A stretch of DNA of 64,000 bases. It comes from Gammaproteobacteria bacterium. Lineage in GTDB: Bacteria > Pseudomonadota > Gammaproteobacteria > Arenicellales > Poriferihabitantaceae. Shown here one piece after another: positions 1-64,000 of the stretch. The stretch is taken from assembly GCA_022822625.1 (NCBI GenBank), contig JAJEAV010000005.1, forward strand, positions 73,965 to 137,964, read 5' to 3'. The notes below the pieces were generated by a model that was not told where the DNA came from, searched no databases, and saw only the letters and a list, made by a program, of their open reading frames with translations. The first letter of the stretch is position 1. The number at the start of each line of letters is the position of its first letter. The translations under genes and the position numbers were made by a program.

Positions 1-257
1 ATCCCCCGGGGTATGTCATGATCGTAGATTTTTGGGCATCGGATTCCAAGTTTTTGCAGATGAGTGCCAATCGAGATAAATGCCTCCAGATTTTCCTTGT
101 CTGGTGGAGCATCAAGCAGCATGGCCTTGCGTCCATCATGTTCCAGACGATGATACTGACGAAAGGAAGCATCTGGAACAAGGCTTGTCAGCCTGCACCC
201 CAAATACCCGGAGCTGGCCAGAAACTGGCTCACTGCCAGAAATCTTGTGTCATCCAT
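1..257 (-). CDS. AmgK-like anomeric sugar kinase / aminoglycoside phosphotransferase family protein, N-terminal part, runs off window
   Basis: Own translation of the minus strand from ATG at 257: MDDTRFLAVSQFLASSGYLGCRLTSLVPDASFRQYHRLEHDGRKAMLLDAPPDKENLEAFISIGTHLQKLGIRCPKIYDHDIPRG. 'DASFRQYHR...LLDAPPDKE' is typical of AmgK-type phosphotransferases. ATG directly follows the glnD stop. Absent from the ORF track because it is truncated. Confidence 0.75.
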   Translation of the reverse strand, partial: MDDTRFLAVSQFLASSGYLGCRLTSLVPDASFRQYHRLEHDGRKAMLLDAPPDKENLEAFISIGTHLQKLGIRCPKIYDHDIPRG

Positions 258-2906
258 TTAGTCGAGTAGAAACTTGATTCGCGACTCAAGAAATGATCTT
301 TGTCGCAGGTCAGACATTGGGAGTCCATCCCGATCCGTGATGAAAAAAGTATCTTCCGCCTTTTCACCAAGCGTTGAGACCTTGGCCGAGAGTAGGCGGA
401 CCTTGTGCTCAAACAGGGCACGGGATACATTGTACAGAAGGCTGGGGCGATCCTGTGATGTGACCTCCATGGTTGTATGGCCCAGGTCTTCATTGTCCTC
501 GAACACCACACGCGTAGGAACCTTGAACTGTTTCCTGACTCTTGGCAAATTCAGTGCCACAGGGCTATATCCATTTGCGGACGACAACATGAATTGCCGG
601 AATTTTTCACGCTGTCGTTCCACAACCTGTTCGGTAATTGGGCGGGGGTCATTGTTGGTGGCGATAAAAATCATGATGCTGAGGCCGGAACGGGTATGGT
701 GCATGCGTGCATCGAGAATTCCGAAGCGCAGGCTATCCAGTGCCGCGGTCGCCCGCACCAGTTGATCTTCAATCTCGGGGGTTACGATCAGGATTTGCTC
801 GGCACCGATTTCCAGGCGATGGCGAACGGCCACCAAAGGCAGGTCCGACAGCGAGGCGTTGCAGATTTGTTCGGCCTGCCAGGCTGATGTGATCGGTGCA
901 TTGCGCAAAAAGTATTCCTGATCCATCTGTGCCCAGAACCTGTTGAGACGATAGTTGTCTATTTCAGGGTCAACCAGCTTGCGAATTGCCTGCTTTCGCT
1001 GCTCCACGCGTTGCCCAATTGCTTCGGTGGAACCCAGTCCGGTGCGAAACAACCGAGACGTGGCATGGTAGAGATTACCCAGAAGCCTTCCTTTCCATTC
1101 GTTCCATAAAGTGTGGCTGGTACCCCGTATATCCGCTATAGTGAGCAGGTAGAGATTGTCGAGATGCTCCTGATCCCCCATCTGCTCGGCAAAGCGTTCG
1201 ACAATTCGTGGGTCCGAGGTATCTTCCTTCTGGGCAGTAAACGACATCAGGAGGTGATGGCGAACCAGCCAGCCCACAAAACCCGCATCGTATTCATTCA
1301 TGCCCAGCCTGCGGCATAACGATAGTGCTATCTTCTCGCCGACTTCTGAATGATCCCGACCGCTGCCCTTGCCGATGTCATGGCACAGTGCCGCCAGAAA
1401 CAGGCGCTCGCGCTGATTGAGCTTGCTGATGATGTCCGAAAGGATTGGAAACTCGTGTCGATACTTGTCTACCATCAATCTCCTGAGATTCCTGATCACG
1501 AACAAGGAATGGGTGTCGACCGTAAAAACGTGAAACAGGTCATGCTGCATCTGGCCGACTATCTTTCCCCATTCCGGAAAGAATCGACCCAGCACCCCAT
1601 AGGTATTCATGCGCCTTAAAGCATGCGTTAATCCCAACGGGTGCCTGAATATCTCAAGGAAAAGACGACGGTTTTCCGGATCTTTTCTGAAATTGCCGTC
1701 AATCAGGTACAGATTTCCTCTTAGTTTGCGGACTGTAGCCGCTTCCACCCCGGTGAGTTCCGGGTTGCGCTGCATGACATGAAACAATTCCAGTAGTGCA
1801 CTGGGGTGGCGCTCAAAGACTTTGGGGCTGGAAATCTGCAGCAGTTTGCCTACCTGGTTAAACCGTTGATTGATTTTATGGACAACCGGTGGTTTCCTGT
1901 TCAGAAGAACCTCATCGAAGTGCTGCAGCACGGTCTCGTTGAGTATCTGAATCTCCCTGGCAGTTCTGTAGTACTTCTGCATCAGCTTCTCGACGCCCAT
2001 TCGGGTTGAATCATCATGATATCCAAGCTGACTTGACAGGTCACGCTGTAAATCGACCAGCAATCGATCTTCGCAACGGCCGGCAAGTACATGCAGTCCA
2101 TTTCGAAGCTTCCACAGGAAGTTTCGGGAGTTAACCAGAGTGCGGTATTCCCGTTCGGTGATGAAGGAGTGCTCAACCAGATCCTCAATGCGCCGTGTCC
2201 CCAGGCATCGATTGGTAATCCAGCCGATCATGTGCAGGTCACGCAGACCGCCCGGACTCTCCTTGAGATTTGGTTCCAGGTTGAACTGCGTTTCACCGTA
2301 GCGAAGGTGTCTTTCCCATTGCTCTTCCATCTTGGCCTGAAAAAACCTGTCTGGAGGCCAGATATCCTTTCGCCGCATTCTTGCACTGACCTGATCGAAG
2401 GATTTCCGGTCACCCTCCAGCAATCTCATTTCCATCATTGACGTGGCAATCGTCAAATCCTGCCTGCTGAGCTTCACACAATCAGGGAGAGTTCTCACAC
2501 TGTGCCCAATCCTGATACCGATATCCCAGCATAGTTGCACGAATTTCTCTATGCGCAGCTTGTGCGCATTCCTGATTTTCCTAGGCATCAGAAATAACAG
2601 GTCAATGTCCGATGCAAAATTCAGCTCTCCTCTTCCATAACCACCGACTGCAATCAATGATGGACTGTCTGTACAGTCGAATCCCCTTATGGATTGTTTC
2701 CATGCCCTGATCAGAATCCTGTCGGCCATCCAGACTCGGTGTTTGCACAGGATATCGGAACGGCCACCTGAAAGGTGGTATTCCGAAAGCACATTATGGC
2801 CCCGGTAGATGAGGTCGCTGAAAGCCTCTACTCCATCCGCAGAATCTGCAGTGATCGAATCTAGCTGGGTCTCGCCAAGAATTCCGGAATGGCTGAGCCG
2901 ATTCAT
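258..2906 (-). CDS. glnD: [Protein-PII] uridylyltransferase / uridylyl-removing enzyme
   Basis: 882 aa; nucleotidyltransferase motif GGYGRGELNFASDIDLLFL, HD motif ALCHDIGKGSGRDHSEVG, C-terminal ACT-like repeats. Confidence 0.97.
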   Translation of the reverse strand: MNRLSHSGILGETQLDSITADSADGVEAFSDLIYRGHNVLSEYHLSGGRSDILCKHRVWMADRILIRAWKQSIRGFDCTDSPSLIAVGGYGRGELNFASDIDLLFLMPRKIRNAHKLRIEKFVQLCWDIGIRIGHSVRTLPDCVKLSRQDLTIATSMMEMRLLEGDRKSFDQVSARMRRKDIWPPDRFFQAKMEEQWERHLRYGETQFNLEPNLKESPGGLRDLHMIGWITNRCLGTRRIEDLVEHSFITEREYRTLVNSRNFLWKLRNGLHVLAGRCEDRLLVDLQRDLSSQLGYHDDSTRMGVEKLMQKYYRTAREIQILNETVLQHFDEVLLNRKPPVVHKINQRFNQVGKLLQISSPKVFERHPSALLELFHVMQRNPELTGVEAATVRKLRGNLYLIDGNFRKDPENRRLFLEIFRHPLGLTHALRRMNTYGVLGRFFPEWGKIVGQMQHDLFHVFTVDTHSLFVIRNLRRLMVDKYRHEFPILSDIISKLNQRERLFLAALCHDIGKGSGRDHSEVGEKIALSLCRRLGMNEYDAGFVGWLVRHHLLMSFTAQKEDTSDPRIVERFAEQMGDQEHLDNLYLLTIADIRGTSHTLWNEWKGRLLGNLYHATSRLFRTGLGSTEAIGQRVEQRKQAIRKLVDPEIDNYRLNRFWAQMDQEYFLRNAPITSAWQAEQICNASLSDLPLVAVRHRLEIGAEQILIVTPEIEDQLVRATAALDSLRFGILDARMHHTRSGLSIMIFIATNNDPRPITEQVVERQREKFRQFMLSSANGYSPVALNLPRVRKQFKVPTRVVFEDNEDLGHTTMEVTSQDRPSLLYNVSRALFEHKVRLLSAKVSTLGEKAEDTFFITDRDGLPMSDLRQRSFLESRIKFLLD

Positions 2907-3655
2907 GGCCGTGTCAGAATTTCATGACCATCAGCAGTCACCAGGATTGTGTGCTCCCATTGTGCAGATAGACTTTTATCCCTGGTAATTACCGTCCACC
3001 CATCCCCCATCAGCCGGGTTTCCTTTTTGCCCACGTTGACCATTGGTTCAATTGTGAATGTCATGCCTTCCAGAATTTCCATGCCGGTATCCGGCTTGCC
3101 ATAATGCAGGACCTGCGGGTCTTCATGAAAGCCTCGGCCGATTCCATGACCACAGTATTCTCGAACCACGGAAAATCCCTTTGACTCGACATACTTCTGG
3201 ATGGCATGCCCAATGTCTCCGAGTCGAGCACCAGGGCGAACCATCCTGATCCCCCGATACATGCTTTCGTGACTGACTTCACAGAGGCGCCGGGCTCGAA
3301 TCGGAGGTTCTCCCACAAAAAACATGCGACTGGTATCTCCATGATATCCGTCCTTGATGACGGTGATATCGATATTAATGATGTCTCCGGATTTGAGCGT
3401 TTTGTCTCCGGGTATGCCGTGACAGACGACATGGTTGACTGATGTACAGATGGATTTGGGAAATCCCTTATAGTTCAGTGGGGCGGGGATTGCCTTTTGT
3501 GTATTGACAATGTAGTCATGACACAGGTGATTAAGGGTATCCGTGGTTATGCCGGGCTTGACCTCCGGTCCTATCATCTCAAGAACCTGAGCCGCTAGTC
3601 GTCCGGCCACCCGCATTTTCTGGATTTCTTCCGGGGTTTTGATTGTGACTGCCAT
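2903..3655 (-). CDS. map: Methionine aminopeptidase type I
   Basis: 250 aa; 'VAGRLAAQVLEMIGPEVKPGITTDTLNHLCHDYI', 'NIDITVIKDGYHGDTSRMF', 'GHGIGRGFHEDPQVLHYG'; 4-nt overlap with glnD. Confidence 0.97.
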   Translation of the reverse strand: MAVTIKTPEEIQKMRVAGRLAAQVLEMIGPEVKPGITTDTLNHLCHDYIVNTQKAIPAPLNYKGFPKSICTSVNHVVCHGIPGDKTLKSGDIINIDITVIKDGYHGDTSRMFFVGEPPIRARRLCEVSHESMYRGIRMVRPGARLGDIGHAIQKYVESKGFSVVREYCGHGIGRGFHEDPQVLHYGKPDTGMEILEGMTFTIEPMVNVGKKETRLMGDGWTVITRDKSLSAQWEHTILVTADGHEILTRP

Positions 3656-4092
3656 TTGTGAATCGTTTTTTTCGCAAGAAGCAATTATAAGAACATGTGG
3701 GCAAATAGTGAACTTTAGAAATCACATTGCCGGGATTTGTCAAATCGACGGGCAAATGTCCTTGGTCAATGACATGCCGCCCCTCATTATTGAAACCAGG
3801 TCGAATCCGGCGGTGTACGGATGGTCACCGGAACGTGTACCTCTCCCAACCTGCTTTTCGGTAGTAGAATGGTTCCTGCATTCACTGGAATGTCCTGTAT
3901 ATATTCTCCATTCTCTTGACGAAGCTCTTGAAGAATGGATGGATGCCTTGTCGAACACGGGCTCAGTGCATCCATGACGGTTCTCTTCTGTAGTGGACGC
4001 TGCTTTCAGAATTGACTTTGAGTTTGGTTGTCGGAAGAAGGTCAGGAAAACGCTACACGCAATATTCCTCCAGCCGGAAGCAAAAATTCTTC

Positions 4093-4121
4093 TGTTTTCA
4101 GCACCCGGATTCCGGTATAAT
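4093..4121 (+). promoter_or_regulatory. Candidate sigma70 promoter for rpsB with GC-rich discriminator
   Basis: TATAAT at 4116-4121 followed by CCGCGCTCC; -35 weak; about 180 nt leader before the rpsB ATG at 4304. Confidence 0.5.
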
Positions 4122-4303
4122 CCGCGCTCCGGAAGCTGGGTCGGTGCTGATTCCTGATATTGGACAGTGAATCCGTATCCGATCCGGCAAACAATTCACA
4201 CACGGTGATTATGTATTCCCGGGTGCTGGCCTGGATGTTTCAGGTCGGTCGGAATACAGTAGCCGTGGTGGTCACAACCCATACAAGATAAGGATGAATA
4301 TCC

Positions 4304-5488
4304 ATGACAATTGACATGCGACGGCTGTTGCAGGCCGGTGTTCACTTCGGGCACCAGACTCGATACTGGTCCCCATCCATGGCGCCCTACATATTTGGTC
4401 GCCGAAATAAAATTCATATCATCAACCTGGAAAAGACCTTGCCCATGCTGGACGAGGCCACGAACTATCTGGGTTCGGTGGTAGCCCAGGGTGGCACGGT
4501 TCTGTTTGTAGGAACCAAGCGTCAGGCCGGCAAACAGGTTCGTCAGGCCGCCATGGACTGCAATTCCCCATATGTCGACCATCGTTGGCTGGGAGGCATG
4601 CTGACGAACTTCAAGACGGTCAAGAATTCCATCGCACGACTGAAGGAACTTGAGACCTTCATGGCCAGTCCCGAGAGCGCAAAATTAAGCAAGAAGGAGA
4701 TACTGTCTTTGGATCGGGAAAGAATCAAGCTGGACCGGACGCTGTCCGGAATCAAGAATCTCGAGGGATTGCCTGATGCCCTGTTTGTAGTTGATATCCA
4801 GTATGAAAAAATTGCGGTTAGAGAAGCAGTAAAACTGGGAATTCCGGTGGTCGCCGTTGTGGATACCAACTGTGCCCCGGAAAATGTCGACTATGTGATT
4901 CCGGGTAATGACGATTCTGCAAAAGCGATTGGCCTGTATCTGGAAGCCGCATCAACGGCAATCAAGGAAGGGCACAAGACCAGAAAACTTGCAAACCCGC
5001 TAAGTAGGGGCGACCAGTTTGTTGATGTTGAAGAAGTCGGCAAGGTAATGGATCTATCGGGTGTTCTCGAATCCGGAGACCGGGAAGAGACAGGAGATGC
5101 CGAGAAAACCGACGAGTCCGGAGAAGAACAGGCTGAGGATGCAGTGTCGACACAAGTGGTCAAGAAGAGGGTTGTGCGTAGGAAGGTCGCAAAAACCGAA
5201 ACGGAATCTTCCCCAAAGCCTGTTGCTGAATCATCCAAATCGAAAGATGTATTGCCCAGCCTGGACAAGGTAGAGGACATTCTGGCGGAAGTTGCGGCGG
5301 GTACTCGCAGTCAGGATGGGGCCATTCGCTACATGCATGAGGCCGGCATGGACCACCAGGATATTTCAGGCAGACTGGGAACCAGTTATGAACAGGTCCG
5401 TGAAATATTACTGGAGAGCAGTTCAATGCTGACTCGACCGGTTGACCCGGTTCCGGACAGGATCAAGAATGAAGATCCATTTGCCTGA
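4304..5488 (+). CDS. rpsB: 30S ribosomal protein S2 with long C-terminal extension
   Basis: [41 protein letters not shown], '[29 protein letters not shown]'; 394 aa, versus about 240 aa for typical S2. Confidence 0.96.
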
Positions 5489-5584
5489 CGGTCATCTGGC
5501 CTGAGTGGAACGGCCCGCTTGTAGAGATATCCATTCCCTATACTATGATCGTCATAACAATAGATTACAAGAGAATTTCAAATC

Positions 5585-6475
5585 ATGACAAATTCAGCTG
5601 CAATGATTAAGGAACTCCGTCAGCTGACGGGTGCCGGAATGATGGATTGCAAACGAGCTCTGGAAGAGACCGGGGGAGACATGGAGCAAGCCATTGCAGA
5701 ACTTAGAAAGAAAGGAGCCGCTGCCGCCGCCAAACGAGCTGGAAGAATTGCTGCAGAAGGGGTGATTGTCTGCCAGTCGAATACCTCGCACTCAATACTG
5801 GTCGAGGTGAATTGTGAAACCGATTTTGTTGCCAAGGACGATTCTTTCATCGAGTTCTGCAATCAGGTCGCAAGCACCATTCTGGAGGCCTGTCCGTCCA
5901 GTGATGTGGACGTTGGTGCACTGAAAATTGCAGGTGGGCCAACCGATGCGGGATTCACGACTGTTGAAGAAGCCCGACAAGGCCTGATCACCAAGGTAGG
6001 CGAGAACATTTCGGTTCGGCGTTTTGCACTGCTGGAGTCTTCGGGAAGTGTGGTCGGTCATTATCTGCATGGCTCAAAAATCGGCGTAATCGTGGTGCTG
6101 AATCAGGCTAGTGATCAATTGAAGCTTGATATTGCCATGCACATTGCTGCCTCTGCCCCCTTGTTCATTGATGTTGAGGATGTTGACCAGGACATGTTGA
6201 ACAAGGAACGCAACATTTATCAGGCACAGGCAGAAGAGACAGGCAAGCCATCCGACATGATCGAAAAGATCGTCAAGGGAAAAGTTGCTAAATTTCTTTC
6301 TTCCAATGCCTTGCTTGAGCAGCCTTTTGTCAGGGATACGGACATCAAGGTGAGAAAACATCTCGAGTCAGAGGAAGCACGAGTCAAGGCGATGGTTCGA
6401 TTTGAGGTCGGAGAAGGTCTTGAGAAAAGAAGCGATGACTTCGTTGCCGAAGTAATGAGCCAGGCTCGGGGCTAG
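5585..6475 (+). CDS. tsf: Translation elongation factor Ts
   Basis: IKELRQLTGAGMMDCKRALEETGGDMEQAIAELRKKGAAAAAKRAGRIAAEG; 'VEVNCETDFVAKDDSF'. Confidence 0.97.
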   Translation: MTNSAAMIKELRQLTGAGMMDCKRALEETGGDMEQAIAELRKKGAAAAAKRAGRIAAEGVIVCQSNTSHSILVEVNCETDFVAKDDSFIEFCNQVASTILEACPSSDVDVGALKIAGGPTDAGFTTVEEARQGLITKVGENISVRRFALLESSGSVVGHYLHGSKIGVIVVLNQASDQLKLDIAMHIAASAPLFIDVEDVDQDMLNKERNIYQAQAEETGKPSDMIEKIVKGKVAKFLSSNALLEQPFVRDTDIKVRKHLESEEARVKAMVRFEVGEGLEKRSDDFVAEVMSQARG

Positions 6476-6672
6476 ACCTCCGAATCGCTGGTTGACGGGA
6501 ATCCGGAAATACGGTTTGCAGTACCCCGGAATCATGTTGCCGGACAGTCTGTCTGATCAGGAGTTCATTGATTGGTGAAGAGGTGCGCAAGCTCACGGAT
6601 ACTGGGCCTGCAGACTGTGCAACTGGTAGTATACTTATCTGGAAATTTTCATCGTAATATCCCGTACGTAAC

Positions 6673-7230
6673 ATGATCGAAGATATCAAACAAGACGCTG
6701 AGCAGAGGATGCGGAAAACGGTAGCTTCGACTCGCGACAGCATGGCCCGAATCCGCACTGGACGCGCCAGCACGGCGTTGCTTGATCACTTGAGCGTGAA
6801 CTACTACGGTTCTCAGGTTCCCATCAGCCAGGTAGCGACAGTTTCCGTTGCTGACGCAAGAACATTAACGGTTCAGCCCTGGGAAAAGCAGATGCTGGAA
6901 GTAATTGAAAAGGCCATTCTGGAATCGGACCTGGGGCTCAATCCGATGACGGCCGGAGAGATCATGCGTATTCCACTACCGGCAATGACCGAAGAGAGAC
7001 GTGTCGAACTTTCTCGAGTGGTTCGACAGGAGGGAGAAAACGGCAAGGTTGCGATTCGAAATATCCGGCGCGATGCAATCCATACGGTCAGGGAACTGCT
7101 CAAGGAGAAGGAAATCACCCAGGATGAGGAAAAGGGCATGGAGTCAACACTGCAAACCCTGACCGACCGATATGTTAACGAGATTAGTGGAGTTGTAGAA
7201 GAGAAGCAGAATGAGGTTATGGAAGTCTAG
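6673..7230 (+). CDS. frr: Ribosome recycling factor
   Basis: MIEDIKQDAEQRMRKTVASTRDSMARIRTGRAS...LDHLSVNYYGSQVPISQVATVSV; 185 aa. Confidence 0.97.
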   Translation: MIEDIKQDAEQRMRKTVASTRDSMARIRTGRASTALLDHLSVNYYGSQVPISQVATVSVADARTLTVQPWEKQMLEVIEKAILESDLGLNPMTAGEIMRIPLPAMTEERRVELSRVVRQEGENGKVAIRNIRRDAIHTVRELLKEKEITQDEEKGMESTLQTLTDRYVNEISGVVEEKQNEVMEV

Positions 7231-7326
7231 ATCTTCATGCATGGTCGGAGGAGGCACTGGCAACAGGATGATGCACACTACGGGCACAGCTTATCCGGCC
7301 TTGCCCCGTCACATTGCCGGGACACC

Positions 7327-8103
7327 ATGAAAGAGTTGTCCAGTGTGTCTCATGCGGACATTCCGGCCCGGAATCTTCAGGGCGCGCTACCGCATCATGT
7401 CGCAGTGATCATGGATGGCAATGGTCGTTGGGCAATGCAACAGGGCTTGCCGAGAACGGCAGGACACAAAAAGGGCGTTGACGCAGTTCGGAGTATCGTC
7501 AGGTACTGTCGGCATCAGGGCATTGGCTACCTGACCCTGTTTGCATTCAGCAGCGAGAACTGGAGTCGTCCACAGCAGGAGATCCGGGTGCTGACTGATT
7601 TGCTGTGTGCCTCGATTGATACCGAAGCACGCCTGCTGATTGAGAACGACATCAGGCTCTCCGTGATCGGTGATCTTACCCGCTTTCCGGAATCGCTTCA
7701 GGGGTCAATCGAAAGAACCTGCCGGCAAACCCGGAACAACGGTTCCATGACTCTGACCATTGCACTGAATTATGGTGGTCAGTGGGATATCTGCAATGCC
7801 TTTCAATCAATCGCAAAAAGGGTTGAACGTGGCGAACTCGGGGTAGCAGAGATTACCCATCAGTTGATTCAATCGCATCTGTGCACGCATGACTTGCCCG
7901 ATCCAGACCTGTTTATTCGGACCGGAGGTGAAATTCGGATCAGCAACTTCCTGCTCTGGCAACTTGCCTATACGGAACTGTTCTTTACCGACACCTATTG
8001 GCCTGACTTTGATATTGGCTGTTTTGAAATCGCCCTGAACGATTATGCGGAAAGACAACGCCGTTTTGGAAACATAGAACGGCAGATCAAGGAAAGCGCG
8101 TGA
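7327..8103 (+). CDS. uppS: Undecaprenyl diphosphate synthase (ORF extends to 7237; internal ATG at 7327 preferred)
   Basis: HHVAVIMDGNGRWAMQQGLPRTAGHKKGVDAVR; 'PDPDLFIRTGGEIRISNFLLWQLAYTELFF'. Confidence 0.95.
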   Translation: MKELSSVSHADIPARNLQGALPHHVAVIMDGNGRWAMQQGLPRTAGHKKGVDAVRSIVRYCRHQGIGYLTLFAFSSENWSRPQQEIRVLTDLLCASIDTEARLLIENDIRLSVIGDLTRFPESLQGSIERTCRQTRNNGSMTLTIALNYGGQWDICNAFQSIAKRVERGELGVAEITHQLIQSHLCTHDLPDPDLFIRTGGEIRISNFLLWQLAYTELFFTDTYWPDFDIGCFEIALNDYAERQRRFGNIERQIKESA

Positions 8104-8900
8104 ACTGGCCACGCATCATCACGGCCGCGGTACTGGCATTTGCCGTGATCACGCTGGTGCTTATCGTCAGTGATTTCTGGTTTGACCTGATTTGTGGATG
8201 TATGGTGGTTCTGGGTCTTTGGGAGTGGGCTGCGCTGAAAAAAAAGAGCCTTCCCGTGTTTCTTCTGTCCACCATTCCGATTGCTGCGCTCGTTTTCCTG
8301 GGTCGAGAATATCCGGACTTCCTCGTAACCATGTGTGTGTTTTCGAGCCTGGTATGGGTTGCCATTGGAGTTGACTTGATTGTCAGGAAGATGGATTCAT
8401 TTCACAGTGTGATAAATTCATATGTAATGGGGCTGGTCCTGATGTCCTGTACATGGTCTGCACTGGTGCTGATTCACAGCTGGGCAAATGCCGGCCCGCT
8501 GTTCGTCATTTCGGTGTTGTTGATGGTCTGGGCGGCAGATAGTTTTGCGTACTTCACCGGAAAGAGTTATGGTCATCGTAAGCTGTCGCCTGAATTAAGT
8601 CCAGGCAAGACCATCGAAGGTGTTTTTGGCGGCATAGTCGGTACCATTGTTCTGGCCTGGATTGCCGGTTTTGCAATACTGAAGCTGGATCAGGGTCAAT
8701 TACTGCTCTGGGTTGGCATGGGACTGGTCATTGCTGTCGTCAGCGTGGTTGGAGACTTGTATGAAAGTCGACTCAAGCGGATTGCCGGAGTCAAGGATAG
8801 CGGGCGAATTCTCCCCGGTCACGGCGGAATCCTTGACCGCATTGACGGCATGATCGCGGCCCTGCCGATAGTGGCTGCCGGATGGTCGCTGGTCCGATGA
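8100..8900 (+). CDS. cdsA: Phosphatidate cytidylyltransferase
   Basis: Polytopic membrane protein; CDP-diglyceride synthase signature 'SRLKRIAGVKDSGRILPGHGGILDRIDGMIAALP'. Confidence 0.95.
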   Translation: MNWPRIITAAVLAFAVITLVLIVSDFWFDLICGCMVVLGLWEWAALKKKSLPVFLLSTIPIAALVFLGREYPDFLVTMCVFSSLVWVAIGVDLIVRKMDSFHSVINSYVMGLVLMSCTWSALVLIHSWANAGPLFVISVLLMVWAADSFAYFTGKSYGHRKLSPELSPGKTIEGVFGGIVGTIVLAWIAGFAILKLDQGQLLLWVGMGLVIAVVSVVGDLYESRLKRIAGVKDSGRILPGHGGILDRIDGMIAALPIVAAGWSLVR

Positions 8901-10114
8901 CGACGGGTGTTGCAGTCCTGGGGTCGACCGGGTCAATCGGACAATCGACCCTGGATGTGGTGTCTCGTCATTCTGACCGTTTCCATGTTGTTGCCCTGTC
9001 TGCAAGAAACAGCGTGGAGAAGATTTACGAGCAGTGTGTCCGGTTTTCTCCACAGACTGTTGCCATGTCGGACGAGGCGGCGGCTGGAGTTCTTGACCAT
9101 CGTATCAGGCGTGCCGGGCTGGATATTGAGGTACTCTCGGGTGAGCAGGGAATTAGAAGCATCGCTTGTGGGTCGGCAGAATCAATTGTCAATGGTATTG
9201 TTGGAGCTGCGGGGCTGCAGCCGGTCATCACTGCTGCCAGGGCTGGAAAACGGCAATTGATAGCCAACAAGGAGCCATTGGTGATGCTGGGCGAATACAT
9301 TGTTCAGATCGCTCGGGAGCATGGATCCCTGTTGTTGCCGGTAGACAGTGAACACAATGCCATATTCCAGTGTTTGCCGAGGACCGGCACCTTTGAAAGT
9401 CTGGGCTCTCCCCGCATTACAAACGAGATGGGAGTGCGAAAAATCCTGCTCACGGGTTCCGGCGGTCCCTTTCGTACCATTGATCTTGATACAATATCGG
9501 AGGTAACGCCGGAGCAGGCCATTGCCCATCCCAACTGGGATATGGGCAAGAAGATTTCTGTTGATTCAGCGACCATGATGAACAAGGCGCTGGAGTTGAT
9601 AGAAGTCTGCTGCCTGTTTGGCGTCGGCCACAGGCAAGTGGAGATTGTCGTTCACCCGCAGAGCATAATTCATTCCATGGTTGAATATCTTGATGGATCC
9701 GTGATTGCCCAGATGGGCAGGCCGGACATGAGAATTCCGATTGCCAACGCCCTGGGATGGCCGGAGCGGATTGAATCGGGGGTTGATGCACCTGCGTTCA
9801 GCGAAATCGCTGGCCTTGATTTTGCCCGCCCGGATCCAGTTCGATTTCCATCATTGCGGCTTGCCCGGGAGGTGGCTGAGCAAGGAGGCACCGCGCCGGC
9901 CGTGATGAATGCAGCGAACGAGGTTGCGGTTGATGCATTCCTGAACTATCGAATTCGTTTCGATGAGCTGGTACCAATGGTTGAGGCGGCAATGGAGAAT
10001 GCATCCCTCGACGATCAGGTTGATCTCGAGCGATCACTGAAAGCGGACAGAGAGGCCCGGGCGTTTTGCCAGTCAATGCTCCAGAAGAGAACAACGACGT
10101 TCCGGTCGGATTGA
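8897..10114 (+). CDS. dxr: 1-deoxy-D-xylulose 5-phosphate reductoisomerase
   Basis: MTTGVAVLGSTGSIGQSTLDVVSRH; 'LLPVDSEHNAIFQCL'; 'ILTGSGGPF'. Start at 8897 rather than 8882. Confidence 0.96.
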   Translation: MTTGVAVLGSTGSIGQSTLDVVSRHSDRFHVVALSARNSVEKIYEQCVRFSPQTVAMSDEAAAGVLDHRIRRAGLDIEVLSGEQGIRSIACGSAESIVNGIVGAAGLQPVITAARAGKRQLIANKEPLVMLGEYIVQIAREHGSLLLPVDSEHNAIFQCLPRTGTFESLGSPRITNEMGVRKILLTGSGGPFRTIDLDTISEVTPEQAIAHPNWDMGKKISVDSATMMNKALELIEVCCLFGVGHRQVEIVVHPQSIIHSMVEYLDGSVIAQMGRPDMRIPIANALGWPERIESGVDAPAFSEIAGLDFARPDPVRFPSLRLAREVAEQGGTAPAVMNAANEVAVDAFLNYRIRFDELVPMVEAAMENASLDDQVDLERSLKADREARAFCQSMLQKRTTTFRSD

Positions 10115-10136
10115 TCCAAAAGACAGGTACAGAATC

Positions 10137-11477
10137 TTGGAAGACATTGTTTACACAATTTTCGCATTTGTCCTTGCGATCGTCATTCTTGTTGGTGTGC
10201 ATGAATTCGGGCATTTCTGGGTCGCTCGAAAGTGTGGTGTGAAAGTCCTCAAATTCTCGATTGGTTTCGGCAAGCCCATCCTGACCTGGCACAGAAAAAA
10301 CGACCCCACGGAATACTCGATTGGCATGATTCCACTGGGTGGCTATGTCAAGATGCTGGATGAACGGGAAGGTCCAGTTCCGGATCATGAACGGGAACTG
10401 GAATTCAGCAACAAGTCCCTCACGGCACGTTCGTTGATTGTGTTCGCCGGTCCGGCCTTCAATTTCCTGTTTGCCGTCATTGCAATCTGGCTGGCACTGA
10501 TGATTGGCAATCGGGATTATCCGCCAGTAGTTGGGCAGATGCTGGAACAGTCCATGGCTGAACAGGCCGGCTTTCAGCTGGGTGATCGATTCGTGCAAAT
10601 CGATGGCCGTCCGGTCAAGGCCTGGCGTCAGCATCAACTGTATCTCACGAATCGGGCAATGCAGGGACGTAAAACCGAGTTTTTGGTTGAAACCCCTGAA
10701 AACGACCTCAGGGAAATTGAGGTGGACTTCGGGCTTCTTGACCAGCAAAGGCTGTTGGGACTGCCGATAACCTCGATTATGGGTATTGGGCCGCCACCTC
10801 CGCCTGCCAGGATCGTCGACCCGGTTGCCGGCATGCCGGCCGAGCAGGCTGGACTGATTTCGGGTGATGTTGTCACCGCTCTTGACAATCAAGAGATCGA
10901 TGACTGGGCTGGATTGGCCAGCACAATTGCCGAACGACCGGGAGAACAGGTCGTATTGACGGTGATGCGTGACAATAGCGAGTTTGAGGTCACGATCGTA
11001 CCGGACATTATTGATGTAAATGGTGTTCTCCAGGGTCGAATTGGGATTTACCGCCCCGAGCCGGAGGCCATGACGTTTCGACTCGGCCCCCTTGAATCAA
11101 TGTGGCAATCAGTTGAACAAAGCTACCTGCTGACCGTGGTAACCCTGAAATCAATTGGCAGGATGATCACCGCACGAATGTCTGCCGAAAACTTGTCCGG
11201 GCCGATTACAATTGCAAGGATTGCCGGTCGAACTGCGGAGAACGGGATGACAGAATTCCTGTCTTTTCTTGCCCTGATCAGTATCAGTCTTGGCCTGCTC
11301 AATCTGTTGCCGATACCCGTTCTTGATGGAGGACACCTGATGTATTTCCTGTATGAAGGCATCACCGGTAAAAAACCTTCGGAAGAAGCGATGCTGTTCG
11401 GCCAGAAAATCGGAATATCGGCTATTGTATTTCTGACCATTCTGGCGTTTTATAACGATATAATGCGAATGTTTTAA
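10137..11477 (+). CDS. rseP: RIP/site-2 metalloprotease RseP with PDZ domains
   Basis: HEFGHFWVAR zinc motif; 'NLLPIPVLDGGHLMYFLYE'; TTG start. Confidence 0.95.
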   Translation: MEDIVYTIFAFVLAIVILVGVHEFGHFWVARKCGVKVLKFSIGFGKPILTWHRKNDPTEYSIGMIPLGGYVKMLDEREGPVPDHERELEFSNKSLTARSLIVFAGPAFNFLFAVIAIWLALMIGNRDYPPVVGQMLEQSMAEQAGFQLGDRFVQIDGRPVKAWRQHQLYLTNRAMQGRKTEFLVETPENDLREIEVDFGLLDQQRLLGLPITSIMGIGPPPPPARIVDPVAGMPAEQAGLISGDVVTALDNQEIDDWAGLASTIAERPGEQVVLTVMRDNSEFEVTIVPDIIDVNGVLQGRIGIYRPEPEAMTFRLGPLESMWQSVEQSYLLTVVTLKSIGRMITARMSAENLSGPITIARIAGRTAENGMTEFLSFLALISISLGLLNLLPIPVLDGGHLMYFLYEGITGKKPSEEAMLFGQKIGISAIVFLTILAFYNDIMRMF

Positions 11478-11636
11478 GGTTGGCTTCCAATTTACCAGAA
11501 AATTATGATTCTGACATCATGTGGCGGGCCCGAATTCAGGCCATTCCAGCGGATGACTGCAGGCATGATTTGCATAGGGAGCCTTGATGTCCAATTCTCT
11601 GGGGCCTAATCCCAACGTCAAGGAACAGGCAAAAGT

Positions 11637-13952
11637 ATGAAAAGACAATTCATGTTGCTGGCAGTTTCTCTTGCTCTGGCAGGGCTGGTGCATGCCATTG
11701 AACCTTTTATAATTACCGATATCCGGGTAGAGGGGCTAGTGCGCCTGGAAGAGGGAACCGTGTTTAACTACCTTCCTCTTAAGGTAGGCGATGAAGTTGA
11801 CGAAGAAGAAACCCGTCTTGGCATCAAGGAACTGTTCAAAACCGGGTTCTTTCAGGATGTGCAGCTGGAACAGGAGGGGACCACATTGGTAGTCAAGGTT
11901 ATTGAGCGCCCCTCGATCAGGAGCGTCATAATCAATGGCAATCGAGAAGTCAAGACCGAGGATATTGAACAGGGTCTCGTGAATGCGGAGCTGGTCGAGG
12001 GCCGTATCTTCCGGCAGCCGGCCCTGAATGATTTTGAGCGGGGTCTGCAGAACATCTACCATTCACTGGGCCAGTATTCGGCGTCAGTAGCGACGTCGGT
12101 CGAGAATCTTGATGACAACCGGGTTGACTTGACCATCGATATCAATGAGGGGCAGAAAGCGCGTATCAAGCAGATCAGCATTATTGGTGTTGAAAAAGAG
12201 GACCTGGATGACGTGCTGGATGAAATGCGTCTGAAAAGCAAGCGCGGATTCAACCCGTTCTCCAGAAAGGACCAGTATTCCAAGCAACAACTGGAAGCCG
12301 ATGTCGAGAGCATTCGGGCGTTCTACCTCAATCGCGGGTATTATGAATTCGAGCTGACTTCATCCTCGGTAGAGATCAGTTCGAACAAGCAGGACATATT
12401 CATCAACATCGTGCTTGACGAGGGAGAACAGTATGCATTCGGGGAAACTTCCATTGAAGGAGTGTCGGATCCCGACAGGGAGGAAGTCCAGTCACTCGTT
12501 GTCATGGAACCCGGAGACATATTTTCGCGGGCCATGATCAGTGCTTCACAAAGTGCCATCTCGGATTATTTTTCGGCAAAGGGGTTTCCCTTTCACGACA
12601 TTCGCATGCAGTCAGTGGTTCAGGAAGAAACTTCGACTATAGACACTGTGATTACCGTAGTCGAGAATCGCCGGGTCTACGTACGAATCATTGACATCAT
12701 TGGCAATCGTTATACCCGGGATGAGGTTATCCGGAGGGAGTTACGTCAACTCGAAGGAGCCTGGTATTCTTCTGCCCTGATCAACATTTCAAAAAGCCGC
12801 ATACAGCGTCTGGGCCTGTTTGAGTCGGTTACGATCGAAACCGTTCCGGTTCCAGGTACTCGGGAACAGGTTGACCTGCAAGTGGTAGTCAAGGAGCGTT
12901 CAACGGGATCGGCACTTGCATCAGCCGGCTATTCGGATGACGACGGTGTATTGTTTGGTCTTCAATTCCAGCAGCGCAATTTGTTCGGTACCGGCAGGGA
13001 GCTTGCTCTTGCCTTTAACAATTCGGATGCTGCCGAGGAGATTTCGATTGAATACACCAATCCTTATCTGACGAAGGACGGGATCAGTCGCAAGATCAGT
13101 CTGGCAATCCAGGATGTTGATTCCAGCGATATTGACACTGCGGAATACGCATTGTCGTCCAATTCAGTCGGCATGAACTACCGTATACCGATTTCGGAAA
13201 CCAATTCATTCAATGTTGGCTTTTCCTATGAGAGTCTTGAGCTTGAGTCCGGTGATCAGACTCCATTTGAGTACAGGAGAGTGATCGAACAGCACCCAGC
13301 CCCCGATCAGCTGATCGTCAATGCGGGAATCTTTCGTGACAGTCGAAACGACTTTTTCTTCCCGACCGATGGCAGTACGGGTCTTGCCAATATCGAGTTG
13401 AGTATCCCGGAAAGTGATTTTGAATATTACAAGATAAACCTCCAGGGATCCTACTACATTCCTCTCGACAGGATGGCCTTCAAGGGCAGTTTGAGTCTCG
13501 GCTATGGAGATGGTTACGGTGAGACTGCAGATAACGGTGGTTTGCCGTTTTTCAAGAACTATTTTGCTGGGGGTTCAAGAACCGTTCGGGGATATGGTGC
13601 TCGCTCGCTCGGTCCCAAGTCCAAACCGGAGGCAGAGCAAATGGAAAACGCCGGTATCACCCCCAAGCCGACTGGCGGCAGCAGACGTCTGCTGTTGAAT
13701 GCCGAGTTTCTGTTTCCGACTTTTGGAGCACAAGCCAAGGACAAGCGGTTTGGCCTGTTTTCCGACAGCGGCTGGGTGTGGGGTGCCGATGATTCCGTGG
13801 AACTAGGCGATATGCGTTATTCTGCAGGAATGTTTTTCAGCTGGTATTCGGCAATTGGTCCATTGACCATCAGTTATGGTGTGCCGCTCAACGAAGAGGA
13901 TGGCGATGAAATTCAGGAATTGCAGATCTCGTTAGGGACGGTATTCAGGTAG
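11637..13952 (+). CDS. bamA: Outer membrane protein assembly factor BamA
   Basis: 771 aa; signal peptide, POTRA repeats ('FIITDIRVEGLVRLEEGTVFNYLPLKVGDEVD'), C-terminal barrel 'NYFAGGSRTVRGYGARSLGP', terminal ...GTVFR. Confidence 0.96.
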   Translation: MKRQFMLLAVSLALAGLVHAIEPFIITDIRVEGLVRLEEGTVFNYLPLKVGDEVDEEETRLGIKELFKTGFFQDVQLEQEGTTLVVKVIERPSIRSVIINGNREVKTEDIEQGLVNAELVEGRIFRQPALNDFERGLQNIYHSLGQYSASVATSVENLDDNRVDLTIDINEGQKARIKQISIIGVEKEDLDDVLDEMRLKSKRGFNPFSRKDQYSKQQLEADVESIRAFYLNRGYYEFELTSSSVEISSNKQDIFINIVLDEGEQYAFGETSIEGVSDPDREEVQSLVVMEPGDIFSRAMISASQSAISDYFSAKGFPFHDIRMQSVVQEETSTIDTVITVVENRRVYVRIIDIIGNRYTRDEVIRRELRQLEGAWYSSALINISKSRIQRLGLFESVTIETVPVPGTREQVDLQVVVKERSTGSALASAGYSDDDGVLFGLQFQQRNLFGTGRELALAFNNSDAAEEISIEYTNPYLTKDGISRKISLAIQDVDSSDIDTAEYALSSNSVGMNYRIPISETNSFNVGFSYESLELESGDQTPFEYRRVIEQHPAPDQLIVNAGIFRDSRNDFFFPTDGSTGLANIELSIPESDFEYYKINLQGSYYIPLDRMAFKGSLSLGYGDGYGETADNGGLPFFKNYFAGGSRTVRGYGARSLGPKSKPEAEQMENAGITPKPTGGSRRLLLNAEFLFPTFGAQAKDKRFGLFSDSGWVWGADDSVELGDMRYSAGMFFSWYSAIGPLTISYGVPLNEEDGDEIQELQISLGTVFR

Positions 13953-14014
13953 GAATGTTGTCTTCATCAGTTTCTTTCGTAACAATCATTTATTGACATC
14001 GGTATCCGTAAACC

Positions 14015-14530
14015 ATGAAATCGATTTTCAGATTCATCTTCATATTGTGTATTGGAGTATTGGTACTCCCAACCCAGCTCATGGCTCAAAGCATAGCTTA
14101 TGTTGATGCGCTGAGACTGATTGACGAGTCGCCACAGGGCAAGGTCGAGATGCAGGAACTCGAAGAGGAGTTTGGAGTCAGGCGACAGGATCTGCAACGG
14201 CGCATGGACAACTTTGTTGCCGAAGAAGCGGACCTCAAAAAGAATTCACTGTTAATGACCTCGGAGGAGGTTGACTCCAAGCTCCAGGAGTTGTCCGAGT
14301 TGCAGCGTTCCTTGCGCAGGGAACAGGAAATTTACAATAATGACTACAGCAGGAACCGCAATCAGGGGATAGCCCGACTAGAGGAAATGATTACCGAGGT
14401 GATTTTTCGGGTTGCCCGAGAGCGAGAGATTGACCTGGTGCTGCAGCAAGTAGTCTATGCGAGTAGCAGTATTGACCTGACCGACACGATTCTCCAGGAA
14501 CTCGAGCGCATGTTCGAGGAACGGGAGTGA
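14015..14530 (+). CDS. skp: OmpH/Skp family periplasmic chaperone
   Basis: Signal peptide 'FILCIGVLVLPTQLMAQSIAYVDALRLIDESPQGK', coiled-coil body, position between bamA and lpxD. Confidence 0.9.
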   Translation: MKSIFRFIFILCIGVLVLPTQLMAQSIAYVDALRLIDESPQGKVEMQELEEEFGVRRQDLQRRMDNFVAEEADLKKNSLLMTSEEVDSKLQELSELQRSLRREQEIYNNDYSRNRNQGIARLEEMITEVIFRVAREREIDLVLQQVVYASSSIDLTDTILQELERMFEERE

Positions 14531-14551
14531 TTCGTGAAGTCACGAATCACT
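14526..14551 (+). other. Perfect 11-bp inverted repeat overlapping the skp stop codon
   Basis: AGTGATTCGTG-AAGT-CACGAATCACT; no strong T-run follows, so not a clear terminator. Confidence 0.7.
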
Positions 14552-14584
14552 GGTTTGGTATTCTAGACATTCGAGATTGCCGTA

Positions 14585-15589
14585 ATGATAAGCCTGTCGA
14601 CCATTGCGCAGAAGGTAGGTGGTCAATTGCTGGGTGATCCGGATTTCACTGTCGACTCGTTACATGGCATACAGGTTGCCTCAAGCCGGTCGCTGACTTT
14701 TTATACAGGCGGGTCCAGCCAGAAGACCCCGACAACTGAGGCCGGAGCGGTTATTCTGAAACCCGAGCATGCGGAACTGTTCTCGAACAACCGGATAATT
14801 GTTGAAGATCCCTACCTTGCCTATGCCTGGGCGAGTCGACTGTTTGTCAGGGATAATAACTGGAACCGGGGTATTTCCTCTCAGGCTTCAGTTTCCGGGA
14901 TGGCGTCAATCGCTGATGGTGTATGCATCGGTCCATTTTCCACGATTGGTGATCAGGTCGTTGTCCAGTATGGCGTGAAGATCGGGTCAGGTGCCTGCAT
15001 TGGAGGCGAAGTATTGATCGGTCCCAGAACGGTGATTGAAGATCGTGTCGTGATAATGGGTTCTGCCACGATTGGTTGTGACTGCGTGATATCGTCCGGG
15101 GCGGTAATCGGTTCTTCCGGTTTTGGCTATGCGCGAAATGGCCGGTCTTGGCAGAGAGTCGAGCAACTGGGAGGGGTTGAGATTGGAGACCGTGTTGATG
15201 TAGGTGCCAATACGACAGTTGACCGGGGTTCGCTTGAGAATACGGTAATCGAAAACGGCGTGAAACTCGATAATCAGATTCAGGTCGCACACAATGTACG
15301 AATTGGTGAAAATACCGCCATTGCCGGTTGTGTCGGCATAGCGGGAAGTGCCAGAATCGGGGCCAATTGCCGGATTGGCGGTCGAGCTGCCATTCTGGGT
15401 CATCTCGAGATTGCGGACAATGTTGATATTCTGGCCAATACGCTGGTATCCAAAAGTATTGTCGAGCCGGGTGAATATGCATCAATGATCCCTGCCCAGC
15501 CGGCGAAGACCTGGCGAAAAAACCTCGCAATGCTCAGAAGACTGGGTCGATTAGAGCGAAACCCGGAAAATCATTCCAGTCCCGAATGA
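14585..15589 (+). CDS. lpxD: UDP-3-O-(3-hydroxymyristoyl)glucosamine N-acyltransferase
   Basis: Left-handed beta-helix hexapeptide repeats; 'GSSGFGYARNG', 'VDVGANTTVDRGSLENTVI...KLDNQIQVAHNVRIGENTAIAGCVGIAGS'. Confidence 0.96.
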   Translation: MISLSTIAQKVGGQLLGDPDFTVDSLHGIQVASSRSLTFYTGGSSQKTPTTEAGAVILKPEHAELFSNNRIIVEDPYLAYAWASRLFVRDNNWNRGISSQASVSGMASIADGVCIGPFSTIGDQVVVQYGVKIGSGACIGGEVLIGPRTVIEDRVVIMGSATIGCDCVISSGAVIGSSGFGYARNGRSWQRVEQLGGVEIGDRVDVGANTTVDRGSLENTVIENGVKLDNQIQVAHNVRIGENTAIAGCVGIAGSARIGANCRIGGRAAILGHLEIADNVDILANTLVSKSIVEPGEYASMIPAQPAKTWRKNLAMLRRLGRLERNPENHSSPE

Positions 15590-15648
15590 CCGTAACAGCA
15601 AGCCATGATAACGGGGCGAAGCTATCGCAACGATAGAGTGAGGAAAAC

Positions 15649-16113
15649 ATGACAGATCCCGGGAATATCGATATCCATAAGATCAGGAAGATTCTGCCCC
15701 ACCGTTATCCATTTTTGCTGGTAGACCGTGTGCTCGATTATCAGCCGGAGGAATCATTGACGGCGCTGAAGAACGTTACGGTGAATGAGCCATTCTTTCA
15801 GGGGCACTTTCCAGAGCATCCGGTTTTCCCGGGAGTGCTGATTTTGGAGGCTCTGGCTCAGGCCTCGGCCATCCATGCCGCCCTGGATGTCGGTGATGAG
15901 ATTGATGACGAGATTATTTTTCTGTTTGCGGGTATTGATAATGTTCGGTTCAAGAGACAGGTAGAACCCGGAGATTCCCTGATGCTCAATGTCAATCGCT
16001 CCAACTACAAGCGCCGAATCTGGAAGTATCGGACGACAGCCGGGGTTGATGGACATGTTGCGGCAGTGGCTGAAGTAATATTTACCTATCAGGTCGTATC
16101 GGAAGATGGCTGA
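15649..16113 (+). CDS. fabZ: 3-hydroxyacyl-ACP dehydratase
   Basis: ILPHRYPFLLVDRVLDY; 'NEPFFQGHFPEHPVFPGVLILEALAQ'. Confidence 0.97.
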   Translation: MTDPGNIDIHKIRKILPHRYPFLLVDRVLDYQPEESLTALKNVTVNEPFFQGHFPEHPVFPGVLILEALAQASAIHAALDVGDEIDDEIIFLFAGIDNVRFKRQVEPGDSLMLNVNRSNYKRRIWKYRTTAGVDGHVAAVAEVIFTYQVVSEDG

Positions 16114-16888
16114 CATTCATCCAACAGCCATCATTGACCCTTCTGCGAATCTTGGTGATGGGGTCGTTGTTGGGCCCTATTCAATTATTGAGGGGGACGT
16201 AAGCATCGGGCGGGATACCTGGGTTGGTCCGCATGTAGTGATTCGCAGGCATACCGATATTGGTGCTGAGAACCGGATTTTCCAGTATTGCTCGATTGGT
16301 GAAATGCCTCAACATCAGGGTTATGAGGGCGAGCCTACCCGGTTGTTGATCGGCGATCGAAATACGATTCGTGAATATTCGACCATCAACCGGGGGACCG
16401 ATGCCAGGATAGCAGGGCTGGGGCTGACCCGGATTGGCAGCGACAATATGCTGATGGCGTATACACACATTGCTCATGACTGTATTCTGGGTGACCAGAT
16501 CATTTTTGCAAATGGCGCAAGTCTTGCCGGTCATGTGGAGGTTGCAAGTCATGCCATATTAGGGGGGTTTACCCTGGTGCATCAGTTTTGTCGGGTCGGG
16601 CAGCACTGTATCACGGGCATCGGCTGTGTATGTTTACAGGACATTCCGCCTTATATTGTTGCAGCCGGCAATCCGGCCGAACCCCACGGAATCAACAATA
16701 CGGGGCTCAAGCGTCGGGAATTTGACGGCAAGACGATCCAGCTCTTGAATCAGGCCTACCGGATTTTTTACCGTAATGGCCTGGACATGGCTACCGCAGT
16801 GGAAGAAATCCGTAATCTTTCAGACGATGCGCATGTACACTCGTTCGTTGACTTCATGACTTGTTCAAAACGCAGCATCATTCGCTAG
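16106..16888 (+). CDS. lpxA: UDP-N-acetylglucosamine acyltransferase
   Basis: IHPTAIIDPSANLGDGVVVGPYSIIEGDVSIG; 'IREYSTINRGT'; 'HIAHDCILGDQIIFANGASLAGHV'. Confidence 0.97.
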   Translation: MADIHPTAIIDPSANLGDGVVVGPYSIIEGDVSIGRDTWVGPHVVIRRHTDIGAENRIFQYCSIGEMPQHQGYEGEPTRLLIGDRNTIREYSTINRGTDARIAGLGLTRIGSDNMLMAYTHIAHDCILGDQIIFANGASLAGHVEVASHAILGGFTLVHQFCRVGQHCITGIGCVCLQDIPPYIVAAGNPAEPHGINNTGLKRREFDGKTIQLLNQAYRIFYRNGLDMATAVEEIRNLSDDAHVHSFVDFMTCSKRSIIR

Positions 16889-16968
16889 CTGATGGGGTTT
16901 GTGTACCAGACAGATTTGGGTTGTGAGAATTGTCGGCTTGTGCGGGCTTTCGCAGGTGAACCATCGGC

Positions 16969-18129
16969 ATGAATTCAGAACGGCCAGTGCTGGTTGGCAT
17001 TGTTGCCGGAGAGTTGTCCGGGGATGCTCTGGGGGCAGGGTTGATTTCCGAGTTCAGGACTCTTTATCCGAGTGCCCGCTTTATCGGAGTGGGCGGTCCC
17101 AGGATGCGTGAAGCGGGGTGTGAGATACTGCATGAGATGGGGGAGATTGGCTTGATGGGGCTGGACGACCTGCCCACCCGTCTGGTCTCGATACTCAGGG
17201 TTCGACACTCCGTGTACAGTACACTGGTTTCAAAAAAACCCGATGTATTTATTGGGGTTGACGTGCCTGACTTCAATCTGACGCTAGCAGGGAAGTTCAG
17301 GAAACGTGGAATACCGACCGTGCATTACGTGAGTCCGACCGTATGGGCATGGAGGGAGTATCGAATTCGCAAAATTCGCCGGTCTGTTGATCGAATGCTG
17401 GTGCTGTTCCCGTTCGAGGCCGACTACTACAAGAAGCATCGGGTGCCGGCCAGTTTTGTTGGGCATCCCATAGCCGATCAGATTCAGGAACCAGATCGGG
17501 AAAAGGCCAGACAAAGGCTAGGGCTTGATATCGAGGGTGAGCATTGCCTGATTGCACTAATGCCTGGCAGCCGAAGTCGCGAGATACTGAGACATGGTGA
17601 AATCATGATTGAAGCCGCTCGATTGCTGTTTCAGTCAGATCCGGTTTTCCGGTTTATATTGCCATTTGCAAGCCCTCGGATGCGGCAGGTATTTCATGAC
17701 CAGTTTGGAGAGGTTGGGGATTTGCCTGTCACGTTTGTTGATGGTCGTTCACGAGAGGTGCTGGAAGCGAGTGATTTTGCAGTACTGGCCTCGGGCACTG
17801 CTTCCCTGGAAGCCGCATTGATGGAACGTCGGCATGTTGTGGTTTACCGGGTTTCGCTCGCAACCTGGATTGTCTTCAGCATATTGAGAAAGGTTGACTG
17901 CTATTCAATGCCCAATCATCTTCTGTCGAAACCAGTGATTCCCGAATTGATTCAGGGTCGTGCGACATCGGAACACATCTTTGATACTGTTCGAAAACTG
18001 GTTAACGATACTGAACAGGCCAAATGGCTTGAGGGGGAATTTCGTGCGTTGCGTCACCGGCTCCGGACGAATGCGAGTCAAAAGGCTGCACAGTGTGTGG
18101 CAGACATGCTTGGTAGAAACAGATGTTGA
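16969..18129 (+). CDS. lpxB: Lipid-A-disaccharide synthase
   Basis: VGIVAGELSGDALGAGLI; 'HYVSPTVWAWREYRIRKIRRSVDRMLVLFPFEADYY'; 'LMPGSRSREI'. Confidence 0.96.
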   Translation: MNSERPVLVGIVAGELSGDALGAGLISEFRTLYPSARFIGVGGPRMREAGCEILHEMGEIGLMGLDDLPTRLVSILRVRHSVYSTLVSKKPDVFIGVDVPDFNLTLAGKFRKRGIPTVHYVSPTVWAWREYRIRKIRRSVDRMLVLFPFEADYYKKHRVPASFVGHPIADQIQEPDREKARQRLGLDIEGEHCLIALMPGSRSREILRHGEIMIEAARLLFQSDPVFRFILPFASPRMRQVFHDQFGEVGDLPVTFVDGRSREVLEASDFAVLASGTASLEAALMERRHVVVYRVSLATWIVFSILRKVDCYSMPNHLLSKPVIPELIQGRATSEHIFDTVRKLVNDTEQAKWLEGEFRALRHRLRTNASQKAAQCVADMLGRNRC

Positions 18130-18686
18130 TCGCCGGTGTCGACGAGGCAGGCAGGGGGCCGATTGCCGGGGACGTATTCGCGGCAGCAGTAATACTGAGC
18201 GGAGATCGGGCAATCCGCGGTCTGGATGATTCAAAAAGGCTCTCGTACAAGAGACGGAATGCGCTGGAACTCGAGATCAAGCAGCAAGCGGTTGCCTGGA
18301 ATGTTGAGCAGGTTTCCGTACAGGTGATCGACGAGATCAATATACTGCAAGCGAGTTTGCTTGCCATGAAGAATGCGGTGAATGGACTGGGCCGCGAAAT
18401 TGGACTGGTTCGGGTAGACGGGTGCCATGTGATCGAGGTGGATTTTCCCTGTGAGGCAATTGTCAGAGGGGACCAGTTGCACGAGGAAATTGCAGCGGCC
18501 TCCATTCTTGCGAAAGTTGCCAGGGATCGTTACATGCTGGCGTTGGCAGGGCGTTTCCCCGGATATGGATTCGAGCGACACAAGGGTTATCCCACGGTTC
18601 ATCATGTCCAGGCACTTCACACCTTGGGTATCACCGATTTGCACAGAAGGAGTTTCGGCCCGGTTAAGTCGATAATCTGCCAATGA
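18123..18686 (+). CDS. rnhB: Ribonuclease HII
   Basis: LIAGVDEAGRGPIAGDVFAAAVIL; 'GLDDSKRLSYKRR'; 'ERHKGYPTVHHVQAL'. Confidence 0.96.
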   Translation: MLIAGVDEAGRGPIAGDVFAAAVILSGDRAIRGLDDSKRLSYKRRNALELEIKQQAVAWNVEQVSVQVIDEINILQASLLAMKNAVNGLGREIGLVRVDGCHVIEVDFPCEAIVRGDQLHEEIAAASILAKVARDRYMLALAGRFPGYGFERHKGYPTVHHVQALHTLGITDLHRRSFGPVKSIICQ

Positions 18687-21600
18687 AGGAATTTGTTCAC
18701 ATCAACATTCACTCCGAGTATTCGTTGTCTGATGGCATTGTCCGAATTGATGATCTCGTGAGGCAATGCGAGAAGTTCGGGCAACCGGCAGTTGCCCTGA
18801 CTGACCTGAACAATATGTATGCCCTAGTGAAATTCTATCGGGCCTGTGTGAAGGCCGGAGTAAAACCGATTATCGGTTGCGATGTCCGGGTTACCCATCC
18901 AGATTCCGGGAATCAACATCGAATAATCCTGCTCTGCCAGAACAATGCGGGGTATCTTAACCTGAGTCGTTTGCTGACTGACGTCTATCTGGATAGTGAT
19001 AGGTCATCAAATCCCCATATTGAATGGACGGAGATCAATGATCGGTCGGAAGGGCTGTTGTGTGTGCTTGATGATCGGGAAGGGCCACTGGCTACTCTGG
19101 ATGAAGAACTGGATGACAGGTTATGTCTCAATGTACTGAGTGATTACCAGAAGATTTTTCATGATCGTCTTTACATGGCGGTTAGCCGGGTTGGCTGGCA
19201 GCAGGAGGAGTCATACCTCGCGCTTGCCGTAAAGTACTCGCTTCAGTCAGGCATACCCATCGTTGCCACGAATCGCGTGGTTTTCCTGAATCGGGATGAG
19301 TTTGAAGCACACGAGATCAGGACCTGCATCAACAACAAGAACATTCTGGAGGACAAAAAACGGCCACGAAAATACACAGCCGAACAGTATTTTCGTTCTT
19401 CATCCGAGATGGAAGAGTTATTCAAGGATGTTCCAGTAGCGATCGAGAATACCGTGGCAGTGGCAAAACGCTGCAATCTATTCATCGAATTTGACAGGGA
19501 CCACTTGCCTAAATTTCCGGGAGCCGGAGATAGACCTGAAGAGCAACTGCTGTGGGAAAAGTCCGAACAGGGCCTGGCCAGACTTTTCAATCAGTCTGGG
19601 ATACGTGATGCCGAGGGCAATCCATTGATTGATGATGTCTACATCAAGCGTCTTGAGATGGAGATTGAAGTCATCACCAAAATGGGGTTTTCCGGTTACT
19701 TCCTGATTGTGGCTGACTTTATCGAATGGTCGAGAAACAATGGGGTTCCGGTTGGTCCGGGTCGTGGGTCAGGGGCCGGTTCTCTGGTTGCCTGGGCCAT
19801 GGGAATTACCCGGCTTGACCCGATCATGCATGGTTTGATTTTTGAGCGTTTTCTCAATCCTGACCGAATCTCGCTGCCGGACTTCGATATTGATTTCTGT
19901 GTTGACGGTCGTGATCGGGTTATTGAATATGTCTCGGAAACCTATGGAAAGCATCAAGTTGCCCAGATCATCACCTTTGGTACCATGGCAGCCAAGGCTG
20001 TAGTGAGAGATGTTGGTCGTGTACTTGGACTTCCCTATGGGTTTGTTGACCAGATTGCCAGACTGATTCCCTTTGATCTGGGCATGACACTGAAAAAGGC
20101 ACTTTCTGGTGAAGCAGAACTGGAGCGGCGTTATCAGGAAGACCCTCAGGTGAAGTCCCTGATTGACCGGGCCATGGAACTCGAGGGTATCGCGCGTAAC
20201 GTTGGCAAGCATGCTGGTGGCGTAGTGATTGCCCCCAGTCCGCTGATTGAGTTCACGCCGTTGTATTCCGATGCTCACTTGAATCAGGCGATTACGCAAT
20301 TTGACAAGGACGATCTTGAGTCAATCGGTCTCGTGAAATTCGACTTTCTGGGACTCAGAACCCTGACCATTATTGAAAGGGCCATGAAGCTGATCAACCA
20401 GGAAAGAGTCAAAAGCGGCCAGGAGGCGCTAGATATAGATGGCCTGCCACTTGATGATGAACAGACTTATCGCCTGATTCAAAGTGGGCGTACTACGGCA
20501 ATTTTTCAGCTTGAGTCACAAGGCATGAAGAACCTGATAGTAAGGTCCTGTCCGGCCACGTTTGAAGATTTGACTGCCCTGATTGCGATGTACAGGCCGG
20601 GGCCTCTTCAGTCGGGGATGGTGGATGACTATATTGACAGGAAGGCGGGTACAAAGCAGGTCGAATATCTTGATCAACGTCTTGAGCCGACTCTTGAGTC
20701 GACGTACGGGGTGATTCTATATCAGGAGCAGGTAATGGAGACTGCGCAGACACTTGCCGGATACACCATGGGAGAAGCCGACATCCTGCGCAAGGCAATG
20801 GGCAAGAAGTTGCCGGCAGAAATGGAGAAGCAACGCAAGACCTTTGTATCGGGTGCGATCAAGCGGGGGGTTGAGAAAGAGCTGGCTACTGATATTTTCA
20901 ATCTGATGGAAAAGTTCGCGGGTTATGGGTTCAATAAATCACATTCGGCAGCATATGCCCTGATTGCGTATCAGACAGCATGGCTGAAGACTCATTATCC
21001 GGCTGCATTCATGGCCGCAACCCTGACCGCGGAAATCAGCAATACGGACAGGGTTGTTATCTATCTGGCCGAATGCAGATCAATGGGACTGGAAGTCAGG
21101 CCGCCTCACATCAACACGAGTCATTATGATTTTCGCCCGCTTGACGAGAAGACAATTTCATATGGTTTGGGGGCAATCAAGGGAATCGGCAGAAGACTGG
21201 TTGAAGACCTGGCTGATGAGCGAGATGCCAATAGCGGTTATCAGGATTTATATGATATCTGCGAACGTTCTGATTCCAAAAGCCTGAACAAGAGAACACT
21301 GGAATCGCTGGCGAAGAGTGGGGCCCTGGATGACATGGGGCTTAACCGTTCTTCTCTTGTTGCAAACATTCCGGACATGATGAGTGCGGCCGCAAAGAAG
21401 CAGGATGATTCGACTACGGGTCAGGCAGACCTGTTTGTCATGACCGACCAGGAGTTCATGCGCCCTGAACCCGAGGTGTTTCCTGAATGGCCGGAACTGG
21501 AACGTTTAGCCCATGAAAAAGATGTTTTGGGATTTTATCTGACCGGACATCCGGTTGATCTTCACAAGTCGGAGTTGAAGCAGGTGATACCGGAAGATTT

Positions 21601-22204
21601 TTCCGACATTGATCTGACTAATCGCAAGCAAGGAATGTTTGCGGGCATTGTCACGGGTACTCGGAACATTGAATCAAGAAAGGGTCGAATTGGACTGGTA
21701 ACCCTGGAAGATGCCGAGCGCCAAATGGAGATTCGATTGTTTCCCGAAAAATACAGGGAATTGATGAGAAAAATCGAAAAAGACAGGGTATTGATTGCCA
21801 TTGGCGAGTGGGGTCACAATGAGTTGATGGACCGTTATCAGTTGAATGCGAACATGCTTATGGATATGGAGGAGTTGAGAAACGAGGGCCTGATCGCCCT
21901 GGAGCTGGTATGGCAGGAGACTTCGCTTGATAATAATGCAGTAAGGTGTTTGCTTGAATTACTCAAGCAACATAGGAATGGTCATGTACCGCTTCAGATT
22001 CGCTATACCCAGTGTGCTGGGACCACTGGTTGTGTATCGCTGGGCGAGAACTGGAAAATCCAGCCTAGTCAGTGTTTGCTGGATAGTCTCAAAGACCGTT
22101 ATGGTCCGGATTCAATTCGGTATGCATATGACCGCGGCAAGTTTTCTCAATACCATCGTCAGAGCCATAATCCTGGTAATGGCAAAACGGCATATTCTTC
22201 GTAA
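18683..22204 (+). CDS. dnaE: DNA polymerase III subunit alpha
   Basis: 1173 aa; PHP domain '[22 protein letters not shown]'; '[26 protein letters not shown]...[19 protein letters not shown]'; OB-fold region. Confidence 0.97.
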   Translation: [1173 protein letters not shown]

Positions 22205-22431
22205 GTTTGGTTTGTTCGCGTACTTCATCCAGCTCCCAGTCGCCCCGTCCGCTCCCTTTCGCCTTTTTCGATGAGATAACGGAGGGATTTTCTACCAAGA
22301 ATTGGTTACGTCGAATAGGAATTGTTGCTAGGCATTGCCTGTTCGGAGTGACTGACGTGTTTATTGGCTTGGGTAGGGCCGGCTCGAAACACTTCAAGAA
22401 TGTAACGGCAAATGTACAATTGAGATCCGGG

Positions 22432-23697
22432 CTAGTCTATGGGCAGGGTCTGCAAGTAATCGCCAAATGATGGAGTTGGTATTTGGTAATGTTTGGGAAG
22501 TTCTTCTGTCTCCATCAGAACACCTGCATGCAAGGCATTGGATAGAAAGTCATCAAAGGCTTGCGGGTGTTCCAGCAAAGGACCTGCCAGATTGCGTAAT
22601 CTGGAGCGGGACAAGGCCCCGTTAGGCACCTTGTTTGCCTCTATGGCGAGATTTTGGTAAATTGCTGGATCTTCGGAACATCGCTTGAGCCTGCTCACAT
22701 AATATTCATTCTTCAGCCTCTGGCCAAGCTCCAGAGCCTGCGGCAGCAAGTCCTTGTTCAAGTTTCCATGATGATCACGGATAATCTGACATGCGGCAAC
22801 TGATACGCTGTTAATGTGTTGCGGCCAGCCTTGGGAAAGCTCGGCCAAGGTATCCAGCCATTCCTCACGGTTTTTGGAAGATCCCTTGAAATCGTAAGCG
22901 GCAAAAACACTTTTGATAGCACTCACTGTTTCTTGATGTGAGAGTACACCCAGTGTTTTCACCCTGCCTCTTGGAAGTCGCGACAAACCGCATTTACTCA
23001 ATATGGTCTCGACATCACTCAAGCCCAAAAAAATGGTTACCAGTGGAATGCCTTGTGTTTGACGGTGCAGGCAATCCAGAACATCTTCTGTCTTGTCATT
23101 CTGCTTGATGTTTTGGGCTTCATCCACAAATATCACGAGGCGATAATTCTTCAGCAACGAAGAGGCATGCCTGAACAATCCATCGGCACTTCCTGACTGT
23201 TGTTTCTTGCTCACTGTCACGCCCTGAATCGAGATATTCCCATGTTGAATTTCCTGGAGCAATTGTAGACCTTGATTCAATGCTTTCTTGAACCAGCGGG
23301 AATATGTACCGGGAACACTCTCCAGAAGGCGCTTGTTTTCCAGATTGGTTGCTTCGATCATGGCCGTAACAACGCTTTCAGGATAGCGTAGAGACCCAGG
23401 GGGTATTGAAGCAGCAACCCAGGGCTTATCCAGTGTCGAATGCTGGCGAATCGCTTCCATGCATTCGCCCATAAGTGCTGTTTTATCGGCACCGGGAGCA
23501 CCCTGAAAAATCATCGTTCTGCCGCCAATGTGGCCATCATTGAGGCTTTTGACGGTTTTCCGGAATATCTCATATTCCGCGTCACGACCACGAAAAAAAG
23601 GTTCGCGTCCAACTTCAGCGCGATCAGTACGGTCCAGCCATACATCCAGAGAAGATGGTTTGGCAGGCTTGGGTTTGGGAAACAAGTCTTGATTCAT
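22432..23697 (-). CDS. AAA/STAND-like ATPase of unknown function with atypical Walker A
   Basis: 421 aa; 'RTMIFQGAPGADKTALMGE' (GxPGxDKT) and Walker B 'YRLVIFVDEAQNI'; Orc1/Cdc6-like arrangement. Confidence 0.7.
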   Translation of the reverse strand: MNQDLFPKPKPAKPSSLDVWLDRTDRAEVGREPFFRGRDAEYEIFRKTVKSLNDGHIGGRTMIFQGAPGADKTALMGECMEAIRQHSTLDKPWVAASIPPGSLRYPESVVTAMIEATNLENKRLLESVPGTYSRWFKKALNQGLQLLQEIQHGNISIQGVTVSKKQQSGSADGLFRHASSLLKNYRLVIFVDEAQNIKQNDKTEDVLDCLHRQTQGIPLVTIFLGLSDVETILSKCGLSRLPRGRVKTLGVLSHQETVSAIKSVFAAYDFKGSSKNREEWLDTLAELSQGWPQHINSVSVAACQIIRDHHGNLNKDLLPQALELGQRLKNEYYVSRLKRCSEDPAIYQNLAIEANKVPNGALSRSRLRNLAGPLLEHPQAFDDFLSNALHAGVLMETEELPKHYQIPTPSFGDYLQTLPID

Positions 23698-23955
23698 GGG
23701 ATAATCATATCATCAGACGGTAGTTGACCATGATTCAATTCAATGGGCGGTAATTCTAGTTCTGGAATTATGATTTTGAGAGATATTCAACCAACCCTCG
23801 GGGGATATGCAGGTTCAGGGACTTGTGAGACTTTTTCAGCCATGAAGAAAGGGCGTCTCCGAGACACGGATAACGAGACGATGTCCCAATCTGGAGTGAC
23901 AATCAAATCAACGACCGAATGTAATGCGTGAAGACAAGAAGAAGGATTAAGAGGA

Positions 23956-24558
23956 TTAAGGGGATGGATCGTTTGTCTCACTCTTGTCGGAGTCGGTATC
24001 ATCAACGATTGAATCTGCTCCTGATTCCCTGTCATCCTCGGTGCCTGTTTCGACTTCATCCTCAACAGTATCGGGAACTTCATCGTCACCAACAGATTCC
24101 TGTTTCCCTTCATCAAGTTCTCTCTGCCTTATCTTCTCTTTCATCTCTTCACGATGTTTCATGTCTGAGGTGACCAAGTCGCCCAGAGATTCAAATGTCG
24201 TGAAGTCGTCATCATAGTCATCCAGGCCGTCCCGAATATTGAATCCCCCCTGAGAGAAAAGTTTTCGAAGAGCCATGCGACGCAGGTTTTCACTGACTCC
24301 TTTTGACATGAATACCGAGTAGTCACTGTTTTCATCGAGGCTTTCGATAGGGGGCATGTCCTCATCGGTGAGAACTCGGGTTTCTTCCCCACATTCTGCG
24401 TTTTCTCCGGAACTCGGCTGATCTTCGGTCTCTTCAGTTCCGGCAAGCCCTTTTTCAGAAGTCTGCTCGGCGTGTTCTGTCTTGAGTCTGGACCAACGCG
24501 ACAGAAAAGCTTCTTGATCAGTATCTGTTGTCTGTTTTTTTGACATATTGGGATTCAC
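23956..24558 (-). CDS. DUF3306-like protein
   Basis: N-terminal 'EAFLSRWSRLKTE', 'DMPPIESLDENSDYSVFMSKGVSENLRRMALRKLF' matches my recollection of DUF3306; acidic C-terminus; downstream of a DUF3305-like gene. Confidence 0.7.
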   Translation of the reverse strand: MNPNMSKKQTTDTDQEAFLSRWSRLKTEHAEQTSEKGLAGTEETEDQPSSGENAECGEETRVLTDEDMPPIESLDENSDYSVFMSKGVSENLRRMALRKLFSQGGFNIRDGLDDYDDDFTTFESLGDLVTSDMKHREEMKEKIRQRELDEGKQESVGDDEVPDTVEDEVETGTEDDRESGADSIVDDTDSDKSETNDPSP

Positions 24559-25063
24559 TTAACCAGTCTTTGCGTTTGCGCTTTTTCTTTACTTCAGGGA
24601 CGTAATGGGTGACCACATATCGTTCGACGATATGACACATTTTGTCAGGCATCACGATTTCAAGCACGATTCGTTCTGCCTCCATATCACCGGTAGCTTC
24701 ATCCTGGTTTGCGGTCACGAAGACCGGTTCGATTTCCATGTCATTCGGGCTGCCATCGCATACAACAAACAAATAAGGTGTTTCTGAAAGCAGATTATAC
24801 CAATATCCCTCATTCCCATCCCTGTACAAGTGAACGGACATGCCGGTCCAGAGATATCGGACATAGGCACCATCATCATGAATCAGCATCTTGTCTGCTA
24901 TCCCTCCGGACTTGTTTTCACAAATGATGGCATAGGCTGACCATTGAGGCAGTCCCCAGGGACTTTCCGAATCCAGTTTTCTTTGAAGTACTACCGAAAC
25001 CGGTATGACAATTTTACGCTCAGAGGCTTCAAGCTGGATGTCAGACATGATTGCTTTGGTCAA
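24518..25063 (-). CDS. DUF3305-like protein
   Basis: 'KIVIPVSVVLQRKLDSESPWGLPQWSAYAIICENKSGG' and 'LHRDGNEGYWYNLLSETPYLFVVC'-like region; overlaps the DUF3306-like gene; beside fdhD. Confidence 0.65.
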   Translation of the reverse strand: MTKAIMSDIQLEASERKIVIPVSVVLQRKLDSESPWGLPQWSAYAIICENKSGGIADKMLIHDDGAYVRYLWTGMSVHLYRDGNEGYWYNLLSETPYLFVVCDGSPNDMEIEPVFVTANQDEATGDMEAERIVLEIVMPDKMCHIVERYVVTHYVPEVKKKRKRKDWLSESQYVKKTDNRY

Positions 25064-25272
25064 CAGGCATGAGATTGCGGTAATTTAAGACAGCAGAATG
25101 AGACAACACAAAGTAAAATGTACCGATTATTTGATTTCAGTATTCGATAATAATGCTAAAATCAATAAAATACATGAAACGGTTGGGTGACCTGGATACC
25201 TCGGTTTTCCTCGTTTAATGCAGGACAAATCATCAACGGACGAAATTTAGTGCTTGGTTTCTCCCTTTTATT

Positions 25273-26196
25273 ATGACACGAACCGTCCCGTCTTCGGAAG
25301 TTTCTGTTGAGCAAACCAGCCATAACGGCCCTGACCTCAATATTGACCTGTTACCGGTGCTCACCAATGAAGGACTGGAGTCTATCCATCAGGTGGATTC
25401 CAGGAATCAGTATGGCATGGATCAACAGGTTAACATAGTTGATGAGTTGCCGCTCACCATCAAGGTCGATGGTGAAGAGCTGGTAACTTTGATGACCCTG
25501 GGTAGTCAGCCGGAACTCCTGGTTTTGGGCTATCTCAGAAATCAGGCACTGTTCCAACATCCAGGTCAGATCAGGTCAGTCAAGGTGAATTGGGATCGTG
25601 AGCTTGCTGAAGTTGTTACCCGAGATGGCAAGGGCCTGCAAGGTTTCGATACCTCGCGGAAGACAGTAACCACCGGATGCGGCCAGGGGACAATACTGAG
25701 TTGCACTTTAGACAAGCTATATGAGCACCGCTTGCCCAAGACCACATTAAGACAGTCTGAAATCTACGAGGTCCTGAATCGGGTCAAGGACTACAACAAG
25801 GCCTACCGTGCAGCTGGTTCCGTGCATGGCTGTGGACTATGTCGGGGAGGAAAGGTGCTGATGTTTGTTGAGGATGTTGGACGGCACAATGCCATGGACA
25901 CGATTTCTGGCGAGATGTGGATAAACAACATGCCCGGACATGACAAGATATTCTATACCACGGGGCGGCTTACCTCGGAAATTGTCATGAAGTCAGCCCT
26001 TATGGGAATCCCGGTTCTGGTGTCTAGAAACGGTACTACAAACATGGGTTATGAACTCGCGGTTGAACTGGGGGTCACCCTGATTTCCCGAGCAAAAAGC
26101 CGCCAGTTTTGTGCTTTGAATGCGGACAACATGATTTTCGATGCTTCACCCCCGATACCCACCCATATGCAGCCAGACAAACAGAAGTCCCACTGA
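25273..26196 (+). CDS. fdhD: Formate dehydrogenase accessory sulfurtransferase FdhD
   Basis: 'VTTGCGQGTILSC', 'AGSVHGCGLCRGGKVLMFVEDVGRHNAMDTISGEMW', 'FYTTGRLTSEIVMKSALMGIPVLVSRNGTTNMGYELA'. Confidence 0.9.
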   Translation: MTRTVPSSEVSVEQTSHNGPDLNIDLLPVLTNEGLESIHQVDSRNQYGMDQQVNIVDELPLTIKVDGEELVTLMTLGSQPELLVLGYLRNQALFQHPGQIRSVKVNWDRELAEVVTRDGKGLQGFDTSRKTVTTGCGQGTILSCTLDKLYEHRLPKTTLRQSEIYEVLNRVKDYNKAYRAAGSVHGCGLCRGGKVLMFVEDVGRHNAMDTISGEMWINNMPGHDKIFYTTGRLTSEIVMKSALMGIPVLVSRNGTTNMGYELAVELGVTLISRAKSRQFCALNADNMIFDASPPIPTHMQPDKQKSH

Positions 26197-26202
26197 CTTT
26201 TC

Positions 26203-26991
26203 CTAAACGGGAATCAGCGGGAAATCGTCACCGTCCATTGGTTCGCCATGCTGAAGGCGGCAATTCGGAAAAGGCGGTGATGTCTTTCCTTCCCGAACCG
26301 CAAATACCGCATCGTCACCTATCCAGCGACTGGAAAAGGCACGCCTTCGCCGGTCAGAAGAGTGGTTGCCTGGAGCACTGTGCAGGGTCAGAAAGTGAAA
26401 GGCCACGGCATCACCACTCTCGAGTTCCCAGCTCAGAATGTCATGCGAATCACGTTCCGCATCGATATCAGGTATCGTTGCGAATTTCGAATCTTCATAA
26501 AGCGGGCTCTTGTCAAATCGCTCGGGCTGAAACATTCTATCCAGACGGTGAGACGCCGCAACAAACTCCAGCGATGTCCGGCGCGGTACCTGATCGAGTG
26601 CCAGCCATATACTGCAGTTTTGTTGACCATCCACGCAATAATAGGGCTGATCATGATGCCAGGGTGTCGGTATTGATGTTCCCGGTTCCTTGACCAATAC
26701 ATGCTCATGAAATAGTCTAACGTCTTGAGTCCCCATAAGTTCACGGGCAATCCCGGCAGCCGGTGACCTGAACAGGAAGTCACGATATTCGTCAATGCGT
26801 TGCCAATTGCAATAGTCGCCAAAGAAACGACCTTGTCCGGAATCGGTGTAGTCACGGACGTATGGGCCTGGCGATGCAAGATTCTTTTCGATGCCTTCCC
26901 GCAATGGCTCGACCCAATCCCTGAAATATCCGCGTAGAACAACAGCCCCAGATTGCCTGAATTGACTGATTGTCCTTTCTGATATGATCAT
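26203..26991 (-). CDS. Phytanoyl-CoA dioxygenase (PhyH) family protein
   Basis: Fe(II)/2OG ligand pattern 'TPWHHDQPYYCVDGQQNCSIWLALD' (HxD) with distal 'FHFLTLHSAPGNHSSDRRRRAFSSRWIGDD'. Confidence 0.85.
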   Translation of the reverse strand: MIISERTISQFRQSGAVVLRGYFRDWVEPLREGIEKNLASPGPYVRDYTDSGQGRFFGDYCNWQRIDEYRDFLFRSPAAGIARELMGTQDVRLFHEHVLVKEPGTSIPTPWHHDQPYYCVDGQQNCSIWLALDQVPRRTSLEFVAASHRLDRMFQPERFDKSPLYEDSKFATIPDIDAERDSHDILSWELESGDAVAFHFLTLHSAPGNHSSDRRRRAFSSRWIGDDAVFAVREGKTSPPFPNCRLQHGEPMDGDDFPLIPV

Positions 26992-27059
26992 GCAAATGAA
27001 AGACGGATGTAAAGTGGCAATAATATCTCAATTTTGTCGCGACAAATTTTGGAGAAAGC

Positions 27060-28109
27060 ATGAAATATCGAAAATTAGGGGATTCAGGGATCGATGTTAG
27101 CCTGATTTGTCTTGGAACCATGACCTGGGGCGAACAAAATACTCGGGAAGAGGCATTGGCCCAGATGGATTACGCCCTGGAACACGGGGTCAATTTCTGG
27201 GATGCTGCCGAGATGTATCCAGTACCGCCTCGTGAAGAGACCCAAGGTGAAACGGAACGCTGCATAGGAGACTGGTTCAAGCGGACAAAACGACGACATG
27301 GTGTCGTGCTTGCAACCAAGGTTACGGGCAGAAGCGATCGGTCATGGGTTCGAGGGGGGCGTGAAACCCGCGTTAATGGAACCCAAATTATTGAAGCGGT
27401 CAACGGCAGTCTGCAAAGATTGAATACCGACTACATTGATCTCTATCAGATTCACTGGCCAGACCGTAGACTGGGGTTATGGGGGGAAGCCGGTGCATCT
27501 TATGTGCATAAGCAGACGGAAGAAGAGACGTCGATACTTGAGACCATGCAAACCATGACTGAACTGGTAGATTCCGGGAAGGTGCGGTGCATCGGAGTGT
27601 CCAATGAAACTCCCTGGGGCATCAGCCAGTATCTTGAATCCAGTAAACAGGGATGCAGGCGGATCGTATCAATCCAGAACTCCTACAGTCTACTTAACCG
27701 GGTTTATGAACACGGGTTGAGTGAATACGCCTTTCGTGAAAACATTGGCCTGCTGGCTTATTCCCCGCTTGCGATGGGATCCCTAAGCGGCAAGTATGTT
27801 GACGGAAAGCTCCCAAAAGGTAGCCGGAAAGCACTGTTTCCGAATTTTCTGACGCGATATGAGAGCGAGCAGGCCAGACAATGCATTGTTCAGTATACCC
27901 AACTTGCCCGGAATTACTCCCTGCATCCGGTTCACATGGCACTGGCTTTCGTAAATACCCGGCCGTTTGTTACCTCGAACATCATTGGGGCGACAAGTCT
28001 GGATCAACTGAAACAGAATATCGACAGCATTGATATAACGCTATCTGATGAACTTGAAGAAGCGATTCAGGCCATTCACCTGCGATGCAAACATCCCGCT
28101 GCAGCATGA
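27060..28109 (+). CDS. Tas-like aldo/keto reductase
   Basis: 'ICLGTMTWGEQNTREEALAQMDYALEHGVNFWDAAEMYPVPPREETQGETE', 'DLYQIHWPDR', 'GVSNETPWGI'. Confidence 0.92.
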   Translation: MKYRKLGDSGIDVSLICLGTMTWGEQNTREEALAQMDYALEHGVNFWDAAEMYPVPPREETQGETERCIGDWFKRTKRRHGVVLATKVTGRSDRSWVRGGRETRVNGTQIIEAVNGSLQRLNTDYIDLYQIHWPDRRLGLWGEAGASYVHKQTEEETSILETMQTMTELVDSGKVRCIGVSNETPWGISQYLESSKQGCRRIVSIQNSYSLLNRVYEHGLSEYAFRENIGLLAYSPLAMGSLSGKYVDGKLPKGSRKALFPNFLTRYESEQARQCIVQYTQLARNYSLHPVHMALAFVNTRPFVTSNIIGATSLDQLKQNIDSIDITLSDELEEAIQAIHLRCKHPAAA

Positions 28110-28217
28110 TCCCCAAGATTGGCCTGTTTATCGGTATTTTTGGATCTTTTCCGTATTGTTTCGCCATATCATCGTGAAACAGGGAAAATTCATTGGTGCC
28201 TGGTGTTGCGACCCTGT

Positions 28218-28943
28218 CTAGCTTGATTGATCAGGGTGCGTGTTGGCGAGCAGCTTTCCGGCATCCAGCAGTATACGAGCCCTGTCTCGAACGTCTTTCC
28301 ATTTGAAACGTACAGAGTTCTCGACTGGAATTTTATCAAAACGTTTCAGGTTGTCGGCAATCGGTGCCCATCGATAGAGAGCACCGGGACTTGCCGAAAA
28401 TATGTCTTCGCCATCTTCATGCGTTGAGAAGTCCATATTTCCAATGCGGGTTGTCATGGCCTTAAACGATTCACCGAGATCCTCTCCGGCTTCCTCCGGC
28501 ATGCCGATATCTTCAATAATCCGGTCGACGACTTCGCTCATTAACTGGACAATTACGGAATTCTCTGCACCCGTTCGCAGGTACAGTAAAACTCCCATGT
28601 AGGCGGCTAGATCAGAGATGCAGGCAACATAGACATGCCATTTCGCCTGGTTAATGGATGACAGCATGTCCTTGTTTTCAAAAAGTGAAGGAAAACGTGT
28701 GCCTGCACGGGTTTTCAAGTATCCGTAAAGGGTGCTTTGGGCCACATGGCTGGATCGACTGGCTACAAAGGCAACTAGTTCGCGGGGCGTAGTAATAGGT
28801 TGATTGCTGACCGGACGTCCGAGCCCGATGTAATCACCAAGGGTAATCCAGGTATCTTTGGAAAACAATAAACCAATGTTACGTTTTACCCACGATTGAA
28901 GCGCCGAAAACGATTCAGTGGGAGGGCTTTTATCAAAATCCAT
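28218..28943 (-). CDS. Conserved-looking hypothetical protein
   Basis: 241 aa ORF; 'SSHVAQSTLYGYLKTRAGTRFPSLFENKDMLSSINQAKWHVYVACISDLAAYMG'. No family assigned with certainty. Confidence 0.7.
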   Translation of the reverse strand: MDFDKSPPTESFSALQSWVKRNIGLLFSKDTWITLGDYIGLGRPVSNQPITTPRELVAFVASRSSHVAQSTLYGYLKTRAGTRFPSLFENKDMLSSINQAKWHVYVACISDLAAYMGVLLYLRTGAENSVIVQLMSEVVDRIIEDIGMPEEAGEDLGESFKAMTTRIGNMDFSTHEDGEDIFSASPGALYRWAPIADNLKRFDKIPVENSVRFKWKDVRDRARILLDAGKLLANTHPDQSS

Positions 28944-29133
28944 CCGTAATTTGTGCCTGCTGAACGGAAACTGAATCGTTTCTTGATGAAAAATTTAGGA
29001 TGACATTTGTCCTTGAGGGAAGTATTATACGCAACATGTCTGTTCAAATAAGAAGTAAAACGACAAATAACAGGACGGATTGGTGTCGGATGACTCCGAT
29101 CCGATAAATATACACCCAGTCGGAGGTTATTTT

Positions 29134-29394
29134 ATGAATGAAGCCGATAATAGGTTAATGCATTGGAAAAGCACCAAGCGTCTAATGATTATTACTTTGT
29201 CGCTATGGGTATTTTTCTCCTTTGTAGTACATTGGTTTGCGGGCGCATTGAATGCGTTTTCCTTCATGGGATTCCCGCTTGGATTCTACATGGCTGCACA
29301 AGGTTCCGAAGTTGCTTTTGTCATAATCATTTTCTGGTTCGCTCGTACACAGCATAAGATCGACCAGCAATATGGATTTGCCGAGGAGGAATGA
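29134..29394 (+). CDS. DUF4212 small membrane subunit of Na+/solute symporter
   Basis: Two TM segments, 'MHWKSTKRLMIITLSLWVFFSFVVHWFAGALNAFSFMGFPLGFYMAAQGSEVAFVIIIFWFA'; overlaps the symporter start. Start chosen at 29134 within ORF 29080-29394. Confidence 0.88.
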   Translation: MNEADNRLMHWKSTKRLMIITLSLWVFFSFVVHWFAGALNAFSFMGFPLGFYMAAQGSEVAFVIIIFWFARTQHKIDQQYGFAEEE

Positions 29395-31223
29395 AAATGT
29401 TTAAAGGCGATTTTATTGAAAACCTGCCCAAGATTTACGGCACATATACTGGGGGATTCCTCCTGTTTGTCATCTTGATGGCAATCCTTGAGCAGATGGG
29501 AGTAGGTGCTGATGCTATTGGCATCCTATTCGTAGCTTTCACGGTATTTATTTATGCGGCGATAGGCTGGCTGTCCAGAACCATGGAGGTTGGCGCCTAT
29601 TATGTGGCAGGCAGACAGGTGCCTACCGTATTCAACGGAATGGCGACCGCAGCGGACTGGATGTCGGGAGCATCGTTTGTTGCCATGGCCGGCGGCATCT
29701 ACTTCGGTGGTCATGGTTATCTGGCTTTCGTGGTTGGCTGGACTGGAGGCTACATCCTTGTTGCTTCCCTGATGGCCCCATATCTGCGCAAGTTTGGTTG
29801 TTACACGGTTCCCGATTTCATCGGAACTCGCTATGGTGGAAAGGTCAGTCGTTTTTGTGCAGTAGTCATTCTGGTTGTGGCTTCATTTACTTATGTGACA
29901 GCCCAGATCAATGCAACCGGTACCATCGCAGCTCGAGCCCTGCAGATTCCGTTTGAAGTCGGGGTCTGGTTCGGACTGTTGGGTATTTTGCTATGCTCGA
30001 TGCTGGGAGGCATGCGTGCGGTTACCTGGACACAGGTTGCCCAGTACATCGTGCTGATCATCGCTTATCTTGTGCCGGTGTTCTGGATGTCAAACAAGCA
30101 GGGTTTTGGCTTGATTCCCCAGTTGGTCTATGGCGATGCCGTTTCCCGAATTACCGAACTCGAGCAATTGCATGGCTTGGGCACGCTTGAAGCAGTAAGC
30201 GGTGCGGCAGGAGGTCTGAAGGCCTTGACCGTTCCTTATGCTGCAGCTGGTGAAGGTGCGCTCGCTAGCTGGAAGTTTGTGACATTGGTATTGTGCATGA
30301 TGGCGGGCACAGCTTCCCTACCCCACATTCTGATGCGTTATTTCACGACGCCTTCCGTCAAGGCTGCGCGTCAATCTGTTGCATGGTCGTTGTTCTTTAT
30401 CTTCTTGCTGTACAGCACGGCTCCTGCACTTGCAACCTTCGTGAAATTGCAGATTCTGGATCCAACTCTGGCAACCAGTCTTATCGGCAAGACCATCACG
30501 GAAGTCAATGCTCTGGAATGGGTTCAAAAATGGAGCAATGTTGGATTCCTGCAGATTATCGATGCCAATGGCGATGGGGTTCTACAGTTGAACGAGTTCT
30601 TCATGCGCGGGGATATCGTGGTACTCGCAACCCCCGAGATTGCAGGGTTGCCCTACGTTATTTCGGGTCTGGTTGCAGCGGGCGGCATGGCGGCTGCGAT
30701 GTCAACGGCAGATGGCCTGCTTCTGGCTATTGCGAACGCTCTTTCGCATGACTTGTACTACAAGATCATTGATCCGAATGCAGAAACAAGGAAACGTCTT
30801 CTGGTTGCCCGTGCCTTGTTGCTGGCCATCGGTGCGGCAGGTGCATTTGTTGCAAGCTTGAAACTGACCAGCATCCTGGGTGCGGTGGCATGGGCGTTTG
30901 ATTTTGCCTGTTCTGGACTGCTGTTCCCGATCGTACTGGGTATCTGGTGGAAACGAGCGAATCGTCAAGGCGCAATAGCCGGTATGATTGGTGGATTCGT
31001 GGCTGGAACATGGTACCTGTACATGGTCAGGTTCGCTGGAATGGATCCATGGATTGGCATCGACCATCTGCGATTCGGCATAATCGGAATGCCTGTTAGC
31101 CTGGTTTGCATGATTGTTGTCTCTCTGATGACTCCAGAACCAGATGCGGAAATCCAGGCTATGGTAGACGATACCCGTGTACCCTCTGGCAAGACTGTAA
31201 TTGAAGCTCAGACTGCGAAGTAA
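29391..31223 (+). CDS. Sodium/solute symporter large subunit (VC_2705-like, acetate/organic-acid permease family)
   Basis: 610 aa polytopic; 'YYVAGRQVPTVFNGMATAADWMSGASFVAMAG', 'ALSHDLYYKII'; includes EF-hand-like loop DANGDGVLQLNE. Confidence 0.9.
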   Translation: MKMFKGDFIENLPKIYGTYTGGFLLFVILMAILEQMGVGADAIGILFVAFTVFIYAAIGWLSRTMEVGAYYVAGRQVPTVFNGMATAADWMSGASFVAMAGGIYFGGHGYLAFVVGWTGGYILVASLMAPYLRKFGCYTVPDFIGTRYGGKVSRFCAVVILVVASFTYVTAQINATGTIAARALQIPFEVGVWFGLLGILLCSMLGGMRAVTWTQVAQYIVLIIAYLVPVFWMSNKQGFGLIPQLVYGDAVSRITELEQLHGLGTLEAVSGAAGGLKALTVPYAAAGEGALASWKFVTLVLCMMAGTASLPHILMRYFTTPSVKAARQSVAWSLFFIFLLYSTAPALATFVKLQILDPTLATSLIGKTITEVNALEWVQKWSNVGFLQIIDANGDGVLQLNEFFMRGDIVVLATPEIAGLPYVISGLVAAGGMAAAMSTADGLLLAIANALSHDLYYKIIDPNAETRKRLLVARALLLAIGAAGAFVASLKLTSILGAVAWAFDFACSGLLFPIVLGIWWKRANRQGAIAGMIGGFVAGTWYLYMVRFAGMDPWIGIDHLRFGIIGMPVSLVCMIVVSLMTPEPDAEIQAMVDDTRVPSGKTVIEAQTAK

Positions 31224-31244
31224 AGCCCGAGTTTCAATGTTTGC

Positions 31245-31273
31245 AAAACCGGGGGCTTGCCCCCGGTTTTTTT
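31245..31273 (+). terminator. Rho-independent terminator after symporter operon
   Basis: AAAACCGGGGG-CTTG-CCCCCGGTTTTTTT: GC-rich perfect stem followed by a T-run, about 20 nt after the stop codon. Confidence 0.95.
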
Positions 31274-31497
31274 CTATCATGAGACATGGTGTACAGCTCC
31301 TTGCCTCTGGGGCTTCCCCAAACTGCCCGCTTGCTCGATTCAATGATTGGCTGTTATGACGGTTTGTTGGAAGCTTGTCCTTGTTAGACAAGACTTCTCT
31401 TACCTTCAACCACTGATTTTCGATATACTCGCTTCACAAATTAAGGATATTCATCCTATTCGCCCATCAATCGCCTCCCAATTCTTAATCGTTCATC

Positions 31498-31851
31498 ATG
31501 TATGCAGAATTTCCAGTTTGGCTGCTGACCTTTGATTACATCATGGGAATGATCATGTGGACCCTGATCGGGCGCTTCGGGATGGGGATATTTCTACCCC
31601 ATGACAGCAAGTTCTTCTTCATGCGTGTCTTTGTCAAATACACGGACCCGCTGATTCGATTGTTCAAGCCGATTACACCGGGTTTTCTGGTACAGGGACT
31701 GATACCTCTGTATGTAGCCTGGTTTTTCTACATGATCCGGTTTTATCTGATGCCATGGATACTGGGATATTCAGTCATGGGCATGTTGTCATTTCCTCTT
31801 GAGACAGAGTTTGCGCGTAGCGTAGCATCCTTTATCGAGTTACTACTCTGA
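31498..31851 (+). CDS. Small predicted membrane protein, unknown function
   Basis: 117 aa; hydrophobic segments 'YIMGMIMWTLIGRFGMGIFL' and 'FLVQGLIPLYVAWFFYMIRFYLMPWILGYSVMG'. Confidence 0.65.
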   Translation: MYAEFPVWLLTFDYIMGMIMWTLIGRFGMGIFLPHDSKFFFMRVFVKYTDPLIRLFKPITPGFLVQGLIPLYVAWFFYMIRFYLMPWILGYSVMGMLSFPLETEFARSVASFIELLL

Positions 31852-31932
31852 TCAATTCGGCCTGCTCCTGGTTCTTTCAGTGCTATTGATTGACGATCTC
31901 CCTGATGAGATTCTGGATTGTCAGTCCGAAAA

Positions 31933-32370
31933 ATGATGGAGCTTGCTGGCTTATTTCTCGGTTCTGTACTCGCCTCCACACTTGCTCCGTTCGGTGTGGA
32001 ATTACTGCTTTATTACCTGTATGAGTCGAATAAATATTCTGTACTTGTCTTGTTGAGCGTTGCAACAGCCGGCAATACGGCAGGAGGCTGCCTTATGTTC
32101 CTGCTCGGGTGGCTACTCAAGCAGGGACTATCGAAAACATCCTGGCACCAGAGACTTCAGCAGAGACTGAAACTTGAAGACCGAGCACTGGACCGGGTAG
32201 GGAAATGGGGACCGGTAGCGTTGTTGTTTTCCTGGATGCCGGGGGTAGGTGATCCTCTCTGCCTGGCGGCTGGTTATCTGAGATTACCGGCAGTGTTATG
32301 CTCGCTGATGATTTTTCTTGGCAAGCTAGGTAGATATATGGTGTTGCTGTGGATTTTCAGTCAGGTATAG
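31933..32370 (+). CDS. YqaA/DedA-like small membrane protein
   Basis: 'LAGLFLGSVLASTLAPFGVELLLYYLYE', 'ATAGNTAGGCLMFLLGWLL', 'SWMPGVGDPLCLAAGYLRL'. Confidence 0.8.
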   Translation: MMELAGLFLGSVLASTLAPFGVELLLYYLYESNKYSVLVLLSVATAGNTAGGCLMFLLGWLLKQGLSKTSWHQRLQQRLKLEDRALDRVGKWGPVALLFSWMPGVGDPLCLAAGYLRLPAVLCSLMIFLGKLGRYMVLLWIFSQV

Positions 32371-32386
32371 ATTCAACAGCGTACGA

Positions 32387-33355
32387 CTAGCTCAGAGTTC
32401 CGCCGCAACTGCTGCCGGCACCAGCAGTGCAACCATAACAATGTTTACCAATCCGAATCAGATTGTCAGTTAAATTGCCGGCCTGAAGTTCCCACAGCTT
32501 GGTGGGTTTTCCTCTTCCGAGGTGCATGTTCATCATCTGATTGAAATCACAATCATAGATATATCCCTGCCAGTCGACGCTGATCAGATGTCGACACATC
32601 AGGTTTTCAACGGTAAGAGGATTGAAGTTCTCGACCAGAAGCTGCTGATAGTCTTCCAGTTGATTGGTTCTCTTCAGAAAATGACGAAATCGCTTGACTG
32701 GCAGGTTGGTGAGTGCCAGAAGCCGATTGAATACAATATTGAAATCCTCGGAAAGTGCTTGCTTGTAATCGGCTTCAAGCGATGACTGATCGGGTGGCAG
32801 ATAGGGTCCAATGGGATTATAGACAAGATCAAGTGTTAGTTCAGGGTCGATTCCATAGCCCTGTTGATTGAAATTCAACAGCCCTCGAATACTTTTGTCA
32901 AACACGCCCTTGCCGCGCTGTTGATCAACATTCTTGCGACTGTAGCAGGGTAGTGAACAAACCAGGCGAATCCTTCTTTCGGCATACCAACTCGCGAGAT
33001 CTTCCTGCCCTTCTTCAAACTGGACCGTGATATTGCATCGGCTCGTAATCGTAATATTGCGGGATTTCAGGGCATCACAAAAAATTCGAAAACAGGGATT
33101 CAGTTCGGGTGCGCCACCGGTGATATCGACTGAGTCGATATGGTTGTCGTCAATCCACTCGAGTATGCGTTGCATAGTCTCCCAGGTCATTAGCTCGGTT
33201 CGTTTTGGGCCGGCTTCTACATGGCAGTGCTCACAGGCCTGATTGCATAAATAGCCGGTATTGATTTGCAGTTCGGAGAGTCTTGCCCGACGCAGAGGCG
33301 GACACCCATGATCCTTTAGTGTTTGTGTAAAGTCGTGTCTAACCTTGATATCCAT
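32387..33355 (-). CDS. arsS: ArsS-like radical SAM protein (arsenosugar biosynthesis family)
   Basis: Radical SAM 'CNQACEHCHVEAGPKR', 'VDITGGAPELNP', C-terminal 'HCYGCTAGAGSSCGG' (DUF3641-type). Confidence 0.85.
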   Translation of the reverse strand: MDIKVRHDFTQTLKDHGCPPLRRARLSELQINTGYLCNQACEHCHVEAGPKRTELMTWETMQRILEWIDDNHIDSVDITGGAPELNPCFRIFCDALKSRNITITSRCNITVQFEEGQEDLASWYAERRIRLVCSLPCYSRKNVDQQRGKGVFDKSIRGLLNFNQQGYGIDPELTLDLVYNPIGPYLPPDQSSLEADYKQALSEDFNIVFNRLLALTNLPVKRFRHFLKRTNQLEDYQQLLVENFNPLTVENLMCRHLISVDWQGYIYDCDFNQMMNMHLGRGKPTKLWELQAGNLTDNLIRIGKHCYGCTAGAGSSCGGTLS

Positions 33356-33537
33356 GGGTCATTCCTTGGTTGAGAGTGGTTTTGGTGTTTGGGAGTTGCA
33401 AGTGCCAATTTGAGAAATTATACCCCTTCATCCATTGTTTTTACTGCCGATTTGGGGACAACCTCATACGCAATGCCTGTGGCATGTGGACCTTCATCCG
33501 GAGACAGGGGTGTGCTGTACTTTGGATCTGACTGTAG

Positions 33538-34170
33538 TCAAATGAATTTGAATGCGCTTTTGCAGAGATCATTGATCATGCACGACTCGCATTTCGGCTT
33601 GCGTGCCACACATACGTATCGTCCATGCAGAATTAGCCAGTGATGAGCGTCTTTCCTGAATTGATCTGGAACTCGCTTCATCAGTTTGCTCTCAACCTCA
33701 TCAACATTCTTTCCCGGGGCGATCCCGGTTCGATTTGCGACTCTGAAGATATGAGTGTCAACCGCAATCACGGGTTCCCCAAATGCCGTGTTCAGGATAA
33801 CGTTGGCAGTTTTTCTGCCCACTCCTGGCAATGCCTCAAGTTCTGTACGGGTTCGGGGGACTTCCCCGTCATGCTTTTCAAGCAGTATTGCACAGGTTTT
33901 CAGGATGTTGTTTGCCTTGGTATTGAACAATCCGATATTTCGAATGTACTCCCTTAGTTCGTCTAGGCCGAGTGCAAGGATTGCCGAAGGGGTATTGGCG
34001 ATTTGAAACAGGTTGCCGGTGGCCTTGTTCACGGAGATATCGGTTGCCTGGGCAGACAGAATCACCGAGATCAACAATTCAAATTCGGAGTGATACTCAA
34101 GTTCAGTAGTTGGGTCAGGATTGTTCTTAGCCAGTCTGGCGAAGACTTCAGAAATTGCAGCAGATTTCAT
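33538..34170 (-). CDS. nth: Endonuclease III
   Basis: '[21 protein letters not shown]', '[36 protein letters not shown]', 4Fe-4S '[17 protein letters not shown]'. Confidence 0.95.
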
Positions 34171-34790
34171 GAAACACTGTTACGTTCGGATTTTTTGCGC
34201 TTAACGGCCGCCTGAATTTCTCGTTGAAGTCTTTTTCGACCGATCGGTGTCATATCTGATGATTGTTCCGAGGCATGTTTCTTTCCCCTGTCAAGTTTAT
34301 GGTGAACATCAATACGGGCTCGAGTTACCTGTTCCCTGGTGAAGTCTGGCCAAAGACTGGGAGATCCCTTGATACTCTTTGCAGGCAAGAGTTCAATGCA
34401 ATCGGTCGGACAGACAGGGACGCAGAGCCTGCATCCTGTGCATTGTTGGGCAATCACCGTATGCATCAGTTTATCAGCGCCGACAATACAATCCACCGGA
34501 CAGGCCTTGATGCACAGTTTGCAACCGATACAATCGGTTTCACGGATCAATGCTACCTGTTTTTCATCATGAATGCCATGCTCTTCATTGGGGGGAATCT
34601 CAGGGCGACCCAGTAATTCCGCCAAGGCAGAGATTGTTATAGTGCGTCCAGGTGGACACTGGTTGATTTCCGCGTTTCCGTGAGATATTGCCTCTGCATA
34701 TTCCCAACAGCGTGGATAGCCGCAAAGTGTACATTGCATTTGCGGCAAGCATTGGTCAATCTGATCTATGGAAACTGCTGAATCAGTCAA
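34167..34790 (-). CDS. RnfB/RsxB-like ferredoxin-type electron transport protein
   Basis: N-terminal '[16 protein letters not shown]' cluster plus two 4Fe-4S motifs '[16 protein letters not shown]', '[16 protein letters not shown]'. Confidence 0.88.
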
Positions 34791-35059
34791 TTCTCAATTG
34801 TAAGGATTTGTTGCCGAACAAATGTCGGTCAGGTTACGGTTAACAGAGGGTGGGTGCCCGGTTCTTTCACGGTAAATCGGTTGTCTTGGTAAATTGGTGA
34901 TAAAATCAAGATGATAACTGCCCCAATTCCGGTTTTCGACAAAAACAGCCTGGATTTTCCGTGGTTTCACGGCATTTTTGACTCTGGAAGCGATATGGGA
35001 TTTCTTATTATCCATAAAGTGGATTATATCTGCTGACTCAATAAGAACACCAAGCATTC

Positions 35060-36361
35060 ATGTACTCCGATTCTATCTATCAGACAAAATTCGAGAAGAT
35101 TGTAGAGCATTCATCGTTTCATTTGCTGAATGAGCAGGCACAGGACTTTGTTCGCAACAAGGCTTACGAGATGCGCTTTACACAACAGGAATTGTGCAAG
35201 GTGAGCGATATGGCACTTGATCGACTGCGGTGGAAGGAAGCCTGTATTTCAGCCGATTGGCCCAAGGTTCCTCTACACCCTGAGCCGATACGAAATAAAA
35301 AAAGGGTGCTTTCAAGAATCCAGACTATCCACGAAGAGCTGAAGAGTAGAACCAAGTCCTATCGGAATTTCACTGTCAATGACAAGCCATTGACAGTGAA
35401 GCCAAAACTGGTTAATCGGACCGGGAAGGAATTGGGACTGGGTAGATGTCCGGTGGCTTCAGAAAGAACCCGTTGCTGCAACCTGATGACCCTTGATGCG
35501 GTCCAACAGTGCGGATTTGACTGCAGTTATTGCAGTATCCAGTCATTTTACCATGGAGACCAGGTGGCATTTGACCCGGATTTTGCATCCAAGCTGCAAA
35601 AGCTGAAGTTCAGGGAAGATCAGCTTTACCACATTGGAACGGGACAGTCATCCGATTCACTGATGTGGGGAAACCACCAGGGGGTACTCGAGTCTCTTTG
35701 TGAGTTTGCCGAACAGAATCCAAATGTCCTGCTCGAGTTCAAGACCAAGTCCAGAAATATCGGATGGTTGCTGGATAATCCGGTTCCGAAAAATGTAATC
35801 TGTACCTGGTCGTTAAATACCCAGGCGATTATTGATCATGAGGAGCATTTAACAGCCAGTATGGAGCAACGTCTGGATGCTGCACATGCAATCGCCAGGA
35901 AAGGGACTCTGGTGGGGTTTCATTTTCATCCGATTGTTCATTATTCGGACTGGGAATCGGACTATACAGACCTTGGGCATACTCTGGTACAGCGCTTTGA
36001 TCCGGGTCAGGTCGCCATGGTTTCATTGGGAACCCTGACCTATACCCGATCGGTTATGAAAACCATTCGAAAACGAAACCTGAAGAGCAAGATCCTGCAA
36101 ATGCCACTTGAAGAATGTGCAGGAAAACTATCCTATCCCGAGCATGTCAAGATTGACATGTTCAGTGCTGTATATGGTGCACTGAGCAACTGGCATGGGC
36201 GTGTATTCTTTTATCTTTGCATGGAACCGCATGCTTTGTGGAAGCCGGTATTCGGTTATCAATATGACAGAAATCAGGATTTTGAAGATGCGATGAAGAA
36301 TGCCTATTTTGAAAAGGTACAATCAAGCATTGGTCTGGAGAGGAACAATGGGCAAGGATAA
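35060..36361 (+). CDS. Spore photoproduct lyase-like (SPL family) radical SAM protein
   Basis: CxxxCxxC motif 'CGFDCSYCSIQSFYHGD', 'LLEFKTKSRNIGWLLDNPVPKNVICTWSLN', 'GFHFHPIVHYSDWESDY'. Confidence 0.82.
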   Translation: MYSDSIYQTKFEKIVEHSSFHLLNEQAQDFVRNKAYEMRFTQQELCKVSDMALDRLRWKEACISADWPKVPLHPEPIRNKKRVLSRIQTIHEELKSRTKSYRNFTVNDKPLTVKPKLVNRTGKELGLGRCPVASERTRCCNLMTLDAVQQCGFDCSYCSIQSFYHGDQVAFDPDFASKLQKLKFREDQLYHIGTGQSSDSLMWGNHQGVLESLCEFAEQNPNVLLEFKTKSRNIGWLLDNPVPKNVICTWSLNTQAIIDHEEHLTASMEQRLDAAHAIARKGTLVGFHFHPIVHYSDWESDYTDLGHTLVQRFDPGQVAMVSLGTLTYTRSVMKTIRKRNLKSKILQMPLEECAGKLSYPEHVKIDMFSAVYGALSNWHGRVFFYLCMEPHALWKPVFGYQYDRNQDFEDAMKNAYFEKVQSSIGLERNNGQG

Positions 36362-37970
36362 TCATGGGTTAACGGGCGTTGGCTTGCTGCATAGCGCCGC
36401 ACACAACAAGTCGACCGCATTCACTGAACAGGAGCGTGACCAGTATGGTTTGCGTGGTCTCCTGCCTCCAGCTGTTGGCACCATGAAGACCCAGATCCAA
36501 CGAGTACTTGCAAACATGCGCCGCAAGGAAAGCGACATTGAGAAATATATTTTTCTATCCATGCTGCAGGATCGTAACGAGCGATTGTTCTTCAGATTGA
36601 TCATAGACAATTTTCAGGAACTGCTGCCAATTGTCTATACCCCGACCGTAGGGCAGGCATGTCGTGAATTTGCCAGTATATTCCGTACCGAAAAAGGGTT
36701 TTACATTACCGCCCGGGACCGGGGCCGAATCCGCAAGATTCTTGACAACTGGCCTAACCGTGATGTGCGAATTATCGTGATTACGGATGGTGGGCGAATT
36801 CTGGGACTGGGTGATCTTGGGGCCAATGGAATGGGCATTCCGCTTGGCAAGCTCGGTTTGTATTGCGCTTGTGCTGGAATTTCTCCGGATCAGACATTGC
36901 CGGTGATGCTTGATGTTGGTACGAACAACGAAAAGCTGATTGAAGACCCGATCTATCTTGGGTTGCGGCAGCCACGATTACAGGGCGATGAATATTTCAC
37001 TCTTATGGATGAATTCGTTGAGGCGGCCCAGGATGCATTTCCCGGCGTGCTGATTCAGTTTGAAGACTTCACTGCCGATAATGCATTTTCTCACTTGAAT
37101 GCCTATCGCGAGAAGGTCTTATGTTTTAACGATGATATTCAGGGAACAGCGTCCGTAGTATTAGCCGGTATATATGCCTCGACCCGATTTTCAGGGGTTC
37201 GTTTTCGAGATCTCAAATTCCTGTTCCTGGGGGCTGGGTCGGCAGCCACCGGGATGGGCAATCTGATTGTTGAAGCCCTGATTGAAAGTGGGCTTGGTGA
37301 AGATGAAGCCGTCCGGAGACTGTGGTTTTTCAATCGGAAGGGGCTGGTTCGCAAGGGGCAGCCCAATTTGCCGGATTACATCCAACGCTATGCACACGAT
37401 GTGGAAGAGTGCGAACTACTGGAAGCGATTCATATCCATCGTCCGGATATACTGATTGGAGCAACGGGTACGCCGGCAACCTTCACCCCGGAGCTGATCC
37501 AGAAAATGGCATCAATCAAGTCGAGGCCGGGTATTTTTGCGTTGTCAAATCCAACCAGTCGGGCTGAATGTACGGCTGAAGAAGCCTATCACTGGACTGA
37601 TGGCCGGGCAATTTTTGCAAGCGGAAGCCCATTTGATGACGTCATTCATAATGGAAGGTTAATCAGGCCGGGGCAGGGGAACAATGCCTATATTTTCCCA
37701 GGTGTTGGCCTCGGTGCGATTGTCTGCAAGGCAAGATTCATTCCGGATGACATGTTCCTGATTGCTGCCAAGGTACTTGCAGAATCTCTGACCGATGAGG
37801 ATATTGAGCATTGCTCCGTCTATCCCAGAGTGGAAAAAATTCGACGTGTTTCACTCAATATAGCGACAGCGGTTGCGACCTATGCCTGGAACAAGGGCAT
37901 TGCCCAATTATCTCGCCCTGATAATATCGAAAGTCATATTGAGGAATTTATGTACGACCCGACATACTAG
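36348..37970 (+). CDS. maeA: NAD-dependent malic enzyme
   Basis: 'RDRNERLFFRLIIDNFQELLPIVYTPTVGQAC'-type motif, 'VITDGGRILGLGDLGANGMGIPLGKL', 'CFNDDIQGTASVVLAGI'. Start at 36348 rather than 36300. Confidence 0.95.
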   Translation: MGKDNHGLTGVGLLHSAAHNKSTAFTEQERDQYGLRGLLPPAVGTMKTQIQRVLANMRRKESDIEKYIFLSMLQDRNERLFFRLIIDNFQELLPIVYTPTVGQACREFASIFRTEKGFYITARDRGRIRKILDNWPNRDVRIIVITDGGRILGLGDLGANGMGIPLGKLGLYCACAGISPDQTLPVMLDVGTNNEKLIEDPIYLGLRQPRLQGDEYFTLMDEFVEAAQDAFPGVLIQFEDFTADNAFSHLNAYREKVLCFNDDIQGTASVVLAGIYASTRFSGVRFRDLKFLFLGAGSAATGMGNLIVEALIESGLGEDEAVRRLWFFNRKGLVRKGQPNLPDYIQRYAHDVEECELLEAIHIHRPDILIGATGTPATFTPELIQKMASIKSRPGIFALSNPTSRAECTAEEAYHWTDGRAIFASGSPFDDVIHNGRLIRPGQGNNAYIFPGVGLGAIVCKARFIPDDMFLIAAKVLAESLTDEDIEHCSVYPRVEKIRRVSLNIATAVATYAWNKGIAQLSRPDNIESHIEEFMYDPTY

Positions 37971-37983
37971 AATCCGGTTTTGT

Positions 37984-38028
37984 GAAGCAGGAACGGTCAA
38001 GCAGTCTAGAGAACCCCCGTTCTGCTTC
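37984..38028 (+). terminator. Possible terminator hairpin downstream of maeA
   Basis: GAAGCA(G)GAACGG ... CCGTTCTGCTTC, 12-bp stem with one bulge and about 20-nt loop; weak T-tract. Confidence 0.4.
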
Positions 38029-38099
38029 TGATTCATTTCCTTATCCGAGTACAATCACTCGGTTTGTCCCCTCTAAATCGGCATGCTGCCATCGTATTC

Positions 38100-39827
38100 A
38101 TGAAAGATAAAGTGCGTGAACTCGTCCATCAAGCCCTTGCAAATCTGCAGCCGCAAGGTGTGGTTACTCCTGAGAGTATCGTCATTGAGAGGCCGCGCAG
38201 TGGATTGCATGGTGATTTCACAACCAATATAGCAATGCAACTGGCTTCGAAACAGAAGGTTTCACCGAGAGAGTATGCACAGAGCATTGTCGATTCCATG
38301 CCCGACTGTGAAATTCTGGAGCGCTGTGAAATTGCCGGGCCTGGGTTCATCAATTTTTACCTGCATTCAGAGGCCTATCTGGACCTGATCGATGAAATCC
38401 GGGAGGCAGGTCCTGATTACGGCAGATCTCGACTCGAGAATAGGCCGAGTGTGCTGGTAGAGTTTGTCTCAAGCAATCCAACCGGGCCCCTGCATGTGGG
38501 GCATGGGCGTGGTGCGGCATATGGCGATGCCCTGGCTAGGGTCATGTCGTATGCTGGTTATGAGGTCGAGAAGGAGTATTATGTAAATGATGCCGGGCGC
38601 CAGATGGATATCCTGACCGTAAGTATCTGGGTCCGCTATCTGGAAGAACTGGGACTCGTGCACGAATTCCCCAGCCGGGGATATCAGGGGGGCTATGTCA
38701 GAAATATTGCAAAACGCCTTCTTGAGGAGCATGAAAAGAGATTTGCCGTGCATGCTGAAACATTGTTTCTGGATTTGCCAGGGCATGATGAAGAAAACAT
38801 TGACGAATTGATCAAACGTGCCAGGAACGAACTGGGGGCTGACTATCAGATCCTATTTGACGTAGCCAGTCAATTGATGGTCCAGGACATCAAGCAGGAT
38901 CTTATGGAATTCGGGGTGGTTTTTGATCGATGGTTTCACGAAAGTCAACTCGTACATGACGGAGATATTGAGGCGGCACTGGCATGTCTTGAAGAAAACG
39001 GTTACCTTTATGTGAAAGACGACGCAGTCTGGTTCCGCTCCACCGATTTTGAGGATGACAAGGACCGTGTGGTAGTGAGGGCCAACGGCAGTAAAACCTA
39101 CTTTGCTTCCGATATCGCCTATCACTACAACAAGGCCGAGCGAAACTACGATCAAGTCATCAATATATTTGGCGCTGATCACCACGGATATACGAAACGC
39201 ATAGAGGCATCTTTCCAGGCCTTGGGAAATCCGGCGGATCGACTGGAGTTTTTGATGGTGCAGTTTGCGGTGTTGTACCGGGGTTCCGAGAAGGTATCCA
39301 TGTCAACCCGTGGTGGAGAGTTTGTATCCTTGCGTGAGTTAAGGGAGGAGGTAGGCAATGATGCGGCGCGGTTTTTCTATGTGCTCAGGCGCTCTGATCA
39401 GCATATGGACTTTGATCTTGATCTCGCCAAGTCAGAGAGCGCTGAAAATCCGGTGTTTTACATACAATACGCACATGCACGCATCTCAAGTGTTTTTCAG
39501 CAGGTCAAGGACAAGGGAATGGAAACCCCAGAAAATCGACACCCTACTTATCATCTGCTGATTGAAAAACAAGAGATAGAGTTATTGAAAATCCTCTCTC
39601 AATTCCCGGATACGGTGGCCAATGCCGCGCAAAACCGTACTCCACACCAGGTGGCATATTATTTGCGGGATCTGGCCCAACTGTTTCATGCTTACTACAA
39701 TGGACATCCGTTTTTGTCCAGTGAGAATGAATTGCGCCTGGCCAGATTGGGTTTGATTGATGCAGTCCGGGTAGTGATTGCAAATGGGCTCGGAATTCTC
39801 GGAGTTTCTGCTCCAACAAGCATGTGA
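38100..39827 (+). CDS. argS: Arginyl-tRNA synthetase
   Basis: 'VEFVSSNPTGPLHVGHGRGAAYGDAL', 'YYVNDAGRQMD', 'GSEKVSMSTRGGEFV'. Start at 38100. Confidence 0.96.
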   Translation: MKDKVRELVHQALANLQPQGVVTPESIVIERPRSGLHGDFTTNIAMQLASKQKVSPREYAQSIVDSMPDCEILERCEIAGPGFINFYLHSEAYLDLIDEIREAGPDYGRSRLENRPSVLVEFVSSNPTGPLHVGHGRGAAYGDALARVMSYAGYEVEKEYYVNDAGRQMDILTVSIWVRYLEELGLVHEFPSRGYQGGYVRNIAKRLLEEHEKRFAVHAETLFLDLPGHDEENIDELIKRARNELGADYQILFDVASQLMVQDIKQDLMEFGVVFDRWFHESQLVHDGDIEAALACLEENGYLYVKDDAVWFRSTDFEDDKDRVVVRANGSKTYFASDIAYHYNKAERNYDQVINIFGADHHGYTKRIEASFQALGNPADRLEFLMVQFAVLYRGSEKVSMSTRGGEFVSLRELREEVGNDAARFFYVLRRSDQHMDFDLDLAKSESAENPVFYIQYAHARISSVFQQVKDKGMETPENRHPTYHLLIEKQEIELLKILSQFPDTVANAAQNRTPHQVAYYLRDLAQLFHAYYNGHPFLSSENELRLARLGLIDAVRVVIANGLGILGVSAPTSM

Positions 39828-39843
39828 TTGTACGGCTAACATT

Positions 39844-40536
39844 ATGGTAAACAGAAAGAAAAAATCAGCACGTCGTTCGGTATCGGACAGCCGTATGCCC
39901 CATACCCTGATTTCATTTGCAATTGGGGTCAGCGTTGGCGCACTAACAATGGTAGTGTTACAGGCCGGGGTTCCAAAGTCGGATTTTGGCAAGGAAATTC
40001 GTGGACTGATGGATCAATCCAAACAGAGCGAGGTACTGGATAATCAGGAACAGGTTTCCAACGCAGATTCGGGTTCGGATGGGCAGCCAAGTATCTATGA
40101 TTTTTATACGGTACTGCCGGAAGTTGAAGTATTGATTCCGGAAGATTATCGTGAAATCGCAGCTAAGCCGCTGGTTACACCTGATCAGGAACAGGCAAGT
40201 GTCGAGACAGACACTTCGAAAACGAAACTGGTTATTGACAATCCGGATTCGGCGACGTCGGTACCGCCGCCAGAACCCGTCACATCCAGTGAAACCCACT
40301 TCGTTCTTCAGGCTGCTTCATTCAAGAGGCAGTCGGATGCTGAACAATTGCGGGCTAGGCTGGCGCTCTCTGGCTTAACTTCCAATATCCAGAGAGTTAC
40401 CATTCAGGATAGAGGTGAATTCTATCGGGTTCGGCTGGGGCCTTTCTCCGTCTATGAAGAAATGAGAAATGCCGACAAGGTCCTGAAAGAGGAAGGAATC
40501 AAGTCGTTACGACTTAAGGTATCGAAAAATAATTGA
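39844..40536 (+). CDS. SPOR-domain (FtsN-like) membrane protein
   Basis: Basic N-terminus plus TM 'LISFAIGVSVGALTMVVLQAG'; C-terminal SPOR 'FVLQAASFKRQSDAEQLRARLALSGLTSNIQRV...YRVRLGPFSVYEEM'. Confidence 0.9.
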   Translation: MVNRKKKSARRSVSDSRMPHTLISFAIGVSVGALTMVVLQAGVPKSDFGKEIRGLMDQSKQSEVLDNQEQVSNADSGSDGQPSIYDFYTVLPEVEVLIPEDYREIAAKPLVTPDQEQASVETDTSKTKLVIDNPDSATSVPPPEPVTSSETHFVLQAASFKRQSDAEQLRARLALSGLTSNIQRVTIQDRGEFYRVRLGPFSVYEEMRNADKVLKEEGIKSLRLKVSKNN

Positions 40537-40643
40537 TTGATCATTCTGGATACCTTGAATTCATTATCGTCACAAGCAGTAATTTCTGGTAGTAGTGGCA
40601 TTAGCCGATTGAATCCGTTCTCCGTTCGAGACGGTATCTGAAC

Positions 40644-41579
40644 ATGCAGAAGATCCGAATTTGCACCCGCCAGAGCGTTTTGGCACTCTGGCAGGCAAAT
40701 TATGTCAAGGAGTCCCTTCAACAACTATATCCGGATCTGGCGATTGATTTGCATAAGGTTGTGTCAGAGGGAGATCGAACCCTGGATATTCCTCTTCATC
40801 AGGTTGGAGGCAAGGGTTTGTTCCTCAAGGAACTGGAAATGGCATTGTTGGATGGTACGGCAGATTTAGCCGTGCATTCCATGAAAGATGTGACGGTCAA
40901 TCTCCCGGCCGGCTTGATCATACCGGCAGTCTGTCCGAGGGAGGATCCCCGAGATGCCTATATATCGAATCAATATGATTCGCTGGAGGACATGCCCGGG
41001 GGCAGTATTGTCGGCACTTGCAGTTTAAGGCGTACCTCACAATTAAAGGCTGCATACCCCCATCTTGAGTTTTCCAGTCTACGCGGAAATGTCCATACGC
41101 GATTGTCAAAACTCGATTGTGGTCAATATGACGCGATTATTCTTGCAATGGCAGGACTCAAGCGACTGGGTATGGAAGATCGCATTCGTCAGGCGATCAG
41201 TCCTGATATCTGTTTGCCGGCTGTGGGGCAGGGTGTAGTTGGTATCGAATGTCGTGCCGATGATGAAAAAACCAGGGGTTTGATCTCGCCCATCAATGAT
41301 CCGGATAGTGCGACTCTTGTTGCTACAGAGCGCAAGGTGAATGCAATATTGAACGGGGGTTGTCATGCTCCGGTAGCTGTATTTGCCGAACAGTGGATTC
41401 AAAAGGAAGAGGCGAAGATCAGGTTAAGGGCAATGGTAGGCGAGCTGGATGGTTCGAATCTCCTCAAGTCTGATCGTATCGGTCCGTATCAGTCGAGCAA
41501 CAGGTTGGCCGAGGAGGTTGCCGGAGACTTGATGGATCAGGGTGCTGACAAGATTCTCGGGCGTTTCAATGATGTCTGA
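40644..41579 (+). CDS. hemC: Hydroxymethylbilane synthase
   Basis: 'IRICTRQSVLALWQANYV', 'LAVHSMKDV', 'LNGGCHAPVAVFAE' cofactor Cys region. Confidence 0.96.
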   Translation: MQKIRICTRQSVLALWQANYVKESLQQLYPDLAIDLHKVVSEGDRTLDIPLHQVGGKGLFLKELEMALLDGTADLAVHSMKDVTVNLPAGLIIPAVCPREDPRDAYISNQYDSLEDMPGGSIVGTCSLRRTSQLKAAYPHLEFSSLRGNVHTRLSKLDCGQYDAIILAMAGLKRLGMEDRIRQAISPDICLPAVGQGVVGIECRADDEKTRGLISPINDPDSATLVATERKVNAILNGGCHAPVAVFAEQWIQKEEAKIRLRAMVGELDGSNLLKSDRIGPYQSSNRLAEEVAGDLMDQGADKILGRFNDV

Positions 41580-42348
41580 TTCCGGCCGGCTATCTGGACT
41601 TCGAGTATTGGTGCCGAGGCCCAGTCCTCAAGGTGATAAGCTGGTCGAGGAGATTCGCCAACTGGGGGCTGAAGCCCTTCATTTTCCTGTGGTTGAGACT
41701 GTCCCGCCAGAGAGTCATGAAGCCCTGGATCAGGTTTTGCGAGATATGGAAAAGTTTGGACTGATCATTATGGTTAGTGTAGCAGCAGCAAGATCGGTAT
41801 TGGCCCGCATGCGCAGTTTGGGCCTGAACTGGCCCCGTTCGACCCTGGTTTGTAGCGTCGGCCCGGTCACCAGTCAGGTATTAAGGGACAATGGTATTCG
41901 GGTTGATATTGAACCTGAGAGTGAATTCACTTCGGAAGGCTTGCTTGCATCACTGCAGCAGGTCGAATTGTCTGGCAGGCATATAGCGATATTTCGAGGC
42001 CAGGAAGGTCGGGAAAAACTAACCGAAGATCTTGAAAAGGCGGGTGCAACGGTATTGCCCGTAATGAGCTATCGCAGACAGATTACCGGTCAACCATTTG
42101 ATGAGGTGATCCAGGCGTGGAGGTCGAGGGGGTTTGACGTGGTAGTCATCACCAGTCACAACATCCTTGATGCATTGCTTGAATTACTCGGTACTCAACA
42201 TAGGTTTCTTATTGAGACAACCCATGTGCTTGTGATTAGCCCAAGAATTGCCAATTACTGCAGACGAAACAAGGTTCACAATGTGAGCGTATGCACTCCG
42301 GGAACTGCTTCGGTTTGTAAGAGTCTCAAGCAGTTTGCCATAAGGTGA
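41569..42348 (+). CDS. hemD: Uroporphyrinogen-III synthase
   Basis: 'LRVLVPRPSPQGDKLVEEIRQLGAEALHFPVVE', 'SVGPVTSQVLRDNGI'; follows hemC with overlap. Confidence 0.88.
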   Translation: MMSDSGRLSGLRVLVPRPSPQGDKLVEEIRQLGAEALHFPVVETVPPESHEALDQVLRDMEKFGLIIMVSVAAARSVLARMRSLGLNWPRSTLVCSVGPVTSQVLRDNGIRVDIEPESEFTSEGLLASLQQVELSGRHIAIFRGQEGREKLTEDLEKAGATVLPVMSYRRQITGQPFDEVIQAWRSRGFDVVVITSHNILDALLELLGTQHRFLIETTHVLVISPRIANYCRRNKVHNVSVCTPGTASVCKSLKQFAIR

Positions 42349-42497
42349 ATCAGTCAACCGACAATCTCACCCGAGTTCCACTCGGAAGTGTAATGATTCT
42401 GAATTGCCTCTCCTCGGAAACACTTATTGTGATCACACCTCAAGCAAATTGGCAACTAGGGCAGTGTTTTCCAATCCTAAAATAATAGGGCAAAACT

Positions 42498-42535
42498 CCG
42501 AGTAGATGTATAACCATAAACTCCCACCTACTCGG
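42498..42535 (-). terminator. Candidate terminator of the minus-strand STAS/HATPase cassette
   Basis: CCGAGTAG (42498-42505) and CTACTCGG (42528-42535) inverted repeat 2 nt past the stop of the last cassette gene; on the minus strand followed by AGTTTT. Confidence 0.5.
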
Positions 42536-42537
42536 CT

Positions 42538-42993
42538 CTATTTTCCAGACTCGCAAATTTCAAAAATTGCCACCAATAGGTTTTGCTTCAATGAATTTCC
42601 GATTGTTCGTGCTTGTTCCTTAGATTGTTCATTAGGGGAGTCAATTATATCCGTGAGAGAAGATTTGAATTTGAAATACAATCCATTCATCTGTATTTTC
42701 CTTTGATGACTTTTTTTCACGTTATCAATCGGCAAGTCAAAAAAATGATATATTTCATTGGAGAGGCTGCGTAGTGAAGCTACTCGCTTGTGTTCATTGT
42801 CTGTTTCAACCGCTGAACAAATATATTGATGTATGTTTCTTTGAATTTCTTGCAAGTAGTTGATGAGCACAGCGTCTCTTTGACTTTTTCTCCTGATTGT
42901 TGTGTTGACCCAGTAACCCACACAAACGATAGCGAATGCTGTAATTGCTGGTGGAGCGAGAGTCTGAAAGAGGGGTATACATATTGTGGTCAT
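42538..42993 (-). CDS. Small protein with N-terminal TM anchor and helical cytosolic domain, unknown function
   Basis: 151 aa; 'ALAPPAITAFAIVCVGYWVNTTIRR'-type TM near the N-terminus; ATGA overlap with upstream gene. Confidence 0.7.
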   Translation of the reverse strand: MTTICIPLFQTLAPPAITAFAIVCVGYWVNTTIRRKSQRDAVLINYLQEIQRNIHQYICSAVETDNEHKRVASLRSLSNEIYHFFDLPIDNVKKSHQRKIQMNGLYFKFKSSLTDIIDSPNEQSKEQARTIGNSLKQNLLVAIFEICESGK

Positions 42994-43349
42994 GTGTTTT
43001 GCTCTGCAGGCTCATAAGGAGGAGTTTTCTCGCTTGCACCGAATTCAATATAGTGTGCAATTTCTTCTACGAGAAGTGGTTCATCGGTACACTGAATATC
43101 TATATGTTCCTTGACCTGTTTAGAATCTCGAAGCCGCACCAACCCGCCAAATGTCTCCTCAAGGAATGATGTTGGATAACCGTAAGGTGCGCCATCCATA
43201 TCGATGATTAATTTTTCGCCGTGCTCAACTGCATCATCGAATGCCGGGAGCAATACATTCCCTCTAAATTCCTCTCCGGAACCCGGGCCTTGATTTTTGT
43301 ATCTAGGGCCTGGAAGGGATTTTAATTTGTCCATCACCTTAAGTTTCAT
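42990..43349 (-). CDS. DUF4325 STAS-like domain protein
   Basis: 119 aa; 'RGNVLLPAFDDAVEHGEKLIIDMDGAPYGYPTSFLEETFGGLVR' matches my recollection of the STAS-like DUF4325 family. Confidence 0.78.
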   Translation of the reverse strand: MKLKVMDKLKSLPGPRYKNQGPGSGEEFRGNVLLPAFDDAVEHGEKLIIDMDGAPYGYPTSFLEETFGGLVRLRDSKQVKEHIDIQCTDEPLLVEEIAHYIEFGASEKTPPYEPAEQNT

Positions 43350-43352
43350 AGA

Positions 43353-44423
43353 TTACTCCTCGTTTGTAGATGCTGACCAAGAAATTATGGTGCCATTAAA
43401 ACTTTCCTTTACCTTGCGATACTGCATTTTTGCAATATCTCCTTCTACCTTTCCAGTTCGAATTTTAAGATTTTGCAAATATCCGAACTGGGCATCACGC
43501 CTCATTCTTGGCAAGCCTAACCCCCGCCCTGGTCGGCCAGTTGATGAACCAATTTTTCCATCGAAAGCATCTCTCACCAGTTTGTCGGGGCCATACCCGG
43601 ATATAGTATTTTTGATCATTGTCATATAGTTGGTTGCTTGTACACTTTTGCAAATACCAACTCCCATGTCAATAAATGTAAACTGGGCCTCGCCTTCACG
43701 ACACATTACACCTGCAACCCACTGTTCGGTATCACCATCTCCAGAAGGATTCCCATCTTTCCCCTTAGCATGATTATGAGTATTGGTCATACATTCCACC
43801 AGATTTTGCCAGATTGCATTTTTCTGTTCTTGAGGCATATGGATATTATTTTCGTTAGCAAACTTGATAAGCTTGTCCGCTTTCTGTGATCCTACTTTCT
43901 TTTCCCGCTGACTTATCCAAGATGCTTTAGCTTGTGGCAATTGCTGTCCCTCAATCGTGAAATTTCTGAAAAATCCCGATTCAATAAATTCGCTTGCCAC
44001 TGACTCATTCATAGGAAGATTTCCTTCAATACTAGAAGGAGGAATTTTCTTTGAATGAGTCGGTTTTGTTTTTATGGCTACTGCCAGAGCGATAACTCCT
44101 GAGAGAGTGAATTCCCTCATAGAGGACATATCTACAAAGATTTCTTTACCGCCATTTTCACGATATTTCCTGATTAACTCACATACTTTAATTGTTTCAT
44201 CGCTTTGTTCAATTGCGTCTAGCCGTTGAGGAGTGTGTATTGTTACTCTTTCTCTTTGTGACCTGCTGTCACTACTCCCTCGATTTGATCGTCTTTTGGA
44301 TTGCTCGAAAGATCTATTTCGTTTTCGTTTATTTCTCCTACTTAACCATTTTCTTCGTGCCCTCTTCCGCTCACAACGTCTTTTGTGCTTTAACTTCCCG
44401 GAAATTGAATTACACTTTTTCAA
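43353..44423 (-). CDS. STAS-like / GHKL-type HATPase fusion protein with Arg/Lys-rich N-terminus
   Basis: 356 aa; basic N-term 'KHKRRCERKRARRKWLSRRNKRKRNR'; STAS-like 'KEIFVDMSSMREFTLSGVIALAVAI'; HATPase boxes 'NLVECMTNTHNHA', 'FIDMGVGI', 'GRPGRGLGLPRM'. Confidence 0.78.
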   Translation of the reverse strand: MKKCNSISGKLKHKRRCERKRARRKWLSRRNKRKRNRSFEQSKRRSNRGSSDSRSQRERVTIHTPQRLDAIEQSDETIKVCELIRKYRENGGKEIFVDMSSMREFTLSGVIALAVAIKTKPTHSKKIPPSSIEGNLPMNESVASEFIESGFFRNFTIEGQQLPQAKASWISQREKKVGSQKADKLIKFANENNIHMPQEQKNAIWQNLVECMTNTHNHAKGKDGNPSGDGDTEQWVAGVMCREGEAQFTFIDMGVGICKSVQATNYMTMIKNTISGYGPDKLVRDAFDGKIGSSTGRPGRGLGLPRMRRDAQFGYLQNLKIRTGKVEGDIAKMQYRKVKESFNGTIISWSASTNEE

Positions 44424-44780
44424 ATTATCTCCATGTTGCTATGAAGTGCACAGTATTTAGCGTTCATAGCCTAAGATCAACGAGAAATGTTTATGAGCTA
44501 ATTATCTTTTGATGGTCGCTATCAGGGAGTATATCCAGTGGATATGCAGCAATTACATGGAATCGGTCATAAATGTTTACTCAGTCCAACGGCGGGTCAT
44601 TATTACCCATGAATAAAATTTTTCCACTTAGTGCAGGAATGATAGCACAGAATCTTGACACTATTATTGCGGAGGCTTGACCACTGAACCTGCAAATTGT
44701 CTGGTAGAATCGAAAAATCGGCAAGGTATCGTGAAAAGGATATGTAGTCCGGTAGTACATCCAACCATACAGACTCCGAT

Positions 44781-46286
44781 ATGACTGTGAGCCGCAACAC
44801 GGGTGGCAAAAAACCCTCAACCCAGAAAAGAAAACCACCAGCTCGGAAGAGATCGACCGGTACGACAATTCGGTCTGCAACCAAGGAATCTGCTGACTCG
44901 AGCACCACATCTACACCAAGTGATGACGAGGCCAAAGCATCGGCAATGAAACCCGGTGCTTCAACTGCCAAGGCAGCCAGAGCCAGCAAAGCAAAGACAG
45001 ATACATCCAAAACGAGGATGTCACATGAGGTTGCTGATGCTGACAAATCTTCTGCACCCTCTACACCTGTGTCGCTTCAGGAATCTCGACAATTCTCTGC
45101 ACCGGACTCAACTGATAGAACAAGTACCGGTACTACTCATGTCAATAATAGTCAGTCATCGCCCCCCATCCTGTCTTCGATTGCACTAGTGGTAGGGATA
45201 CTTTCAATGCTTGCGGCGGGCTATGCGGTTTATACCACGCAGTTTGATTCAAGGCTTGAACGGATGAGGCAGAATGATCAGATTGAATTCCTTGAACAAC
45301 GAGTAGAAACCATTCTGGATACTCAGTCAACACTTGAAACAAGTGTTACCAATCTCCGGTTGAGTTCAGCAGAACTGGAAGCTGCAAATCAGGAAAGGCT
45401 AGGGGCATTGAGGATGCAAATCGCTTCTCAGGAAGACTCGATACGACAACTGAGTGCAGAGTCCTTGGAGGAGATGACGGGTCAAATCGAGGTGTTCAAG
45501 GAAGAACTGGAATCACTTTCCCAGGAAGTAGCTCGGACTAAATCCTATTTTCAGGGGGGAGTGGAAAGTTGGACCCTGAAGGAGATTGAACACCTTTTGC
45601 TGGTTGCTGATCATCGACTTCGTTTTACTGGAGAAAATCATCTTGCACTGGCTGCACTTGAAATAGCATCTGCCCGTTTGGATGCGTTGGGTAATTCGAA
45701 CTACTCCGAAGTCAGAAGGCTTCTGGCCCAAGATATTCAGAACCTGAAAAGCAGTGCTCCGGTCGAACCATTGTTCTTGCTGGAACAGTTGCGGGTCTTG
45801 AATGACCGTGTTCCCCACCTTCCCGTACTCGGCGACCCGATAGCGTCCGAGTCCAATATCGATTCCGAAGAAGGAAGTCCGAAAACAACAGGTACGGGTA
45901 CGGACCAGCAATCAGGAGGGGTTTTTCAGTCACTGATTGATGCTGGAGCACGATTCCTGGATAGTTTTACTGATCTCATACAGGTCGAAAAGAACAACCG
46001 GCCGGTTCGTCCGCTACTATCAGGAGATCTCCGGAAGTTGATATACGAGCGAACCCATCTATTCATAGAGTCTGCGGAGTCTGCACTGGTTCGTCAACAG
46101 TCCGTGCTCGTTGCAGAGCGCCTGAATATTCTGAGGAAATGGGTTTTTGACAACTTTGACACGAACTCAGATATCACAATTGAATGGATTGGCATGCTTG
46201 ATGATATTCTTGATAATCTGCCGACAGATCCTTCGGGTGATTTATCAAGGTCAATATCTGCCCTGCAAGCCGTAATGGAACGTTGA
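44781..46286 (+). CDS. hemX: HemX-like membrane protein
   Basis: Low-complexity N-term, TM 'PILSSIALVVGILSMLAAGYAVYTTQ', coiled coil, 'VESWTLKEIEHLLLVADHRLRFTGENHLALAALEIASARL'. Confidence 0.9.
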   Translation: MTVSRNTGGKKPSTQKRKPPARKRSTGTTIRSATKESADSSTTSTPSDDEAKASAMKPGASTAKAARASKAKTDTSKTRMSHEVADADKSSAPSTPVSLQESRQFSAPDSTDRTSTGTTHVNNSQSSPPILSSIALVVGILSMLAAGYAVYTTQFDSRLERMRQNDQIEFLEQRVETILDTQSTLETSVTNLRLSSAELEAANQERLGALRMQIASQEDSIRQLSAESLEEMTGQIEVFKEELESLSQEVARTKSYFQGGVESWTLKEIEHLLLVADHRLRFTGENHLALAALEIASARLDALGNSNYSEVRRLLAQDIQNLKSSAPVEPLFLLEQLRVLNDRVPHLPVLGDPIASESNIDSEEGSPKTTGTGTDQQSGGVFQSLIDAGARFLDSFTDLIQVEKNNRPVRPLLSGDLRKLIYERTHLFIESAESALVRQQSVLVAERLNILRKWVFDNFDTNSDITIEWIGMLDDILDNLPTDPSGDLSRSISALQAVMER

Positions 46287-46302
46287 TTTCGAGTCAGTCA
46301 CT

Positions 46303-47589
46303 ATGAAACTGGTTATCCTTTGTCTGGTTGTTCTGTGTGCCTCTGTCTGGCTTGGGGTACTGGCACTTGAAGATCCAGGCTATGTACTCCTGTTTCGTGA
46401 CCCGTATGAAGTGCGCATGCCGCTTCTGGTCCTGATTCTGATTTTGTTTCTTGCATTTATTGTTCTATATCTGCTTCTGAACCTGTTGATGAATATCATT
46501 CGAGCTCCCAAAAAGCTTCAAAAACTCAAAAACAAAATGGACGAGGAGGCTGCCCACAGGGCTTGCATGCAAGGATTTACAGGTCTCATAGAAGGACACT
46601 GGGACCAAGCCGAAGGACGTTTGCTGAAGAAAGTCGAAAATTCCAGAATGCCGCTCATTCATTATCTGGGCGCGGCCTATGCGGCCTTGCAGCAAGGCAG
46701 TCTGCAACGACGGGACATGTATCTTGACCAGGCTTTGGAAAGTCAGCCTGAACACCGTTTATCGATTCAACTCACCCGAGCCCGCTTTCACTGTCATGCC
46801 GGGGAGTATGTCGAGGCTCGACAGGTACTTGAGGCCCAGAAAATACAAAACCCGAAAAACAAACCCTTGCTCCGTCTGCTCGCTGATGTTTATCAGGCTA
46901 TTGGAGATTGGCAGGCTTTAAGGGCGATATTGCCGGCCATCAGGAAATTGAAGGTACTTCCTTCCGATGAGATCGAAAAATGCGAGCAACTAACCTGGAG
47001 TAGACTACTGACTACTGATGGACCGGATTCCGATGTTCCGGAAACTCCGCTTAACTGGAAATCATTGCCGACCAAGCAAAAGCGCAACCCCGACATTCTT
47101 TTGGTATGGGTCAGGCACCTGATGCGGCAGGGCGAGAGCAAAGAGGCCGAAACCATGTTACGTAGGGCGCTCAACAAGCAATACGATTCGAAACTGGTGA
47201 ATTTATATGGTCAAGTCGCAAGTCCGTTTATTCCTTATCAGATCGAATTTATCCAGAAATTGCTGAAAACCCGTCCAAACGATTCTGAACTAATGCTGGC
47301 ACTTGCCCGATTGTATCGCTATAAGGAAGATGGCAAGACTTCCATATCGTGGTATGAAAAAGTCATGGAACAGGGTGCCAGTGATAAAGTGTTTTCTGAG
47401 TTGGCTTCAGTTTACGAACAAATGGGTGATTCGGAAACTGCACTGAATCTCTACAAGAAAAGCCTCACGACACTCGAAAATCAATCTGCAAGTACCTGGA
47501 AGCCGGCGTTAGGCGCCGAACATTTGCTTCCTCATGATCCCCAAAGTGAAATACATCCTGCCCAGGGAACCATGCCTGTGGTTCGTTGA
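46303..47589 (+). CDS. hemY: HemY TPR-like membrane protein
   Basis: Two N-terminal TMs, TPR-like repeats, 'AAHRACMQGFTGLIEGHWDQAEGRLL', follows hemX. Confidence 0.9.
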   Translation: MKLVILCLVVLCASVWLGVLALEDPGYVLLFRDPYEVRMPLLVLILILFLAFIVLYLLLNLLMNIIRAPKKLQKLKNKMDEEAAHRACMQGFTGLIEGHWDQAEGRLLKKVENSRMPLIHYLGAAYAALQQGSLQRRDMYLDQALESQPEHRLSIQLTRARFHCHAGEYVEARQVLEAQKIQNPKNKPLLRLLADVYQAIGDWQALRAILPAIRKLKVLPSDEIEKCEQLTWSRLLTTDGPDSDVPETPLNWKSLPTKQKRNPDILLVWVRHLMRQGESKEAETMLRRALNKQYDSKLVNLYGQVASPFIPYQIEFIQKLLKTRPNDSELMLALARLYRYKEDGKTSISWYEKVMEQGASDKVFSELASVYEQMGDSETALNLYKKSLTTLENQSASTWKPALGAEHLLPHDPQSEIHPAQGTMPVVR

Positions 47590-47665
47590 AAAGATCCTCC
47601 TGTCTTGTTTTGATCCTGCTGGATTCGGATGGAAAGTTTCGCCGGGTTGAACAAGTTTAGAATCT

Positions 47666-47720
47666 CATATAAATGTGCATATAAAAGATGAAATATTCAA
47701 TTTAATGCGCATATAAATGT
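47666..47720. repeat. Three copies of CATATAAA (two extended as CATATAAATGT)
   Basis: CATATAAATGT at 47666-47676 and 47710-47720; CATATAAA at 47678; AT-rich interval upstream of the DUF4143-type ATPase. Confidence 0.7.
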
Positions 47721-47792
47721 ATTAAAATTCCACTAATTGGCGAAAAACAAAGAAACATACTTTCTTATTTGAACATCTTGGCAGGGTCAAGC

Positions 47793-49106
47793 ATGAGGCG
47801 TACTTTATTACAGTCATTGATTGCCTGGAAAAACACGAACAAGCGCAAGCCCATACTCATCGACGGTGCACGCCAAACAGGAAAGACATACCTTCTGCAA
47901 AACCTGTTTGGCAAAGAGTTTGCCAATACCTTACGTGTTGATTTTCTGGAAAATCCAGAGTTCAAGAAAGCCTTTGATGGTTCCCTGACACCACATGATA
48001 TCTTGATGAATATTGAGATCATGACTGGCCAGCGATTTCATCCAAAGACGGATTTGTTGATTCTTGATGAGATAGGTGAATGCGAGCGTGCCGCTACATC
48101 GTTAAAATATTTTGCCGAGAAAGCGCCTACCTATTTTGTGGCCGCCAGCGGTTCCAATGTAGGATTGCTGGGCACCTTCCCTGTTGGAAAAGTCGAACAA
48201 TATGACTTGCGTCCAATGACGTATCGAGAATTTCTTTACGCATCGGAAGAATCGGCACTGATCGAGGCGTTTGAAGCGCAGGTTCATTCAGCTGTAGCTC
48301 ATACCCGGCTTCTCGATAATCTCACTGACTACTACTTTACCGGTGGAATGCCGGAAGCCGTTGCCGCCTGGTATCGATACAAAAGCATCAGTATTCTGGA
48401 AGGTATGGAAAAAGTTCGTGAAATCCATTCGAATCTGCTGCAGGGATATCGCAGGGATTTTGGCAAGTATTCTGACAAGGTTGATGCCCTTCTGATTGAG
48501 TCCGTTTTTACCGGCATCCCGGCACAGCTTTCTGCGGTGATGGACCAATCTGTAAAACGCTTCAAGTTCAAGAATACCTATAAACACAAATCACGCTACA
48601 GTGATTTCGAAAACGCGATACGCTGGTTAATCTGCTGCCGTCTTGCCCTTGCCAATTTTCCAGTCGAAGGGATGCCAAGAACACCTCTTGCAGCTTACAA
48701 AAAAAAGAACATGGTCAAACTCTTCCTGTTCGATGTGGGGTTGCTGAATCATATGCTTGGCACCGGATACAGGGAAATCAAGCAGAAGAGCTATGAGTAC
48801 AAAGGTTATATTGCTGAAAACTTTGTCCAGCAGGAACTTGCCGCTATTGGTTTTGACCCTGGCTATTCATGGAATGATGCCCGCGCAGAAGTCGAATTTA
48901 TTATTGCCAATGATAAAGGGGAGATTGCGCCAATAGAAGTCAAGAGCGGAAAACGTACCCGAGCCAAGTCCCTACAATCCTACATCAGCAAATGTGGCCC
49001 CAAAAAGACGTTCAAACTGACTGGCACACAGGGGTCTCCAGCATCAGAGCAAACGAATATCGTGATGCCGTTATATTATGCGATGTATATTCCGCAGAGG
49101 TGGTGA
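47793..49106 (+). CDS. AAA_14/DUF4143-type ATPase
   Basis: Walker A 'PILIDGARQTGKTYLLQNLFGKEF', 'LILDEIGECERAATSLKYFAE', C-term 'KGYIAENFVQQELAAIG...EVEFIIANDKGEIAPIEVKSGKRTRAKSL'. ATG 47793 preferred over TTG 47769. Confidence 0.9.
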   Translation: MRRTLLQSLIAWKNTNKRKPILIDGARQTGKTYLLQNLFGKEFANTLRVDFLENPEFKKAFDGSLTPHDILMNIEIMTGQRFHPKTDLLILDEIGECERAATSLKYFAEKAPTYFVAASGSNVGLLGTFPVGKVEQYDLRPMTYREFLYASEESALIEAFEAQVHSAVAHTRLLDNLTDYYFTGGMPEAVAAWYRYKSISILEGMEKVREIHSNLLQGYRRDFGKYSDKVDALLIESVFTGIPAQLSAVMDQSVKRFKFKNTYKHKSRYSDFENAIRWLICCRLALANFPVEGMPRTPLAAYKKKNMVKLFLFDVGLLNHMLGTGYREIKQKSYEYKGYIAENFVQQELAAIGFDPGYSWNDARAEVEFIIANDKGEIAPIEVKSGKRTRAKSLQSYISKCGPKKTFKLTGTQGSPASEQTNIVMPLYYAMYIPQRW

Positions 49107-49547
49107 GAGGCCAGTATCAGGGTAAATTCGCTAGTTTCGTGAGGTGCCATGCGACACGCCGCAAGGCAAGCCAGAATGATACAATTTGCTCTGATGCGAC
49201 TACAGACATACAATCAAATCCCGCAAGCCTACTGTGAAGGTTTCATTGAGTAACCATTGTTGCACACATGCGAATGCCTTGCTCCTTGGTTTCTCTGGTC
49301 GAGATACGTATTGATGAAGGGCTTCCAACACATATGAGACACGATCTGAGCGAAAATGAGTTGTCCTTCGTACATGACGAGCCTGTTCCTGATTGATCAC
49401 TGCCTGATTCGCACGCAACAGCTATTTCTGAAGCCTCGGACATCGTATAAAGGCATTTATTTCAATCCTATCAATCAGATGCACGGGAACCTAATCTCGT
49501 TAACCGGCCACTGGTAAACTGTGGTACATAAGTCATAGAGTTAGACA

Positions 49548-50555
49548 ATGAGCATTCATTCGGAATTCGTTATCAATAATTTCAAACTTCAGTGCGGAGT
49601 TGTTTTACCTCGCCTGATACTGGCCTACAAGACCTATGGTCAGTTAAATCAAAATCGGGACAATGCGGTAGTTTTGCCAACTTTCTATACAGGCAGTCAC
49701 CAACGAAATGAAGGGTATTTTGGGAAAGGCAGAGCGGTTGACCCTGCCCGGCATTTCATCATTTCCATCAATCTGATCGGGAACGGTATTTCAACATCCC
49801 CCAGTAATACGGACAGTCCATTCGGTGGAGCACATTTTCCTGTGGTGACGCTGTATGACAATGTCCGGGCGCAACATGCTTTACTGACCAGGCACTTGGG
49901 AGTCCAGGGTATTGCCCTGGTTACAGGATGGTCGATGGCTGGCTGTCAATCCTATCAGTGGGCTGCCCAGTATCCGGATTTGGTGAGAGCCATTGTTCCC
50001 TATTGTGCATCCGCGAAAACATCGGTGCATAACTGGGTGTTTCTGGAGGGCGTCAAAGCTGCGCTCAAGGCAGACGGCAGATTTGATGAGGGGAATTATC
50101 GGAGCCCCCCAGAAGAAGGTCTCAAGGCGTTTGGCAGGATTTATGCTGGATGGGCCTATTCACAGACATTTTATCGTGAGGGGTTGTATCGGGTACTTGG
50201 CTTTGATTCTGCCGAGGCATTATTGCTGGATTGGGAACAGGATCACCTGAACTGGGATGCCAATAACCTTCTAGCCAAGCTAGATACCTGGCAACGAGGC
50301 GATATCAGCGACAACAATCTCTACAACAAGAATTTGGAGAAGGCACTTGGTTCAATCCGTGCCAAGACAATTATTATCTCGTGCAGTGACGACTTGTATT
50401 TCAGGCCGGAAGACAACGAATTAGAGGTCATTCATATAAGGGGAGGGCGGCATGAGTGTTTTTCATCTCCGTGGGGGCACTGTGTTGCTTCGGGGCAGAA
50501 CGATCCGGGCTTTCATGAATTTCTGGACCAGTGCATCCGTGAAGTGATGGATTGA
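49548..50555 (+). CDS. MetX-like alpha/beta hydrolase
   Basis: 'LILAYKTYGQLNQNRDNAVVLPTFYTGSH', 'LVTGWSMAGCQSYQWAAQYPDLV' nucleophile elbow, C-term '...HIRGGRHECFSSPWGHCVASGQND'. Confidence 0.88.
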   Translation: MSIHSEFVINNFKLQCGVVLPRLILAYKTYGQLNQNRDNAVVLPTFYTGSHQRNEGYFGKGRAVDPARHFIISINLIGNGISTSPSNTDSPFGGAHFPVVTLYDNVRAQHALLTRHLGVQGIALVTGWSMAGCQSYQWAAQYPDLVRAIVPYCASAKTSVHNWVFLEGVKAALKADGRFDEGNYRSPPEEGLKAFGRIYAGWAYSQTFYREGLYRVLGFDSAEALLLDWEQDHLNWDANNLLAKLDTWQRGDISDNNLYNKNLEKALGSIRAKTIIISCSDDLYFRPEDNELEVIHIRGGRHECFSSPWGHCVASGQNDPGFHEFLDQCIREVMD

Positions 50556-50933
50556 CAAAGTCAAGCGTTGATTAAGCTTCCGAGTTCTGCTCCGAAGTGA
50601 CTGCAACCTACTTCCCCCGAACTGAAAATCTGTTTTCCAATCAAGGGTCAGGCCATATGCAATACGACCTGCTGGATGCCCTCAAGGCAGAAGCAGAGTG
50701 TCGGAGGGGTGTCTTATACGAGTCTTGCCCGAAGGGTTCTGGAGTATGGCAATACTCAGGGTTGAACAACTTTGATGGCTATATGGTATCGATATTCCTG
50801 CAAATCATACGGATTGTGAATTTATGTCCATGCTGTTTTCCAACCTGATAAAATTGTGTCAGCTTTTGAACCATGGAATGTTTTCTAGGCAAATATCATA
50901 CACGTGTAACATCAATAATTACTGTAATTCACC

Positions 50934-51277
50934 ATGACCAGTGTGAAACGTATTTATGAGAGAAGTGGCAGATACTCTGAGCCTATTACTGCACAAAATC
51001 CGGGTGTAAAGTGTCCTCCCATGAGCTATTCTGATGCACAGAAAATTCTCGATTCAGCTGAACAAGTCGGCAATACATTACAGGTAACGCACGCAGGACA
51101 AGGATTACTAAAGATGGAGAGATTTGGCACGGATATCCGGAAGCATGGGATAAAGTGGATCCTAATCTGAAAAAGCGCTGGCTCAAACAGGGTCTGATTA
51201 AGCGCAGAGATATTCGGGATTACAAAAGTCGTGAAAAAGTCCGAGACGCATTCGGAGGACGTTATGTCGGTGGATGA
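50934..51277 (+). pseudogene. Small ORF pair probably split by a frameshift (frame A 50934-51170; frame C 51062-51277)
   Basis: Frame C translates as TSRQYITGNARRTRITKDGEIWHGYPEAWDKVDPNLKKRWLKQGLIKRRDIRDYKSREKVRDAFGGRYVGG* with no ATG/TTG and one internal GTG; frame A supplies an ATG-started N-terminus. Confidence 0.5.
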
Positions 51278-52817
51278 AGATCAATTCTATATTTTTGGGG
51301 AAAGGGCCGTTTTTGCATTGGAAATTCAACACGCTCCTGGAATAATTCATGGTGCAGAGCCGGAAGACTGTAAGGGTTCTTGGGGGAAATGGCGTCTTTG
51401 GGTTGCAGATGTAAATCTATGTAAGCTCCGGTTGAAAACAGAGGGCGGACTGATAGAAATCGATGAAGTGCAATGGTTTTTGGCGCCATTGTTTCGCTGG
51501 ATAGTCGATAACTGGATGCCGCTCCTTCATGAAAAACGGTTGCCCCACGTTGATAGCAGATCACATTCAGCACGAGCAGCATATCTCTCAATGCTTGAGA
51601 GTGCAGGTGATGACATTGACCTGTTTATTCCGTGGCAGTATTGGGCACAGCGACATTCGCTCAGGGCCGCATCGGACGGTGGCATTGTACCTGACCTGTT
51701 TATTCAACGGATTGGCGATAATCTGGAATTCTCCTGGGGTGATCGAGTTCAATCTGGTGCTGACGATGCAATGTTTGTGATGGAAAATGGAGTAGCTCGG
51801 GCATCTGTGGATGCTGTGGCGGAATCACTTTTTTCTGTCGTGAACTGGTTTCTGCAAGAACATGAAAAAAACTCAACCGAATGGACTGAAAATCTCCGGT
51901 TTCAGTGGAGGCAGACAGTTTGCGAATCTACAATGGCTTACATGTTGTCCTGGTATCTTGATTCACGTCCTGATCCGGGACCATTGACGAAAAAATTCCA
52001 GGCTGCCACCGAGAAACTAAAGGGGCCGCTGGAATTAATGCATTCAGATCAATCAACGAATACACCATCGAATACACCATGGTTGGGTAGTTTGTCGCCG
52101 GAGATAGCGATGTTCGGAGATTTATCCCCTGATATCTCACCTGAAGCTGCTGTAACCTTACTGGCTGAATATTTTAATGCACAAGTTGATGATGTTAGTG
52201 AAAGCCTCTTGTCGGGTCTTGTATCTGATCGACCCGCCTGGACAACAGCGTCGCCTTGGGCCAATGGTTATTCATTAGCGTTGGATGTTTTGGATCAGGC
52301 TGATCCTGCACCAGGTGCATCAAACACGCGGATCGAAAGCATGCTTGAAAATCTGGGCATTCAGGTACGCGACGTTAATCTTGGAGAACAAGGTCCTCGC
52401 GGGGTTGCTCTTGCCGGAAGTAATTTGCGACCGACAATTCTAGTTAATTCGGATAATGTCCGAAATTCGCCACGTGGCAAACGCTTTACGTTAGCGCATG
52501 AGTTGTGTCACATCCTCTTTGACCGTAGTCGTGCTCAGCCATTAGCTCATAGCAGTACACCCTGGGCATCACCATCAATCGAACAGCGTGCCAACGCTTT
52601 TGCTGCGATGCTGTTGATGCCCCCGTGGCGTGCTGAATTACGAGCTGGAAAGAACCGCAAAGGCTTGAAGGAGGCGGTGGGTCGATTAGCAGATAAGTTG
52701 AAGGTTAGTCGTATCGCACTGAGACAACACCTAGCCAATATCCATGAAATCAGTGAAAATGAACTGGAATTTTTATTGGGCACCCAGCCCCAGGGTTTCT
52801 GTGAAGAAGTACGGTAG
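51264..52817 (+). CDS. ImmA/IrrE-type metallopeptidase with long uncharacterised N-terminal domain
   Basis: HExxH 'GKRFTLAHELCHILFDRSRAQPL' and 'IEQRANAFAAMLLMP'; ATG 51264 preceded by GGAGGA at 51254-51259. Confidence 0.87.
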   Translation: MSVDEDQFYIFGERAVFALEIQHAPGIIHGAEPEDCKGSWGKWRLWVADVNLCKLRLKTEGGLIEIDEVQWFLAPLFRWIVDNWMPLLHEKRLPHVDSRSHSARAAYLSMLESAGDDIDLFIPWQYWAQRHSLRAASDGGIVPDLFIQRIGDNLEFSWGDRVQSGADDAMFVMENGVARASVDAVAESLFSVVNWFLQEHEKNSTEWTENLRFQWRQTVCESTMAYMLSWYLDSRPDPGPLTKKFQAATEKLKGPLELMHSDQSTNTPSNTPWLGSLSPEIAMFGDLSPDISPEAAVTLLAEYFNAQVDDVSESLLSGLVSDRPAWTTASPWANGYSLALDVLDQADPAPGASNTRIESMLENLGIQVRDVNLGEQGPRGVALAGSNLRPTILVNSDNVRNSPRGKRFTLAHELCHILFDRSRAQPLAHSSTPWASPSIEQRANAFAAMLLMPPWRAELRAGKNRKGLKEAVGRLADKLKVSRIALRQHLANIHEISENELEFLLGTQPQGFCEEVR

Positions 52818-53143
52818 GTTGATTTACCTACACCTGATTTAATTCAAGCTTGAGTTCCACCCTGAAGTACAGCACCCCTTCTATTCCCGGATGAAGGCGT
52901 AGCCTGTACATACGGGATGAAATCTCTGTTCGATAGTAAAGTGTAAAGTTTGAACACAAGGGACTTGTCTCAAGATGAGTGCGAGATATCTTCATCGGTA
53001 TATGAATAAGATCACAGAGCGGAAAAACGTGTGCCCTGTCGACACGATCGCCCAGATGTGCAGAATGGCGTCAAGATACAGGGGTGCTTTCTGTCTTACC
53101 GGATGCCCAAGAAGGGCAATGGCTTATTAACTGGGGTTGCTTA

Positions 53144-55915
53144 ATGCGTCTATCCTGGAACGAAATCCGAGCACGTGCCGCCGCTTTTGCCGAGGATTGG
53201 CGCGACGCATCCTATGAGAAGGGAGAGACGCAGAGTTTTTATAATGATTTCTTCGAGGTCTTCGGCGTCCAGCGCCAGTCCGTGGCCCGCTACGAGCGGC
53301 ATGTTGCGAAGCTGGACAACCGATCGGGGTTCATCGATCTGTTCTGGCCTCGCGTTCTCATCGTCGAGCAGAAGAGCGCCGGACGGGATCTGAACAAAGC
53401 CTACGAGCAGGCCGGTGAATATTTCGATGCCCTGCCCGAGCGCGAACGTCCGCGCTATATTTTGGTCAGCGACTTCCAAAATTTTGAACTCCATGACTTG
53501 GCCGAGAGGGAATCCATATCCTTTCCGCTTTCGGACCTGCCCGAGCATGTCCAGGCGTTCGGTTTCATTCTTGGCTTGGAACGTCGAGTATTCCGCGATC
53601 AAGATCCGGCGAATATTGAGGCTGCGGAACTGGTCGGACGCCTGCACGACGCCCTCGCGGAGGCAGGCTACCGGGGCCATGACCTCGAGCGGTTCCTTGT
53701 CCGGACCGTGTTCTGCCTGTTTGCGGACGACACCGGGGTATTCGAGCCGAGAGACATTTTCCTGGACTGGCTCGAGACCCGCACGGGTGAGGACGGCGCA
53801 TCCCTGGGGGCGCAACTGATGGAACTGTTCCAGGTGCTGAATACCCCGGAGGCGGAGCGATTGGCAACGCTTGACGAGGATTTGGCACGGTTTCCCTACA
53901 TCAACGGTGATCTTTTTGAAGAACCCTTGCGTATACCGGCCTTTGACGCGGGAATGCGCGGGAAGCTGTTGGACGCCTGCCGTTTCGACTGGTCGAGCAT
54001 TTCGCCCGCGATTTTCGGCGCGCTGTTCCAGTCGGTGATGGATCCGGCCGAACGCCGCACCCAGGGAGCCCACTACACCACCGAAAAGAACATCCTCAAG
54101 GTGATCGAACCCCTGTTCATGGACGATCTGCGTACCGAGTTCGAACGGATAAGGTCACGTCGTGGCCGAGGCCGCCTTGCAGCGCTCCAGCAGTTCCAGG
54201 CGAGGCTTGGCGGCTTGACCTTCTTCGACCCGGCCTGCGGGTGCGGCAACTTCCTGATCATTGCGTATCGGGAATTGCGCATGTTGGAAATAGAGGTGCT
54301 GAAAGAGATATATTTCGAAAATTTTGATCTAATTCCGAGTAAATTATCGGTAATTGATGTGGACCAGTTCTACGGTATTGAAATTGGGGAGTTTCCGGCC
54401 AGGATCGGAGAAACTGCACTGTGGATGATGGACCACATCATGAACAACCGGCTGAGCCGGGAGTTCGGCCAGATCTACGTGCGGATTCCGCTTGAGAAGT
54501 CGCCGAACATCATCCATGAGGATGCATTGGAATCTGACTGGGAAAGCTTGCTGTCCTCGAAGGACTGCTCCTATGTGTTCGGCAATCCCCCCTTCATTGG
54601 TGCAAAACTCCAGTCGGAAGAACAGCGGGAACAGGTGCGTCGCATTGCAGATCTCGGTAATAGTGGTGGAACTCTGGATTATGTTGCTGCATGGTTCATC
54701 AAGGCAGGATACTATGTTGCAAACAGCAATGCCAGAATCGGTTTTGTTGCGACCAATTCGATCACGCAAGGTGAACAGGTTGCTCAACTATGGCCAGTTT
54801 TATTCAGGAGGCAGGGTCTTGAGATCGCATTTGCACACCGAACCTTCACTTGGGAGTCGGATGCACGGGGCAAGGCACATGTGCATGTTGTAATTCTTGG
54901 GCTTGACCGAAAGGAAAGTGTGCGGCCTGAAAAGCGCCTTTTCAGCTATCCCGATATCAACAGTGAGCCTGAAGAAAGCGTTCACAAAACTTTGTCACCT
55001 TACCTGTTTGATGCCGGTGGTCTCTCGAATTCTCGTCTTGTGGTCAAGGAGGAAAGTTTTCCCATCAATGGTATGGAGAGATTAATCATTGGATCCAAGC
55101 CAATTGATGGCGGTCATTATATTTTTGATGAGCAGAAACGTGCTGCATTTCTTGAGGTAGAGCCTGAAGCCGAACTGCTTCTCCGTCCATTTATTGGGAC
55201 ACGTGAATATCTGCAGAGCCAGAAGCGATGGATATTGTCCATGCATAACATTTCCCCCGATATACTGGCAAAGTTGCCTCAAGTGCGGGAAAGGATACGT
55301 GCCGTGCGCGATTACAGAAAGGCCAGCAAGAGTGCGCCAACACGCAGGCTCGCAGAGACACCAACACTCTATCACGTTAATGTCATTCCCACTGCCCCTT
55401 TTCTAGTTATTCCAGAAGTAAATTCGTACCGACGGAAATACGTGCCAGTAGGTTGGTTGCAACCACCGACCATTCCAAGCAATCTCGTGTCTGTTCTTCA
55501 AGATGCAACGTTGGTTGACTTCGCGTTGCTTACATCAGCAATGCACATGGCATGGTTGCACCATATAGGCGGGAGACTGGGGAACAGCTATCGCTACTCT
55601 ATTGGCCTTGTCTACAATACTTTTCCTCTGCCTCCTGAAAGTGCGAACCTGTCCAAATTGGAATCGCTTGCCCAGGCGATTCTTGATGCACGAGCTTCTC
55701 ATCCGAATGCGACACTAGCCGATCTGTACGATCCTGACCTGATGCCTTCGAATCTCCGGCAAGCCCACTCAACACTGGACCGCGCCGTTGATCGCCTGTA
55801 TAAGCGTTCAGGGTTCAGTTCAGAGCAAGAGAGAGTGGGGCACCTGTTTAGCTTGTATGAAAAGATGCTCTTGCCCTTGGTGTCGAATAGAGAAAAGAGG
55901 AGGCGTAGGCGATGA
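53144..55915 (+). CDS. MmeI-like (Type IIL) single-chain restriction-modification enzyme
   Basis: N-term nuclease pattern 'D-LFWPRVLIV-EQK' (D-X9-E-X-K); 'GAHYTTEKNILKVIEPLF'; motif I 'FFDPACGCGNFLI'; motif IV 'FGNPPFIGAK'; C-terminal TRD-like region. Confidence 0.9.
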   Translation: MRLSWNEIRARAAAFAEDWRDASYEKGETQSFYNDFFEVFGVQRQSVARYERHVAKLDNRSGFIDLFWPRVLIVEQKSAGRDLNKAYEQAGEYFDALPERERPRYILVSDFQNFELHDLAERESISFPLSDLPEHVQAFGFILGLERRVFRDQDPANIEAAELVGRLHDALAEAGYRGHDLERFLVRTVFCLFADDTGVFEPRDIFLDWLETRTGEDGASLGAQLMELFQVLNTPEAERLATLDEDLARFPYINGDLFEEPLRIPAFDAGMRGKLLDACRFDWSSISPAIFGALFQSVMDPAERRTQGAHYTTEKNILKVIEPLFMDDLRTEFERIRSRRGRGRLAALQQFQARLGGLTFFDPACGCGNFLIIAYRELRMLEIEVLKEIYFENFDLIPSKLSVIDVDQFYGIEIGEFPARIGETALWMMDHIMNNRLSREFGQIYVRIPLEKSPNIIHEDALESDWESLLSSKDCSYVFGNPPFIGAKLQSEEQREQVRRIADLGNSGGTLDYVAAWFIKAGYYVANSNARIGFVATNSITQGEQVAQLWPVLFRRQGLEIAFAHRTFTWESDARGKAHVHVVILGLDRKESVRPEKRLFSYPDINSEPEESVHKTLSPYLFDAGGLSNSRLVVKEESFPINGMERLIIGSKPIDGGHYIFDEQKRAAFLEVEPEAELLLRPFIGTREYLQSQKRWILSMHNISPDILAKLPQVRERIRAVRDYRKASKSAPTRRLAETPTLYHVNVIPTAPFLVIPEVNSYRRKYVPVGWLQPPTIPSNLVSVLQDATLVDFALLTSAMHMAWLHHIGGRLGNSYRYSIGLVYNTFPLPPESANLSKLESLAQAILDARASHPNATLADLYDPDLMPSNLRQAHSTLDRAVDRLYKRSGFSSEQERVGHLFSLYEKMLLPLVSNREKRRRRR

Positions 55916-56265
55916 AAGTACTGGACTAGTTGCCCATGGCCAATATATTTTTCGACTCGCCGGAGAACATCATGCGTGTCTTGCTGGAGATGTCGCAGAA
56001 AAGTGCAAATCGTCGCTCACATATATAATTCCTAACTTCAGTTGTAGATCCTGTTGATAGGATATCAGGCAAGTGTCTTTATAGATAAAGCCAAGATTGA
56101 ATTGGTGATATTAATGAAATGAATAGTGGAACCGAAACTGGAAGGGTCGTTGGAGAAGTGCCTTCTTATGGGGATTTTTTCAATTCTTTTCCGAAAAACA
56201 ATACCCGAGTTACATGCCAAAATTTGCCCAGGATTTTTCGTGACACGGATACCAAAGCATAAGTT

Positions 56266-58431
56266 ATGAGCAACGATAAGAACAATAACCCGGAGAAAGG
56301 AATAAACGAGTGGGAAAATCTTGCCGCTACCGAAATCAAGGCCGGGGATACCAGCCAGATTGAATGGCTGACGCCTGAAGGAATCTTGGTCAAGCCCGTG
56401 TATTCTGCCCAGGACCTGGATCAGATAGATCACTTGCACAGCATGCCGGGGTTCCCGCCTTTTACACGTGGCCCCAAGGCAACCATGTATACAGGAAGGC
56501 CATGGACAATCCGTCAATACGCCGGATTTTCTACGGCCGAAGAGTCCAATGCCTTTTTTCGAAACAATCTTGCTGCCGGGCAGACCGGTTTGTCGGTAGC
56601 GTTTGACCTGGCAACTCACCGTGGCTATGACTCCGATCATTCCAGAGTGACCGGTGATGTTGGGAAAGCCGGTGTCGCGATTGATTCGGTTGAAGACATG
56701 AAGATCCTGTTCAATGAAATTCCACTCGACAGGATGTCCGTATCAATGACCATGAACGGCGCGGCATTGCCCGTGATGGCCATGTATATCGTAGCAGCCG
56801 AAGAGCAGGGAGTTGAACGCAAGTTGCTGTCCGGTACTCTTCAGAACGATATTCTCAAGGAGTTCATGGTTCGAAACACCTATATCTATCCGCCACGCCC
56901 ATCCATGAGAATCGTCTCGGACATCATTGCCTATACCGCGAAAAACATGCCCAAATTCAATCCGGTTTCGATTTCCGGATACCATATGCAGGAAGCAGGC
57001 GCAACGGCAGTCCAGGAATTGGCCTATACGCTTGCTGACGGTATCGAGTATGTGCGTGCTGCTATTGATGGCGGTTTGGATATTGACCAATTTGCCCCGA
57101 GACTGTCTTTCTTTTTTGCGATTGGCATGAATTTCTTCATGGAAGTTGCCAAGTTGCGGGCAGCCCGCAATCTGTGGGCCAAGCGCATGCAGCAACACTT
57201 CTCGCCAAAAAACCAGAAATCCCTGATCTTGAGGACGCATTGCCAGACATCCGGTGTCAGTTTGACCAGCAAGGATCCACATAACAATATTGTACGTACC
57301 ACTATCGAAGCCATGGCCGCAGTCCTCGGAGGTACCCAGTCATTGCATACCAATTCGTTTGACGAGGCTCTGGCACTACCGACCGAACATTCGGCACGCA
57401 TCGCACGCAACACTCAGCTCATTTTGAGACATGAAACCGGAATGGCCAATGTGGTCGACCCTTTGGCGGGATCTTATTATATTGAGAGTCTGACCCATTC
57501 ATTGATTCATGAGGCAGAGAAGTTGATTGACGAGGTGGAGGAGGCTGGCGGCATGACGGCTGCAGTTGAAGCGGGGTTGCCAAAACTCAGAATTGAAGAG
57601 GCGTCGGTCATACGGCAAGCCAGAATTGACAAGGGTGAAGAAGTGATCGTCGGAGTCAATCAATATCAACTGGAACAGGAACAGGAAGTTGATATTCGAG
57701 TGATTGACAACCATGCAGTGCGCAAATCCCAGATCAAACGTCTGCAGGAAATCAAGGCATCCCGGGATGAAGAGGCTGTTCACGAAGCTCTTGATGGTTT
57801 GCGGAAATCTGCGCAGACTAATCAAGGTAATTTGCTGGAAAAAGCAGTAGATGCAGCACGTGTGAGAGCAACCCTGGGAGAGATATCAAGCACACTTGAA
57901 TTTGTTTATGGACGATACAATGCCAGTCCAAAATCGCTGGGAGGGGTCTATGCACGTGCTCTTGAAGACCATGAGTCATTTCATGTATTGCGTTCTAGGG
58001 TTGCAGAATTCGCTGATCGGGAAGGACGTCAACCCCGTATGCTGGTGGTGAAGTTGGGGCAGGATGGTCATGACCGAGGAGCAAGAACGATAGCAACGGC
58101 ATTTGCCGACATTGGCTTTGATGTGGATATCGGTCCTTTGTTCCAGACACCTGATGAAGCAGTCCGTCAGGCTATCGAAAATGATGTGCATGTGATCGGT
58201 ATATCTTCCCAGGCTGCAGGACACAGCACACTGGTACCCGCCGTGATGGAAGAACTCAGGTTGCAGGATAGTCAGGATATTCAGGTAATCTGCGGGGGAG
58301 TGATTCCCGAGAGTGACTATGACTCCCTGTATGCTTCCGGTGTTGGTGCCATCTTTGGTCCGGGGACGAATATCCCGGAAGCAGCTGAAAGGGTGTTAGA
58401 CTTGCTCGTTGGCAAGGACCCAAATGAGTGA
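56266..58431 (+). CDS. Methylmalonyl-CoA mutase (single chain with B12 domain)
   Basis: '[42 protein letters not shown]', '[45 protein letters not shown]', B12 motif '[10 protein letters not shown]'. Confidence 0.97.
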
Positions 58432-58466
58432 AATTAGGCCCTATCTATCTGGCCTGGCACAGGATT

Positions 58467-59999
58467 ATGCAAGACATTATTGACGAACTCGAACGTAAAC
58501 GAACTCTGGCAAAACTTGGCGGCGGACAAGATCGCATTGATGCTCAGCACAAGAAGGGGAAATTGACGGCTCGTGAGCGTATTGAGGTATTGCTTGATGA
58601 GGGCAGTTTCGAGGAATGGGACATCTTCGTGGAGCATCGCTGCACAGACTTCGGAATGGATAACAAGAATATTCCCGGTGATGGTGTAATTACCGGTTAT
58701 GGCACCATCAATAATCGAATCGTTTTCATATACAGCCAGGATTTCACCGTATTTGGGGGTTCTCTATCGGAGTCTCACGCCGAAAAAATCTGCAAGATCA
58801 TGGATAAGGCCATGAGCGTTGGTGCGCCCATTATCGGCATCAATGATTCGGGCGGTGCCCGCATCCAGGAGGGCGTAGCATCACTTGGCGGATATGCAGA
58901 GGTATTTCAACGAAACGTCATGGCTTCTGGTGTGATACCGCAATTATCCCTGATTATGGGTCCGTGTGCAGGTGGTGCCGTATATTCTCCGGCGATTACG
59001 GATTTCATCCTCATGGTTGAGGATACTTCCTACATGTTTGTGACCGGCCCGGATGTGGTCAAGACGGTTACCCACGAGGAGGTATCTGCCGAGAAACTCG
59101 GGGGTGCAATCACCCATACCACACGCTCCGGGGTTGCTGACCTTTCGTTTGACAATGATGTTCATACCTTGATGATGACACGCCGACTGTTCAATTTTTT
59201 GCCACTGAACAATCGGTCTTTGCCACCGACAAGAGAAACATCGGATATTCCTGAACGTATCGAGATGTCTCTGGATACACTGGTCCCAGACAATCCAAAT
59301 CATCCCTATGACATCAAGGAATTGATCTACAAGGTGGTGGATGAAGAAGACTTTCTTGAGATCCAGCCGGACTATGCCAAAAACATTGTTATTGGATTTG
59401 CCAGGATTGAAGGGGTAACGGTTGGCATTGTTGCCAATCAACCCATGGTATTGGCTGGCTGTCTGGACATCAATGCTTCCATCAAGGGTGCTCGTTTTGT
59501 TCGGTTTTGTGATGCATTCAATATTCCGATCATAACCTTTGTCGATGTCCCCGGATTTATGCCAGGGACGAGCCAGGAGTACGGTGGCATCATTCTGCAT
59601 GGAGCAAAACTGCTTTTTGCCTATGCAGAATGTACGGTTCCCAAAATAACCGTGATTACACGCAAGGCCTATGGTGGAGCCTATGATGTCATGTCATCCA
59701 AGCACTTGAGAGGCGATGTCAATCTGGCATGGCCAAGTGCCGAGATCGCGGTCATGGGGCCCAAGGGGGCAGTCGAAATTATTTTTCGGGAAGAATCCGG
59801 AGATGTCGAGAAAATTGCCTTGAGAGAGGCTGAATACCGTGAAAAGTTTGCCAATCCATTTGTTGCTGGTCGTCGTGGCTTCATTGATGATGTGATTTTG
59901 CCTCATGCCACGAGAAAGCGTATCTGCCGTTCCTTGGCCATGCTCAAAGACAAGTCGATCAAGAATCCGTGGAAGAAGCACGCAAATATTCCGCTTTAG
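58467..59999 (+). CDS. pccB: Propionyl-CoA carboxylase beta subunit
   Basis: '[35 protein letters not shown]', '[22 protein letters not shown]', '[27 protein letters not shown]'. Start at 58467 likely. Confidence 0.95.
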
Positions 60000-60017
60000 C
60001 AGGTTGAGACAAGCAAG

Positions 60018-62009
60018 TTGTTCAAGAAAATTCTGATCGCAAACAGGGGAGAGATTGCGTGTCGCATCATTACCTCGGCCAAGCGTATGGGTATTGCCAC
60101 AGTCGCAGTGTATTCGGAGGCAGATCGGAATACCAGGCATGTACACGAGGCTGACGAGGCAACCTGTATCGGAAAATCGTCGGCTACGGAAAGTTATCTT
60201 AATGGCGATCGTATTATTGAAGTCTGTCTGGAAAGCGGTGCCGAAGCCATTCATCCCGGCTATGGATTTCTTTCCGAGAATGCAGATTTTGCAGAGAAGC
60301 TGGAAGTAGCGGGTATTACGTTCATTGGCCCAAAATCCCATGCAATTCGAGCCATGGGAGACAAGATTACTTCAAAGAAACTTGCCGCAGAAGCCGGAGT
60401 TAATACCATTCCGGGATTTGATGGAGTTGTAGCTGATGCCAGTCAGGCAGTAGAAATTGCAAGGGAGGTCGGGTATCCGGTGATCATCAAGGCTTCAGCC
60501 GGTGGCGGTGGTAAGGGTATGCGCATTGCTCATGATGATACCGAATGTCGTGAGGGGTTTGAACGGGCAACCAGTGAGGCTCAGTCGAGCTTCGGAGACG
60601 GGAGGATTTTCATCGAGAAGTTCATCATCAATCCCCGGCATATTGAAATTCAGGTGTTGGCTGATAGCCATGGGCATGTCATAGCATTGAACGAAAGGGA
60701 ATGCTCGATTCAGCGTCGATATCAGAAAGTTGTCGAGGAAGCTCCTTCCGTATTTTTGAATGATGAGACCCGAGGCAAAATGATGGCACAGGCTGTTGCT
60801 CTTGCCAAAGCTGTCGATTATCAGTCGGCGGGAACGGTTGAGATGGTGGTTGATGAGAGGCGAAATTTCTATTTTCTTGAGATGAATACACGTCTGCAGG
60901 TTGAACATCCAATCACGGAAATGATTACTGGTATCGATCTGGTGGAGTGGATGATTCGAATTGCGGGCGGTGAACACCTCACCATTAAACAGGAGGATGT
61001 GGGAATCAATGGATGGTCAATGGAATCCAGGATTTATGCCGAGAATCCGGATCGTGGGTTTTTGCCTTCGACCGGGCGCATTCGCAAATATCAGATACCC
61101 CCGACTTCGCAGCATGTGAGATTGGACACTGGTATTGAAGAAGGTTCGGAAATTTCCATATTCTACGACCCGATGATCGCCAAGCTGATTACGTGGGGCG
61201 AAACCCGGGAACAGGCAATGGAAGCCATGACTGACTCGCTCAATCGATACTACATTCGGGGTGTTGATACCAATATCGCATTTCTATCTTCAATCCTGAA
61301 CAAGCCTGATTTTCGTTCAGGGAAATTCAACACCTCTTTTATTGAGAAGGAGTACCCGAACAACTTTAGCACAGAGCCGATTGGCGCGAGCCTGCTTCCT
61401 TATGTCGTAAGCGCAATTTCATCGATTCATCATCGACACCATGTCCGGGCCGGCACCATATCTGGGCAAATAGAGGGATATGGTCTGCATGTCAATTTGA
61501 ACTGGGTTGTGATTATCGGAGATGTGGAGTATTTGACCCAGATTCAGCAAGATGAAAATGATAACGACATTATTGTTGCGTTTGAAGGGAATAGCTACAA
61601 AGTGGTCGATGACTGGACGATTGCGGACCCCGTTTACGTAGGCAAGGTGGGTGATAAAGACATCAGCTTCCAGATCGAAAAATCGGACTTCCGGTATGAT
61701 ATTGTCTGTGATTCCCATGTCGGGAAAGTGATGGTCTGCCGTCCTGAAACTGCCCGACTTAATCGGTTGATGCCAGTCAAGAGGCCTCCCGATCACTCCC
61801 GTTATCTGCTTTCGCCAATGCCGGGGCTTCTCGTTTCACTGTTGGTCGAAGTTGGACAACAGGTGAAGCCGGGTGCAGAACTTGCAGTGATTGAGGCCAT
61901 GAAGATGGAAAATTCGTTGCAAGCAGAGCAATCCAGTATTGTTGCAAGAATCTTGGTTGAACCAGGTGATAAACTTGAAGTGGATCAACCGATTCTTGAA
62001 TTCAGGTAA
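60018..62009 (+). CDS. pccA: Propionyl-CoA carboxylase biotin carboxylase/BCCP alpha subunit
   Basis: 'KILIANRGEIACRIITSAKRMGI', 'HPGYGFLSENADFAEKLE', 'KASAGGGGKGMRIA', biotinyl motif 'VIEAMKMENSLQAEQ'. Confidence 0.96.
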   Translation: MFKKILIANRGEIACRIITSAKRMGIATVAVYSEADRNTRHVHEADEATCIGKSSATESYLNGDRIIEVCLESGAEAIHPGYGFLSENADFAEKLEVAGITFIGPKSHAIRAMGDKITSKKLAAEAGVNTIPGFDGVVADASQAVEIAREVGYPVIIKASAGGGGKGMRIAHDDTECREGFERATSEAQSSFGDGRIFIEKFIINPRHIEIQVLADSHGHVIALNERECSIQRRYQKVVEEAPSVFLNDETRGKMMAQAVALAKAVDYQSAGTVEMVVDERRNFYFLEMNTRLQVEHPITEMITGIDLVEWMIRIAGGEHLTIKQEDVGINGWSMESRIYAENPDRGFLPSTGRIRKYQIPPTSQHVRLDTGIEEGSEISIFYDPMIAKLITWGETREQAMEAMTDSLNRYYIRGVDTNIAFLSSILNKPDFRSGKFNTSFIEKEYPNNFSTEPIGASLLPYVVSAISSIHHRHHVRAGTISGQIEGYGLHVNLNWVVIIGDVEYLTQIQQDENDNDIIVAFEGNSYKVVDDWTIADPVYVGKVGDKDISFQIEKSDFRYDIVCDSHVGKVMVCRPETARLNRLMPVKRPPDHSRYLLSPMPGLLVSLLVEVGQQVKPGAELAVIEAMKMENSLQAEQSSIVARILVEPGDKLEVDQPILEFR

Positions 62010-62041
62010 GGTATTGTTGAGACTCGAATCTGCTACTCCAT

Positions 62042-63007
62042 ATGGTGAATATCGACGCATTACGCTCGGGAGACCGCAAGGTACTTGCCAAACTGCTTAC
62101 GCTTGTCGAGTCGACTCGACTCGAAGATCGGCAGGAAACCGAACAGATACTTGAAAATCTTACCGGCCAGACGGGTAATTCCCTAAGAATTGGGATTACC
62201 GGTATTCCCGGGGCTGGTAAATCAACAATGATAGAGGCTCTTGGGCATCAGGTAATTGGGGCGGGCAGTAAGCTTGCGGTATTGGCAGTTGATCCAAGCT
62301 CCATGATATCGGGCGGCGCGATTCTGGGGGACAAGACAAGAATGCAGACTTTGGCGCTGGATCCATTCGCTTATATTCGGCCCAGCCCTGCTGGAAAGTC
62401 TTTGGGGGGTGTTGCAAGGCGTACCCGAGAATCTATTCTGGTGCTTGAGGCAGCAGGGTATGACGTGATATTCGTGGAGACTGTTGGAGTTGGTCAGGCT
62501 GAGTCCATGGTCAGCCAAATGGCCGATCTTTCGATATTGATGTTGCTGCCCGGGGGAGGGGATGATCTACAGGGAATCAAGCGGGGTGTGATGGAGCTTG
62601 CTGATATCGTCGTCATCAATAAGGCCGATGGCGATCTGCAAAAACGGGCAGCCTTGTCGGAAATCGATATTCGCCATGCACTTGAGTTTATGCGGCCCCG
62701 GCACCGAGGCTGGAAGCCTTGTGTCCTGAAGACCTCCGCCCTTCAAGGTGAGGGCGTGAATGAGTTGTGGAAAGTAATCCTTGAGTTTCGTAAGCAGACT
62801 GAGCAAACTGGTGCGTTTCGGCAAAATCGGGAGAGGCAGTTGTGTGACTGGATTCGTATGGAGGCTCGTGAGATGATTCTTGATCAGTTCGATAAGGACC
62901 AGCGCTTATCCACAGCGGATTCGGTCAGCAAGGACGCCGAAACATCGAGCAGTCACATCACAGCAGCAAGGAAGCTGGTGAACCGTTTCTTCGAGTTGTC
63001 ATCATGA
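62042..63007 (+). CDS. meaB: Methylmalonyl-CoA mutase-associated G3E GTPase MeaB
   Basis: 'RIGITGIPGAGKSTMIEALG', 'LAVDPSSMISGGAILGDKTRM', 'FVETVGVGQAESMVSQMADLSILMLLPGGGDDLQGIKRGVMELADIVVINKAD'. Confidence 0.96.
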   Translation: MVNIDALRSGDRKVLAKLLTLVESTRLEDRQETEQILENLTGQTGNSLRIGITGIPGAGKSTMIEALGHQVIGAGSKLAVLAVDPSSMISGGAILGDKTRMQTLALDPFAYIRPSPAGKSLGGVARRTRESILVLEAAGYDVIFVETVGVGQAESMVSQMADLSILMLLPGGGDDLQGIKRGVMELADIVVINKADGDLQKRAALSEIDIRHALEFMRPRHRGWKPCVLKTSALQGEGVNELWKVILEFRKQTEQTGAFRQNRERQLCDWIRMEAREMILDQFDKDQRLSTADSVSKDAETSSSHITAARKLVNRFFELSS

Positions 63008-63025
63008 ATTTTAAAATTGAATCCC

Positions 63026-63430
63026 ATGATTGGAAATCTTAATCATGTAGCTATCGTTGTCCCTGATCTCGATGCGGCCAGTCGCTTGTATCGAGAGGCT
63101 TTCGGTGCCGATGTATCAGCCCCTGTTAATCTTGAAGAACATGGAGTTACTACGGTTTTCGTCAACCTGCCCAATACCAGGATCGAACTGCTTCATCCTC
63201 TTGGTGAAAATTCTCCGGTCCGGCGTTTTCTGGAAAACAATCCTGATGGAGGAATGCACCATGTCTGTTATGAGGTAACAGACATCAAGGTTGCCATACA
63301 GCGTTTGGTCGAACAGGGCCTCAGGGTACTCGGAGAAGGGAAACCCAGAATTGGTGCGCATGGCAAGCCGGTTGTTTTTCTGCATCCCAAGGATGGTATT
63401 GGAACATTAATCGAACTTGAGCAGGTTTGA
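63026..63430 (+). CDS. mce: Methylmalonyl-CoA epimerase
   Basis: 'LNHVAIVVPDLDAASRLYREAFG', 'IELLHPLGENSPVRRFLENNPDGGMHHVCYEV'; VOC family. Confidence 0.95.
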   Translation: MIGNLNHVAIVVPDLDAASRLYREAFGADVSAPVNLEEHGVTTVFVNLPNTRIELLHPLGENSPVRRFLENNPDGGMHHVCYEVTDIKVAIQRLVEQGLRVLGEGKPRIGAHGKPVVFLHPKDGIGTLIELEQV

Positions 63431-63491
63431 ATGAAGACCTGTTCGGTTTCAGCCCCAGTGCTTTCTGGATATCAGGACAAATGCCTCCAAC

Positions 63492-64000
63492 ATGAACAAT
63501 TCGGATGAGATTTATGCATCGAAGCGTGTCTCATTAAGGGATTTTGCGTTTGGCCCTGAGGTCGCCCGGGTTTTTCCGGATATGGTTCGTCGATCAGTTC
63601 CCGGTTATGAGACCCTGGCATTCATGGTTGGCTGTATCGCAGGAATGAGGGCAAAGCCAAACAGCAACGTTTATGACCTCGGTTGTTCGCTTGGACAGTC
63701 AACACTCATGATGCATTCCCGGATTGATTGCCCCGGGGTGCATTATGTTTGTGTCGATAACTCACGAGATATGCTCAATGGTTGCCAAAAGAATCTCGAT
63801 AGTCAGATTTCTGAAACAAGTTATACCCTGATTAACGATGATGTCCAGTCAGTCTCGATCAACAATGCCAGCGTCGTGGCGATGAATTTGACATTGCAGT
63901 TCGTTAACCCGGCCGAACGCGATCGATTGATTCAGAAAATTCATGATGGGCTTCTGTCAACTGGTGTACTGGTCTTGTCAGAAAAAGTGATTTTGGATAA
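63492..64000 (+). CDS. cmoA: Carboxy-SAM synthase, N-terminal part, runs off window
   Basis: Own translation: MNNSDEIYASKRVSLRDFAFGPEVARVFPDMVRRSVPGYETLAFMVGCIAGMRAKPNSNVYDLGCSLGQSTLMMHSRI...; not in the ORF track (no stop in window). Confidence 0.9.
   Translation, partial: MNNSDEIYASKRVSLRDFAFGPEVARVFPDMVRRSVPGYETLAFMVGCIAGMRAKPNSNVYDLGCSLGQSTLMMHSRIDCPGVHYVCVDNSRDMLNGCQKNLDSQISETSYTLINDDVQSVSINNASVVAMNLTLQFVNPAERDRLIQKIHDGLLSTGVLVLSEKVILD

Follow-up and report, generated by a model that had tools for sequence, protein, structure and literature searches.

A mobile STAS-GHKL kinase, DUF4325 and membrane protein cassette inserted at hemD, a candidate anti-phage switch

Between hemC-hemD and hemX-hemY of a gammaproteobacterial genome (GCA_022822625.1) lie three genes that run against the hem block, and the question is how they came there and what they do. 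The window analysed is a stretch of 64,000 nucleotides of contig JAJEAV010000005.1. Pfam identifies hemC (Porphobil_deam), hemD (HEM4; stop at 42348), hemX (start at 44781) and hemY, and the block boundaries drawn in an earlier note on this DNA, with hemD ending at 42348 and hemX resuming at 44781, are thereby borne out. The hemD-hemX interval holds three intact open reading frames on the minus strand, at 43353-44423, 42990-43349 and 42538-42993; genes 1 and 2 are separated by a gap of 3 nucleotides and genes 2 and 3 overlap by 4 nucleotides, the arrangement that the note had described. Its gene labels also hold, the products being a STAS-GHKL ATPase (phrog_3364), a DUF4325 protein (Pfam) and a protein with one transmembrane (TM) helix. 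The AT-richness it had reported from hand counts of G+C (20/60 and 39/60, both exact) is seen in the averages as well, with 40.6% G+C in the insert (42340-44672) against 49.1% in the window, where all 247 sliding windows of the same size are richer in G+C. No convincing sigma-70 promoter was found in the leader upstream of the kinase gene, inside the insert (44424-44672, minus strand). Directly 3' of the gene 3 stop codon is a hairpin with 11-bp arms and a 16-nucleotide loop (42498-42535, minus strand), a probable terminator. An AAA_14/DUF4143 ATPase gene is present immediately 3' of hemY (47769-49106, plus strand).

The cassette is an insertion at the 3' end of hemD, because the gap between hemD and hemX in four congeners is plain and only about 100 nucleotides long. 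The earlier note had proposed an insertion into the hem block and named the comparison with close relatives as a check; these relatives lack the cassette here. The closest empty sites are those of G006 (HemD 85% identical) and G002 (HemD 81% identical), and homology to both breaks at about 42339 and restarts at about 44672, which delimits an inserted segment of about 2.33 kb (42340-44672). At the empty site of G002 (L040), the hemD stop codon lies inside a perfect 8-bp hairpin, CGGGCTTG-ATCGC-CAAGCCCG (CGGGCTTGATCGCCAAGCCCG), and G006 has a similar but shorter hairpin at the hemD 3' end. The segment is thus inserted in or at the hairpin, and the last hemD codons are replaced by it. No clear target-site duplication is present at the insert ends, the junctions having no common k-mer longer than 5 nucleotides, and a search for terminal repeats of the insert found none. 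A 15-nucleotide inverted pair (87%) near both ends, 42387-42401 and 44648-44662, is one of 52 such pairs and may be due to chance. The cassette ends show no DNA similarity to other copies outside the coding part.

A homologue of any kind is found in 3 of 99 other relatives, in each case broken or truncated and at another site, and no intact copy was seen among these relatives besides that of the window. In G003, of the same genus (L037), a piece of the kinase gene with frame breaks lies at a contig end with panB nearby, and an N6/N4 DNA methyltransferase gene and an IS1595-like transposase are situated between the cassette pieces. The kinase gene of G055 contains an IS66-type insertion and adjoins a ferrochelatase gene, and the kinase of G046 is truncated. 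A genome of the same order (G045, L085) carries a STAS-GHKL kinase beside a phage-type integrase, with a gene for a small TM protein on the opposite strand; no DUF4325 gene was seen at that locus.

Whether the three genes form a unit was judged from loci that the DUF4325 alignment A4 retrieved by itself (80 of 182 genome loci and 80 of 167 viral-contig loci). The kinase gene adjoins the DUF4325 gene in 156 of the 160 loci, and a third open reading frame of 100-260 residues is likewise present in 156. A TM-like segment occurs in 137 of these 156 third frames (88%), compared with 23% of 805 background frames of like size, and the intergenic gaps are typically negative, i.e. overlaps. The co-occurrence of the three genes is thus confirmed. 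By their record titles, the loci come from, among others, Gamma-, Beta- and Alphaproteobacteria, Bacteroidota, Clostridia and other Bacillota, Desulfobacterota, Verrucomicrobiota, Acidobacteriota, Omnitrophota and Patescibacteria. When P0001, the kinase of the window, was used alone as a pattern against genome and viral contigs, or as a tblastn query against phages and plasmids, nothing matched; its homologues were reached only via phrog_3364 and DUF4325. The trio is real, mobile and conserved, and apparently undescribed in the literature searched, where two papers refer to DUF4325 and one to vapKSC by name, bioRxiv and most subscription journals being outside that scope.

Mobility, which the earlier note had suspected, is evident from the patchy distribution of the trio and from its presence on plasmids, in phages and in prophages. 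It lies beside Cro/CI-type regulators in Marinobacter phage AS1 and directly after an XRE repressor on a Pasteurella phage-like plasmid; a Helicobacter prophage and plasmids of Vibrio, Acinetobacter and Leptospira carry it too. Of 34 non-redundant viral loci, 19 have a gene for a CI-like repressor as their direct upstream neighbour in the same orientation, compared with 3 among 221 other open reading frames taken as a control; the repressor seeds came partly from neighbours of the module, and the figure describes the sample and is not a significance test. Four upstream proteins that were tested are CI/S24-type repressors by Pfam. At the genome loci, no CI-like repressor was found nearby in 56 of 63 non-redundant cases. 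The Pfam families met most often in 103 genes directly flanking genome copies are S24/HTH repressors and integrases, and single neighbours match models for restriction-modification, PD-Lambda-5, IetA, MzaA and HEC-01, both counts being made without a control set. None of the three window proteins matches a model of PADLOC-DB 2.0.0, and other module members give weak matches only, save for DrmA on a fused protein from locus L095 (HATPase region, 9e-8).

The nearest characterised systems to the cassette are CapKS and VapKSC. CapK is an ssDNA-activated STAS-GHKL kinase that phosphorylates CapS, and the pair forms a transcriptional switch that responds to DNA damage (Chambers et al., EMBO J, June 2026, PMC13373217). 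VapC, the PIN toxin of VapKSC, is inhibited by the STAS protein VapS and freed when VapS is phosphorylated; the S48E mutation of VapS abolishes the inhibition, and S48A abolishes phage protection (PMC13373217). Protection against phage Bas42 is about 2-log and needs VapC D28, VapS S48 and VapK F54, the last of which, like CapK W68, is an aromatic residue stacking on ssDNA (PMC13373217). Neither DUF4325 nor a transmembrane third gene is mentioned in that paper. The cassette shares with vapKSC the gene order (STAS-GHKL kinase, DUF4325-type STAS protein and a small third gene, which in vapKSC is the effector), homologous kinase and STAS genes, a serine or threonine at the phospho-position, and plasmid and defence contexts. 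The module kinase profile finds the PIN-linked kinases of L275 (2.2e-15) and L081 (6.7e-13), and the order kinase, DUF4325, PIN is found both in the L081 operon and in an operon on a Deinococcus plasmid, the kinases of both being homologous to P0001. The Deinococcus operon was retrieved by searching with a PIN-linked kinase, and this search yielded no PIN-type operon in 185 genomes of the class to which the window belongs. The cassette resembles capK-capS in having a STAS-GHKL kinase beside a STAS substrate and in its tie to phage immunity. It differs in that the kinase lacks an HTH, its N terminus being one long basic helix, P0002 lacks a winged HTH, and no large immune operon lies downstream.

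Gene 1 (43353-44423, minus strand) has a TTG start codon and encodes the 356-residue P0001, which has no match in Pfam but matches phrog_3364 with an E value of 3.5e-26. A profile of 89 module kinases retrieves it at 1.3e-55. The best PDB match of profile A2, built from 16 relatives, is SpoIIAB (E 0.017), via the GHKL part, and the N-terminal part of the profile matches the anti-sigma antagonist TM1442. The AlphaFold model (pLDDT 86.6, pTM 0.79) consists of a helix (residues 2-48), a STAS domain and a GHKL domain; the STAS domain covers about residues 59-155 (43959-44249, minus strand), as placed by the TM1442 match and by Foldseek. SpoIIAB is the best Foldseek match of the model (8e-5), and RsbW and STAS folds are also found, in keeping with the likeness to SpoIIAB-type kinases noted earlier. 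Invariant in all of 90 kinases are the N-box E210-x3-N214-x3-H218 (43770-43796), Asp-252 and Gly-254 of the G1 box D252-x-G-x-G256 (43656-43670; Gly-256 in 88 of 90), and the G2 box G301-x-G303 (43515-43523), all on the minus strand. P0001 has Glu-210, Asn-214, His-218, Asp-252, Gly-254, Gly-301 and Gly-303, and judged by these residues its ATP site is intact. Thus the kinase fold, the intact N, G1 and G2 boxes and a STAS partner with serine or threonine at the phosphoacceptor position are shared with SpoIIAB/SpoIIAA and RsbW/RsbV; the cassette differs from these in that its kinase has its own STAS domain and that it is mobile, with a membrane protein as third gene. The kinases most similar to P0001 belong to Bacteroidota, Methylophaga and a Ruminococcus, consistent with horizontal transfer.

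The N terminus sets P0001 apart from VapK. Residues 1-50 (44274-44423, minus strand) include 24 Lys or Arg and 2 Asp or Glu and cover the predicted helix 2-48, with pLDDT above 90 at residues 11-30; over the first 50 residues, the module kinases have a median net charge of +14. A further difference is that the ssDNA-stacking aromatic appears not to be conserved. The STAS-domain column that aligns with a tryptophan of both PIN-linked kinases, and that probably corresponds to CapK W68 and VapK F54, is occupied by Glu-104 in P0001 and, on the same mapping, by an aromatic residue in 7 of 90 module kinases. As this aromatic is absent at the presumed position and the basic N-terminal helix is shared, the activating ligand may bind differently, and the trigger of the module kinases may differ from that of CapK and VapK. 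Some kinases are fused to a C-terminal DUF4325-like domain, like phrog_5816 (L095:5479-6792, minus strand, by Pfam; L089:5895-7064, plus strand, by eye); these are possibly kinase and substrate in one chain.

Gene 2 (42990-43349, minus strand) encodes P0002, a protein of 119 residues that matches DUF4325 (PF14213, 4.3e-8) and contains this domain only, with no DNA-binding domain. P0002 would be the inhibitor and the kinase substrate. PF14213 also matches the VapS proteins of PIN-type operons, and the best PDB match of the P0002 family profile, a weak one (E 0.25), is Escherichia VapS (9z7o). In the HMMER alignment with 9z7o, the serine at chain position 66 aligns with the residue preceding the invariant DUF4325 serine, which in P0002 is Thr-60, and the predicted phosphoacceptor site is therefore Thr-60-Ser-61 (43167-43172, minus strand). 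The numbering suggests that position 66 is VapS S48, as the chain has 134 residues and VapS 116, an offset of 18. Serine or threonine occupies the phospho-position in 16 of 20 unselected family members; the 158 of 159 fetched loci with either residue are not independent, as the search pattern itself held [ST]. Unlike VapS, the P0002-type STAS proteins have an N-terminal motif of their own, FS..P.GRY..DGP.SGE.FR. Two Vibrio loci (L112, L113) have an orphan form, a DUF4325 gene followed by a gene for 126 residues, with no kinase, near an ImmA/IrrE peptidase gene.

Gene 3 (42538-42993, minus strand) marks the main difference from VapKSC, since it encodes a membrane protein and not a PIN nuclease. 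P0003 has 151 residues and is all helical in the AlphaFold model (pLDDT 81), with one TM helix followed by a cytosolic helical bundle. No match was found in family libraries with curated cut-offs, no PIN domain was detected, and the fold has no match in the PDB, Foldseek giving generic helical bundles only (best E 0.35). The TM helix, about residues 13-31 (42901-42957, minus strand), contains the family motif G26-[WY]27 and is followed by RRKSQR; by the positive-inside rule, the predicted topology is N-out/C-in, which leaves hardly any of the protein beyond the membrane. Among 56 aligned third-gene products (A7), Gly-26-Trp/Tyr-27 at the end of the TM helix, Arg/Lys-110 and Thr-114 (54 of 56) are conserved, and P0003 keeps the conserved positions. 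The counterpart in G055 is 46% identical, and the link to the wider third-gene family is weak (best single match E 5e-4; profile E 0.065). By analogy P0003 would be the effector, but it might instead be an anchor or a sensor. Many third genes of Bacteroidota and Bacillota (e.g. L125, L142) encode a second form of the membrane protein with two predicted TM segments.

The simplest model is a VapKSC switch in which a membrane protein replaces VapC, because the kinase, the STAS protein and the gene order match. The path proposed in the earlier note, from ATPase through STAS protein to membrane effector, thus has the architecture of the experimentally studied VapKSC (PMC13373217); its direction and its role in defence we infer, as we do kinase activity, trigger and toxicity. 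In the resting state, the DUF4325 protein would bind the one-TM protein at its cytosolic helical bundle and hold it inactive. The kinase would sense a molecule, probably a nucleic acid, that arises from infection or DNA damage, via the basic N-terminal helix, the STAS-GHKL groove or both. Once activated, it would phosphorylate the DUF4325 protein at Thr-60 (or Ser-61) and so free the one-TM protein to act at the inner membrane, where it would either damage the membrane, arresting growth of the infected cell, or block incoming phage.

We consider it fairly probable, if far from certain, that the cassette is a mobile anti-phage module of the abortive-infection type, a membrane-effector variant of the kinase-STAS immune switch. 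This is favoured by a kinase with the SpoIIAB/RsbW fold that is homologous to the VapK of PIN operons (2e-15), by DUF4325 being the Pfam family of VapS too, with Thr-60 aligning with S48 (a weak profile match), by the linkage of the trio (156/160), its TM third gene (137/156) and the upstream CI-like repressor (19/34), and by single neighbours matching defence models (no control set). Against it stand the lack of the aromatic at the presumed position (Glu-104 in P0001), so that the trigger may differ, the weak sequence link of P0003 to the wider third-gene family, and the possible role of the TM protein as an anchor or sensor.

The position beside phage repressors could also mean that the cassette serves lysogeny control rather than defence, and the sister system CapKS is indeed a DNA-damage-responsive transcriptional switch (PMC13373217). 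That reading is unlikely, since the 119-residue STAS protein consists of DUF4325 only and lacks a DNA-binding domain, the repressor was not found near most genome copies (56/63), and the conserved membrane protein is left unexplained. A place just downstream of the repressor, as in the 19 of 34 viral loci, is also that of the genes in lambda cI-rexA-rexB, a sensor plus membrane protein next to the repressor. The cassette is likened to it by position and gene type alone and differs in having three genes, with a kinase and a STAS protein in place of RexA.

Signalling might run in reverse, with the TM protein sensing membrane stress or phage entry and controlling a kinase-STAS pair that acts on another cellular target, such as a sigma factor. 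Classical SpoIIAB/RsbW switches, whose fold the cassette kinase shares, do govern sigma factors, but the conserved set in the fetched loci contains no sigma factor or transcription factor gene, although a distant target is possible. The third gene of VapKSC is an effector (PMC13373217), and an N-out P0003 with almost nothing beyond the membrane fits an effector better than a sensor of the outside, which makes reverse signalling quite improbable. Very unlikely, too, is superinfection exclusion with no damage to the host, in which the released TM protein would keep out the DNA of other phages, in the manner of prophage Sie proteins: the prophage position beside cI and the small single-TM protein would suit it, but a kinase alarm ahead of a simple entry block is unusual, and many copies lie outside prophages, including in phyla with different envelopes. 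That the cassette is passenger DNA which is decaying and now serves no function in its host is scarcely credible, for although other members of its genus and order carry broken copies (G003 and G046 truncated, G055 disrupted by IS66), its own three frames are intact and its kinase keeps every invariant residue.

A wider form of the anti-phage reading, which we hold more tentatively and put a little short of probable, is that the trio represents a widespread unnamed immune system, largely prophage-borne beside cI, in which a kinase-STAS switch gates a membrane effector of a new family and the signal is read by the basic N-terminal helix and not by an aromatic ssDNA pocket. The model specifies the phosphosite, the kinase mutants and the effector topology closely enough for direct testing. 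If the anti-phage reading is true, the STAS-GHKL switch reported in 2026 would have a third and very widespread output, a membrane protein, besides the repressor CapS and the PIN toxin VapC. Part of DUF4325, phrog_3364 and an unnamed family of small TM proteins would then gain a function, and a gene set in the lysogeny region of many temperate phages would be a likely defence module.
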